This document shows, piece after piece, positions 1 through 64,000 of a stretch of DNA of 64,000 bases (its first letter is position 1; the number at the start of each line of letters is the position of its first letter). The DNA is taken from contig CM049316.1 of assembly GCA_026874595.1 (NCBI GenBank), positions 66,259,176 through 66,323,175 on the forward strand. Direction: 5' to 3'. The stretch is from Sipunculus nudus (Eukaryota; Annelida; Sipuncula; Golfingiida; Sipunculidae). The notes beneath the pieces are model-generated. The model was given only the letters and a program-made list of their open reading frames with translations, did not search any database and was not told where the DNA came from. The translations under genes and the position numbers were made by a program.

Positions 1-126
1 AGCAACCTTGACAAAATCTTTGAATAAGCGAATCCCGCGTCGAGCCTTTACACGTACTCCCAGGGTCCTGCTGATCATAATATATGCACACTGGTGCCCG
101 AACCGTCTGCTAGCAAAACGTGCCAT
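1..126 (-). CDS. Possible 5' coding exon of a divergent gene (partial, runs off the window)
   Basis: On the minus strand an ATG at 126-124 opens 42 codons without a stop to the window edge. An in-frame stop at 138-136 makes this the first Met. The predicted N-terminus starts MARFASRRFGHQC and is rich in Arg, Ser and Ala with almost no acidic residues, which resembles a mitochondrial targeting presequence. I do not recognise the product. In AT-rich DNA a 42-codon open frame is only weak evidence, so this could be chance. If real, it is transcribed away from the + strand gene to its right, with a shared intergenic region between. Confidence 0.28.
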   Translation of the reverse strand, partial: MARFASRRFGHQCAYIMISRTLGVRVKARRGIRLFKDFVKVA

Positions 127-1163
127 ATTTAAAGATTACGGAACTAGCTGGTAGGGTTATGACCTTTGAGCGCCATCTATTGACAATGTGATTAACGAAG
201 AAGTATCTGAATGTGAACGCAGGTTTAATTGCCGAAGAACGTATGGTCTTTGGTTATCTTTTGTTTGACAGTTTATTTTAAAAGAAATGATATGTTCAAG
301 AAATATCTTAAAATAATGTTTTACCGATATTGCAGCCATACCCAAATATAGGTACAACTGTTAGTCTGGATAAAATGCAAAATTTGGCAAGTGAATATCG
401 ATCTTTTATCAATCATTGCGTGAAAAAATGCCGTGGTTTATGACTGACTCAGAAAAGTTTTATAATACATATAAGCCTGTTTAAAATATCAATTTTAAAT
501 TTTATAAAATTAATAATGAATAAAATTAATATACAAATATGCAGTATCATTAAATATACGTCCTCAGCATTCACTTCTTCCTCAGTCTATTATCGCCCAC
601 TGCGCCACGGCGAGCCGTCGAGTCTTTTTTACATGTTTGAATTTTGCCTAACCTGCGTTTTATAGCCGCATCCCTTGTCGAGAAATATTAGTAAGGATTT
701 TCGGCTGTAAGTCTTTTTTAATGGCCGCGGCGGCAAAACGCGGATCTACGGTACACAAATTTGTGGACCAAAGACCTAGTTGCTCATTCTTCAACTTTAC
801 ACTCTTTTCGAAATTTTGCCATTTTCTCAACTGTTACGTGCAATTCTTGCAATCAGTTTTAGCTTTAAGATATGCAGTATGTAATAAAATATTATATATG
901 TTCCCACTGTGATGGACATCAGAGTATTTTTTATAATAAAATGGTTTTAAACCATTTAAGTATTATATAATATATTGTTTTATGCCAGTCTACCAGTTCA
1001 TCCTCAAAGCAGACCCATTGTATTGTAGACGATATTGCATGTTAAAATGACTGATGAGTAAAGATTAACTTGCATTTGTGTTTGAAATTATCATGTGTCA
1101 GTCTTATACATGTAATCTTCATACAAGGAGTTATTTAAATGCTTATTTAAATTATTGTTTCAG
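127..1163. other. Non-coding stretch with a CpG-containing patch and a candidate splice donor
   Basis: I see no convincing coding exon. The segment 575-745 is richer in CpG than its surroundings and contains a perfect donor (GGCT then gtaagt at 707), so it could hold an untranslated first exon or promoter. The ATG at 721 opens 63 codons (MAAAAKRGSTVHKF...) but has no donor whose phase joins the exon at 1164. The exon at 1164 needs an upstream exon ending one base into a codon. I did not find it, so the upstream part of the gene probably lies outside the window. Confidence 0.3.
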
Positions 1164-4100
1164 GACATTCTGATGAGGGTGGGCCTGATACCAAAGTTCC
1201 ATCACTTTTACAAATTTATGCAGATGTGTTGTAACCATGCCTTCATTAACCTTCATGTAAGCTATTTTACAATATATTTTATTACATGTTTGATTTCACT
1301 ACTGTTGAAAAATATAACATCCTTGTATCCCCAGACAAAGTCAGAGATACTATGGTTTTAGCACAATCCCGCTGCCACCACAGAAAAATCTTGTAAGTGA
1401 GATAACTAAAAGAATATTTAATAGATCTTTATTAAACTTTAAAAGGTATGGATGAGAGGACAAAGCCTATGTTAATGAGGTCTTGATCTTTACTTGAAAA
1501 AAAGCCAAGGAGAATGCCTTGGGCAAAAAATCACACAATCTTGAATATCTCAAGAAAGATTGTATTGATTGGTCCTAAAATAAAGTTGACCAAAGATCTT
1601 TGATTGCTTTGTCTTGTACAGAAGACTGGTTTTAGCCACCTGTAATCTTATAAGCACCTGTGAGCTTATTAGTCAAAAACCTTTGGATAGATTTCTTGCG
1701 TATAATGCTCATGAGTAGATATGGATTATAGGATGAAGTCTATATAAATTGGGGTCATGACCTTGACAATGAGAGTGGCTTTGACCTTGAATATATCCAT
1801 ATTTGGTAAAAAATAAAAAAAAAACATATTTCTTAAGTGGTTGGATGTATATTCCTGAAAATTTCTGAAGATGTAAGCTGGTAAGTTGTTGAATGAGACC
1901 TTGGTTTTCAAAGTCAAATTTGTCAAAATATAGGATTTTTGGGAACCCCATAACTTTTGAAGCACCAGATCTTTGTTCTTCAATTTAGGTACATAAATAA
2001 ATTCCACCAAGATCTCAGACATTTTTTAAATCTGGTGACCATAACCTTAGTTTTCAAGGTAAAATCTGTCAAAATAAAGGATTTTTGTTAACCCCATACC
2101 TTATTATCATGACAATCGTTCTGAATTTGAAGAGGCCAAAACCTTCAGTATGCAAGGCCAATGATCCTGGCCCCTAAATATGTTATAAGCTTGTCTTGAA
2201 TTTAGGAAGAGCACAGTGAATTTTCAAAATATAAAACTGCACAGAGTACAAATAAATGAATTAGAAAAAACTTATGTTAAAGGCTTTTTACCTATTGTTA
2301 TTTCTTAGATGTGTCACAGTTTGAGGAATTCATGGCTGAAATGTTCCACTGATGTTAACTCTTTTCTAGTATCAGAACTGGTTATACGAGTACCACGTGG
2401 CAGGCACACAGAAGAAAGTGGCTGAGCTAGCACTGCTTGGGGAGACGCTGCAGGACTTCACAATGGAGGATGTCAAACAATACCAGGGGGTCTCAGGGAT
2501 ATTCTCCCGACTCAGACATGGCCTCAAGTTGTTCAAGGTAACACATCATACTTCTGTTCTTTATGAGTCCCAAATTTTTAAATAAAAACATTGAGTGTGT
2601 CACTGTAGTGTGTTGCAGAACCCATGTCCGCATGTTTTTTAACGATAACTGTTTTATGAATATTCTGTACAAATTATTTTTGTCCTAACACATATTAACA
2701 GAGTTCCTCCAATTTTGTGTAAAGTAATAAGATATTTAGTTAAAAGTATTCACTTTGTGGCCCTGTTGCATTGTTTTTGCTGATGGACTGAGAATGGCAT
2801 CTTTATGGTAAAGCAGGATGGTATGTTCCTCCATGAAAGGCTTTCCATGTCTATGGTACCTAGACTTTTAAGACAAAAGTGACTTTGCACAGACATCACA
2901 AAGGTTTGTTGCACATGCCATTGCATTGTCTGATGTTAGCAGCTTTAATGGCTTATTTATTTCTCAGTTCACCAGTGATGAACATGTTGCATTGTCTGAT
3001 GTATGTCTGTCATATTTTGGATTATTTGTCTCATAGAAATGCAGTTTAAGGTGAGACATTTTTCACTTAGGATGTCAGTGGAATAGCTCCTGCAGCCACT
3101 GGGCCAGAAATTTGTGTAGGCCTACAGCTCACATGTATGAAAAATTATCCTGGAAAACGCATGGACACAGGGACAGAGATGGACTCTTCCAGAATATACT
3201 GTGGTTGGCTTCATATTCGCAAAGGTTTTAATTTCGCGATATTCGCAAATTGTTAATAATCGCGAAAATGAAACCCTCGGGAATAATTCGCCAATTGAGA
3301 ATGTCCTTCTTATTCAGTGAAACCAATACTTGTACGCATGTAAATAGGTTAGAACAGTAAGAAATTTTATGATAAATTCCATTATGCAGGTATCGGGGAA
3401 AACCTTTCCTTAAATTTGAACTAAACTACTTGTGCTGTGTGTACGGGACCATTGTTATATGAGTAGAATATCACAAACTCATGACTTATTCTCATTTTAT
3501 AATAAAAATAGACACCGCTTTACCAAAGAAGTTATTTAGGTATTGTGAGATCGCGAAAATGAAACTCTTGCAAAACATTAAAAATGGAGAAATCGCAAAA
3601 TTTCAGCCTCGCGAATATGAAGCCAACCACAGTATATTACAACTTATGAATTCCAAGTAGTTATGCATTCAAAATCTGTGGTAAATGTGAGTTCAATGTC
3701 AGAGAGGAGCAGAAATGCCATAAAGTTGAATATTTGGTAAAAAGTATTTTATTTTTTGCCAGTGTATTTTTTTCAAGCAGGGTTCTGGAGTAACAAAAGT
3801 AGAATGGTGGAATCATGGGAGAATCAGAAATATAGTTTATCCACATAAAAGTTAATTTATTTTTTAATTGCCACCACCCCAACTGTTCTCTTTCCAAGGT
3901 ACAGAACATGACAGAAAGATGATATTGTTCATTTGTAATAAAAGTATTAGAACTACACATGTTGTACCATTCAAACAATCAATGCTGATAAAACAGATTC
4001 TCTATATATCTCCATACAAATTCTGTGTCTCCTTAGGTTCTTCTTATGTTACAGCTTCACTATTGCTTTAGATTTCTGATCTACATGTGTGTGTCCTCTG

Positions 4101-7100
4101 GGTGTTATTAGTGTGGCTTTGCAGTATGAAACTAAAAATGTCCAATATGGGGACTCAAACCCTGTGCAGAAGATACTGTTCAAAGTTGACAAAATATATT
4201 GTCACATGCTGTCTTAGTATAACATGTGCTATAAAAGCCCATAAAACACTCATTCCTGGGTTATTTACACTTGGATTTACACAAGAATTTAACTTTGTGG
4301 ACACTTTCACAATACCAACCTGTATGATAAATATCTCCAGATATCGTGCACAGGTTAATTACCACCTTTCTATGGGAATGATGCAGTAATAATAAATCAG
4401 TGGGGCAAATTTGAACAAGATTATTGTTATTTATGGTAACTATCACTTTAAAATGTCTATCTCCTGATATAAGGTTAGCTTTAATCATATTTCAGCTCAA
4501 TGCAGTGAAACTTTGTTTTTCCATTCAAATGTATAAGAATATAAAAAAAAGAGTGGTCCAGTTTTAATGCCTTACTCCAACCTTATGTGTTTCACTAAAT
4601 GAACACAGGATAACACTGAGATGCAAAAGCAGTTTTACTGTAATTCATAATGAAGTACCTGGTTTAATAAATTTGAAGAATTGCTGGAATTTATCATGAG
4701 ACATATATGCCAAAAAGTATTTGAAAATTAATTGTTCCACTGATTACTTTTAAAAATGCTTTACAATTACAGTTACTTTCAAGGATTAGAAAATAAAATC
4801 AATTAAAATAACAGTTACTTGAAAAATAATTGTATTTACAATTATTTCAAATAAATTACTCTTGGACCCAACTCTGATATGCATGACATGAGATACAAAG
4901 GAAAAGAAAGAACAGACTTTTTTTATTGTGTTTGAATTAATATATTTAATACAGCATTTCCAGGTTCTAGGACATAATCTTGCAAACATAGTTTTATTCA
5001 TTGTCACTATATATGAAGACTGCATGAACACGTGAAATGTAAGAAATCTGATAAAGACATTGAATCTTCATTTCAAGAAAATAATCCAAAATTTTCAGGA
5101 TTGAGTTTTTCAAATTATTGAACCTCAGCTGTGTATGTCATATACTGTCATTGCCTTTCTGTTCGAGAGGGTTTCAAATTTGCGATATTCGCAAAAAAAA
5201 GTATTATTGTGAAAATAAAACCTTTCTGAATAAGAGACCTTATTGTTGAAGTCAGGTTTAAAGTTGTAAGACTGATATTATGAATAAAATGTCTTGTATG
5301 GGGAAAGATCGCTACTATAAATCATACCAGATCTTTCAAATTATCTTTGATGTACAATAGTTTCCACTAGGCTGATGTTCCCTTTGATAAAATTGTTAAA
5401 ATTTTGCGCACATGTTATTTGATATAATTAATTAATAAAATACTGATTATACTATGTATATTATGTGAGATTGTGAAAATAGAACCATCAGGAAACAATG
5501 AAAATTGAAAATTTGGGAATTTGTTTATATCTTAATGATATTTTACATGTTGCCAGGATCACATGGCTACCAGCTATGGACGAAGCAAACACTGGGAAGA
5601 GGTGCTGGCTGCTGGATACAAGATTGGGGACCATGAAAAAGCAGAGGACCTCTACAAGGAGATCACACAAAAACTACCTGATTACTTTGAGGTAACAAAC
5701 CCAAATCACTTCACTCCTAAAACTAAATTTTTCTTTTTTTATCCCTGGCAAAAACCACTAAATTTAAAATCAAACATAAATTTGTTTCAAATGCACATTA
5801 GACCACATAATGTAAATATTAGTTTAATCCTAGGACAGAGCACTTTTTTATGGTAAATGTGTTTTGTATGTATATGTATTTATGTATTTCATGTCTATAA
5901 AAGAAATTGTAATTTTTTTATTGAATCAAAAATTTAAAATTCAATTTTAAGTAAAGAAACATGATACTAAAAACAAGAAAATGGTTCTTAGATTATGTCA
6001 TGTAGTTTGTTATTAGCCAATTTAAAAGTGGTTTGCTGTTACTGGTTGCTTAAAATAAAAATTTTGAAAATGTTAAAATTTCAAATGAAAATGAATGTGA
6101 ATTGTCTTAAATACATATACCATTAGCAAGAACTCTGTACCTGGTTTAAAATGGGTTTTGTGAAATCAAAGAAATGGAAAAGATTATAAACATTTCATAG
6201 ATTCTGATCTTGCTCAACATTCGATATATTCTAAGTATGAAAAAAATTTGATTGAATTATAAAAATATATTTTTTATATTAAAGCAAAATTTCTTAATCT
6301 AAGAGATGCAAACTTTCTAAATCTAATAAATGCAAAATTACCTAATCTAAAAAATGCAAATTTTCTTAATAAAATATTATAAATTCCCTAATCTAAAAAA
6401 TGCTAAATTCATTATTCAAAATGCCATCAGTGGATTTTACTTTGAGCAATATGAGCACATTTTTAGGGATTTTGCAAAATAGAAGAAATGAATAAGTTTC
6501 AAACATTTGTTATATTCTAAGTATGGATATTTGTATCCGCCAAAACAGAGTTTTGCGGATACTATGTTTTCAGCCGAACACCGCCGCTGCCGCGTAGGTG
6601 TTTGGAGAACTCCTCCGTAACCGCTGGGTGGAATTTTACGAAACCCGGGATTATGTTCGGGTCACATGTGAACTGCTGCGCCCCGATTTTGTTTTGACCT
6701 GTAACTTTTCCTCTCTGCCCAGCGTCCATTAGTGCATCTGTTTCCATACATAAACCCACATATCTCATGAACCGTTTGACCGATCAAGAAAAGAATTCTG
6801 TACAAGTGTAGCCCTATGATAGCTTTATAACATACACACCTGGCGCCACCTGCAACCATGTTTGCACAGTGTCCATCTGTTCATCTGCCTTGGATTAAAA
6901 CCACTCATATCTCTGCAGTGGTTTGATTAATTCACCTGAAATTCGGCATGCGTATACATCCTGGACAGCTTTCTTGATTTTATGACAGGTGGCGCCACCT
7001 ACATTCACATTCACGCTGCAGACATCCAAGCTCATTTCTCGGGAACAGTTTGACTGATTGGGCCAAAATTTTGCATGTGTGTAGATCTTACATAGCTCTT

Positions 7101-9348
7101 TATTATACGCAAAACTGGTGGACCCACCTGCAACCATTTATGCACAGCGTCTGTTTGTCTGCCGTGGGCTGATAATATCACTCATATCTCTGCAGTGGTT
7201 TGACATATCTGCCTAAAATTTTGCGGTTTTTTATATCCTGGACAGCTTTCTTGATTTTATGACAGGTGGCGCCACCTACATTCTAGTTTATGCTGCAGAC
7301 ATCCAAGCTCATATCTTGGTAAACCGTTTGACTGATTTGGCCAAAATTTTGCATGTGTCTAGATCTCACATAGGTCTTTATCATACACAAAACTGGAGGG
7401 GCCACCTGCAACCATTTTTGCACAGTGTCCATCTGTTTGTCTGCCGTGGGCTAAAATCACACATATCTCTGTAGTAATTTGACTTATCTCAAAATTTTGC
7501 ATGTTTATACATCTTGGCTGGCTTTCTCAATTTTTTTGGCAGGTGGCGCCACCTACATTATGCTAACGCTGCAGACATTCAGGCTTATATCTCAGGACAA
7601 GTTGGACATATCCCCCTGAAATATTGCATTTGTATAGATCTCACATAGCTCGTAATCATACACAAAATTGGTGGCCCCACCTGCCACCATTTTTGCACAA
7701 GTCCTTCTGTTTGTCTGCTGTGGGATAAAATCACTCATATACATGTAGTGGTTTGACTTTTCTGCCTAAAATTTTGCATATGTATACAACTTGGACAGCT
7801 TTCTGGATTTGTGGTATGTGGCACAACCTACATACACATTTCGGCTGCAGACATCCATGCTAATATGCAACACACCTTACTCTATTTCCCCTTGCCACTC
7901 AATCCATGCCTCACTTCACCCGTTCCACTCTGAGTTAGACGGATACATGTAGTCGCTTGTCGACTACCCGTATTCTAGTTATATAAATGAAATATAAAAA
8001 TATATTTTTGCTTGAAACTTGGACTAAGAAAGACATCTGATTTGAACATTTATTCAGTTTGACATTTTGACTCCTTACAGGGATGGATTGACCCATTTGC
8101 TAATTCAAGTCGATCTGGTCTGTGGTCCACCATTCTCATGTCCGTCCTCAGCCAAGGTAAACCAGGTAGGTATATATGGAAAATTCTATTAAGCTTTAAA
8201 ATATTGGTCTTCATATTTTCTCAATTAACCTTGCTTGTCAAGCAAACATATTCCAAAACTCATTATTTTATCATATAACACAATTTCCTATGAAAATTAT
8301 ATTAATATAGGTTTTACATAAAATGAACCCAACTTTTGGAAGAAAAATATTTTTTCTATTTATTTTTTCCGCCAATACAGGAGGTTGTGTGATTTGTTCA
8401 AAAACTATTGGTACATCAATGAGCACTGTCAACTTGGCAGTGTAGTCACACACGGGGAAAATCCCTGTGATTATTTTCCCTGTGATTGAAAATTCTAAAT
8501 CTCATCAAAGTTTAGTATTTCTGACACTTTCAGTCCCAATTTTTCAGGGAAGAATAAAAACAACATGTGTTGCTAGATTTCAGTTATTTCTAAATGTTGC
8601 CTGTGACATCACACTTTGCACCAGCCAATCACATCAGGGCCGAGTCTCTGTTCTGGATAATATTCCATACACATAACTCCACCATGTGCTATTTGGTTTA
8701 CCTAACCTTAAACTTCAAACTATTGGTTTTCACATTTCCCCAATTAATGCTGCTGTTCATTGCTTCTCTTCCAATCAAATATTATCAGGGTTGGTTTTTA
8801 GAAGCTTTTTAATTGACACCTGAGAAACCTATGCATGAGACTTGAAACCACAGCTTATAGTTCTTGGGGCATAATTTAATATAATAAGGCACAAAGTATC
8901 CTGCCTAGAATGTATGTTTTTACCCTTATTGCAATCCTCCACCTACATCTTATTTCATAAATTTGATTTACAAGTACACAAGTTTATATGACACCAGAAA
9001 TCTCTCCATATACAGATTTACAAATTTTACAATTTAGAATTTTCTTTTTGCAATTTTAAGCATTAATAAATCATATTATAGCTCTTGAGCTTTGCTTTAT
9101 TGTGAATTATTAATCAAACATATTTAACAATTTCTTTGGTTATAAAGTTAGAATAGATATTCTTTTCTTTATAGACTACTTTTGTTTTTTTCATAGACTG
9201 GAAGACAGAGCATTATTCTGATGTTGCCATGCTGTTATAGAATACATTTTGTTTTGTAGACTGGAAGACAGAGCATTATTCTGATGTTGCCATGCTGTTA
9301 GGTTCATGTGATGATGTCTACAGTGCTGATGTCCCCACTGCCTTACAG
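1164..9348 (+). CDS. Exons 1-6 of the PEP-utilising enzyme gene: region before the helical core
   Basis: These six exons encode HSDEGGPDTKVPSLLQIYAD..., then QSQRYYGFSTIPLPPQKNL, YQNWLYEYHVAG..., DHMATSYGRSKHWEEVL..., GWIDPFANSSRSGLW... and WKTEHYSDVAMLLGSCDDVY.... The sequence is hydrophilic and helix-rich, with no signal peptide or membrane segment. Exon 1 is read in the frame that joins exon 2 (TT then A forms a Leu codon), using the donor at 1231. A second frame is also open across 1164-1256 with another good donor at 1257, but it hits a stop in exon 2. Introns 3 and 4 (2538-5556, 5692-8080) hold MITEs and the 1.4-kb hairpin-ended element. Intron 6 is the longest at 4.5 kb. Confidence 0.8.
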
Positions 9349-10046
9349 GTCTGTGAATGTCACAGTATTCTATTGCTAATTATGAAATTTATTTAAAAAA
9401 CATACAATGTTGTAAGACTGTACTAATAATATGCTGAATTATACTGCTGTAGTCCATTCTACCACCTGTGTCCACCTGGGGTTTCAGGATTACAACTTGC
9501 ACCAATAGCAGAAAGAGGAAAATGCATATTTTTGGTATCCTACCTGCTTATGATATAAATGTTATTTCCTTTGCATGGTTAACATGTCTCATATACTGTG
9601 GTTGGTTTCATATTCGCGAGGCTGAAATTTCGCGATTTCCTGATTTCGAAAGTTTTGCGAGGATTTCATTTTCGCGATTGCACCAGAATCTATGAAACTG
9701 TAGTACAATTATATTAACATTTATTATAAAATAAAAATAAATACAACAATACGTCACTCATAACCGTTATAGTAATTGTATTATGACCTGTATAATAGTC
9801 AATGTTTTGACAATTATTATTACTTGTTTGCAGGAGGTTCCGATATACCATCTACAGAGTATGTTGTTGATTAATTAACCATGTTTTTGGAGGTGTGATA
9901 ATTTATCCATTTATGCAGATGCATCTTACCCTATTGTGCAACCTTGATAAAAGGACAGCTTATTCCCGAGGGTTTCATATTCGTGATTATATCCAATTCG
10001 CGAATATCGCGAATATAAAATGCTCGCGAACAAAAAGGCAACAACA

Positions 10047-10101
<55 letters not shown>

Positions 10102-13100
10102 TTCTCCTTGGATATGGATATGAAGTACTATGACATGACATAAGTCTCACCATAAACAGGGGTAGGCAGCTCTTGATTATTGGTCTCCTGAGTATGGACG
10201 CCTCTTTTGTGCGTCACATCTATTATTACATCATCACTGTTCCCTGAAGTGCCAATTTCACAGATTGGTGGTAAGATGTCTCTACCGAATAGTGTTGTTA
10301 CTCTTAAAATGGTTTTAAATTGTTTACTGGAAAATGTCATAAGGTAGGCAATTTTTTCAATAATAGTTATTTGTGCATTTTCCTCTTTCTGCCATAGGGA
10401 CAAAAACTTTTGATGTTTTTTATTTGCATAAAAATAATCGCAAAAAATACAGGTAGACAGTGAGGGGTGGTGGAACAGACTTTTCATTGGTGTGACTGCC
10501 CCAAATTATAATAACATTTGATATCATGCTTGCTGTGTAGTGGTCATATTCTAAAAGTCTATGTGGATGTTTATTTGAAAGGATTCAACAATATTTTTGG
10601 TTAATTGTATTTTTTATTAGCTCAGCTGACTATAAGTCATCTGAGCTATAGTCGTGGTCCATTGTCCGTCGTCCGTCCGTCGTGCCGTCCGTCCGTCCGT
10701 CCGTCCGTCCGTCCGTCCGTCCGTCCGTCCGTAGATGTGGCACGTTTTGAAACCGTAAGACCTAGGAATCCAAAATTCAGCATAATGTTAGATGTCCCCA
10801 AGATCTCCTACCAAGCCGAAAACTGGGTCTTTGCGACTTCGTTCCTTTGAGAAATTAAGGAAAAACCTCAATTTTTTATTAAAATCCTATTTTCACACTT
10901 CAGGACTGCCTCATATCAAAACCACTCATCTGTTTTTCCTCATATTTACCATAAATATTCATCTATATAGTTCCTATGTACATGCCAGAAATTAAGTCTG
11001 TAAAGTATAATTTCTTTAAGTTGTGGGCCCAAACATATTGGACTTTGTAAAAAATCAGGAAAAATAATAACTCACTTAACATGAAAAATTTTGAAACTAG
11101 AGTCTATTTTTTCAAGTATATAACTATGTTTAATTAAGATTCAATTGTTTACCCAAAATTAGATCTGAATTTTGTAAATTTTTTAAGTTATTAGCATACA
11201 AAAAAAATCAGTACCTTAAATTTTGCCCAACTTTGACCATGGCACGTTTTTTTCCTGTAAGCACCATTGATTTAATTTTCACAGCATGTAAACATAAATA
11301 TTTAGTTTGTCTAAATCTGAAATTTGGAAATAAAAGCTTGAAAATTAAGCTAGTTATTGATTTTTTTCTGTAGTCACTTGCTTTGATTACATATGCAGGG
11401 TCCCACTCCAGGTCACTGGAAGTCAGCTATGCCAGGGTTTCTGATTTGTTACAGTCACTGGGGGAGATCCCCTGCTGTGACAGGTGTACAGTTATTCTCA
11501 TATCACCACCCCAATCACCCCCCCCCCCCCCCCCCCAAAACCCAACCCACCAAGTGTTATGCAGTAATTGTTTTTGTTTTCACTGTATCTCCTTAATTGG
11601 AATGCTGTTTCCACTCCGATATGCAAAAACTTTCATTGAAAAAATAATTCAAGGTGTAATCCAGAAGATGCAATGTTGTGTAATGTAGCATTTTTAAAGA
11701 AATCAATTTTCTTTTAAATGATTTTAACAAATATAAAGGAACCCATCAGTATGCTTAAATTATTATAAAATATGAAGCACATTATGGATAAATAAAGACA
11801 CAATTAAAAATTGTGAAATCTAAATCAAGTATTATTTTTAGATATTTATTGTTTTGCAGATTTAAAAGATATATTTTTGTGGTAAAAAATAAATAAACAT
11901 TTGTATGCATGATGTGGTGTTATCTGACAAGATTGAGATTTATGATGATGCAATTGAGAATTATGAATCAACTTTTATATTCAGATATATATGTTAAATT
12001 GGAAATGTATAGAAATATAAACTTAAATTAGAAAATAATTGATGTGATAAAAAATCAGGATGTAATACAAACATTTCTTCATTATTTTCCTGCCTCAGCA
12101 GAATTTGATATCAGGCTTTGTTTGCCCTGTTTAATGTTGTTAATTAGCTATATTTCAACTGTATACATTTCATAAATAAAATACATATATATTCAATAAT
12201 ATATATTATACAAAAAAATAGATTCAATTGAACAAATGTGTAAACTACTGAAATGTCAACAGTTAATCGAAAAACCAACTAATGATCATGGTAATAGTAC
12301 AGATCATTTGTTCACAAACTGCTCACATGCTTTAGTTTCAACATTAGGAAACACATGGTCAGGTCACAAAATATTTTTTGCAACAATTTCTTGCTCATCA
12401 ATACAAACCAATCATATAAACCAACCATGGCCTTTATTACCTCTTCCTCTTACACTTTATCTCCATTAGATATTATTTTAGATTTTCACCTTCAAGGTTA
12501 ACGTCAGCTGAGCACAGTGACCCATAGGTCCCTTGTTTATATTTAAACACATGTTAGCTTTCTAGCTGGAATGGTTCTACTTATTGATTGAGTATGAACA
12601 CATTTTTTCCCGCTCATGGCCTCTGAGCTAATGTTTCTGGAATCATACCCTGTGATGTAAAGGATTTAATACAAGAGTATATTGTTTTATTCTAATCAGC
12701 CTGTTTACAGAGATAATTGCATTAGTTTTATGGAAATATTAATCATTAGATACTCACTAGAACAAGAAGGTTAAAAAATTATTTCAAATGGAAGATGGCC
12801 GTGAGAACCCCACTCAGTTGGCACTTATAATTGGGCTGGTAAGCCTAACTTGAGTCGTGATACTAGTCATATTGAGGAATGCATCACAGTGGTCTTCCAT
12901 CATGTTGCATTCATATCATGGTAAACAGCCCATAAACTAAACATTGGGCTACAAATGATGAATTAATTCAAAAGAATACATGTGAACTCAGAACCCAAAC
13001 TGGTAACGAGTCATTTCCTGCATCACCTACAAGTCGGCTGGGTCCAGTATCCTGTGCGAGCCATGATGTATTCATGCAGTCAGTAATTTGACAAATATGC

Positions 13101-16100
13101 AGAGGGATTTACAAATATGCTGAGTTAAAAGGAACTTTTCTCACTCATATAAGGTGTTGTTAGAAAGTATACTAAAAAAGCTAAGGATTGGTCTGGTTGA
13201 TGTTAAGTGACAGCATAACGCCATGAGGCATTGTCAGAAATGATGAAAATATTTGCGTCCTCATAGAGCCTTAACGTGATTTCCTTGTTGACGGATGTTA
13301 AGGCAGTCCGACAGTCAGTACGCTGGTCATAGACTCTCTAATGACAGAAGAACGAAATGGCGCTATATGACCAAAACATATAAAAATGTTATTGATAGGT
13401 GTGCATGTCACCTCAGCAGTAGGACAAAAAACCATCTCCAGGGCTCAAAGCAAAGAGATAGGAATCTCAGCTGAGACATGGCAAGACTTTTCATAGTTGA
13501 CCCCTACCAAGGGTGAGCGTTCTGCAGGCTTAAAGGGGAGACTCATGTACCCTCACAATGATGTTTCACTCACATGGAGCTCAACCTTTTTGGGGTTCCT
13601 CCATGTTACACACCCAGAACCTGTAGGTGTGATGCACATAGCTGGGTTGACATCAGGATTATGGTGTGTTTCAACCCTGCCACGTATGTCCAATACCAGA
13701 ATGGAATTCTGCAGAGGTACATCGTATTTAGTTAAACCAGCATTAAAAAATGGAGGCAGTTACCTCCACATAAAAAATATTTCTTGCTATTATTTTACAC
13801 ATGTAGACTAGTTTAATGTTCACTTTTTTTATTTTTAACAGTTAAAACATATGATTTAATATTGTTCTGCTCTGTTCACAGGACCTTGCTGTTGAAATCC
13901 ACAGGAATCCAAAAGCTAAAGACTTTTCATCTATGCCATGTGAGGTATGGGTTTTGGAAAAATATATAAGACCCTGCAGTATTCTTTTTTTTATATTGGA
14001 AATAATGGAAGTCATTCAATAACTTCTTGTAGTTCTTTTTCCTTTCACTATGCATATGCAGTAATAAAAACCTCTTCTAAAAAATACATTCTCTCTATAT
14101 GTCACAACATGGGTTGCCTGAGAGGTACAGACACAGACTGTTTTTTTCATATTTGATTAAATTATTGTTAAAGTAGCACAGTTGGCAAAAATTCCTATAT
14201 CTAAAATGTTTTACTTTGAAATAAATTTAATTGTATAAAATGTTAAAAATATCATATAAAATTAATGAAAAGTACAAAAATATGTATACCATTAGTAAGA
14301 GCACTGAACCAGATTTAAAATAATGTATATACTTTGCGGCGTCTGAAGTGAATTTAAGACAGCCTCCGGATTGATTTTAAATATAGGAGTTTTCACTAGT
14401 ATTGCTTCCTCAAAAGAAATCCATGCAAGATATGGTAGGTATGTTTTATATTTTCCTTCCATAAAATTAGATTTTCCGTACAATTACATGTAACAATTTT
14501 GTTGTACCAGTTTACTTGTAAGAAATATCATGAAAAAAATTGGGAACAGATTGTGGAATGTCAGTACATTTTCTTCCTTTTTTGAATAAGCTAAAGGTCA
14601 TTTTCAAGTACCCCATGTGTTATGTTAATTTTGTGTTTCAACATAAATTATTTTTCCATTTTCAGGATGCAGTCTCATGGTTGCAGTCAGATGCAAGTGG
14701 AATGGCAGGAGAAGTATTTAAAAGGTTCTTAAGGAGGCACGGCCACCGATGTGTCAGAGAGGTGTGTAATTCACATACTGTCAGTTTACTAATAAGGGAA
14801 CAGACCATTTCATGATATTGATTTTCACAAGTGTTGGGAATTGGTTGTAATTTTATGATCGATCATAAAAAAGTCAATTGACCTCTACCGACTGATAATT
14901 GGTTGTTTAGAAGTATGAACTTTCAGACCATGTATAGATCGTTTCATCATCTCAACTGATATGTAGGCCTTAATTCAGGCTAATAATGTCTTAATACTGT
15001 AGCCTACATGTCTAAATAGTAACTTAGGAATTAAATTTTAAGTAAATGTAGACTTTTCTTACATAATGTATATAAAAGCATATATTTTCTCATCACAAAG
15101 CCTAACATTTGTATAAGCATTTGCAAACGATTATGGCACCAAAAGATCTATCATTGGACAGTTTGCCTCAATCTGACCGATCATTGATTATAATTGACCA
15201 TCATCCCATCATTAGTTTTCACCTTAGTTCATATAACTTAAGGAATTGCTAACTTATTTCTGCTATCACTCATTGGACTTGATAATTGATGTTAAACACA
15301 TAATCAACATTCTTCTTCATAATAGATTTTAGACACTACCAGTTAACTGTATATACACATTTTATATATTTATTTTTAATGTAATATATAACTGCATATT
15401 TGTCAGTTATTTGATTGAGAAAACCCATGTTTCTTTTAAGTCTTCTTAAGAGCATGAATATCTTTCATCTATAAAATAGTTCCTGAAGTATGTATCAGTG
15501 GTGGATTAAGCAAATAAATCAATCAGTTAATGTTGATTTAATAATGTGATGTAATGAATGCTGATTTACAAGTTGCTTTTCTCTTCTTCAGGGTGACTTC
15601 TATGAAAAGAGCTGGCAGACAGAACCAACAAAAGTGGTGTCTGTTTTACAGGTTAGTAGGTTTGCAGTTTAACATATACAAATTAGACACCTTTTGGATG
15701 TGACTGTCTTCTACTTGGAAGATATTGGTATAAACACCCAGGGCCCACAGGTGCAGTAGTCACCGGGCCTGGTTAACACCAGGATATAAAATGAGAGGAA
15801 GCATGTGATACTGCCCTGTCATGTAGTCTGAAACAGGAATTGAATTCTGCAGATGTACATATACTTAGAGTTAAAAAAATTTAGGCAGTTACCTCCAATT
15901 AAAAAAAAGTAAAAACAATCCTGTATGACATTTATATTACAGAGCATACTGAAAGGTCCAGATCCTACCTCAGCTCCAAAGAAGAGAGCAACTACTGTGG
16001 AGGAATCTATAGCTCAGCTTAAATGTCCAACTACATGGGTTGGCAGGTGTGTAATAGTTTATATTTTAGTTTATACATATCTAATGCTGGTCAGAAATAG

Positions 16101-19100
16101 ATAAAAGAATTTCCTGCCAACATCAGTACCTGAGAAACATATGGTTAATTTATTTTGGCCTTACTTTGTTCCAAAAAAGTATTTTATTTAGATAGCTTCT
16201 GAGAATGACTTAGAGCACAGTAAACTTAATTAAATGTGCCATTGCATACATTTATAGTGTATCATTAATATAGGGAATATACATATAAAATCATTATATG
16301 GAATACCTTTAATTGGATTTTAGTTGGTGTGTGCATTTGTTTTTCAATGTATCAGTTCATTTTATTTCAGTACATATAAAAGATTTTCTAGCTCATTTTT
16401 ATTTTAATTTCTTATTTAATATTATATTTAATGATTGCATATGTTAAAGGTTCAATTTTAAAAAATATGTCTACATTTAATAACTCGCAGTATTACTTCA
16501 TTGTAACATCATGCTTATTACAGGCAGGTACTAAGGTTGACCTTACCACGAGCAAGGGCAGCAGTAGGCAGCAGAGAGTGGGGAAAGGTAATGTGAAAAC
16601 ATATATGTTAATATATGTTAATATATGCATATTGACATTTACAGCAGAACATCTTGCATAGTTCAAGAATTGACCTAACCATGAACTCTATGTGACTTTA
16701 ATTGCATATTCATTTAATGAATAATCATGAGCAGAGCAGTGGCAAGCAACCAATCAAGTTACCTTTTGCAGTGTAAACAGTCAATCAACTGACATGCAAA
16801 CTATTTGCATAATTAGGGTGACACTCCCAAACAGAACAATATAGTTTGTACCAGTGTTCTTGTCTGCATGTTTTACTTGGATATTTTATATACAAAGGAG
16901 ACAGTATAAAAGGTCCTAGGCCATAGGCTGCAGGAACTATTCCGCTGCCTCCAGGTGAATATAAATGTCTTACCTTGCACAGCATATGAGACAAATAATC
17001 CAAAATATGGCAAACCACTTCACAATGGTTGATATATTCATCACTGGATAACAGAGATTTGGGGCTCATTATCATAATAAGGACAAAGGGGCGGAGAGTA
17101 TGAGCTGTGGTGGTTAGGTCAATTGAAGTCAGGGGTAACTTGGAACTAGGTGCATTATAGCTCCAACATATATTGCTCAGTCTGCTTATCCCAAAGGACG
17201 TGTATCTTGCATTCATTCTAAAACATTTACCATTGGATAGTTCAGGTCATTTATTGGTCAAATTTCAAAAAAAGAGTTACATGTGTGGTACAATTTTCAG
17301 TTTCAACGTACCAAGTATTAAATACACTTGCTTTAAATTTTTTGTGTTTTAGTCAATATCCGTTGAGATGTCTGAAGTGTTCAAGCAGGCGTGGTGGAGA
17401 CTGGCCAGAATGATGGTCCATGAAGTAAGTAATATCTTTGCTAAGATTATGGTTGGGAAATGGCATGAGCTAGAGTTGTTATGGACCAAAATATAACTGA
17501 AGACTAACTTCTGAATATGATATTTGTCATCTTACCATAATTTAGGATTTGGGTGTGGTCCAAAAAAAATATTATTCCACATTAAACTTTGCTGATACTC
17601 TTTCCCTTGCTACCTGAATGTTTCAAGAAATAAAGCCTGGAATGGACACTCATCTGAGTACTAGTGTTTAACTATCCTGGGCCCTTAACAAACCTTCATC
17701 AAACCTTGAAGGTTTGTTTTTCCCAGTTTCTCTAAACTGCTGATGGGGGCTGCCATTTTGTGAAGACACTTAAACCAGGATGTCACATTTTGCATGTTGA
17801 AATTATGGGTGTACTGTTAGTATTAAGTAATTATCACCTTATGACAGTACATATCTAAATACATTTATTGCAAAATGCCATAAAAATGTAGAGAAAGATA
17901 GTTTAATGAAAAGTTAATGCAATTTAATTATCATATATTAAAATATGACAGGAAAAACTTGTTATACTGTGACAGATTACTGTGGTACATTTTATTATAG
18001 GGTCGCTTGCCAGATGAGGAAGTCCTGTTTTTCTTGACCCATTATGAAATTGGACAGTTGCTGAGAGATTGTACAGGAACTCTAATAGCAAAGTAAGGAA
18101 CTTGCAGTTGAGTGAAGGCATAGCTCAGTAGTGATAGCATTCAATTATATACTGTACAAATTGGTCTGTACGACACCCTCATTTCCTCTGCAGTGAATCT
18201 ATGCATTCATCTTGGTTCATTTGTTGGTTCACATCATAACTTGATTATGAATGGAATCTCATGAAATGTCCAAGGCATTTTGGGAATGGGCCAATGAAAA
18301 ATCAGTTTTATTTTTGTGTATAGATCCGGCACATGATCTTGATTTAGGCATATCATCAAGGAATATTCACAAATGTACAGTCACTTATGCATGAGTGAAC
18401 CTGGGAATATGGGCTGAATAAGTGAAAGCAAACATGGTTTTGTGAACATCCCACAATAGGAGTCCTCCACATGGCAGAGGCTTGCATTCCTTAGAATGCG
18501 GATTTCTAGTGTTTAAGTCTGTTTCACAATTTTGGATGATTTGAATTTTTCAAATAATAATGCTAGCTTGAAAGCACATTGTGTTTCCAGATGATTATTT
18601 GTTAATAAAATTTTGTGAATGAAAACCTTTAAAACTGTATATTTTAAAAGCTTATGACATTTTTATATCAAACAAAAATATTATGACATTGAAGTATAAA
18701 ATCTGCAGATTTGTCCGTGTCAAACAATGCTGGCATCAGTGCTACTCAGATTAGCAGATGAATTGTATGAGGGAATGACACAATTTTATGAGATCAATTG
18801 GTATGAGATCAGTAAAGGTAAATTCTGGTTTCAGTTTTAGTCTTATATTTTCTGTTTATAATTTTCTTTATACAATATGACATTAGAAACCCAGATGAAG
18901 CTTAAAGTATGTATTAGATTTATAGATAAAGCACCAGATAATCATTTTCTTTTATTTTCTGTGAGATGATAGTTTTACTTTCTCAATTGGCTGACCTTGG
19001 TACACTTCTAATATGATGGTGTGTTTGCAGGGCACAAAGAAGAAAGAAGCTCTACCACAAGCAGGTGGCGCTAGCGTTCCCAAGGTTCAGTATTGGACAC

Positions 19101-21940
19101 CCTCAGCCAGTGAGTTTCATTTTCATACTATAAATTAGATGTCTGCAATCACCAAGTTATCACCGGAAGCCTTTAAATAAAAATTCTAATATTTTATAAA
19201 AGACAGTACTTTTTCATGTGTTATCAGTTTTAGTATTTGCTATTTTGTTACAATGTGTTTAATTTCTTTTCCCATCAGGTAGATGACAGTGCTGAAGAAG
19301 ACTTTGTAATAACCTCAGTCACACTCCAAGGTAACTACCACCATAGTTATTATTATATTCAAAATTTTTTTTCCCAAAAGTTGTCGGTGGTAACTGCCAC
19401 CATTTTATAATGCCAGCTTTACTCAGTATATGTATATCTGCAGAATTCCATTCCGGTTTCAGACTATTTGACAGGGCAGTATCACACGCTTTCTCTCTAT
19501 TTATATTCTACTGTTAACCAGGCCCAGTGGCTACTGAACCTGTGGGCCTTTGGTGTGTAACCTTCCCTATTCCTGGGTCATACCACCTAGGTACCCCAGA
19601 AAGGAGCACTCATTTGTGAGTGATACACGGCTGTGGGGTACAGCCTTCCCATTTAGCCTGCAGAGTGCTCACCCTGGGTTGGGGCAAACTTTGAAAATCT
19701 CACCTCTCCTCTGCTGAGATTCAAATTCACCAACTCCTGGCTTTGAGTCCTGTGCTCTACCTTCAAACCATAGTTGATGATTTTCCATGTAACCTTAACC
19801 ATTTCATATAAAATATAATCCAGAAAGGGCTGTCATCACTCTCCCTTGTCTTCAAAAGAAAACTATGCTAGTAATTATTCAGCCAACTATATCCATTAAC
19901 AACTAAATTTCTGATTGTTATTATGCATGAAATTATATTGATCAGAATATGTACCCCTTTGAAATGCAGGTATGTTTTGAACTTAAAATCTTGTCTTTTG
20001 GTTGATGATTGACATATGTTGATGTGGCAAGGAACACTGGGATGTCTGTCATTTTATGCATCAGTAGATCAGTGTGAAATTAGGAATTTTTAGTTTTTTT
20101 GTGCAAGAATCATGGCCTGATTCTTTTATTTACACTCTTTTTATCAGTTTTGAGGTCATTTTCTTTCTAACATATATAGTTAAAAGCATAAGTATAATTA
20201 ACAAATTTTTATGGCTTCCTATAAATGGAGGGAGACATGGTGTTTGGTCTGTTGTTGTTGGCATCCGTAGTCATCTTTTGTGTCATTTCTTGTGAACGTG
20301 ATAACTTTCAAACAATGCAACATTTTTCATGAAATTTGAAATTTAAAATGTTTCTATCAATATATGGGATGAGTTGGAAAACCTGTGATCTTGACCTTCA
20401 TCATCAAAGTCAGATAGTTCGGAATAAAGATTTTTTTTGTGAACCCAAAAACTTTTGAAGTGTCACAAATGTTTTATTCAAATTTGAAACACTAATTGTT
20501 TCAGCCAAGTTCTTTGATGAGTTCAAAAACTGGTGACCTTGACCTTCAGGTTCAAACAACCAGAATATAAATTATTTCTGAATGCTGTAACTTTGAACCA
20601 CACAGTATATTTTCATGCAATGCGACTCGTGAAATGTTTCTACCAAAATCTCTGAAGTGCTTAATTACTGGTGACCATGGCCCCCTCATCTTCAAGGTCA
20701 AATCAACCAGAATAGAAATTATTTGTGAATGCTGTGACTTTGAATAGTCTGTATATTTTTCCCATCAAATTTGTGAATTGGAGGCCAATAGGGATGGGAG
20801 ACGATGTAAAATGCATCACAATAACAACATCAATCTAGTTAGACATGTTAATTTAATCTATCTTGAATACCTTGACCAGTTCCCTGTTAACCTTTACAGG
20901 TATGCCTGTGAGTCAGGGGTATGTCAAAGGAACAGCAAGAGTAGTCAAAGCCTTGAAGGATGCTGGCAGCATTTTGGTAAATACAGTGTTACAGTGTGAC
21001 ATAATAGTCTCACATGCTTTTCTTAGATACATTGTATGTAGCCAGTTTAGCTGAAATGTTTTTTTTCCAAAAGGCAGAACATGCAAAGTAATTGATTTAA
21101 CAGATTTCAAATAATGCCTCAGTTTCTGCAAAAAATTATAAAGAATTATTAAAGAATTTTTGTGACTTGTAGACCCCAAGCCATGAAAGCAACATACTCT
21201 GTAGAATTATAATGATGTATAATGGTTCATCAGTTGTATTGAGGAAGTGTTTTAGGGTCTCTTTATATCACTTGAAAATCCCTCCACAATATGGATTTAG
21301 GGATAATACTTTTGTCTGAACAGACATTTCTTAATGAAATTGCAGTGATATACCATATGTATTGTAGTTAGTGCATGTATTAATGCATTTACGGCATGTA
21401 GTAGTAAAGCAGTCATTAGTAATTTAAGTAAGGAACTGGGATATTAAACTGTACAGTACATTTCAAATGTTATCCTTCTTATTTTTTAGCCGGGAGAGGT
21501 GCTGATAGTGAAGTACACTGATGTGGGATGGACTCCTTACTTCCCACTAATATCTGGCCTGGTAACAGAAATTGGAGGACTTCTTAGTCATGGTGAGAGC
21601 AGATGTATATATTAAAAAAAACCTTCTAGCTGTTTATTACAGAAAAGTATGTTACATAAACTGTTAAACTTTGCATAAAAGTAGAGGTACATTTTTTAGG
21701 TGAAAAATCAAGTAAATTTTTTTTGGCCATCTGTGTCAGCGGGAAATCCTTTCAGTGACTACAGTGTTAGCTGTTGAAGGTTTTACTTGAATGCATAAAC
21801 TGTAAGAATGACTCTTTTATTTTATCTTTGGAGTTGAAAAAGAATGAAGAGAAAAATATTTATAAATATACCATTTATCAAAAATGAATGTTTTATAAGA
21901 TTTATAAGAATAATTATAAATTAGATAAACACATGTAAGT

Positions 21941-22011
<71 letters not shown>

Positions 22012-23780
22012 GTATACAGTATACAATGTTATTTTCTTTGTTTTACAGGTGCTGTGGTGGCCCGTGAATATGGCATCCCATGTGTGGTGAACATGCAGAA
22101 GGCAACGACTCTCTTCAAATCAGGTGAGTTTTGTTCCAATTTTTATACACCTTTCTGTGAGGGACATTTTATGGTATACATACATTCCATCCATCTGTCT
22201 GTCCATCTGGTAACTTTTAGTTATGCTGCAATAACATACCAGCGTTTTGATGGATTTTCACTAAACTCACCATCACTACCTACCAATAGATTATCTCACC
22301 CGGGTTTGATTAGGGGCAAAATCCATGCTATAAAGTGTGCTCTTTACAAAACTCATGTTTGTCTGACTTGCCACCAGATGTCCTTGTTCATTGTTTGGAT
22401 TATTTTGGAAAAACTATGACAGGTTATAACTTATAACCGCATGGATGTAAATATAACAAACAGCCTGTGTGTGGTGGGGTCAGCCTTATCCATCCTATTT
22501 TTATAAAAGGTTCAAAGAATTGTCCTTAGTTAATAGACAACATATATTGATATAGGTTCTTTAAAAAAAGGATTTAAAATTTATCTAGATTATGATCTTT
22601 TTCAGTCGGGAAGCTGATAGGGGCCTCCCTGCACCCCATCAGACCTAAACAAAACCAACTTCTTAGGGTTCCCTAAAGTGTCCTTTTACACATTTTGGCT
22701 GGTCACAGAATAAAAAAAAATTGCATACCATAAAAAAAATAGAAAATGATGACCAGCATAGGGAGGGTTTTGTTCAATTACTTTTAAAATAATTGATTAC
22801 AAAAACAATTACTTTAAAAAATAATCGATTAGAATTACAATTACTTTTGTGTTTTCATAAAAGTGATCGAATACAATTACAAATACCTTTCAAAGTAATT
22901 GGAATTACTTTTACAATTACTTTTGTGCTTTCAGGGTATTTATATTGTGACCGTGACAACAAACAACTTTGTAGAACATTGTTCATTTTCAATAAACACA
23001 CATATTAAAATCTGATAAAAAAATGTATCACACAGTGGTGAATGCACTCTATACATGAGTCTTTCCAAAATCATTACACCCATGCCATGGGGCTAAGAAC
23101 ACTGAATCAGCTATCAGATGTAGGTATCAAGAGACCTCTGTTCCCCCGCTCCCCCCCCCCCCCCCCCCCCCTCCCTTTTGCTTCTGGACTGTTTCTTAAA
23201 GGGGCCTAATCACCTATAAAGCATGTTGAATTAACATGAAAAATAGTGTTTTCTCTTTGAAAAGAATTGGTACCTGCCAAAATATTGCCCTGAAACCATT
23301 GGCTTACTCCTACACATGAGTGTTAAAAACAATAACCCTGGCAGATAACAGTGTAAACAGGCCACAACACCTGCCAGCAAGGAGATCAGTGGATATGATG
23401 GTCCATGTATGGATCATTTTGGACTACTCACTGTTTGGGATCTGTCATGCATGCACAAAATGAGACCTCTGGTCATGGGGCCTTGTTATTGTAAAGAGAC
23501 ACTAGTGAACTGTGTTTACTAACACATAGAACCATAAAAAGATGTTCAACAGCTCAAGGGGAGCTACTGGGACTGCTTGCTGGGATGGTTTTGCCTGTAA
23601 ACTTTTGTATAAAGCAAAGATGGGCTGACAGTGTGAAAGAATAAGCATAATATTGCTCCTAAGTATGTCCCTTTAATTATTCAGCTTGATGCTTTAACCA
23701 ATTCATTATCTCTTTTTTTTCCAGGGGACACAGTCATTTTGAATGCCACTAAGGGTACCCTGGAAAAGGTAGAAGTTTAA
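1164..23780 (+). CDS. Rifampicin phosphotransferase / PEP synthase-like protein, 3' part of gene (19 exons)
   Basis: Exons: 1164-1230, 1335-1392, 2370-2537, 5557-5691, 8081-8156, 9260-9348, 13882-13944, 14666-14761, 15592-15651, 15943-16046, 16524-16587, 17353-17424, 18001-18092, 19031-19109, 19279-19330, 20900-20976, 21490-21592, 22049-22123, 23725-23780. Every exon has AG/GT borders, all 18 junctions are phase-compatible, and the joined frame is open for about 527 codons to TAA at 23778-23780. This is strong evidence for one expressed gene. The C-terminus is a PEP-utilising enzyme mobile (phosphohistidine) domain. The middle is the helical region found between the ATP-grasp and His domains of bacterial rifampicin phosphotransferases. 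In that family a phosphate from ATP moves through the His domain to an acceptor (rifamycin, or pyruvate in PEP synthase). The acceptor of the animal proteins is unknown to me. The ATP-binding N-terminal half is not seen here and presumably lies upstream of base 1. Confidence 0.9.
1735..2110 (+). repeat. Degenerate ~165-bp tandem repeat with TGACCTTGA motifs
   Basis: Blocks recur containing 'tgaccttga', then 'tttgtcaaaatataggattttt' like segments and 'accccataacttttgaag'. The same family is seen at 20.2-20.8 kb inside a later intron of the same gene. It resembles the tandem bodies of the hairpin-ended elements elsewhere in the window, but no terminus is visible here. Confidence 0.5.
2870..3190 (+). 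repeat. Interspersed repeat family E, copy 1
   Basis: The stretch 'atattttggattatttgtctcat' and its downstream context (a block ending in a 'ccctgtc...' region) recur at 24.4-24.95 kb in the same orientation, and at 16.64-17.0 kb inverted. Three diverged copies show a dispersed element. No coding capacity or termini are evident. Confidence 0.5.
3195..3636. mobile_element. MITE with perfect 26-bp terminal inverted repeats
   Basis: The left end (3195-3220) begins TATACTGTGGTTGG. The right end (3611-3636) is its exact reverse complement over 26 bases. The interior is rich in 'ttcgcgaaaat'-type words and has no ORF. The outermost TA on each side fits a 2-bp TA target duplication, as in Tc1/mariner-class elements, but superfamily is inferred from this alone. 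It is intronic. Confidence 0.85.
5141..5515. mobile_element. Diverged copy of the TATACTGT... MITE family
   Basis: It begins TATACTGTCATTGCC and repeats the interior words 'tttgcgatattcgcaaa' and 'gtgagattgtgaaaatagaacc' found in the perfect copy at 3195. The right terminus is not recognisable. It ends just before the acceptor of the exon at 5557. Confidence 0.6.
6536..7980 (-). mobile_element. Hairpin-ended tandem-repeat element, family B, copy 1
   Basis: It lies inverted relative to the copy at 48471-51468. The element's 3' end is the hairpin at 6537-6564 ('tatccgccaaaac' / 'gttttgcggata'). Its 5' end at 7935-7980 matches the other copy and contains a 7-bp stem (GTAGTCG/CGACTAC). The body is ~280-bp tandem units, each with a GGTGGCGCCACC palindrome (6988-6999, 7265-7276, 7542-7553) and a 'tctgtttgtctgccgtggg' block. 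There is no ORF of its own. The architecture is like non-autonomous Helentron-type elements (HINE/pearl), by inference. It is intronic. Confidence 0.75.
9197..9237 (+). pseudogene. Duplicated 5' part of exon 6 with its own acceptor
   Basis: 41 bases identical to the first 41 bases of the exon at 9260-9348 lie 63 bases upstream, preceded by a good pyrimidine tract and AG. If spliced from here, the frame reads 13 codons and then hits TAG at 9238-9240. Using this acceptor would truncate the protein before the His domain. The exact identity indicates a recent local duplication or an assembly artefact. Confidence 0.8.
9592..10050. mobile_element. Third copy of the TATACTGT... MITE family, with (TA)n expansion at its right edge
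   Basis: The left end begins TATACTGTGGTTGGTTTCAT. The right end is a degenerate inverted version ('ggcaacaacagtata'). The interior again carries 'ttcgcg' words. The terminal TA runs directly into a long (TA)n microsatellite, suggesting that the target-site TA seeded the expansion. Confidence 0.75.
10048..10098. repeat. (TA)n microsatellite
   Basis: About 25 uninterrupted TA repeats abut the MITE ending at 10050. Short ORFs through it encode only Ile-Tyr repeats and are not genes. Confidence 0.95.
10617..12538 (-). mobile_element. Hairpin-ended element, family A (minus orientation, near full length)
   Basis: The left edge is the element's 3' end: a hairpin (AGCTCAGCTGACT / AGTCATCTGAGCT, 10619-10650), then 'atagtcgtggtcc' and a (CCGT)n run. 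The right edge is the 5' end read in reverse ('cagctgagcacagtgaccca', 'cccttgttt'), equivalent to AACAAGGGACC...CTCAGCTG at other copies. The interior lacks the nuclear-receptor-like palindromes of the 55-62 kb copies and has no credible ORF. A C20 tract at ~11517 is included. It lies in the intron 9349-13881. Confidence 0.7.
10671..10732. repeat. (CCGT)n microsatellite
   Basis: About 14 near-perfect CCGT repeats are part of the 3' leader of the family A element. The same CCGTC-type run (or its complement GGACGGAC) marks the other 3' ends at 52745-52785 and 55130-55157. Confidence 0.95.
13425..13775 (+). mobile_element. tRNA-derived SINE family S, + copy with degenerate head
   Basis: The body 'cttttcatagttgaccc...gggtgagcgttctgcaggct' through 'gaattctgcagaggtacat' to 'ggcagttacctcc' matches the minus copies at 19.4-19.8 and 26.1 kb and the 3' pieces at 15.7, 48.1 and 52.8 kb. 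The tRNA-like head is eroded here. It is intronic, 100 bases before exon 13882. Confidence 0.65.
13882..19109 (+). CDS. Exons 7-14 of the PEP-utilising enzyme gene: helical acceptor-binding-like region
   Basis: The exons encode, in order, DLAVEIHRNPKAKDF..., DAVSWLQSDASGMAGEV...FLRRHGHRCVRE, GDFYEKSWQTEPTKVV, SILKGPDPTSAPKKR..., QVLRLTLPRARAAVGSREWG, SISVEMSEVFKQAWWRLARM, GRLPDEEVLFFLTHYEIGQL and AQRRKKLYHKQVALAFPRFS. The RAxxxVGxREWxK, WWRLARMMV and GRLPDxEVLFFLTxxE segments correspond to the conserved helical segment N-terminal to the His domain in rifampicin-phosphotransferase-like proteins. There the usual wording is 'VxRRE...LxRLMVxxGxLxxPEDVFFLT'. Family assignment is from memory of these motifs, not from a search. 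Confidence 0.85.
15722..15903 (+). mobile_element. SINE family S, 3' fragment
   Basis: 'cccacaggtgcagtagtcac...gggcctggttaacaccaggat', 'gaattctgcagatgtacata' and 'ggcagttacctccaatt' align in order with the other copies. An A-rich tail ends 40 bases before the exon at 15943. Confidence 0.65.
16640..17010 (-). repeat. Interspersed repeat family E, copy 2 (inverted)
   Basis: Reverse-complement similarity to 24.4-24.95 kb covers the 'attcattgaatgaa' block, the block around a 'ccaatca' segment, and 'gagacaaataatccaaaatatgg' near 16990. It lies in the intron between exons 16524-16587 and 17353-17424. Confidence 0.5.
19279..23780 (+). CDS. Exons 15-19: phosphohistidine (PEP-utilising mobile) domain with catalytic His
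   Basis: The five exons encode a linker (VDDSAEEDFVITSVTLQ), then GMPVSQGYVKGTARVVKAL, PGEVLIVKYTDVGWTPYFPL, the catalytic segment GGLLSHGAVVAREYGIPCVV, and a C-terminal GDTVILNATKGTLEKVEV. This is a complete swivelling domain as in PEP synthase, PPDK and rifampicin phosphotransferase. The phosphorylated His corresponds to the CAT codon at 21589-21591. It is the last complete codon before a phase-1 intron. The domain ends 18 residues after the last splice, with no C-terminal extension. Three of the five exons (15, 17, 18) end in phase 1. Confidence 0.92.
19375..19795 (-). mobile_element. SINE family S, near-complete minus copy with tRNA-like promoter
   Basis: Read on the minus strand, the head 'ggtagagcacagg...ggagttggtgaatttgaatctc' has box A-like and box B-like (GTTCRANYC) elements of a tRNA-type Pol III promoter. 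It is followed by the shared central body and ends in '...ggtggcagttaccacc'. It lies in the intron between 19330 and 20900. Confidence 0.7.
20210..20785 (+). repeat. Degenerate ~165-bp tandem repeat, same family as 1.7-2.1 kb
   Basis: About three units carry 'tgaccttgaccttcagg'-type motifs followed by 'aattatttctgaatgctgtaa'. A 'gttgttgttggcatccgtagtc' stretch at the left edge recalls the CCGTC-rich leaders of the other element families. The repeat lies in the intron between 19330 and 20900. Confidence 0.5.
21944..22008. repeat. (AT)n microsatellite
   Basis: A run of ~32 AT dinucleotides lies in the intron 40 bases upstream of the exon at 22049, close enough to push into the branch-site region. 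Confidence 0.95.
22770..22930. repeat. AT-rich palindromic 'aattacttttaaaataattgat' stretch
   Basis: Self-complementary words such as 'attactttaaaaaataat' and 'acaattacttttg' recur through 160 bases. A related, shorter stretch is at 4740-4860. I cannot assign either to a named element. Confidence 0.4.
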
Positions 23781-23898
23781 CAGATCATCAACAGGAAAAT
23801 GGAAATTTAGGGCAACATACAACTGTCAAGATTTGATAGCAGTCAGATTCATTTAAGATAAAGGTTATTTAATGATCATTTAAATAAGAAAAGTGTAT

Positions 23899-23904
23899 AA
23901 TAAA
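23899..23904 (+). terminator. Poly(A) signal AATAAA of the PEP-utilising enzyme gene
   Basis: AATAAA lies 119 bases past the TAA and is the first canonical signal after it. The surrounding 3' UTR is AT-rich and has no other feature. Use of this site is inferred. Confidence 0.5.
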
Positions 23905-25176
23905 TTATTTGAGGTCTTATTATTTGCATATTTAGACTTGCAATTCTGTGTGATATACTACTGAGCAATATTTCTTTATATTTTTGATACATGCACTTAT
24001 TTACACTAGGCAATTGGCAGTTAACTTAATCAGGAACAGTTTTTTTTCTTCCCATTTGTTACCATAGAAACAACAGGATATCTTGTGATGCATAGTGAAA
24101 TTTATATAAATTTATATTTATACATTTAATAATTTGACCATATGAGTCACCAGGTTCCTGCATTGAAATTCCTTTGGGTATGTTTCATGTCTCAATTCTG
24201 CAAAGGAATGTGTACAAAGTTTATTTGTTATATATTTGTCCTTGATGTTGTTATATACCAAAGATAGATTATTATTTAGAGACAAATCCATGACACTCTG
24301 CATTAGTTATCATTACTATATCATACTCCATTTACAACTGGGTGTTTCATTACAAAATTCTTTTAAATTGACCTAATCATCACAGCTCTTATGATCCGCC
24401 CCTTTGACTTAATTATGCTAATGAGTGCCTACACAGAAGGATTTCCATGTAAGTGGTCCTGTAAGCTGTTTACAGGACCATAGTGATGTCACAAAGGTCA
24501 GTCACATATGACTTCACATTGACTGACGTCATCAGCTTGATTTACTATATCTCTGTTCTCCTGTGATGAATATATTGCAGTCATTGTGAAGTGTATTGCT
24601 ATATTTTGGATTATTTGTCTCATTCCATTTCAGTACAAGGTAGGACATTATTATTCACTCTGTAGTCGGCAGAAAAGCACCTGCAATCTTTGGCCTAGAA
24701 CTGTTAGTACTGTCTCTTTTGTATAAGAAATATCCAGGGAAAACAAGCCGACAGGAACACGTAGAAAGACCACACATGTTCTATTTGTGAGAGTCGCCCA
24801 TATTATGTAAATTTTGGGCTTGTCATGTGATTGACTGTTTACAGTGCCATTGGTAACTTGGTTGTTCACAATTGCTTTACTAAAGATTATTCATTGAATG
24901 AACATGCAATTAAGGTTGCACAGAGTTTCTGGTTAGGTCAATTGAGAGTTTACTTCTTTAGACCGGTTTATTGAAAGGGAGAAGCATTTTCTTATTGGTG
25001 AATTTTCAAAAACAAGTACCATACCCTGTGTTTGTTGCCCTGTTATTCAGTCAGATTTTCCAGTATTTAATTGGTGAAAAAAAAGTCTTTATTGTCTATT
25101 TTGAACACTATCATTGTACCTGAAGGGTTAGTAGGGTTTTATTGAGCAGATGTTGTATGCAAGGAAGAACATATAT
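23905..25176. other. Intergenic, no gene seen
   Basis: Apart from the family E repeat at 24.4-24.96 kb, I see only AT-rich DNA without splice-bounded open frames. Confidence 0.5.
24410..24960 (+). repeat. Interspersed repeat family E, copy 3, with an 11-bp perfect hairpin
   Basis: This is the longest copy of the family seen at 2.9 and 16.6-17.0 kb. It contains TGGTCCTGTAA (24454-24464), a 5-base loop, and the exact complement TTACAGGACCA (24470-24480). There is no ORF. Confidence 0.5.
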
Positions 25177-25549
25177 CAGGGGCGTATCCAGGGGGTGTGG
25201 CAGTGGACGATACCCCCCCCCCCCTTTTTACCTTGCATATAATATTGAGGGAAAACATTCCAAACAGTAATATCTACTAAGAAAATGAAGGCATAAAGTA
25301 GATAGAAAAATTTGAAAAAAGCAGTGTTTTTACTTCAAGTTTTTATTACTGTACACTTTCATATGCAGCTACCACACTGTTCCTCATGTTTTAGTCTTAA
25401 AATGGTATACATATTATATATATAATTATTTTTATATTTTATTATATATAAATATAATATGTGTGCTCCTTGGCCAGTGGATATGTTTTGTATCCCCCAT
25501 CCCCACTTGAGCCCCCCCCCCCTTATGTTATTCCTGGATACGCCCTATG
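25177..25549. mobile_element. hAT-like MITE
   Basis: The left end CAGGGGCGTATCCAGG and the right end CCTGGATACGCCCTATG are inverted repeats (15 of 16, with one extra base). The CAGnGGCG start is typical of hAT elements. Subterminal C-runs and an AT-rich core follow, with no ORF. No clean 8-bp duplication was found. Confidence 0.75.
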
Positions 25550-26074
25550 TATTTTTTACAACTGACACCCAGTAAAAAAATATAAGGTGAGAATACCCAC
25601 AAACTAGTAGGGACCTGGTTGTGATTAATAGTGTGATGCATGATTTACTGATCTTTATATTGATCTCCATAGAGAGCTTTAACACTAACGGTTTATATGA
25701 TGCAATATATATACATACATATATGTTACTTTGTATGAATTACATTGGGATCAAATACAGAAAGTAAATATTTTATACCTTGTATCAGGTATAATATTAT
25801 ATGAAATACATTGGGATCAATCGCAAAAAAATAAATATTTTATACCTTGTATAATGTATAATTTCTTTAATTTGTATTTTTCTTAATTGTTGTTAATTGT
25901 ATAAACTAAATAAAGTCTTGGACTTCATCTTTAAGGATAATGAAAACAGACAGATTCCAGATGAATTTGGTGATGCATTATGAGAGTTACAGAAATGTTA
26001 ATATGTAATTGTGATCCCACTCCAAAAAGATCTGCTGTCAGTTTACTTTTATAAAAAATTCCTAATCTTTCTCT

Positions 26075-26245
26075 CAAAGCACCTGGCCTTCTTCTGGGGT
26101 ACAGAAGGGGCAGTAAGCCTGCAGAGCGCGCACCCTGGGTTGGGGCCGACTATGAAAAGTTCACCGCTCCTCAGCTGAGATTTGAACTCACAACCTCCCG
26201 GCTTTAAATCCTGCATGTGCTCTGTCCCTGAGCCACAGAAGCCGG
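26075..26245 (-). mobile_element. SINE family S, 5' half with best-preserved tRNA-like head
   Basis: The minus-strand head reads 'tggctcagggacagagcaca' (box A-like) and 'ggttgtgagttcaaatctcagc' (box B-like), then the common body 'cttttcatagtcggcccc...gggtgcgcgctctgcaggct'. The 3' half is missing. Confidence 0.7.
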
Positions 26246-27912
26246 TTATCCTTCAGCATTGGTCTAAGTCTCATTATTTCTAGTCATGCTGCTGTTTTCA
26301 AGTTCCAGGCCAGGAGAGCCACGTTTTTAACTGTCTCAAAGGTCCTAGTGTTGATCATTATGTAGAAGGTCTGGCTTTTGCCTTGGCCTCAAGGGTCTTA
26401 GCTTTGGTCTTACTCTCCGTCTCAAAATGTTGGTCTTGCATGGAGTCAAACGTCTTGGTCTACATCTTAAAACTCATGATCTACGTCTCCTACTTCTTGA
26501 ACCAGTCTTTGAGGTCTAAGTCTGGGTCTAGCCATGAATACATGACTTAGTGAGCATTTATATTTGACCAGTAAGCTTACTTGAATCATGACACAAGCCA
26601 TATGGGGAAATGTATTACAATGGTCATCCATCCTGTTCCATCGATATTGAGGTAACACTGACCAAACTTTAGAGGGTAAATTCTCCACCTTAAGGGCTGT
26701 ACCGCAAACAAGTAAAAGATTTTGCTTGCGTTACAGGTCTGTAGCTACTTGTCACCCTGGTCACGATGAGCCAGCCTAAAGTAGCCATGGAAAGGTTTAC
26801 CTAGTTCAGCCAGGTTTAGACAGATAGCGCTGCAGATACAGCCTTGGCCCCACTGAGTCAGGTGCGGGTCCAATTCAGGCTTGGAATACCAGTTATGAGT
26901 GTAGTCCTGTAGTTTCTTAACTTGATCAAATAATACCTTAATTTGGAATTTATATGATGAGAGACAAGCCTTAGATTTTAAGGTGCTGGTATATATAATT
27001 ATTGCATATATCATATGTTCTAGCTGATATAGATTTTATTGAAATACTACTGATCATCAAAATATGATTAAAGTTACCTCAGCAGTTTAACATACTTAAG
27101 AGCAATTATTTCTTAAATTCATTTTCTTTGCAGAGAAGATTTGATGATTTATATGTGTACTATAGAGCACTGTCAGGGTAACTAAAATGTATATATTAAA
27201 TGTGTGCAACACAAATATGTGATATAGATGTGTTAGTCATCTTCAAATACCTCTTCATAGATAAAATATATGGACGCGTCCATGGGCTGGTTTTCTACTG
27301 GTATTAATAAGACTTTGGTACCATTTCTGAGTTTACTATGAAAAATTATCTAAACCTGGTTTAGAATTACATATACTAGAAACAAAATGCCTTATATTTT
27401 AAAACAATTTTAATATATTTTAAAATATTTATATATTAGTGGTGATTGAATCGATGATTGGTTGTTTTCTTTCATAATGGATTAAATTAATTGCATTTTT
27501 CCATAAATCATAAAAAAAAGGATAATATGTGCACATGCAAAGAATCTAATCTTTTAAGAGATCTACGTACAGCATCAGAAAGGAACCTTGCGCAGAAAAC
27601 AATCGTCCGACAGCAAGTCGACCTTGGGTGCGGGTGGATTTATGGTTCATTATGAATACCTATGTACGGTTCAGACGAGTCACTGGGGTCAATATTTTAG
27701 GTACTAGTATACAGCAGATTTCAAGGTAATATAGAAAGTCCGTAAAATAATCGATCATCGGTTGTTTTCATTTTGCAATCATAGATTATGATTTAATAAC
27801 AAATTCCTAACACTTATATATACATATATATATATAAATTTGTATATATGTACATGTATAAATATATAAATATATATGTATATCATTTATTATATAATAT
27901 ATATATATATAA

Positions 27913-27971
<59 letters not shown>

Positions 27972-28514
27972 GTTATAAAAAAGTTGTTCAAACCTAGATT
28001 GCCCTCCCACGCCTGCAATTCACCCCCTCCCTCCCCCCCCCCCACACACACACCCTTTAAGATAAATCGACGCCAGTGCTTTAGAAGCACTACCAGTGTA
28101 TGACTATTATTGTCTTACTTTTGAAGCATATTATATAATTATATACAGTATGAGAAGCCAATGCCTGTATTGTGTACCGTGCATTATACTGATACATGTA
28201 CAAGCATCCGAGAGCACCACTGCTCAGTGATTGTCTTACTTATTAAATTTACATATTTGCTGGAACATAAGCATTTTATTATCACATGAATATATATATT
28301 GATAATAATGTGTTTATATATTTATAATAATTTTCACACACAAACAAACATAACTGGGTACACAGTATTTTGTATACATTTATATATTTGTAATATGTGG
28401 CATTAAATATCTACACAATGTATACCTTGTCTTCTGTTTTTTTATTCATAGATTGTCAACTTTGAACTGAAATGAAAGAATTTATATATACTGTATAAAT
28501 GTGTGTGTTATTTT
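26246..28514. other. Intergenic AT-rich region with microsatellites
   Basis: No supported gene. 26.46-26.70 kb resembles 12.80-13.0 kb ('...tgacacaagccatatgggga...ggtcatccatcctgttcca'), which suggests another dispersed repeat. An imperfect (TA)n tract spans 27826-27966 and a C-rich 'ccccccacacacacaccc' tract is near 28045. Confidence 0.5.
27826..27966. repeat. Compound (TA)n / (TGTA) microsatellite
   Basis: The interrupted TA array ends in an uninterrupted run at 27922-27966. ORFs across it are low-complexity Ile-Tyr shadows. Confidence 0.9.
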
Positions 28515-29421
28515 GAGCAGTGTTATACATATTTAGAACTGATTGATAAAACAAGAAAACAAAAACTGAAATACACGATTTAATACTTATGATACATTTG
28601 AGATAATATTTTACTTTGACTTATTATATTTTCCAGTATTTAGACCATAATATTCTATACTTTTTCTCTGCTCAGCCATGTGTCTGATATATTGGTTGTT
28701 ACTTAATAATTTATTGTTATTTTCCTTCAGGGGGCCTGGTGGAAGCACTGCAAATATTAATGTTATGCCCAAGTCTTAAAAATGCATGAAAAACAAATTT
28801 TTCCCTGTGATTTGGTGATTATTAAATATGGTACAAGTGTAAACCAAAATCACATATATATAACAGCAAGGAGGAATATGTTCGTACAATAAACTAAATG
28901 TGGTCTGACAATGGTCCTCAGAGGGCCCCGCAAGAGTTGAAAAATATAACAAACAGAATTAGGTTTTTATCCATATACATGAGGGAAAATAGCTACTTGT
29001 TCAAATAAGATTAAAGAAGATATGTCTGAAATAATGTGTGCATTAGAAATTCACCGATTGTACTCTGTTGCCCATATTTGATTTTGAGCAAGTCTGTATT
29101 TCAATAGGTCAGAAGCCCCCATATAAACACCAATGATCCCTGTGAATTTGAATAAGTTCGAGCATGTTCTTGTTGAAATATCGGGTGCCAAAGAAAATCA
29201 ATAATTGTGCTCTGGCAGCCATATAGGAATTCCGACAGGTCTGTAATTCGATAGAGATGGAGCCCTCATATGGACCAATCATCCCTGTGAAATTTGGAAA
29301 GCTGTAGTATGTTGTTGTTGAGTTATCGCGCGTGAAAGAAAGTGTCACTGACAAAAGGACGGAAGTAAAGAAGAACAGACTGACACGGTGATCATTATAG
29401 GGCACCGCTTGTCAAGCATGT
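28515..29421 (+). repeat. 1-kb direct repeat D, left copy
   Basis: It is near-identical to 30691-31695, apart from 58-bp and ~50-bp gaps. The 3' end carries 'gacaaaaggacggaagtaaag', 'ggtgatcattatag' and an imperfect hairpin GGGCAccGCTTG / CAAGCATG at 29400-29421. The 98-residue minus ORF inside is conserved between copies only because the DNA is duplicated, and I do not consider it a gene. Confidence 0.8.
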
Positions 29422-30690
29422 GTACCTTAATTTTCGCGAAGAAATATTATTGAAAAAAATGTTATTATCCATAATCAACCTTGGAAGGAAGTATTTTGCA
29501 CACTGTAACATCAATATGATTTCAGTACTAAAGTTCTAGTTATCCTATTCACGTCGTATTGCTGACAGTCGACATCCTCTGTCCTCATCAAAGCTATCTA
29601 GCAATGAATTTCGTTTTACATTTTTTTTTTTGCACGAACATTTGAGCTTTTGCGATAGTGTTGCGTCGTCCGTTTGTCCGTTTACCCATGCTATCTCAAA
29701 AACATCAGGAGCTTGCATCATAAAATTTTACGCAAAAATCAGTCATCCAAAAATCTGTCGGAGTTTGCTTATTTTTTGTGTATCTGCATTAGCTTAGATT
29801 TTACAAGGAAAAAACAACTGTAAAAATCTCCGAAGCTGTCTTGCAAAATGTTCCAATATTTCACAAAAATAATCCTAGAAACAATCTCTCTTAGGTATTT
29901 CCGAATGATTCCAGTTCGGTGATTAGGTGAAAAAACACACAGAAGCCCGTGAATATACAGTCTTAACAGTTGTACCATTCATGAGTTATGCAAATTTCTT
30001 TATATCAAAGGAAAGAATATAAAAACAATTAGTCAACGGCTGTGGACAATATTTCTTCGATTTCTCGTGTACAGGTGACAAAAAAAAAAAAAACTGGGTG
30101 CGTGTTGGACCTCGAACAATATATACGTAACATGCCAAGAAAAACCAATCTTATCAGTCTTGTTGAAATATTGGACTTGATGTGTGAAAAATGTCCATTT
30201 ACAACGAAATAATCACTTTTGTTCGCTTAACATTATGCACGTCGACTCGAGTCCGCGAATTCCTGTAACAAAGTTGTGATATAGATTTCGAAAAAGCGTT
30301 CAGGAAAGTTTATGATTATAGAATCAAACGGGTAAAAAGTAATGTTAATATATTTAGTAAAATTCGATAATCTTACTGTCATGTTAAGTTTAACCAAGAA
30401 TATATGTTATCTAACTTGTGTTTCCAATATGCCCACAAGACGATTACGCCGACCAACAACAGTACACAGGTACACGCCAGCACGCAAATCACGGGGCTAA
30501 CCCAGGCTTGAAACCGACTTTGACTTGCCTGACCTGTTTGTCTTCCCGCCATCCCAGATTCCTCAAGTCCTTAACAATATTACAAATCTATCGTATTGGA
30601 ACACTTTAACAGCTCATGGAAATTGGATTTATCTGTGTGGATGGAAATGTTTCTGTAAGAGCAAATTCCTAGGGAATGGGACGAAAATTC
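29422..30690. other. Spacer between the two D repeats
   Basis: It includes 'gtcgtccgtttgtccg' at ~29666, the CCGTC-type leader seen in hairpin-ended elements, which suggests a third element fragment. The 63-65-residue ORFs at 30.4-30.7 kb are in no recognisable family. Confidence 0.4.
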
Positions 30691-31703
30691 GAGCTGTGTT
30701 ATACATATTTAGAACTGATTGATAAAACAAGAAAACAAAAACCGAAATACATGATTTAATACTGATGATACTTTAGAGATAATGACCTCAATAATGGCAA
30801 GGTTCCCGTTGACTACTCCTATATTTTCCTCAAAGATTTTTTACTTTGACTTATTATATTTTCCAGTATTTAGACCACACTATCCTATACTTTTTCTCTG
30901 CTCAGTCATGTGTCTGATATATTGGTTGTTTCTTAATGATTATTGTTATTTTTATTAATGTTTTGTCTCAAGGGCTTTAACAAAATTCCTATCTTTCTTC
31001 AGGGGGCCTGGTGGAAGCACTGCAAATATTAATGTTAAGCCCATGTCTTAAAAAATGCATAAAAAAAACAAATTTTTGCCTGTGATTTAGTGATTATTAA
31101 ATATGGTACAAGTGTAAACCAAAATCACATTTTATTACAGCAAGGAGGAACATGTTCGTACAATAATCTAAATATGGTCTGACTATGGTCCTCAGAGGGC
31201 CCCGCAAAAGTTGAAAAATATGACAAACAGAATTAGGTTTTTATCCATATACATGAGGGAAAATAGCTACTTGTTCAAATAAGATTAAAGAAGATATGTC
31301 TGAAATAATGTGTGCATTAGAAATTCACCGATTGTACTCTGTTGCCCATATTTGATTTTGAGCAAGTCTGTAATTCAATAGGTCAGAAGCCCCCATATAA
31401 GCACCAATGATCCCTGTGAATTTGAATAAGTTCGAGCATGTTCTTGTTGAAATATCGGGTGCCAAAGAAAATCAATAATTGTGCTCTGGCAGCCATATAG
31501 GAATTCCGACAGGTCTGTAATTCGATAGAGATGGAGCCCTCATATGGACCAATCATCCCTGTGAAATTTGGAAAGCTGAAATATGTTGTTGTTGAGTAAT
31601 CGCGCGTGAAAGAAAGTGTCACTGACAAAAGGACGGAAGTAAAGAAGGACAGACTGACACGGTGATCATTATAGGGCACCGCTTGTCAAGCATGCCCTAA
31701 TAA
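30691..31703 (+). repeat. 1-kb direct repeat D, right copy with complete 3' hairpin
   Basis: Same sequence as the left copy. The 3' end is GGGCA-cc-GCTTG-t-CAAGC-a-TGCCC (31675-31698) followed by TAATAA. The preceding 'ggacgg...gtgatcattatag' mirrors 'ggacgg...gtgatcgctatag' of the family A ends. A 9-base word TTTGAGCAG follows at 31704-31712 and also precedes the left copy at 28512-28520. Confidence 0.8.
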
Positions 31704-31892
31704 TTTGAGCAGTCCTATTCTAGTCCTACTCTTGTAATTCAAATATAAATTACTACCATTATACAGGGACTATTTGACTCTTTTCATGGTTGTATTGATC
31801 ATTCTTTAGGGTACCTTAAACACTGTCAAAGAGTAGTATGAATAGCAATAGTGGTTCATCGTGTAGAGAGATGGAATATGAAAGTCAATTTA

Positions 31893-31968
31893 TTCGGAAT
31901 GGGAATCAAACCCATGAGCTTCCAATTGCCAGTTGTCTGTTCTACCACTGAGCTACCAAAGATCCGCA
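31893..31968 (-). repeat. tRNA-like sequence (SINE head or tRNA pseudogene)
   Basis: On the minus strand 'tggtagctcagtggtagaac' is a D-arm / box A, and ATGGG-TTTGATT-CCCAT (31899-31915) is a perfect T-arm with box B. The anticodon arm is weak and the acceptor ends do not pair, so I do not call a functional tRNA. It differs from SINE family S. Confidence 0.55.
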
Positions 31969-33759
31969 TCTCCTCTTTGTATATGTGTCTTGTCATTAAA
32001 ATGTTAAGATTCACTCACTCGTATCACATCTTTTTCCTGTGTGACCAGCTTGACAATTTTCCTTTATGCACACCCCACTCGCTTGGTCACACGTCCCCTC
32101 TGAGCATTTCCCGCAGCTGTTGAAACAATTCTGTCCCTATGTGCCAGGGGCGCACACTGTCATATTAAAATTGATAAAAATGATACATTTATCAATTTAA
32201 AGGTTTGTGAAGATTTCAAAATTAAATACTCTGTAAAATCGTAATTTTAAAACTTAACTCACTAAATAAAAAAACGCCTGGAGATTATTATCTAAATTCT
32301 TGATTTATTAAAGAAGATTTTCTGTATCTGCTTTAGTTGTGCTGGAATAAACGGTTTCATGTTAAATATCAAAATTAAATTGAAATTCTTACAAATTCAA
32401 ACCTGTTCCTCAGAAACAAAGTTTATTATCAATAAACCATAGAGAATTTTCTGTCACATTAGCATTGCGTGGGCCATACGGGCTTGTTGCGTGCATGAAT
32501 TTTGTTGCATGCAGGAAAAAATTCTGCGGGCAGCAGCGGCGTACCTAGCCTCATTGCCGCCCGGGGCGGTCTTAGAAATTGCCGCCCCTCTTACAAAACA
32601 TTACAAACCTGGATAACATATTGAAATATATCGTGTCAAATGTCCTTGTTACAGGCTTGCATTTGACCACAACGCAATTATATGGATTCACTGGCAGGGA
32701 ATTCTTCCGCCACAAATTAAAGAGCAGACATCTCTTTGCTAATGTAAATCAAAAGATCGCTCGAAGCTCAAACAATTATATTTCATTATGAAGTGAACAG
32801 AAAGGAATAAAACGAATAAATTGTAACTTTAAACAGATTACACTGCAGGATACACATATAATGTGTGAAATTAAACTTTCATCATTCATGTAAACACGAT
32901 TCATGATTACTTTATCCTCAGCTTTGGAAAAAACTTTATTTGGTTAGTGTTATTCCATTCTCAACGTATACAAATACCTTGTCACATTTATAATTCCGTC
33001 TCTTGTTAACGCATGTGACAGCAGGTACACCTAATAGAGCTATTGAGATATGCATGGTACTACTGCATGCAAGGCACTTTAGTCTTTACTGAAAAAGCGT
33101 ATTTCATGAGTTAAGCCTATATATGTAGGCAGGGCATGTTAAATATTTTCACATAAAAAAAATCCACTGTTTGGACAAACTGACTTTGTTTAATTAAATA
33201 ATCCTCCAAGTTAAAAGCATACTTTATTTCAAGGCTACATCAAAATCATTTAAGAATTATAGTGATTATGCACTTTGCGAGGTTTTATTTTATGAACTGA
33301 TGACTATTTGTTATTCAATAAAGTATTTAAATGAATTTCAAGTAATGATATAATTTAAATATATATTATAATTTAATTTCAAATGATTTGACACAATATA
33401 CAACAATTGTCTGTAGGTAGTGGATAATTAAACTGTTAATAACAGAATTAACAGTACAGGTAAATATATCTTTAAGTTTTGAACTCTAAAAGTTAAAACT
33501 GATACTTGATACGTATCTTGAACATTGGCTAAGGGGCCAGGGGGATTCATCCCGCCTGACAGTTATAATAGAATTATATTTTAAAGTTAAATAATTCATA
33601 CATAGGCCTGGGTGTTTATTGTTTTTATTCACGTTACATAAAAGATCATGCAGGCCATATTGGTTAATCAAAAGACACGGGCATTTATAGGTAGTACTTA
33701 TTATAAACACGGTATAGTGTAAACGTCTGTATTCTAACAAGACTAGCTGGTGCAAGAGT

Positions 33760-34101
33760 ATGAAGAATCGTGGAAAAAGGGCGTTTCAGGTTGTTTTAGG
33801 CTGTTTAAATATCCTGGAATTTCGGGAACTCAAGGGTTCAGGAATGGAAATTCATAATACTTTCCAAGGAAAGAGTAACACAATTCGTCAAAATATTTTT
33901 CGCACAATGTGTATGACAGACACCTCACCCCTACCACCTGGGGCCATTGGTTTTCTGGCAGGGTTTTCCCCTGGTGATTATAAGGTGCTGCTAGGGATTT
34001 TTGTAAACGACGACCGCCCTGAAATGCAGGCTTTTTGCATGATTGGTCAGTTTATCGATGGCGTTCTGACCTTGCAAGACCACAGATCTAACAAAGAATA
34101 A
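33760..34101 (+). CDS. Unassigned 113-residue ORF inside the hAT-like element
   Basis: It opens MKNRGKRAFQVVLGCLN and contains SPLPPGAIGFLAGFSPGDY and ...GIFVNDDRPEMQAFCMIG. Composition is balanced, with no low-complexity run, unlike most open frames around it. I recognise no family. It stops at 34099-34101, about 65 bases before the satellite array. It may be an eroded element-encoded fragment or chance. Confidence 0.2.
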   Translation: MKNRGKRAFQVVLGCLNILEFRELKGSGMEIHNTFQGKSNTIRQNIFRTMCMTDTSPLPPGAIGFLAGFSPGDYKVLLGIFVNDDRPEMQAFCMIGQFIDGVLTLQDHRSNKE

Positions 34102-34164
34102 CTACAGATATGTATTTCTTTTTTGCGTATAGCTTGCCTCTATAGAGATCGTCCGCAAAAAAAA

Positions 34165-35680
34165 TTGGTTGGTTCCACTGCCAAGTGTTTTATCCCTGAA
34201 ATTCTTCAAAAGGGACAAAAAGGCCGAATTTGAACTTTTTGAGGAACTCTTTATGCTACTGGTTATACTAAATTCCAGAAATGCCGCCCCCGCAAATGTA
34301 CAATTCGTTCGCTAATCATTCTGTAGGTTTCACTGTCCAGTTTATAATCCCTGGAATACTTGATCATGGGACAAAAGGCCAAATTTATACTTTTTGAGAA
34401 CTCCTTATGCCATTGATTATACTAAATCCCAGAAATGCCGACCACAACAAAACGTTCGCTAATCATTCTGTAGGTTCCACTGTCCAGTTTATAATCCCTG
34501 GAATACTTGAACATGGGACAAAAGGCCAAATTTGTACTTTTTGAGAACTCCTTATGCCATTGATTATATTAAATCCCAGAAATGCCGCCCATAAAAAAAA
34601 TGTACAAAACGCTCGCTAATCATTCTGTAGGTTCCACTGTCCAGTTTATAATCCCTGGAATACTTGAACATGGGACAAAAGGCCAAATTTGTACTTTTTG
34701 AGAACTCCTTATGCCACTGATTATACTAAATCCCAGAAATGCCGCCCATAAAAAAATGTGCAAAACGTTCGCTAATCATTCAGTAGGTTCCACTGTCCAG
34801 TTTATTATCCCTGGACTACTTGAACATGGGACAAAAAGGCCAAATTTGTACTTTTTGAGAACTCCTTATCATACCTTATGCCACTGATTATACCAAATTC
34901 CAGAAATGCCGCCCATGAAAAAATGTACAAAACGCTCGCTAATCATTCAGTAGGTTCCACTGTCCAGTTTATAATCCCTGGAATACTTGAACATGGGACA
35001 AAAGGCCAAATTTGTACTTTTTGAGAACTCCTTATGCCACTGATTATACTAAATCCCAGAAATGCCGCCCATAAAAAAAATGTACAAAACGTTCGTTAAT
35101 CATTCAGTAGGTTCCTTTGTCCAGTTTATTATCCCTGGACTACTTGAACATGGGACAAAAAGGCCAAATTTGTACTTTTTGAGAACTCCTTATCATACCT
35201 TATGCCACTGATTATACTAAATCCCAGAAATGCCGCCCATAAAAAAATGTACAAAACGTTCGCTAATCATTCAGTAGGTTCCACTGTCCAGTTTATTATC
35301 CCTGGAATACTTGAACATGGGACAAAAAGGCCAAATTTGTACTTTTTGAGAACTCCTTATCATACCTTATGCCACTGATTATACCAAATTCCAGAAATGC
35401 CGCCCATGAAAAAATGTACAAAACGCTCGCTAATCATTCAGTAGGTTCCTTTGTCCAGTTTATTATCCCTGGACTACTTGAACATGGGACAAAAAGGCCA
35501 AATTTGTACTTTTTGAGAACTCCTTATCATACCTTATGCCACTGATTATACCAAATTCCAGAAATGCCGCCCATGAAAAAATGTACAAAACTTTCGCTAA
35601 TCATTTGGTAGGTTCCATTGTCCAGTTTATAATCCCTGGGATACTTGAACATGGGACAAAAAGGACAAATTTGTATTTTT
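34165..35680 (+). repeat. Ten-copy 147-168-bp satellite
   Basis: The word 'gtccagttta' recurs at 34335, 34482, 34639, 34795, 34962, 35119, 35285, 35453 and 35620, with a degenerate first unit at ~34178. Each unit runs 'ccctggaatacttgaacatg', 'ggccaaatttgtactttttg', 'agaaatgccgcccat', 'cgctaatcatt'. Spacing switches between ~157 and ~167 depending on a 10-base 'atcatacctt' insertion. No ORF persists through units. Confidence 0.95.
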
Positions 35681-35796
35681 TTTTACGCAAAATGTGCCGC
35701 CCGGGGCGGACCGCCCCTGCCGCCCCCCCCCCCCCCCCCACCCCCCTTAGGTACGCCACTGCCTAAAGATTGTCACGCCTGTGTTCGATCATTGAC

Positions 35797-35801
<5 letters not shown>

Positions 35802-35850
<49 letters not shown>
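35802..35850. repeat. (GA)n microsatellite
   Basis: 24 GA dinucleotides lie 40 bases right of the hAT-like element end. Confidence 0.97.
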
Positions 35851-35853
<3 letters not shown>

Positions 35854-36307
35854 TCATGCGAAAGAAAGAGAGAGCTTGAGCTTTACAGTATACTAACAAA
35901 CAAACAACTTGAATATATATATATATATAGATGACACAGGGAAAGCATTGAACATAACACACCGTTTTTTCACTTGAAAGCTGTAAAACGTGTGTACAGA
36001 TTTTAATTAGCCCAATTGTTGATACACATTTGGCTTGTTTTTGTTTTTCTTTTCCTTTTCTGTGGCAAATGTGTGCGAACAAACATGTTAATTGGGTAGA
36101 ATTGATTAAACACGCATTCTGTAGCATTCTATACCGTGAAGAGAGGCCAAGTTTAAGGTTAGCGTCGACACATGTTTGTGTACCTGCATTACTCACAAGT
36201 GGTATTTACCCTTGTAATATGGTTAAAATAGATCGAGAGCTTCAACTCTTTTTCTGATGGGTGCATAATCATTCAAACCAAGGTAGGCCCGGAATAGCCC
36301 GATTTAA

Positions 36308-36349
36308 TCGGACTCAAAATTATAAGTCCCTGCTATATATTGAGTCCGA
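36308..36349. repeat. 10-bp stem-loop
   Basis: TCGGACTCAA (36308-36317) and TTGAGTCCGA (36340-36349) are exact complements around a 22-base AT-rich loop. It could be the core of a small palindromic element. Function is unknown. Confidence 0.5.
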
Positions 36350-36825
36350 TAGCCATACAGTGAGAGTTTCTACAATATAAGCCACGGAACATGCAACGGA
36401 TCCGTTGCATCTTCTTTGACTGCCTGTTTATTGCTGAACAAGAAGACACAGGATAACACTATTTTAACACCAATAAGTTTGTTTCATGGTTTCGATAGCA
36501 ACTACAATTAAAGTTGGACCATCATTTTTAAACATTTATTTACCTTTTTACCAGAGGCATGTCAGCGAGTTTGGTATGGACAGAGAAGAACATTTGAATG
36601 GGCGCACTTGATGACCTCACTGGGAGCCCCGCTGACTTGAGAGATTGACAGCCAGAATGTTGTTACATTTTGTTTCAACTCGCCCAGCTTTGAAGAGTGA
36701 CGCGCGGGCAAGGAGTAATAAACACCTGTTGCCCAACATTCGATCGGCGTTTTTTCCCTTTTTTTTCTAAAGGTACTTTTAAACCTACTAACATCACCCA
36801 AAAGTGACCATGCAAGTCTAGTTGC

Positions 36826-37040
36826 CAGTGGCGTCAATTTTTCTTCCGGGGGGGGGGGGGGGATAACTCGCCGACACACCCACACACATACATAAATGTA
36901 TACTATATATATATACCTTATTTAGCGCCTGTATGACATTTCAAATATATATACTTAATCATATTTCAAATATATTTTATTATAATATTTCACAGTAAAC
37001 TCTTAAATGGAGAATGTATATATTCTAATCAAATCTATAC

Positions 37041-37100
<60 letters not shown>

Positions 37101-37204
37101 CTCTGAAAAGTGTGGGGGGGGGGTGATAACATTGATCAATCCCCCCTTTGCCAAAAAGTGGGGGGGGGATATATACCCCCACCCCCCCTATATTGACGCC
37201 CCTG
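36826..37204. mobile_element. hAT MITE with 8-bp target-site duplication
   Basis: The left end CAGTGGCGTCAATTTTT and the right end '...atattgacgcccctg' are inverted repeats. The element is flanked by the identical 8-mer CTAGTTGC at 36818-36825 and 37205-37212. An 8-bp duplication with CAGnGGCG ends defines the hAT superfamily. The interior has G/C runs, a 'cgccgacacacccacac' block and (AT)n (37036-37096), with no transposase. The perfect duplication suggests a fairly recent insertion. Confidence 0.92.
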
Positions 37205-37212
37205 CTAGTTGC

Positions 37213-38441
37213 ATGCGACTTTTAGAATAACGGGTACACGCGGTTCGTTCTGATTAGCATAGTAACTCCATCTTATTGGTCCTGCCTTTCCGATAGAACT
37301 ATGGTAATTCACGGTAAATAATACGCTGTACTGGATCCCTGTTAACCCGCCACGTACGGACTCTATTTATCTGTGATATGGAGTCCGGCCGTCTGGCGAT
37401 GAGAGTTCACCCTGCGGTACATGGAGAGACCTGTAAAATGAAATACAATTGCTTGTTGTGCGATAGAGAAGCAATCTTGTATTAATATATAGAAATAAAC
37501 TTAACATGTATCATATTAAATCGATATATCACCTTTATGTGCGCCTGTGAATGTTTTTTATCCTTTCAGTTGTTGCATGCGCAACAGGACACCGCGGAAA
37601 AAGGAATCCCATGCAAATTAGGTGGGCAATCTATGCAAAAGAGGAATTCAGGGGAGCTTTTCCCAGGAATGCCAGTGCCGTGCACTAGAATATTTTCATA
37701 AGCATCCTTCCCATCATACATCGCGTGTTGTCAATGATGCTAATTTCCTATTGGCTGTTCCAACTTGAAGGCTCTAGCGGCCCGACGGAGACGAAGTAAT
37801 ATCCGACTTCCCTCAGAGTAAGTGCCCATACTTTATTACATACTGATCATTCAGCAAAAGTTTTGGTCCAAACGGAGTCCAAGCATGTGTAACAATAATA
37901 ATATGTGGGGTTTGACTGGTGTCCTCATGTTACACCAGGCATATACGTGTCTTAGGGGTTGCACGGATCCGTACAACCTTGGCTAGTATAGACTCTCCCC
38001 GCCATAGGCTGCAGCGCTTGATCATTGTTTACTATATATGACAGCGCTGCAGACTGCAGCAAGCTCTTTGAGAAAACTAGACATTCTACTTAAGTTGAAT
38101 GACGATAACGTTATTGTATCTCAGCTAATAAAGGTCATATTCATCATAAGTCAAATATATGTTATCGAAAGCATATCGTTTGATAAGCACGGTCAGCGGC
38201 GATAAGCATCGGCTCCGTGTTCTGCCCAAGTCAGCTAGCAGTCTCTATGGTAAAGTTATAACAATATATTCATCTGCCAACAGTCCGGCTCTCTCATAAA
38301 AGGCATACACATAATTACCTCTGATCAGGAGAGGTCTCAAGCATAGCGGTTGCAAAGTATTATAAACGAGTTCTGTTTTCATTCATAAACACTATTTAGC
38401 TAAAGTCATTCGAATATATTTCTTTTTGAGCCCCGAATTAA
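37213..38441. promoter_or_regulatory. Upstream region of the ANL gene, candidate promoter/5' exon
   Basis: 37.56-37.82 kb has more CpG than the surroundings, an octamer-like ATGCAAAT (37611), an inverted CCAAT box (ATTGG, ~37753) and a clean donor (CTCAGA then gtaagt at 37818). These could be promoter and first exon of the ANL gene. An acceptor-like 'tttctttttgag' at 38419-38430 sits 11 bases before the ATG at 38442. All of this is inference from short motifs. I see no exon for the missing N-terminal part of the enzyme. Confidence 0.3.
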
Positions 38442-39685
38442 ATGTTCCCTCTCATAAACACCATAAACACTATATCAGATGAAGCTAAGAGGAGTGAAAA
38501 GGGAGCATTTAGCGTACATGACCTCCTGAGGATTGGCAGAGACTGTGAGCAGACCAGAAACCAGGTCCGACTGAGACAAAAGATTATCGTCTCGGATGCT
38601 GGCGCTTTCATTTTCTTCTCTTCGGGAAGCACTGGTCAACCAAAGGCTGTTCTATACTCCAACTTCAGAATACTAAACACAATGTACCAGTATTTGGATG
38701 AAATGGGATACACAGAAGATGACAAGCATGTACTTGATACCCCTTTTTCCCATCTGACAGGATTTGTCTTTGGGTTTTGTTTCCCTGTGGGCTACGGAGC
38801 ATCATCCGTAAGAGTGTCGAAAAAATCCCTGGTCATTCTGCCTACGCTAGAAGTTTCAACGTTCAGCGGTTCATAGAAAATGAAAGGTGTACCTTGGCTC
38901 TCCTGTTAGGATTTGTTATTTATGATCTGGTCCATGAGCCCAAAGTAAACCAGTTAGACCTGTCGTCACTGAGAATGGTGAGCACAGGTGGTCAAAGCTT
39001 GTCGGAAGAAAACGTGACCAAACTGTGTTCTCGTTTCCCAAATATAAAGCTGCTTCATTGTTATGCAATGACAGAGTGTATGGTTGCATTGAACACGAAG
39101 GGGTCAGATTTTCTCTGGATGAGTATTACTGGCAATAGAGAAGTCAAAATCATCGAACCAGACAATCAGGTAGTTCCGAGGAATACTCCAGGGGAGATAT
39201 GTGTACGGTCCAACACCACCATGACTGGTTATATAATTGATGGCAAAGTGCACCCTGGGAAAGACGAAGAGGCATGGTTCCATACAGATGATAACGGGAT
39301 CATGAACGATTCCGGTGAGTTGTACATAATTGGTCGAATGTCTGACATCATCATAAGAGGGCCGTCAAATGTCCCGGTCGGACCACTGGAAGAAATTCTT
39401 GACGGTCATCCCAAAGTGAAGAAGAGTGCCATTGTACCTGTGCCTGATCCACGACTTGGTTATGACCTATGCGCGTGCATTATCCCTTCCAACCCCGCAG
39501 TAACTGAAACAGAAGTGCTTGATTGGTGCTCACTTAAGTTTGGAAATGATACAAATGGGGTAAACCTGCGGCCAAAAATGTGTCTTATCCTTGATGATTT
39601 CCCCCTGTTGGCGACGGGAAAAATTTCGAAGTCGAAACTGAAAGAACTGGTACTTAATCGGTTACAACATGTTCGGAAAATTTGA
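38442..39685 (+). CDS. ANL-superfamily acyl-CoA synthetase / 4CL-like enzyme, 3' part, with a frameshift
   Basis: The ANL (acyl-/aryl-CoA synthetase, luciferase, NRPS adenylation) signature motifs appear in order. They are the ATP-binding P-loop FFSSGSTGQPKAV (38.61-38.65 kb), the A5-like HCYAMTEC (39.06 kb), the A7/A8 segment WFHTDDNG...GELYIIGRMSD (39.28-39.34 kb), and a C-terminal PLLATGKISKSKL with the Lys used in adenylation. Such enzymes activate a carboxylate with ATP and pass it to CoA. The substrate cannot be read from this. About 150-200 residues usually found before the P-loop are missing. A stop sits directly before the ATG at 38442, and an acceptor 'tatatcag' at 38478 is an alternative true exon start. 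The reading frame changes by one base at an A6 run (38820-38825). Seven A would keep it open through to TGA 39683-39685. In A7 the usual TGD reads TDD. This is either a decaying copy or an intact gene with a homopolymer miscall. Confidence 0.78.
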
Positions 39686-41590
39686 GGTACTGTCCTTTGA
39701 CAAACCAGGTTTCCTGGCATATCTGATATAGCCAGAACTAATTTACCACTGCATTCTGGTTTTATTGCTTTTGATCATTGTCAAGGGCTACAAGGGCTTC
39801 TCTGTTTATATTCAGTTTACCTATTGTTTGAGGAAGCTCATTTCATTTAAAAGGACACAGCATCTTGCTTATTTTCACAGACAGTATCTAATTGTGGTTA
39901 GAGTTAGGCATACAGATGCAGTTGAACGAAAGTTGTTTTCCTGATATCCAGTGGGATAAAACTACATCAGTCAAGAGAATGTATGATTTGCATATCTAAA
40001 AAGTAAAAAAAATTAACACACAAAATTATACCTTTATGTTCAAAATATACAAATTGCACTTTGCATATGGAGCTGGTTTAATGCAAGAAGCTCCCTGATA
40101 AAATCTTCCATCATTGACTAAGCAACAAACGTCTTTAGTCCTTAGAATACACAAAACTTTTGAACTGAATAACTGTGTTCAAAATATTTTAACAGGTAAC
40201 TGAGAAAATGTTTTGTTATGGTCCCCTGTTTGTTTAAGCTTTTAGTCTTGCTGCGTTATTGAGGTTTCGTGATGTGGACGACATCTGAATTAGGAATTTA
40301 AAGTAGGATTAGTATTAGAACGACACCTGGTGGGAGATCTTGTATTTAACAGTTTTGGGACGAAATCTGGCAGGTGAAACTGGTTTTACAACACAGGTTG
40401 TCAATAATAGGCTACTTTTGTCATGGAAATTGGTATTGACGCGTCATGCATGGCCTGTCTGTCGAAACAGCATAACAGTATAACAATCTAGTTTCTTGAC
40501 TCGACTACCAATTACCGTTACAGGGGCGGATCAAAAGCTAAAAGAGGTATACGCTCATCGAGCAGCTACAGGTTACTGCGGTCAAGACCTCAGCCCTGTG
40601 CGCTTCTTAAGCATGTTCTCTGAGCCAACAGTCACATTGCCACGCCAAGCAAAGCAGGGAGCCGTAGAGGGCGCCACCGTCCATCCCAAGCCGTTGACCT
40701 TTTTAGAAAGCTACAGCCACAAAGCCAGAAGGAACCCACATTCCCTCCACCTATTCCAGCAGCGGAGTACCAGCCATGTCATTCGAGAGCCGAACTCGAT
40801 TTTGTGAACAACACTGCTTCGAGACCCATAGCCCTTGGACTTGCGGTTTCGGCCTTTTGGATCGTTTTAACCGGGTTTACCCGATTATGCAATTTTTTAG
40901 CAAGTTTTTTTTCGTCATCTGCAAGGGACGGATCCAGGACGGGGGAAATTTTCCAATATAGGAAAGGGGGGGGGGGGGGAGAACTTTAATTTGGAAAACC
41001 TGACATGAATCTATACCCTTCCTATGCAAGTGAACGTTTTTTAAATGGCAAACTGAAAAGATATATGAAATGGAAACTCAAAGTATTTTACAATATTCCT
41101 AATGACGTTTGACTACTTCACTTTGACTTATTTCTTACATGGATCCCTGGCAGTACGCTTCAGGATAGCTTATACAAAACCATAAACACTTATTTGGCAT
41201 AGAAAAGAAAAGAAATTATATTTTTATGCTCGGTTTGCTAAAAATTTATATAAATTTCGGATAAAATTTTCTGTTTGAGAGAGTTGTTAATAAGAAGACA
41301 GGAATTTACTGTTAAATCTGATGCCCTTAAAGCGGTCACAACATCCTAAAAAAGGGTGGCTTAAAAGGTTTTGGAAAATACTGCAAAAAGGTACTTTCTA
41401 AAGGTAAGGAGGAGAGGGAGTCAATAAAAACCCATTCCCTTTTTGTGCGTTATAGTTTGTATGTTTTATATTTAATTGTTCTAATTAGCATGCCTTATTG
41501 TTATTCCAATGTAACTTTATCCCACCAGTATTTGTGTATATTAAAACATAAGAGTAAAGCAGCATGTCATGTTTTCATAGCCCATGGCTG
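39686..41590. other. Intergenic, with one GC-richer ORF and a possible hAT end
   Basis: No supported gene. 'caggggcggatcaaaag' (40517) and 'caagggacggatccaggac' (40925, followed by a G-run) resemble hAT left ends, but no right ends were found. No canonical AATAAA appears soon after the ANL stop. Confidence 0.4.
40496..40807 (+). CDS. Unassigned 103-residue ORF in a GC-richer patch
   Basis: The segment is about 50% GC in otherwise AT-rich DNA and reads ...GADQKLKEVYAHRAATGYCG... and ...LPRQAKQGAVEGATVHPKP.... I recognise no domain. It might be a degenerate mobile-element coding fragment, because a hAT-like end lies within it. Confidence 0.18.
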   Translation: MTRLPITVTGADQKLKEVYAHRAATGYCGQDLSPVRFLSMFSEPTVTLPRQAKQGAVEGATVHPKPLTFLESYSHKARRNPHSLHLFQQRSTSHVIREPNSIL

Positions 41591-41711
41591 CGTTTCAGCT
41601 GATTTTCCATTGGGCCTGATTTTATTTTTTCTGTCTGCCTCCGTTTCAGCTGATTTTCCATTGGGCCTGATTTTATTTTTTCTGTCTGCCTGCGTTTCAG
41701 CTTCATCTCCA
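41591..41711 (+). repeat. 51-bp tandem duplication, in frame in a 161-residue ORF
   Basis: 'cgtttcagctgattttccat' starts at 41591 and again at 41642, with a partial third unit at 41693. The unit is 51 bases, so the open frame 41445-41930 keeps a 17-residue repeat (SADFPLGLILFFLSA type). The ORF is hydrophobic but lacks any recognisable family. I treat it as chance around a duplication. Confidence 0.8.
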
Positions 41712-42557
41712 CTCTGGTTGATTTTGCCAAATGTGATCAGAACATGGGTTAGAATACCTTTTTTATTATTTTTATTTATTGGCATAAGTTTCAATGAAGT
41801 GATCGGAGGAGGTCTATGTGATCGGATATTGTTATGGATGTTATCTTTTTCTACATTAGATTCCAGTTTGAAAATTACAATAAGGGGGACTTCATTCATT
41901 TATCAATATTCAGATCTAAAATGTATCTAATTTTATTCTTTCTGACATTTTATGAATTCCAACATTTTACATATACATACACAGACCCAGATAGGTCAAC
42001 GTCTGGCTGTATCAAAGGAACCTAACAGACTGAATATTGAAGTAGTTAAATTATATGAAAGTAACGTATTGAAGGCCCTGGTTAACCTACAATTATCAGG
42101 TCTGCCCGTTTGTTTTTGGTTCACACCGCCAGGCTGACCGTCCATCTGTCACGATATTTTCTTTTAAGGGTGTTTAAGCTATTGTAGTAAACTTTTATCA
42201 GAAGACTAGTAACTATAAATTGATGTGTGTTTTGAATTTTAAAACCAGCAAAATTGCAGTTGGATAGCCAACAGCGATCCGAGATTTCGTTCGCATATAT
42301 TATCTCTAACTCTTTGCATCATTGCTCTAATTTTTTATATGATGATTGGGGACTATGAGAGCATGTATACTATTAAATGTATTGTCTGAAAAAAAAGAGA
42401 TATTTTTATAACTGTTATTATGGTGATTGTTCCAGTCCAACACCCATCAGTATCTTCTATGGCTCCCAGGAATCCGTCTTGGAAACCAGTGCCTAGTTTT
42501 GCCTCATTTAGCATCATTACGTGTAGTAGTAAAAAAGGAGGTGTATAACAGCAAAGC

Positions 42558-42828
42558 AAAATATTGCGGCGAGGGACGGATGGCCCGAGGGGAAGGAGGG
42601 TCTGCGCAAGAGGGTCCCACTTTCCCGCGCTCCTTGCCAGGGCGGGCTTTTCCCTGGGCTCTCGGCACGCCCGTTCACCATGGCGTCCTGGCTTGGACTC
42701 CATGGCTCTGTGCATGCCTGTCCTGCCCCCTTCCGCTCCCATACTTTGCGCTGCCCACTTTGCTCCCTACCCCCGGGCCCCTGACCCCCGGGGACTCCTC
42801 CGCTCACGGCAAGGGGCGCAAGCAATTT
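42558..42828. other. Isolated GC-rich patch
   Basis: About 270 bases at roughly two-thirds G+C have sharp edges into AT-rich DNA ('aaaatatt' before, 'caatttttag' after). It contains CpGs and runs such as 'ccccgggcccctgacccccggggac'. Open frames of 100-160 residues cross it on both strands, as expected from low stop density in GC-rich DNA. There are no splice-bounded domains. It could be a CpG-island-like element or an inserted foreign fragment. Confidence 0.6.
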
Positions 42829-45800
42829 TTAGTTTCAACACGATTTGTAAATGCTTATGGGTATTCAATATGGATCAGGATTAGTGGCTGGGCCGTTTTG
42901 GATTTGGTAAATTGAGAACTGTTCCACTCTATGTTTTTTTAGACTTTAAGTATGTGTATCTTGTATAATTTCCGAGAAAAATGGTGAAAAAATAAATCCT
43001 GTTGCGGTTTCGGCCATTTTTTTGTCATATAATGACTGACCTAGTTAACATAGGTCAGGAAATATATAAAGAAGCAAGACCTTCAAACCGACAAACATCC
43101 CGCCCAGCCTATCAAACTGAAGACCTTCTTTCAAATGAATAGGTGTTGCAGAACCTGGTCTTTATGATACATTTTGTAAATGATGTATAATTATTATTTG
43201 CATAGTTTGTACCTGTTGTTGTTGCGTCAGTGAAAGGCACACTTGGCCCCACAATGTATGCTATACGTTTAGATGGCATTGTATTGACCAATCAGACTGA
43301 CTGCATATGAGTGAGTGAAGCTGAGCCAAATTCATCGCACTATAATGGCGATCACTGCATGTAACCCCATATTCCAGTCAGGCCAGTCGGCCGTTACAAG
43401 CTGATCATAAGGTTTGGGTCTCCTTACAGGGAGGGGGGTGGGGGTGCATTTTAATGTAATCCAGCATTATTTCCGGGCCAAAATCTCAAAGTACAAACTT
43501 TCCTTTTTCTGTGTTGGATTTTATTAAACCTCGTCCGGGAAAGAGAGGATTATAATAATCACTTCCACATCAAGATTTGGTTCCAAAAGTTCCAACAGAG
43601 TACCAAACCATCGCTTAATCTTTTTTTCTTTTTTTTTTTTATGATTGTGTTTTACCCCTGATCTGAAAAATTGCTGATTTTCAAAATTTATATTTTGGCA
43701 CAATATTAGTCGTAGGTGACAGAGTTGCACCTGATATTTATCGAATGTCCAAAGCCGTACTCCACATAGCCGATCCCTATAATTATCGCTTAGTTACAGG
43801 CGTCTTGTGGAGGCTTTTAGTGACCGCTTGCACTACTTTAACTATACAAATTAACAATTTGACATTCTACTATCTGAAATCATTCTCAATACAAGGAATT
43901 AAGTTTCCGGGTCGACTAGTATAAGAGGGATTTGGGGAAAATACTTCATAACAATTAGTGGATTTCCGAGTTGGATACTTTCATCTGAAAATCAATCACC
44001 TTCTGTTTCACTGATTTCTGTGATTCATGTTCTCCTGTAAAACTTTATTGTATCTGCATGGTAATGGTGTAAACGTCTGTCACATACCCTCATTTCTCAT
44101 TTTTTTTATTTTTGGAAATTAGTTAAAGAGTTAAACTATGGACTTATAACACCTATAGAAACTCCTTGTTAAAAAAGTAAATAAATAAAAAAAAGGTTTC
44201 CAAGACATGGGAGCAATATTTCAACTTAATTTTTCTTTTACTGTTGACAAAATATGTTTAAGATTACATGGATACCAAATCACTATGTTAAATATTAATT
44301 TAAATAAATGTTTTCAACATTCGTTTGAAATAAAGTTCATTAAACCCCTCCAGGTGAACGGTTAACTCTAGATGCAAGCATCTAGTTTCCATATTGAGGA
44401 ACAGCTCCATTTTCCTGGCAACTATAAAAAATTCTAGGTACGTTCAGGACCATTCACTGATTTCTTTGCCTCATACTCTAATTATAGTCATCTTTCAAGG
44501 GGTAGGATTATACACATTGCAGTGGCAAACACTTCATTTTAGTAAACACGTATTTTTATATGGTACCAAAGATATTTAATCACCATGACCTCCAAGACGG
44601 AAGATACAGAATGGTTCCCAAATAGCTTCAGTTACAATCTAGAGATATTGGATTTCTCAGTGATATTCTCTATTTTTCACTGGTTTATAACCGCAATTAG
44701 TTGGAGTTTCAAACTGAAAACAGGACGTTGGATTCGCTCCCTTTTACCAATATATTCTAACATTCATAAGCATAAAAATCAGTGAGCGGGACCAGGGATT
44801 AAATTGAAATGAACATGATCTTTGAAAATGTTGTCAGTTTCAGTGTCCTTGACGCACAGTGACGCAACCAGAAAGTGATTAAATATTTCTGACAACGAGA
44901 GGTTAGTGACCTCATGAAACAGCTGTGACACTGAAATTCACAACACACGTGCCTGTATCAAGAGGCTGTCAGGTTGTGTTACCATTCCTTTCCTGAAATA
45001 TGACATGTTGTTTGTTTGATTATAATTGATTCTTATTTTGATCCATCAGAGGAAGTGGATGGGTTTCTATTTTGGCTTAAGGTTTTTATATGTAGTTACG
45101 TATGTATGTCAACATTAACAGACCCAGACGCTAGGTTAGCGGGAACATTGGTTGCTAATCTGTTCTATGTATATTATTATTAGCAAACCAGTGCATGAGC
45201 TTATGCGATTCCGTGGCGTCATCCGTAAGCTGTTGTCTATACGTTATTCTGTTTGAAAAAAAACAGATATCACATTAACGGTCGACTTACGTGTATTCAT
45301 TCAGCAGTTATTAATAACAAAGCTGCTTTTACTCGGAAAATTTCATGACTGCTTGACAGCGGGAACTGTGGCAGCCGAAACTGCTTCAAACTTCAGTTCT
45401 CTCCGCCAGGGTAACCACCAAAAATGTTGTGTAACAACATGATTACTTCATGATTTAGCACGAGTATATAAGCTTTTAATGTCAAATACTAATACAAAGC
45501 AAATAATTTGATCCGACCCTTCGAATGGGCGTTCTGTTACGGCTTGTATCATGACTCGCAGGCCACTATCTTTTATTTTACAAAGACCTGAATGTCATGT
45601 TGTTATGGCTAGTGTCAAACGATTTGGGATTGAGTTTTTATGGCGCCACAAATGGTTCCAGTTTGGTAATTCCTGGATGTGTTACAGGAAGCTGTACTTA
45701 CAAATATTACAATCTCTAAAAACTGCAAGAGCTAGCATCACGAATTTTTATGCAAATGGTGATCACATACTTAAATTACAACTTCGGTAAAGACAGGAAC

Positions 45801-46273
45801 TAGCACCATGAAATTATACGCACATGTTGGTCACATGATTCATATTTGTATTCGAGATTTCGGTGGCATCACCTTTACTGAACTATTTTTACCGGAGAAA
45901 TGTAGTAATGTTGGCCTTTTTTAGCAACAGGAATGACAGGGCTGGTAGATATTTGTAGTAATTGATTTGAAGCCCTGTGGGCAAGTAAGCAGAGCTGTAC
46001 ATAAAAATGCAAAATGAATAACTGATGTCCATATCAAACCATATCCAATATATATTTAAGGTTAATCCATGAATAAAACATATCTTTATTCTGATTTTAC
46101 TTTCAATGTGTTATTATTCCAAATATAAAAATCGGTATGAATCTGTCAGCCTCAAAATAACACTGTAGCCAAAGCCTCTGACGTGTATTAACAGTTTTGG
46201 CCTGAACGCCAGCACAATATCACATTTGGCGATATGCAAAATATTTGACAGTATCTATTAATATTTACCTAAA
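42829..46273. other. Intergenic, nothing recognisable
   Basis: AT-rich DNA with short homopolymers (A/T-rich at 43620-43640, G-rich at 43430). I found no exon with family motifs and no element termini. Confidence 0.5.
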
Positions 46274-46412
46274 AAGTGGCTTCAATATATCATGTTGGAA
46301 GGTGACCCGCCGACACACCCACATACATAAACTCATTTCCATATATGGTCCTGCGTATATTAGCGGCCCCCCTGTTGCAGCTTTATAGGGAGATTGGTCT
46401 GCTTTATGACTA

Positions 46413-46521
<109 letters not shown>

Positions 46522-46522
46522 C

Positions 46523-47580
46523 AATAGAAGCTCGAATATCCGAATAGTTTGGAGGCATAACATTTGTTCGTGAATTAGAGGTTACGGATATGCGAGGGGC
46601 ACTGTTTTTTTCAATACGTATACCGATACTACAGCCGTACAGGTACACGCGAGCGTATCAATTAAGGTTTCAATATGCTAATCCTGATCTTACCAGTAAC
46701 GGTATCTCAGCAGAATTTTTTTTCTCAATCTTATTTTTATATAAAAACGGCGAACCGTTTACAATTATTGTAATCTATTTCAAAAATAGAATGAGCAACT
46801 TTCTTCATATGTATACAACTGGCAATGGTAGCGATAATATCCAATAAATTGACGGTTTTGGTCCATGCCGCCAGGCTGAAAGTTTGCACACAGTACTCTT
46901 GTTATAGGCTAACAGGTGCTGACAACTACGGGTAGTAACATAAATGATTTTACATGTATGTTGGGTATGACGGAACTACACTAAATATAGGAGTTCGCAA
47001 GCTACGTAAATACTCAGGTGTAGATCGTTATATACATCACTGAAAGATTCAAGTAGATTGTAATTAACTTTTATCCAAATTACGGTGGGAGTGTCACAGC
47101 CTATAACGACACAGAAAAATGTCATGTTTTACATTTGTAAAACCTGACTGGGTTTTGCGATCACAGAGCCAAACTGATAACACAGATACCTCAACATGAT
47201 GAATTCTTACCAAACTTAGAGTTTGTTTATGAACGGGGAAGCACAAAGATACATTCATAGAAAGATCAAAGCAAAGGGTACAGTGTTAGGTCAGTACACG
47301 GACAGGTGATGCGATGAATGTAGCACCGTAAGTCTTCCTGACAAAAGCTCTCAATAACCCATTAAGCTTAATTAGGCGCGCTGATCGGGCCATTTGTTAT
47401 TCTGCACGGGCTAGTGAATGCCATTCAGGCAATTATCTCACTTTCGATAATTTGGTAAAATATATTTTACCAATGCTGTATTACTACTTTTCAGTTAAAA
47501 GAGGTAAATTTCGGTCCCCCAATTTAAATGTCAAAAAACGAATATTTGGAAAACGAGATACGGAAATTCGAGTTCTACTA
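46523..47580. mobile_element. pogo/Tigger-like element (non-autonomous or decayed)
   Basis: The left end TAGAAGCTCGAATATCCGAAT and the right end 'ggaaattcgagttctacta' form an imperfect inverted repeat of the 'AGTAGAACCTCGAATATCCG' style found in pogo/Tigger elements, at TA borders. The interior (~1 kb) has no convincing transposase. Superfamily is from terminal sequence only. Confidence 0.55.
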
Positions 47581-47635
47581 TAAATATATATAAATATATA
47601 AATATATAATTAATATGTATATACGTCAAATTCTA

Positions 47636-47700
47636 ACAACATTCACCTGATGATCGGGTCGCATCCCGTGAAACAGACTGTAGTGAATTTACAGTGTTGT
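47636..47700 (+). ncRNA. Type I hammerhead ribozyme, minimal Penelope/retrozyme type
   Basis: All core parts are present in order. Helix I is ATTCAC (47641-47646) with GTGAAT (47683-47688). The core CTGATGA is at 47647-47653. Helix II is CGGG (47655-47658) with CCCG (47665-47668) and loop TCGCAT. GAAA is at 47670-47673. A short helix III is ACA (47673-47675) with TGT (47679-47681) and loop GAC. The cleavage-site base is A47682. Helix I continues beyond a 7-base bulge with ACAAC (47636-47640) / GTTGT (47696-47700), and the bulge could dock with loop II. The one departure is a T-T apposition next to the core in helix II (47654/47669). Very short helix III is typical of hammerheads in Penelope-like elements and metazoan retrozymes. 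A further hairpin CCAGAG/CTCTGG lies downstream at ~47708-47728. Confidence 0.88.
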
Positions 47701-47751
47701 TTTTCTCCAGAGTTATACCGCTCTGGCTTTACATCGGAGGGTAACACTACC

Positions 47752-47817
<66 letters not shown>

Positions 47818-48114
47818 CTCTGAAAAGTGGGGGTGGGATGATTACATTGTCCATCCCCCTTGCCAAAATTTGGCGGATATATACCCCACCCCCATTTATT
47901 GAAGCCATCTTATTCCGTGTCAAATAATTGCCAAGTATATTATCAGCGAAGACATATACGTGATTAATATCAAATTATACAGATACGCATTAGACATGTA
48001 GGCCTTGCTCTTTATGATTTGTAGTAACAATCTGGTTTCTGTAAATTAATGATTAAATATACGTGTTTATTCCGGCCAGGTTACAGTCGTGCTTTGTAGT
48101 ATCAACCAAGGTGA

Positions 48115-48285
48115 AATATCTGCAATCTAAATGGGAAGGTAGTGCCCCACAGTCGTGTTTCATTCACAAACGAGCGCTTTATTTGGGGAGGGGGTCCTAG
48201 GTATGATGACCTATGCAGCAATGGCGACCATTACACACCAGGATCCGCAGGTGTGGTAGACTCCGGATCTTGGTGATAGCAGAAT
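48115..48285 (+). mobile_element. SINE family S, central fragment
   Basis: 'aaatgggaaggtagtgcccc', 'cacagtcgtgtttcattcac' and 'ttacacaccaggatccgcagg' match the 19.4-19.8 kb copy read on its sense strand. It abuts a family A 5' end at 48289. Confidence 0.55.
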
Positions 48286-48288
48286 ACA

Positions 48289-48340
48289 ACAAGTGACCCA
48301 TCGGCCATGACGCTCAGCTGACTGGGAAGAGATTCGCAAA
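48289..48340 (+). mobile_element. Family A element, isolated 5' end
   Basis: 'acaagtgacccatcggccat' then 'gacgctcagctgac' matches the 5' ends at 56623, 58745, 62094 and 62330. No tandem body or 3' hairpin follows before the family B element begins at 48471. Confidence 0.55.
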
Positions 48341-49771
48341 AGGAAATGTTATCATCAGAATGGTAGTATATACTCATTCAACTGAAGCATCAAACAGATT
48401 AACCAACAGGCCAAGATAAAGTCTGTATTTACATATCTCAAAAATAGAGAAAAAATGTGTAAACTTTAAAAACTAGAATATGGGTAGCCGACAAGTGACT
48501 ACGTGTATCCGGCAAAATAAGAGTGGAACGGGTGTAGTGAGGCATGGATTGAGTGGCAAGGGGAAATAGAGAGAGGTATGTTGCATATTAGCATGAATGT
48601 CTGCAGCCTAAATGAGTATGTAGGTTGTGCCACCTACCACAAATCCAGAAAGCTGAACAAGTTGTATACATATGCGAAATTTTAGGCAGAAAAGTCAAAC
48701 CACTACATGTATATGAGTGATTTTAGCCCACGGCAGACAAACAGACAGACGCTGTGCAAAAATAGTTGCAGGTGGCCCCTCCAGTTTTGTGTATGATAAA
48801 GACCTATGTGAGATCTAAACACATGCACAATTTCGGCCCAATCGTTCAAATGGTTCCTGATTTATGAGCTTGGATGTATGCAGCGCTAACTAGAATGTAG
48901 GTGGCGCCATCTGTCATAAAATCAAGAAAGCTATCCAGGATGTATAAAGCTGCAAAATTTAAGGCAGTTATGTCAAACCACTACAGAGAAATGAGTGATT
49001 TTAGGCCTCGGCAGACAAACAGACGGACGCTGTGCAAAAATGGTTGCAGGTGGCCCCTCCTGTTTTGTGTATGATAAAGACCTATGTGAGATCTAAACAC
49101 ATGCACAATTTTGGCCCAGTCGGTCAAACTGTTCCCGAGATATAAGCTTGGATGTCATCAGCATGAACGTGAATGTAGGTGGTGCCACCTGTCATAAAAT
49201 CAAGAAAGCTATCCAGGATGTATACGCATGCCGAATTTCAGGTGAATTAGTCAGTTCACTGCAGAGATATGAGTGATTTTATCCCCAGGCAGATACACAG
49301 ATGAACACTGTGCAAACATGGTTACAGGTGGCGCCACCATTTTTTGTGTATGTTATAAAGCTATCCAAGGGCTACATTTTTATTAATTTTATTTCCTGAT
49401 CGGTCAAACGATTCCCGAGATATGAGCTTGGATGTCATCAGCGTGAACGTGAATGTAGGTGGTGCCACCTGTCATAAAATCAAGAAAGCTATCCAGGATG
49501 TATAAAACTGCAAAATTTTAGGCAGATATGTCAAACCACTGCCGAGATATGAGAGACATTATCCCACGGCAGACAAACAGAAGGACGCTGTGCAAAAATG
49601 GTTGCAGGTGGCGCCACCAGTTTTGCGTATGATAAAGTGCTATGTTAGATCTATACACATGCACAAATTTGGGCTAGTCGGTCAAACGGTTCCCGAGATA
49701 TGAGCTTGGATGTCATCAGCGTGAACGTGAATGTAGGTGGCGCCACCTGTCATAAAATCAAGAAAGCTATC

Positions 49772-50539
49772 ATTCTTCATTCTTCTTACTTTATTCACTG
49801 GAGAGGGTTACAGGAGGCGGTTCCACCGAATTGGAGAGAAAGTATTAAAACAGGCTTGTCTAATGATGATATGTTATCTGACGAAATAATACCTATGGGG
49901 GATATATTTATTAATCTAGAGAAACTAAATTTTAAGCAAGTGTATAATCGATCGATCCTGAAAAAAATAGAAGAACCAGTGAACAAAGTAAATCTCCAAC
50001 GAGATTTAACCAACGATTTCTGTTGGAAGAAAGCTGTGAAGCATATATATGAAACAACAAAGGACATGTATTTGAGGCAATTCCAATTTAAAATTCTACA
50101 TAATATTTTGACTGTTAACGAGAAGTTATATATATGGAGATTAACAGATACCAATAGATGCTCATATTGTTTCATGGATACGGAATCGGTTTGTCATCTT
50201 TTTTGTGAATGTTTTTTGACCAAAGCTCTTTATTTCAATATTACAAGTTGGGCCAGTCGAGCAAGGATTTATATGCCAGCATTAACGAGAGAAATAATAT
50301 ATTCAGGGTGTTCAAGTGATGTTCCATATAAAAAGCTAATTGATATATTAATATTGACATATAAGTTCGTTATTTTTAAATATCGTAAGCAAGGAAGGGT
50401 CCCTTCGCTCTTTATATTTATCAAGTATATAAAAGATAAAGAATTAATCGAGCGTAAGGTAGCAGAAAAAGAAAGAGAAGTACATAAATATGTGGAAAAA
50501 TGGGGGAGAATACTCTCCATTTTAAATACCAGATGTTAA
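49772..50539 (+). CDS. LINE reverse-transcriptase ORF, C-terminal fragment
   Basis: The open frame enters from the host repeat (formal start 49700) and is LINE-derived from 49772 onward. It encodes ~255 residues with FQFKILHNILTVNEKLYIWR, then the Cys/His cluster CSYCFMDTESVCHLFCEC (C-x2-C-x8-H-x4-C), which lies after the RT domain in Tx1/L1-like and related LINE ORF2 proteins. The catalytic RT and endonuclease parts are absent by 5' truncation. It ends at TAA 50537-50539, followed by ~150 bases of 3' UTR. It is not a functional gene by itself. Confidence 0.85.
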   Translation: MLHSSYFIHWRGLQEAVPPNWRESIKTGLSNDDMLSDEIIPMGDIFINLEKLNFKQVYNRSILKKIEEPVNKVNLQRDLTNDFCWKKAVKHIYETTKDMYLRQFQFKILHNILTVNEKLYIWRLTDTNRCSYCFMDTESVCHLFCECFLTKALYFNITSWASRARIYMPALTREIIYSGCSSDVPYKKLIDILILTYKFVIFKYRKQGRVPSLFIFIKYIKDKELIERKVAEKEREVHKYVEKWGRILSILNTRC

Positions 50540-50740
50540 ATCTGAGGAATGTCGTTTGAATTGTCTTCGTGTTAAATGATTTTGTATATAATTATGTTAT
50601 TTTGAATTGAACCATATTTAGTTTACTTTGAGCTCGATTTAATGATGGGATGTCGATGATGAAAGAGAATAAAATATATGAAATATAAAAAAATGAAATA
50701 TTCTGAGGCATTCCAAAAAAGGGGAAAAAAAAAAGAAAGA
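49772..50740 (+). mobile_element. 5'-truncated LINE insertion with 12-bp target duplication
   Basis: AAGAAAGCTATC occurs at 49760-49771 and again at 50741-50752, flanking a segment that ends in an A-rich tail (50688-50740). Removing it restores the family B repeat ('aagaaagctatccaggatg'). Truncation, an A-rich 3' end and a target duplication are the marks of target-primed reverse transcription. The coding part is intact, so the insertion appears young. Confidence 0.92.
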
Positions 50741-51468
50741 AAGAAAGCTATCCAGGATGTATACGCATGCCGAATTTCAGGTGAATTAGTCAATTCACTG
50801 CAGAGATATGAGTGATTTTAACCCAAGGCAGATGAACAGATGGATACTGTGCAAACATGGTTACAGGTGAGGCCACCGTTTTTTGTGTATGTTATAAAGC
50901 TATCCAAGGGCTACATTTGTATACATTTTATTTCCTGATCGGTCAAACGGTTCCCGAGATATGAGCTTGGATGTCTTCAGCGTGAACGTGAATGTAGGTG
51001 GCGCCACCTGTCATAAAATCAAAAAAGCTATCCAGGATGTATACGCATGCCGAATTTCAGGTGAATTAGTCAATTCACTGCAGAGATATGAGTGATTTTA
51101 ACCCAAGGCAGATGAACAGATGGACACTGTGCAAACATGGTTACAGGTGGTGCCACCATTTTTGTGTATGTTATAAAGCTATCCAAGGGCTACATTTGTA
51201 TGAATTTTATTTCCTGATCGGTCCAACAGTTCCCCCAGATATGAGGATTTATGTGTGGAAACAGAAGCACAAATGGACGCTGGGCAGAGAGGAAAGGTCA
51301 GAGGTCAACGCAAATTGGTTAGGCATCAGTTCACATGTGACCTGATAATTGGTGTAAGTTTCGGAAAAATCGGTCCATTATTCCCAGAGGAGTTCTCTGG
51401 AAACGAACGCGGCATCGGCGGAGGAACCCGGTCAAAAATATAAAACTTCGTTTTGGCGGATACAAAAA

Positions 51469-52826
51469 TACAGGTGGCTCCACCAATCTGCAGAAACTAA
51501 TAAAAACACTTAATGGTCAATATCCATGCAAAGAATCATGGTGATCTCCGCATTTGTTGTTCAGATACTTCAGCTTTTGTATCAAATTGTCCATTATTCT
51601 GAGGGATACTTCGGAGTCCTATAGCTTGAAGGATATGGGTAACAGAGACCTAATTTCAAGTTTCCACAGGCACTTTTCATGGGCCTCCTTGCATGTCAAG
51701 AATGAAGATTCAAGGTCCAGTTGTTGCGATTTGTACCCTGTTGACAGATAACCGCATCTTTAAAGGTCTCAAAAAAAGAGAAACAAATTCGTAAAATATA
51801 GAGGTGGCGCACCCAGTCTGCAGAAACTGATGGAACAGCTCATGATCAATGTGTATGCCGAAAATCATGACCATCAGTGTTGTAGTTATTGAGATACTGC
51901 AGTTTTTGTATCAAATTTTCCATTATTCTGGGGGGTATTATAGAACCATACAGCTTAAAGAATATGGGTAACAGAGACCTTATTTCAGGTTTGCATGGAA
52001 ACTTTTTATGGGTCTCCCTGTGTGTCAAGAATGAAGATTCTAGGTCCAGTTTTTATGATTTGTGCCCTGTTAACAGATGTTCATATCTTTAAAGGTCTCA
52101 AAAATAGAGAAAAAATTCGTAAAAAAACCCGAACAAATACAGGTGGCGCCACCAGTCTGCAGAAACTGATGAAACACTCCATGATCAATATCCATGGAAA
52201 CAATTATGGTGATCTCTGCATTTTTTGTTCAGATACTTCAGCTTTTGTATCAAATTTTCCATTATTCTGGGGGTAATTGGGAGCCCCCCACAGCTCAAAG
52301 GATATGGGTAACAGAGACCTTATTTCAGGTTTCCATTGAGACTTTTCATGGACCTCTCGGTGTGTCAAGAATGAAGATTCTAGGTCCAGTCGTTATGATT
52401 TGTACCCTGTTAACAGCTGTTCACATTTTTAAAGGTCTCAAAAATAGAGAAAACAATTCGTAAAAATTGAAAAATACAGGTGGCGCCACCAGTCTGCAGA
52501 AACTGATGAAACATCTCATGATCAATACGTATGCCAAAAATCATGACCATCAGTGATGTAGTTAATGAGATATTGAAGTTCTTGTATGAAATTTTTTACT
52601 GTTCTGGGGGGTACTTTGGGGCCCAATAGCTCGAAGGATATGGGTAACAGAGACCTAATTTCTGGTTTCCAAGGAGTTTTTTCGTGGACCTCTCAGAATC
52701 CCAAGTTACAAGGTTCTAGGTACAGCGGGTACGATTTGTGCCTGGTTAACGGACGGACAGACGGACAGACGGACGACGGACGAAGAGTGATCGCTATAGC
52801 TCAGACGACTTTCAGTCAGCTGAGCT
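51469..52826 (+). mobile_element. Family A-type element end with ~338-bp tandem array
   Basis: Four units begin at about 51470, 51802, 52140 and 52479 ('caggtggcgccaccagtctgc', 'agaaactgatg...', 'catgaccatcagt', 'gatatgggtaacagagacct'). They lead into 'gggtacgatttgtgcctggt', a GGACGGAC run and the 3' hairpin ('agctcagacgact' / 'agtcagctgagct', ending 52826). Perfect GGTGGCGCCACC occurs at 52142-52153 and 52479-52490. No 5' end is visible: the array starts where the family B element stops. Confidence 0.7.
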
Positions 52827-52834
52827 AAAAAATG

Positions 52835-52955
52835 ATAGATAGCCAGTGCTACTGTCCTATCAAGTAGTCCTAAAAACCGATATGGAACTCTGTAGATGTA
52901 CAAACTTAGATTAAAGTTAAGATAAGACTACATACAAAGGTTATCTCCCCCCCCC
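52835..52955 (+). mobile_element. SINE family S, 3' fragment
   Basis: 'ccagtgctactgtcctatca', 'gtagtcctaaaaac', 'ggaactctgtagatgtacaaac' and 'ggttatctcccccccccc' correspond to the 3' third of the family. It follows the family A element end at 52826. Confidence 0.5.
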
Positions 52956-54314
52956 CGGCCAAACCCCTATATAAAAAAAAATCTTACCTGGATCCGCATG
53001 GGAATCACGTGCAGTCTGGCAAGGCGCTGCTTTCAAGAGTAGTGAATATACCGAGCTGTTTTATATATTGGCATTTATGGTAAAGGCAATATATAAAAGA
53101 AACAAGTGGGTCTAGCGGGATCGAGTTTACTGTTATAACAGCTTGTATAGAAATAAGCTTATATACCAATTACAGGAGCATAAAAAAGACTTTCTTTACA
53201 GGAAATACCTGCATTCCATTCATATGCATCAAGAGTAAGTATGAGATACAATCAAGTCTACCTATAAGGCAATTGAATAGCTTCCTTTAAGACAGACATG
53301 AATTAGTATGGACTAATACCGTTATTCATACATCAAATGATACCTCAAGGTCCATATCAGAAGAGTATAACAACTTATAGCACTGCCGGCCAAGTTGAAC
53401 TGGTACTGCTCAAAGTCGGTAAATCTGAATATTATACAGTAAACCGGTCGTGATCTGCTTGGTGTGTGTGTGTGCGTGAGTATGTTTGATTTTCTAGGTA
53501 AAATATATATAAAATTTCAATAATTGTGTCACGATGAGCAAATGGCTATGGAAGGAAATGTATAATCTAGGGACGAATCGTTAAAATAAAATAATGCGAT
53601 AAAATAAAAAATGCGAACACGGGTCTTGATCGACCTAAATTTTGTCTGATGCCTTGTTTCTTTCCCTTATGACATAATTTAATCTGTTACTCCGAACCTT
53701 TAATCAGGTCTTGTTTCTATTTACTAAGAAAAATGTAAAATTTCATAGGCCGCTAAGAAGGAAATGCAGTATGAGAGGGATATATGTTTACATTATTTCA
53801 AATTAATATGCACCTAGGCAAATAAGTTTTATTTCAGAGCTTATAAAGTGACTGATATTTATTACTCTTAAAATAACTCTCGGATGAACTATCATATAAC
53901 GTTTAACTTGAGAATCTTTTATCTTTTAATCAAAAGAGCAAATGACATCGAAATTTTTACAATTATCTGTGAATTAAAGATGATTTGATTTATGTCTCGT
54001 AAACGATGCATGCTGACAGGCATATATACGAATTCGGGACACGGTAAAATTAGTTCGATTTAATATTCCTGAGGACATATTTGTTCGTCCATTTTTTGAA
54101 AATTCTGAGCATCATGTATTCCCACCTTGCGGGCAGAATATAAGTCCGGGGTAACCTGTTAAGGGCATCCTATGACTTTATAAACAAATTCACTATTTCA
54201 CTTTGGTTATCCATTCATCCAATCAATGAAAAGAAGCCCTAAGTGAAAGTTCAGGATGACTTTAACGTTTCTCTTCCGGTCTCGGTCTCCGAATGTATGC
54301 GCCTCTCGTTCTGG
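52956..54314. other. Intergenic / 3' flank of the lectin gene, nothing recognisable
   Basis: AT-rich DNA with a short (GT)n run near 53463. This would contain the 3' UTR of the minus-strand lectin gene. Confidence 0.5.
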
Positions 54315-54550
54315 TCAGCAAGCAATTTCACAAATTGACCCCATTTTATAAGCACATAAACCATCATTCCATCTCCATTTATATGTGTACGCCAGACTGA
54401 GACAGCATTCAACACCAGGGCTGTTTGGTTCTCCTGGAGACCAACCTTTATACGTGAACTGATGATTATCCGCCAACCAGCGCCAGTCTCCTTTAGTGTG
54501 CAGGTCGTTACCTCCGGTCCAGTAACTCAACTTACTCAGGTGTTTCAGTT
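54315..54550 (-). CDS. C-type lectin domain protein, last exon
   Basis: Read leftward from an acceptor ('atattttcacag' on the minus strand) at 54551, the exon starts one base into a codon and runs 78 codons to TGA at 54317-54315. It encodes the second half of a C-type lectin-like domain: YWTGGNDLHTKGDWRW, then KGWSPGEPN, CCLSLAYTYKWRWNDGLC and GSICEIAC. EPN plus WND are the Ca2+-site-2 residues associated with mannose-type sugar binding, and the Cys residues fit the canonical disulphides. The upstream exon(s) with the signal peptide should lie to the right on the minus strand. I could not identify them before the repeats at 54.85 kb onward. Secreted bivalve lectins of this type commonly act in immune recognition or feeding. 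Confidence 0.88.
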
Positions 54551-54852
54551 CTGTGAAAATATATAACAATAACGGTCAGAAACACAACTCCTTAAGATAA
54601 ACTATTTTTTCGGGAAAGACTCTTTGACATCAGGCGTGGAAACTTTTGTATGTAGCACTTAAGATAAATATATTATTTCAAGCCGGAGGAAAAGTGTTTT
54701 ACGATTCTACAACTTTATGTTTGGATCACTGTTCAGCTTTGCCCGTCAGAAGTAAAGGCGCTTCCCAAGAGGTTACATCTGTCAAGGCAGGCAGGAGAGC
54801 ATACATTTACCCTGAAGGTTTCTCCTAATATCAGTGAATGGCAGCGGTCTTG

Positions 54853-55050
54853 TTACGACCCATATTGTAATAACCGGCCCATATTGTAATAACGGCCTGA
54901 ATTGTAATAAAAACGACCAATATTGTAATAACAGCCCATATTGTAATAAAAAACGGCCCTTATTGTAATAACCATAACCTGCCCATATTGTAATAAAATC
55001 TGACGTGGGTAAAATGGCCCATATTGTAATAAAATCGCAAGTGGGTAAAA
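54853..55050. repeat. ~18-25-bp minisatellite 'cccatattgtaataa'
   Basis: 'catattgtaataa' or a one-base variant recurs at least eight times, separated by variable 'ccggc / cgac / acggc' spacers, one carrying a duplicated 'gtgggtaaaa' segment. It ends at the family A hairpin at 55065. Confidence 0.9.
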
Positions 55051-55064
55051 CGACCAATAAATAT

Positions 55065-56210
55065 CTCAGCTGACTTAAAGTCATCTGAGCTATAGCGATC
55101 ACCCTTTGTCCGGCGTTTGTCCGGTCGTCCGGTCGTCCGGCCGTCCGTCCGTCCGTTAAGAGGCCAGAAATCGTAACCGTTAGACCTAGAAACTTCTAAC
55201 TGTTCATCCAGGGAGGTCCTGGGCAAATCTTCTTGGAAACCCAAAATTAGGTCATGGTGACCTATATTTTCTGACCTACAGGCCGAAAACATGATTTTGA
55301 GCACCCAGACAGTCAGACGGGTCACAAATTGTATCCATTAGGCGTAGAAATCTGTAACCTGACGTTTTGGGAGATCCTAGGCAAATGTCTTTGGAAACCT
55401 GAAACTAGGTCACTGTGACCTATATTCTGCGACCTATAGAGAAAAGATTTCAAATGAGCACCCTGAATGTTAGATGGAGACAAATCGTATCTGTGAGGCC
55501 AAGAATCTTTTAACACAATTTCCCGGGAGTTTCTAGACAAATATCGTTGGAAACCTGTAAATAGGTCATGGTGACCTATATTAAATACCCACGGGCCGAA
55601 AACAAAGATTTTAGCATCCAGACAGTAAGACAGGGCACAAATTAAATTGATAAGGCCTAGAATCTTCCAACATGACATCGCATCTGTTAGACCTAGAATC
55701 TTCTTACACAATTTCCTGGGAGGCTCTAGTGAAATTAGGTCATGGTGACCTACATTTTGTGACCGATGAGACAAAAATCTTATTTTGAGCCTCTTGAATG
55801 TCAGATGGGCACAAATCATATCCTTTTAGGCTTAGAATCTTCTAATGCAACTTCCTGGGAGTTCCTAGGCAAATCTCCTTGGAAACCTGAAATTAGGTCA
55901 TTGTGACCTACATTTTGTGACCCACAGGCTGAAAACAGGATTTTGAGCACCCAGAAAGTCAGATGGGGCACACATTGTATTTGTTAGGCCTAGAATCTTG
56001 TAATGTGACAGACGTCATTGGCAAATGTCTGTGAAAAACTGAAATTAGGTCGACTTTTGAGGAAAAGAAGTCATATAAGCACCCATACAGTCAGGGCACA
56101 CATATCTGCTAGGCCTAGAATCTACTAATGTAACATTCAGATGTCCTTGGGCGGTGTCCTTGGAAACCGAAATTAGGTCACCATTCAAGAATTCAAATCC
56201 TAGAAATGTA
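55065..56210 (-). mobile_element. Family A element, minus orientation, 5'-truncated, with ERE-like palindromes
   Basis: The 3' end is at the left: hairpin CTCAGCTGACTT/AAGTCATCTGAG (55065-55091), 'tatagcgatcacc' and a (GTCCG)n run. The body has ~155-165-bp units carrying 'taggcctagaatctt', 'ttggaaacctgaaattagg' and the palindrome AGGTCAnnnTGACCT at 55249-55263, 55407-55421, 55563-55577, 55737-55751 and 55895-55909. It breaks off at about 56210, before a 400-base AT-rich spacer. Confidence 0.8.
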
Positions 56211-56298
56211 CCCAGGTTTGGTGTTTTTAGCAAACCAGAATAACATTCAATACCTGTTATTGTTGTTTTTTACAGACGCTAAAAATAACTACAACCAT

Positions 56299-56323
56299 AA
56301 ATATATATATATATATATATATA

Positions 56324-56359
<36 letters not shown>
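56299..56359. repeat. (AT)n microsatellite
   Basis: Two AT runs are separated by 'aattat'. They lie in the spacer between the two oppositely oriented family A elements. Confidence 0.93.
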
Positions 56360-56363
<4 letters not shown>

Positions 56364-56622
56364 TTTTAAAAATTATCCTTTTTATCCTGTTTAAATACTT
56401 ATTATCCCATCAAATCAATGATTCAACAAAAGTCTAAACATAACTCGTGGCCATATTTTGCTCATATTAGCTTGGTCGTCGGCATTTCGGTTCATTTAAA
56501 CAGATAGTCATTATGTTAATCCAGTGCCTTCTCATAATTGTATGTTCAATTACACATTCGTGTAACGAGAAGTCAATATTTGAATTGTTTGAAAGTTAAT
56601 TTGCATGAAATATGAATTATAA

Positions 56623-58744
56623 AACAAGTGGCCCATGGGCCATGACGCTTAGCTAATTTTGACTCGGTGCTCATGTTGTTTATTAGTGTTATATTATGTC
56701 TGTGAGAATAGGCTATGGCTAATGTTACTATGTTGAAAAAAGGACAGAAAATAAAAAATTCAGGATTCATAGGAGACCTGCCCAGGACCTCCCTGGATTT
56801 CACAATGGAGGGCTCCAAGGAAATTTGATACACTTTGTACCCTGTCTGTCTGGGTGCTCAAAATCATGTTTCTGGTCCATAGCTCACAGAATAACAGGTC
56901 ACTATGACCCAATTTCAGGATTCCAAGGAGAATTGCCAAGGACTTCTCTGAATGTCATGTTAGAAAAGTCCAGATCTAACGGATACAAATGTGCCCTGCT
57001 GACTGCTAAAAATCATGCTTCTGGACAGTAGCTTGCAGAATATAAGTCACCATGACCTTATTTAATATCTAAAAAGTATATTTGCCCATGACCTAGGCCT
57101 AGTGCATTCAATTTGTACCCATCTGATGTTAAAGGTACTCAGATCATGGTTTTGGCCTGTCACGTGCTGGTTTCCAGTGGAATTTTCCAAGATCTCACCG
57201 GATGTTGTTTTGGAAGATTTTAGGGCTTAATATACTCTTTGTGCCCTACCTGACTGTATTTGACATGTATGATAAGAATTAATTTCCTAATTTCAGAATT
57301 CAAAGAATACTTGCCTCTCTAGACATTTCAATAAAAGGTTCACAGGAAAAAATATACAATTTGTACCTTGTCTGTCTGGATGCTCAAATTCATATTTTTC
57401 TTTGCTCATAGTGAATAGAATATAGTCTGTGCTCCATTACATATAATATCTGGTTTCCAAAGAAATATGCCTAGAACCTCACCGGATGTTGCTTTAAAAG
57501 ATTCTAGGCCTAATAAATACAATTGGTGCCTATCTGACATTCAGGGTGACATTCAACCTCCTTGAATATTATGTTAGAATATTCTAGGCTTAATGGAAAC
57601 AATATGTGCCCCGTCTGACTCTCTAGGAGCTTATATGACATTTTTCTGCCTGAGCTGCAGTAAAGTCCGCAATTATCTATTTTCAGGTTTCGAAAGAGAT
57701 GTGCCTAGAACCTCCCTGGCTTTTTGTGTAAGACGATTCTGGACTTAACAGCCTCCCTGAATATGACGTTAGAAGATTCTACTATTTCTAAGCCTAATGG
57801 GTACAATTTATGCCCCGTCTAACTCTCTGGGTGCTTATATGACATCTTTTCGTAAAGGTCGCAAAATATAAGTCATGGTGACCTTATTTCAGTTTCCAAG
57901 GACATTTGCCAAGGACGTCTCATAATTTACATTAGAAGATTCTAGGCCTGACAGATACAATTTGTGCCCTGTCTGAGTGTCTGGGTGCTCAAATCATGTT
58001 TATGGTTCGTAGGTCAGAACATATAGGTCAATATTACCTGATTTCAGGTTTTCAAGGAGATTTACCCTTTTTCTGACCACAGGTCATAGAATATATGTCA
58101 CCATGTCCTAATTTCAGTTTTCCAAGGACATCTGCCTATGATCTACCTGAATGTCAAGTTGGAGAATTCTAGGCTTAATGGGTTCAATTTGTGCCCCATC
58201 TGACTGTCTGGGTACTTAAAATCATGTTTTCAGTCGATAGGTTACAAATTATAGGTCATCATGACCTAATTTCAGGTTTCAAAGGAGATTTGCCTAGAAA
58301 CTCCCAGGGTATGGTATTAGAAGATTCTAGTCCTTACAGATACGATTCGTCCCCATTTGACATTCAGGGTGTTCATATGACATCTTTTCCCTGAAGGTTG
58401 CAGAATATTGGTCACAGTGACCTTATTTCAGGTTTCAAAGGACATTTGCCTAGGACCTCCCTAAATGTCACGTTAAAGGATTCCAGGTCTATTTGTACAA
58501 TTTGTGCCCCGTCTGACTGTCTGGGTGTTAAAATCATGTTTTACGTTCGTAGGTCACAAAATATAGGTCACTATGACCTAATTTCAGGTTTTCAAGGAGA
58601 TTTACCTAGGACCAACCTGGATGTAGAATAAAATGTTTCTAGGTCTAACTGTTACGATTTGTGCAATGTTAACGGCCAGACAACCGGCTGGACACCAAAC
58701 AAAGGGCGATCGCTATAGCTCAGATGACTTACATTTAGTTGAGC
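56623..58744 (+). mobile_element. Family A element, full-length + copy
   Basis: The 5' end is 'aacaagtggcccatgggccatgac' (with the palindrome GGCCCATGGGCC), then 'gcttagcta'. The body has ~13 diverged ~150-bp units. The 3' end is 'ggacaccaaacaaagggcgatcgctatag' and the hairpin 'agctcagatgact...agttgagct', ending 58744. GGTCAnnnTGACC palindromes occur at 56897-56909, 58254-58266, 58410-58422 and 58566-58578. No ORF over 80 residues is credible. Confidence 0.82.
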
Positions 58745-59000
58745 TAACAAGAGACCTGTGGGCATGACTCAGTTGAAATTGAATATGAGAATATTGCTAG
58801 GAAACCATACATATTCACTCATTTGCACACTTTATTTTTGACAAATTTATGTAAAAAGTAAGGTTCTTTAGGTACAAACGGTGTGCAAGGTTTCTAGGAG
58901 ATTTCACCATAGTATGTATGAATGTAAAGTCAATCTGAGTAAACTCATTGCTGAATGGCTGGCAGACTAAAAACCATTGATACAGATTAGCAGGGATGTA
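58745..59000 (+). mobile_element. Family A element 5' end joined head-to-tail to the previous copy
   Basis: AACAAGAGACCTGTGGGCATG and 'actcagttgaaattg' begin at the base after the preceding element's hairpin, giving a direct 3'-end/5'-end junction. The body fades within ~250 bases. Confidence 0.6.
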
Positions 59001-60860
59001 TGCTTAAGAATATCAGTTACCAGTAATTTTTAATATGATGGCCCAAATAAAAATAATCATGTTCTCAGCAGATGGTCATCTGACAAGAGGTTATTCCATT
59101 TTGATGAAGTTGATTCTATCATGTAAATATGCATGTATTAAGGTTGAAGTCTGTCAAAGCCTTGTCCAAATCTTACAAACATATACTTGATGTTGGGATT
59201 AAACTGAAATTGGGAGCTTACAGTACACACGACAACAACATGTTGTGACCATGAGTCTCAGCGGGAGCTGTATACTGATCAACACACAGGGAAGTGTTTT
59301 CATACAATCATGATATACGGTCAGCTTCACTTTCAATGTGAATGATAAAGAAATCAGAGATCAGGTACAGCCACTGGAACACATCAATAACTAGTGGTTA
59401 CTTCTGTATGACTTTTATATCACAAGCTCTGATCTCAACTACCTGACCACAATGTTGGTTATATATTTGGTTATAACCTAATGTCGTCTGCGGCCTAGTC
59501 TGTAGCTCTGGATTAGATAGTTGTCTGAACAACCAGAACAGAGACTGGACCTTGTTTTTGTGCGGAACAAACAGTTTTCTCGGAATATCCTGACACAAGG
59601 ACGAACACATTAATAATCATGCCCTTGGACATGTGTGAGTCAGTGCAACATGGAAATGAGTGCCCCTGTGTTAAAAGGCTGTCACATGAACATGACCTTC
59701 ATTTCAGAAATCTCAAATTTAGATCATGCTGACCATGAAATTGTGTGAACACACTTTCATTGAGTGTTTTAGAGCCTTATTTTGTTAAATTTTACCTTAA
59801 ACAGTTGTACATTTTAAATTAAAAAAAAAAGACACACTAAGTTGTAAGATGCAGTAATCGATCATAATGTATATCAATATTACCTTGGATAATTACTTAA
59901 GTAAAATATAAGATACACAAAGAACGGACACAAACTGCAGAGAACAGACACAAACTACTAAAAACAGACACAAACGGCTGTGTCAGACACAAACTACTGA
60001 GAACAAACACAAACTGCTGAGACACAGACAAAAACTGCTGAGAACAGACACAAACTGCTGGTGTTTCATAAGCAATGCCTGCATGGACCATAAGCACCAA
60101 TATAGGGATGCTGGCCATTCTCAGTCAACTCTATGATCTTATGTCATAAAGTAAGATGTTTCTTTTCCTGAACTGAAAATGGAAGTGCTAGTGTTGAGAG
60201 AAGGAGAGACTTTTAGTGCAAAATTAACTCTATTAATATTAAAACCAGCAGTTCTATGAAGGCATGCAAGTACACGTTAAAACTTGTGATTATAAAAGCT
60301 TACAAAACCAGGGAACATGTATCATGTGGGCCGCTTACCTGTACAAATGTGTGAGATGAGTTTAATTAGTTCAAATTTATTAATCTTACAGCTGAATACC
60401 TATGCTTCTGATATTATCACTGGCGATAATTACGACCATCATGGTTTATATTTATAAAATCATCTTAAGGCTCCGATATTACAGTCAGCATGTTTGCATT
60501 CAATTATTTTAGGCATCATGTCTGAGACTTTTACTACACACAGTTGATCAATAGGGGTACACGGCTCTTAACCTTGTCATATCAGCAATAGATAAAAGTC
60601 CTTGTGATTTGACAAGACCCTTACTTGTCAAGTGGATAGTCGTTATATCCTCTGACTCACTCAGGGTGACATGAGAACATGAGGACATATATCTTACATA
60701 TCTCTTGCAAAGGACTGCATTGCAGTTTATAGGCATTTGTATTTTATAAAATACTAATAATTCACAAAGAACTGGTATTTCTGCATGTCATTTTATTAAA
60801 CTTTCAGTTTGTTTAATCTTCAGGCAATCCATTCAATGAAGAGAACACAGAAACATTTAA
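59001..60860. other. Intergenic, mostly unassigned
   Basis: There is no recognisable exon on either strand. The only structured feature is the minisatellite at 59918-60062. Confidence 0.4.
59918..60062. repeat. ~20-bp minisatellite 'gaacagacacaaactgctga'
   Basis: About seven imperfect units vary at 1-4 bases each. The minus-strand open frame through it is a Val/Ser/Cys-rich shadow. Confidence 0.9.
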
Positions 60861-60867
60861 AAAAAAA

Positions 60868-62090
60868 AGAAAAAAAAAAGCGACTCATGGGTCATTACGC
60901 TAAGCTGAATTTGATATGTGTACAGGTGATGCATCTATTAATGACTGATGTTATGATATGGTAAAAAAATATTTAAGAAACCTTAAATAATGGGTAGAAT
61001 GAATTCCAGAGTGCTCAAAATCATTTTTTCTTAGCCCATAGTCCTTAGAAAATAGCTAACAGCAAGATTCAATCATGAACTCCTAAGATGCTTTTAGAAG
61101 TTTCTACATTAAACGGCTATGACCTGTGTCAGTCTGACTTATAGGGTACTCAAATCATGTTGTTTCACACAGCCCACAGAATATAGGCCACAGTGACCCT
61201 ATTTTGGATGTCATAGGAAATATTATAATGACTTCCCATTATACTACGAAAGACATTTCTATTGCCAACAGTATAGATAGGTGACCTGTCTGACTTTCTG
61301 GGTTGTCAAAATTAGGTTTTGTGCTCATAGCTCAGAGAATATAGGCCACAGTGACCTAATTTCAGGTTTCAAAGGAGACTTGCAAAAGACCTCCTTAGAT
61401 GTAATATAAGAAGATTCTAGGTCAAACAGAAAAAAATGTAGCCTTGCCTGTCTAGGTGCTCATAATATTTTTGGTTGTTTTTTTGCAGATTATAGGTCAC
61501 CAGTTTCACCAGTTTTATAGGACCTAGTTTCAGGTTTCGAAGGAGATTGCCAGAACCTCCTTACATGTTGTGTTATAAGTTTCTAGGCCTAACAGTTTCA
61601 AATTGTACACATCTCACTTCCAGGGTGCTCAAATCATAGTTTTGTTCCCCCTATAGCTGGCAAGATATTACTCATCATGACCTTATTTCAGGTTTCCAAG
61701 AAAAAATTAACCAAGACACCTGGATATTACATAAGAAGATTCTAGGGCTAACGGATTCAGTTTGTTCACATTTGACTTTCATTCCAATAGCTCACAGAAT
61801 ATATTTCACAGTGAGCTAATTTCATATTTCCAAGGACATTTACCCAGGACATCCTAGAATGTCACATTGGAAGATTGTAAACAAGAAGGATACAAGATGA
61901 GCTCTGTCTGACTCTCTGGGTGCTAAAAATCATGCTTTCGGCCAGTAGCTTGCAGAATATAGGTCACCATGACCTCGTTTCAGGTTTCCCAGGAGATTTG
62001 CTTAGGACCTCCCAGGAAGTTCAATTAAAAACATCCAGGTCTAACAGTTCATTTGAAGGTCTAAAAAATAGCGAAAAAAAGGTGCATAAA
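60868..62090 (+). mobile_element. Family A element, + copy lacking the 3' hairpin
   Basis: The 5' end is 'gcgactcatgggtcattacg' then 'ctaagctgaa'. The body units carry 'ttctaggcctaacag', 'caggtttccaaggagatttg' and one exact GGTCAnnnTGACC (61962-61974), with near-matches at 61184-61198 and 61345-61359. It ends in an A-rich 'aaaaaatagcgaaaaaaagg' instead of the GGACGG/hairpin end. Confidence 0.7.
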
Positions 62091-62093
62091 TAA

Positions 62094-62325
62094 GAAAACA
62101 AGGGACCCATGGGTCACGGCGCTCAGCGTTATATATGATCACAAAATATGATTTGGAAGAGGAGGTAAGCAAATGGTGATTTTGTGCGGTAATATAAGCT
62201 GTATTATGAGTTGATGCTGTTTTGTAGAGGACTGATGTAATTTATATTATTTACATTTGGAAATGGTGACACACAGGTTTTGACTTGGCCATATAACTTT
62301 ATCTACATTGCAGTTGAAGTATTTG
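62094..62325 (+). mobile_element. Family A 5' end, short copy
   Basis: 'acaagggacccatgggtcac' (palindrome GACCCATGGGTC) and 'ggcgctcagcg', then ~200 bases of unrelated AT-rich sequence. Confidence 0.5.
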
Positions 62326-62326
62326 A

Positions 62327-63230
62327 AAACAAGGGGCCCAGGGGTCTCAACGCTCAGCTGTATTTGTCTATAAGGATATTTTAAAAGAAATTTTTTAGAA
62401 TGACGGTCAAGTTACCTTAACCAATGAACTTGTGACCAAAAAATCTGAGAACTTATAATTCCTTGAACTTGCAGCATTTATATTATTGTAACAATCTTTT
62501 AAAAAAGTGGATCCAGTGACCTCGACCTCTGACCAGGTAAGCTGAAAATCTAAAGATCTCTTCCACTTTGGGCAGGTAAGCCATGTATGAAAGATGGACA
62601 TTTTGGGATGAAAAGTTTGATTTACAGTGCATCCACAATAATTCTTAAGATGTGGCTCCTTCAGCTTTGACCTCTGGACCCTAAAATCAAAACGTTTCTT
62701 ACTTAAGTGGTGGATCATTAATAAAACAAGTCTGAAGCCAATCTGTCTAACCAAAGCAGAATTATCATCCATAGACTTATTTGTGACTGGATGGGCCCTG
62801 TGACCTTGACCTATGACCATATGACCCCAAATCAGAAAGAATCTTCACCTATTGGCAGGGGAGTATTATCTTGAAGATTGAAGGTTTGTGATGAAAAGTT
62901 TGGCTTGAAATGCATACACATTTGTTTTATAAAAATAGGTTCTCTAACCTTGACATTTGGCCTTTGGACCCCGAAATCAACATAGTTCTTACTTTAGCTG
63001 TGAGACATATAAATGTTAAGTTTGAAACAAATGTCAAACTAAATTGGAGTTATCATCTAGAAACTAATTTGTGAACAGATGGCTCCTGTGACATTGACCT
63101 TTTACCTTGTGACCCCAAATTAATGAATGCTCTCCTATACTGGTAAGTCAGCTAAATGTGCAAGATGGAGAGTTTAAGATGAAAAGTTTTGCTTAAAATG
63201 CAGCCATAATCATTTTAATGTGAATCTTGT
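62327..63230 (+). mobile_element. Family A-like 5' end with ~286-bp tandem units
   Basis: 'aacaaggggcccaggggtct' and 'caacgctcagctg' start the element. 'gtgacctcgacctctgacc', 'gtgaccttgacctatgacc' and 'gtgacattgaccttttacc' recur at 62516, 62801 and 63088, with 'gatgaaaagttt(g)gcttgaaatgca' between. The body sequence differs from the 55-62 kb copies although the 5' end is shared. Confidence 0.6.
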
Positions 63231-63260
63231 GACCAATCTTGTTCAATGGACCTATTTTTA

Positions 63261-64000
63261 TGCCCCCGCCACAAAGTGGCCGGGGCATATTGTTTTACCC
63301 ATGTCCATCATTCCGTCATTCCGTCATTCCGAAATCTAAACAGTTGTACGGACTTCTTTTCGTAATGCCTGCAGATATTGGCCTGATATTTGGTGTATGG
63401 GCAGATAAAGACCAGTTACAGATCGAATTTGCGTTTGTCTCGGTTGACTCACTTTTGACCGTTTTACGGCCCCTGAACATAGAAAAATTTCATTTTTATT
63501 TCTTCGGTGAAGATGTATATCAACAAAATCTTAGTCAAGTTTCGAAGATGGGTGACCTTGACCTAATTCGCTTTGTTTTAGAGCTTATCATAAAAAACAC
63601 TTGGAGGCTTATATCTCAGGAACCATTGTGTGGAATTTCACAAAACTTACTATGGTCATTGGGACTGGTAGTCTGTGCGTGCTGCACAATTTAATTGGCG
63701 CCACCTACAATTTCTGATTTTTAAAGATTTGTTATCGGATTTTTCAATTTTAGCTTTTTGTGCAGGATATCTGTAAAGGTATTCAACACAGGAATTTTAG
63801 TTATTCAGTGCTATTGCATATTTACAAAATCTTGGTCAAGTTCAAAGATGGGTGATCTTGACTTTCTTTTCAAGGTCATAGAGCTTAGAATAGAAAAAAA
63901 AACTTCTCAGGAAGAATATGGTGGGTTGTTTTGAAACATAGTACATACCTCTCCAATTTAAAGTTATAACTGATTATCAGCTTTGTATTCTAGTTTCGCA
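63261..64000 (-). mobile_element. Hairpin-ended element, family C (runs off the window)
   Basis: The terminal hairpin TGCCCCCGCCAC / GTGGCCGGGGCA (63261-63287) is followed by 'ttccgtcattccgtcattcc' and a body with 'gggtgaccttgacc' (twice, ~63550 and ~63850) and TTGGCGCCACC. By analogy with families A and B the hairpin is the element's 3' end, so the element is in minus orientation. The 151-residue + ORF through it is a shadow of repeat DNA. Confidence 0.65.

Follow-up and report, generated by a model that had tools for sequence, protein, structure and literature searches.

A type I hammerhead motif in a very probable solo pseudo-LTR of a high-copy Penelope-like retroelement from Sipunculus nudus

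The stretch of Sipunculus nudus DNA analysed here, 64,000 nucleotides in length (hereafter the window), carries a type I hammerhead ribozyme motif on its forward strand. The segment that bears the motif is, with high confidence, a solo, 5'-truncated pseudo-LTR (pLTR) with its tail, derived from a high-copy Penelope-like retroelement; this confidence covers the identification jointly with the mechanism of insertion and ribozyme action proposed below. Hammerheads in Penelope elements are already known, and the segment adds a new family rather than a new phenomenon. The U-U pair beside the core, the competing hairpin and the TA-pairing loops described below are details of this family that may or may not be new. 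Among the papers listed by a literature search combining hammerheads with Penelope-like elements, bivalves or molluscs, none could be tied to this Penelope-like family. The features of the segment, in window positions, are as follows.

47579-47629, + strand: AT-rich 5' flank, the other half of the target
47630-47753, + strand: solo 5'-truncated pLTR and tail of the Penelope-like element, from family homology
47635-47701, + strand: type I hammerhead ribozyme motif, from the descriptor scan and the family-built covariance model R1
47635-47646, + strand: 5' strand of helix I, outer AACAAC (47635-47640) and inner ATTCAC (47641-47646)
47647-47653, + strand: predicted catalytic core CTGATGA, from direct reading and from pattern and descriptor scans
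47654-47669, + strand: helix II, CGGG (47655-47658) with CCCG (47665-47668), loop TCGCAT
47670-47673, + strand: core GAAA, its last A opening helix III
47673-47681, + strand: minimal helix III, ACA (47673-47675) with TGT (47679-47681), loop GAC
47677-47695, + strand: competing hairpin ACTGTAG(TGAAT)TTACAGT, which occupies the predicted cleavage site and both 3' strands
47682-47683, + strand: predicted cleavage site, A47682 / G47683, from its position in the motif
47683-47701, + strand: 3' strand of helix I, GTGAAT (47683-47688), bulge TTACAGT (47689-47695) and GTTGTT (47696-47701)
47707-47726, + strand: hairpin CCAGAG(TTATACCG)CTCTGG, with TTATA (47713-47717) in the loop, the end point of tail-less copies against (TA)n
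47754-47816, + strand: junction CTA and (TA)n target, 3' side

The sequence-only reading of this DNA had stated that every base required of a hammerhead is in place. Direct reading of the letters bore this out, and the descriptor scan agrees. The invariant CUGANGA, GAAA, U16.1 and H17 are all present, and the three helices follow each other in type I order (6+6 bp in helix I, 4 bp in helix II and 3 bp in helix III). The same reading had described helix I as 6 bp followed by 5 bp beyond a bulge; the inner helix indeed has 6 bp, but the outer helix, past the one-sided 7-nt bulge TTACAGT, was also counted as 6 bp. Its segment of about 125 bp between two AT tracts was found as described, the tracts being AT-rich at 47579-47621 and 47755-47816. 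A standard pair usually adjoins the hammerhead core in helix II. In the window motif, T47654 and T47669 at this position form an unpaired T-T mismatch (U-U in the RNA).

The full descriptor (the core with helix I of at least 5 bp, helices II and III of at least 3 bp each, U16.1 and H17) gave one match in the 64-kb window and none in 150 dinucleotide shuffles. The bare CTGATGA...GAAA pattern is not rare, with three matches in the window and a shuffle mean of 1.49. The covariance model R1 scored 107 bits at 47633-47703, a score that holds by construction because the model was built from the same family. Rfam, searched over the whole window, returned no family at the gathering threshold. At E ≤ 10, 351 bases gave 18 weak matches with no hammerhead among them, and 73 bases gave no match. 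The Rfam covariance score that had been proposed as a check thus went against the motif, since no hammerhead model scores the segment even at this threshold. RF00163 searched genome-wide likewise gave no match, but 14 control genomes were equally silent and the search is therefore uninformative.

The family was then defined in the window's own assembly (1.43 Gb in 153 contigs). The 126-base segment gave 60 genome matches from 40 scored of 2283 candidates, and a 25-base core pattern, AACAGACTGTWGTGAATTWACAGTG, occurs at 1395 exact places, with none for the reversed-pattern control. Viral contigs gave 23 pattern matches and no relative. The window copy, which is tailed, solo and truncated on its 5' side at 47630, is identical to the copy at locus L031 in 98 of 98 positions over 47630-47727 and in 27 of 27 over 47727-47753; a 23-nt hairpin present in most other tailed copies is absent between 47727 and 47728. 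A single divergent relative was found, at L064. Its helix II is rebuilt as GCGGA/TCTGC, with a G-C pair adjoining the core and a G-C to A-U change relative to the main family, while its helix I is poor. A separate divergent family around L064 was considered and rejected, as there is one copy only and the other 31 matches belong to the main family at about 80%. At L064:901-1040 (+), about 0.5 kb from this divergent copy and in the opposite orientation, lies an old and degraded sequence related to the hammerhead segment.

The longer copies connect the segment to an element. In the nine examined, the segment is preceded by a 3' UTR shared among them; where copies extend further, a Penelope-type ORF end lies about 0.6 kb upstream of the motif and an ORF start 180 nt downstream of it. 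At L031, a frame ending in ELSKHIWSLKDNNINYKLSWEISAKAAPYSCGTRKCDLCLSEK stops about 0.6 kb upstream of the segment; we take these letters to be the end of a Penelope-type ORF. The order within each unit is hammerhead and tail, short leader, one ORF, about 0.6 kb of 3' UTR, and then the next hammerhead and tail. A nearly whole, broken unit extends from C9:63024050 to about 63027080 and shows, in order, a hammerhead, the leader, an ATG, YRDDG reverse transcriptase pieces, HYIxCTEG, the 3' UTR and a second, damaged hammerhead. Its ATG (MNKANFDYSLKNIPIPSN...) lies 180 nt after the predicted cut.

Profile matches to this ORF were weak. RVT_1 matched with an E-value of 4.6e-4, under its cut-off, and NCBIfam Drt3a with 6.8e-5, far under its cut-off. 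There was no relative in the PDB at E ≤ 0.5, and the predicted model of the reverse transcriptase was poor (mean pLDDT 40.6). The C-terminal motif HYIGCTEG...RYNNH, read by eye, is presumably GIY-YIG; the Penelope motifs were likewise read from the letters. The endonuclease part had no Pfam match, and Foldseek, given a poor model (mean pLDDT 53), found no fold at E ≤ 0.001. The weak profile matches and the motifs suggest that the ORF, which is probably of Penelope type, encodes a reverse transcriptase with a GIY-YIG-like end.

Complete units occur head to tail. Among the leader matches scored (40 of 220 candidates), C15 holds a tandem array of four units with spacings of 2926-2929 and C9 one of five units with spacings of 2930-2939, and C1 and C3 hold leader pairs at 2922-2929. 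At L058-L063, the 3' UTR, hammerhead, tail and leader are contiguous. A Penelope element typically has direct and shorter inverted pLTRs, an optional tail and an AT-rich target (PMC11167929, and PMC3846280 in its available portion). The present family has the head-to-tail arrangement, with a unit spacing of about 2.93 kb and the repeat between ORFs. A head-to-head inverted second copy was seen in 15 of 30 inspected loci, and in 13 of these 15 pairs one arm stops at reference position (ref) 128 and the other at 186-187, the exceptions being L010 and L023. At C1 55956934-55964122, two leader pairs with a spacing of 2924 each lie side by side in opposite orientation, forming a large inverted arrangement of full units.

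The copies have two recurrent 3' ends, which mostly adjoin (TA)n. Counted by eye among 70 copy extents, which include some single places present in two loci, 21 stop at ref 128 and 38 at ref 187. The short 3' end falls within the UUAUA loop of the hairpin at 47707-47726, just past the ribozyme. The tailed 3' end lies 59 nt beyond it (36 nt in the window copy) and adjoins, at the letters CUUCUA, a hairpin with the loop ACAC. After 11 of 12 short ends, at least 14 of the next 16 letters are A or T. Among 23 tailed ends, which include one place present twice, 20 adjoin A/T-rich sequence (5 of the 20 read by eye); two of the other three are one place, followed by the leader, and the third is L030. 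The optional 3' tail and the AT-rich target of Penelope-like elements are thus both found here, and the ends point to two start sites of reverse transcription. At L031:808-1608 (-), the ORF end is cut off by a (TA)n run on its 5' side; therefore, long copies too stop against TA repeats.

On the basis of these ends we propose the following mechanism of insertion. The endonuclease would open TA repeats, and the TA ends of the target would pair with UA in the RNA loop. Reverse transcription would then run back through the ribozyme and would often stop early, as in the window copy. If so, target-pairing letters beside the ribozyme may be a feature not only of the telomere Penelope elements but also of an endonuclease-type one.

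Comparison among copies gave a mixed picture. An intact core, whose loss in relatives would have counted against the sequence-only reading, is kept by 43 of 54 family copies. Core sites, however, change as often as others (12 of 594 core sites and 42 of 2808 other sites, four subfamily-diagnostic sites having been dropped from the latter count; Fisher P 0.37), and the claim that conservation of the core among copies shows function was thus unsupported. Because of this equal rate, the copies look dead on arrival. Conservation among copies therefore neither proves nor refutes ribozyme activity. Both mismatch places carry T in 53 of 54 copies, and T-T is found likewise in the tandem units; the mismatch is a trait of the family and no peculiarity of the window copy. 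Candidate compensatory changes in the helices come from the one divergent relative L064, the other copies being too alike. Positions 55 and 63, the base at the cut site and its partner in the competing hairpin, were read by eye in the first 100 of the 1395 places as T-A in 56, T-T in 28, A-T in 16 and A-A in none, that is, two paired states plus one mismatch. Covariation for the competing hairpin looked compensatory in the 54 copies, but is weakened by the 28 T-T places in the wider list. These letters seem to support the competing hairpin weakly at most.

An origin of the hammerhead pattern by accident would be in keeping with the frequency of the loose pattern and with the missing Rfam score. 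The full descriptor, however, matched none of the 150 shuffles, and the motif is placed where Penelope hammerheads are known and is kept in two subfamilies. On the shuffle test and the placement within the element, a chance motif was rejected; it is exceedingly improbable. The sequence-only reading had compared the minimal helix III with hammerheads of both Penelope-like elements and metazoan retrozymes. The first comparison held, as relatives of the segment join a Penelope-type ORF. Under the second, the segment would belong to the metazoan retrozymes, which are short tandem repeats without coding capacity that propagate as RNA circles. The mussel retrozymes (PMC7229834, from the part of the article available) share with the present family a type I hammerhead in repeated invertebrate DNA, and both the motif and the many copies would suit a retrozyme, as would the mussel repeats of about 350-390 bp reported in that part. 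The mussel retrozymes are, however, small non-coding tandem repeats expressed as circles, and the structure of the window family differs. Its tandem unit is about 2.93 kb and coding, not 150-450 bp and non-coding, so that the retrozyme reading is unsupported. The 5' extension of the segment is a Penelope ORF end and 3' UTR, and the short copies are solo or in inverted pairs without arrays, with one partial direct neighbour, at L029. The same portion of PMC7229834 describes retrozyme and Penelope hammerheads as co-existing and places the minimal variants with Penelope elements. For the window family, examined at 65 loci, a retrozyme was rejected on unit size and coding content, and we consider it very improbable.

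The alternative of most weight treats the hammerhead as a dead relic: the region would be kept for the competing hairpin and the priming stem-loops, and no cleavage would take place. The predicted folds give it some ground. Helix III adds nothing to the monomer, whose energy is -11.1 kcal/mol with it and -11.3 kcal/mol without it. The competing hairpin (47677-47683 with 47689-47695) is in the minimum-energy fold and has a probability of 0.98-0.99 in the free ensemble (0.989 in the window copy); restricting the ensemble to the active fold costs 8.2 kcal/mol relative to the free one, and 6.6 in the tandem subfamily. The U-U beside the core in 53 of 54 copies and the absence of A-A at the hairpin pair 55/63 among the 100 listed places would also suit a relic, as would the findings for the Anolis element that mutating the hammerhead does not abolish insertion in vitro and that reads ending at the cut are absent (PMC11167929). 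Against a relic, the core bases, U16.1 and H17 (A or T) are present in both large subfamilies, including L058-L063, and L064 has rebuilt helix II with G-C next to the core, though with a poor helix I. In addition, two ribozymes could pair through the near-palindrome ACAG-A-CTGT, which reads ACAG-T-CTGT in the tandem units. The double hammerhead, at -33.3, is better than two monomers at -22.2, but a pair of competing folds, at -37.4, is more stable than either; all these energies leave out tertiary contacts. We consider the relic a serious but rather unlikely alternative. Our preferred reading is that the ribozyme cuts weakly or under regulation. In the monomer, the competing hairpin would win over the active fold; the active fold could be favoured when two ribozymes pair through their near-palindromic helix III, or by the protein of the element, and would then divide multimeric transcripts into single units. 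A hairpin that competes for the predicted cut site would explain in concrete terms why such ribozymes seem weak in isolation.

The 5' ends of the copies bear on the RNA template. Since copying starts downstream of the cut, every copy that runs without a break over the predicted cut site came from RNA that was whole there, whether uncut or cut and rejoined. In the reference, the cut falls after 93 and the 3' ends are at 128 and 187. Nine TA-flanked copies with the leader have their 5' ends at ref 122, 125, 125, 125, 140, 144, 162, 162 and 178, all in or near the interval bounded by the two 3' ends. No TA-flanked leader-bearing 5' end was found in the scanned stretches ref 40-70 and 73-103. The scan requires exact anchors and TA flanks and so gives a small, pattern-chosen sample; it excluded ref 71-72, 104-117, 149-150 and 182-187, and one of its patterns tolerated no net deletion in its 70-nt gap. 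The pattern itself works, because 9 of 65 loci are matched once the TA prefix is dropped from the anchor. Outside the scan are L052, which starts at ref 25 and is not TA-flanked, and L054 and L056, which have inverted or rearranged junctions. Short copies do end within the ribozyme region. In the 41 TA-flanked ones (among the first 100 of 458), exact homology starts at q62-63 in 25 and at q55-57 in 11. Ends of cleavage products were considered and rejected, as no peak was seen at the cut among these 41 listed copies; three of the four short copies starting at q56 carry T55/T63 or the like, with homology continuing upstream.

The element might copy itself from a unit-length RNA circle made by its own hammerhead. 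Multimeric transcripts of the arrays would be cut into 2.93-kb units and rejoined into circles, and copying would go once around each circle, starting at the TA-pairing loop next to the ribozyme and finishing in that region. Such a template would account both for copies that pass over the cut site without interruption and for long copies whose start lies in the tail, the region in which copies also have their ends. The 5' ends might also be explained by cleavage of a linear RNA at the 5' hammerhead and arrest of reverse transcription in the structured tail, by a start of transcription in the tail, or by TA microhomology at the junction. We regard the circle as improbable. The role of hammerheads in Penelope-like elements has been termed unknown (PMC7761336, in the sections available). 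The present family numbers well over a thousand young copies, with full units in tandem and two sharply defined 3' ends, so that counting ends can test which RNA (whole, cut or circular) serves as template.

The closest parallel is PAc, a Penelope/Poseidon element of Anolis (PMC11167929). Like the window family, it has tandem units, an AT-rich target and a hammerhead at the junction of pLTR and ORF. Its reverse transcription starts inside the RNA, downstream of the ribozyme, and two adjacent start sites define its tail, which resembles the two 3' ends described here; its AC-rich stem-loop is likewise similar to the ACAC-loop hairpin before the outer 3' end. There are also differences. The hammerhead overlaps the ORF start in PAc, whereas the ATG of the window family lies 180 nt after the cut, and the target here is a TA microsatellite, unlike that of PAc. 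The start sites of PAc are reported as not homologous to the cut DNA, while here both 3' ends lie at UA letters able to pair with (TA)n; the TA pairing proposed here would therefore be a difference.

Penelope pLTRs have been described before as carrying minimal type I hammerheads (PMC7761336 and PMC6155905, in the excerpts at hand). As described there after Cervera and de la Pena 2014 and Lunse et al. 2017, they are of type I with a minimal helix III, as here, and, compared by description, agree with the window family in their pLTR location and in a proposed cleavage of dimers. In Terminons, the Penelope elements of rotifer telomeres (PMC6431247, from the passages available), a hammerhead likewise lies beside RNA letters complementary to the end of the target. 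These letters correspond to telomere repeats at chromosome ends, whereas here a UA loop faces TA microsatellites; the window family, set against Terminons, has an endonuclease-like region. For the Penelope elements of Adineta vaga, the available portion of PMC3846280 reports neither a hammerhead nor a microsatellite target, unlike the window family.

The window contains several other repeats and frames. Tandem arrays of 167-bp and 156-bp units occupy 34171-35681 and 58088-58659, respectively, and neither the descriptor scan nor Rfam found a hammerhead in them. The stretches 6846-7866, 48585-49771 and 50741-51182 hold a tandem array of units of about 277 bp and a related, oppositely oriented array of units of about 278 bp (82% over 1035 bp), and more related sequence is found just past these arrays; together they are probably one mobile satellite family. 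An open frame of 296 aa at 49649-50539 (+), directly after the 278-bp array, weakly matches the zinc-binding reverse transcriptase profile zf-RVT with an E-value of 1.7e-4, below the cut-off, and resembles the terminal part of a LINE-type element. Finally, overlapping frames at 38442-39685 (+) match AMP-binding enzyme domains with E-values of 1.5e-19 and 8.2e-7, and from these matches the region is a predicted acyl-CoA synthetase-like gene with a frame change.
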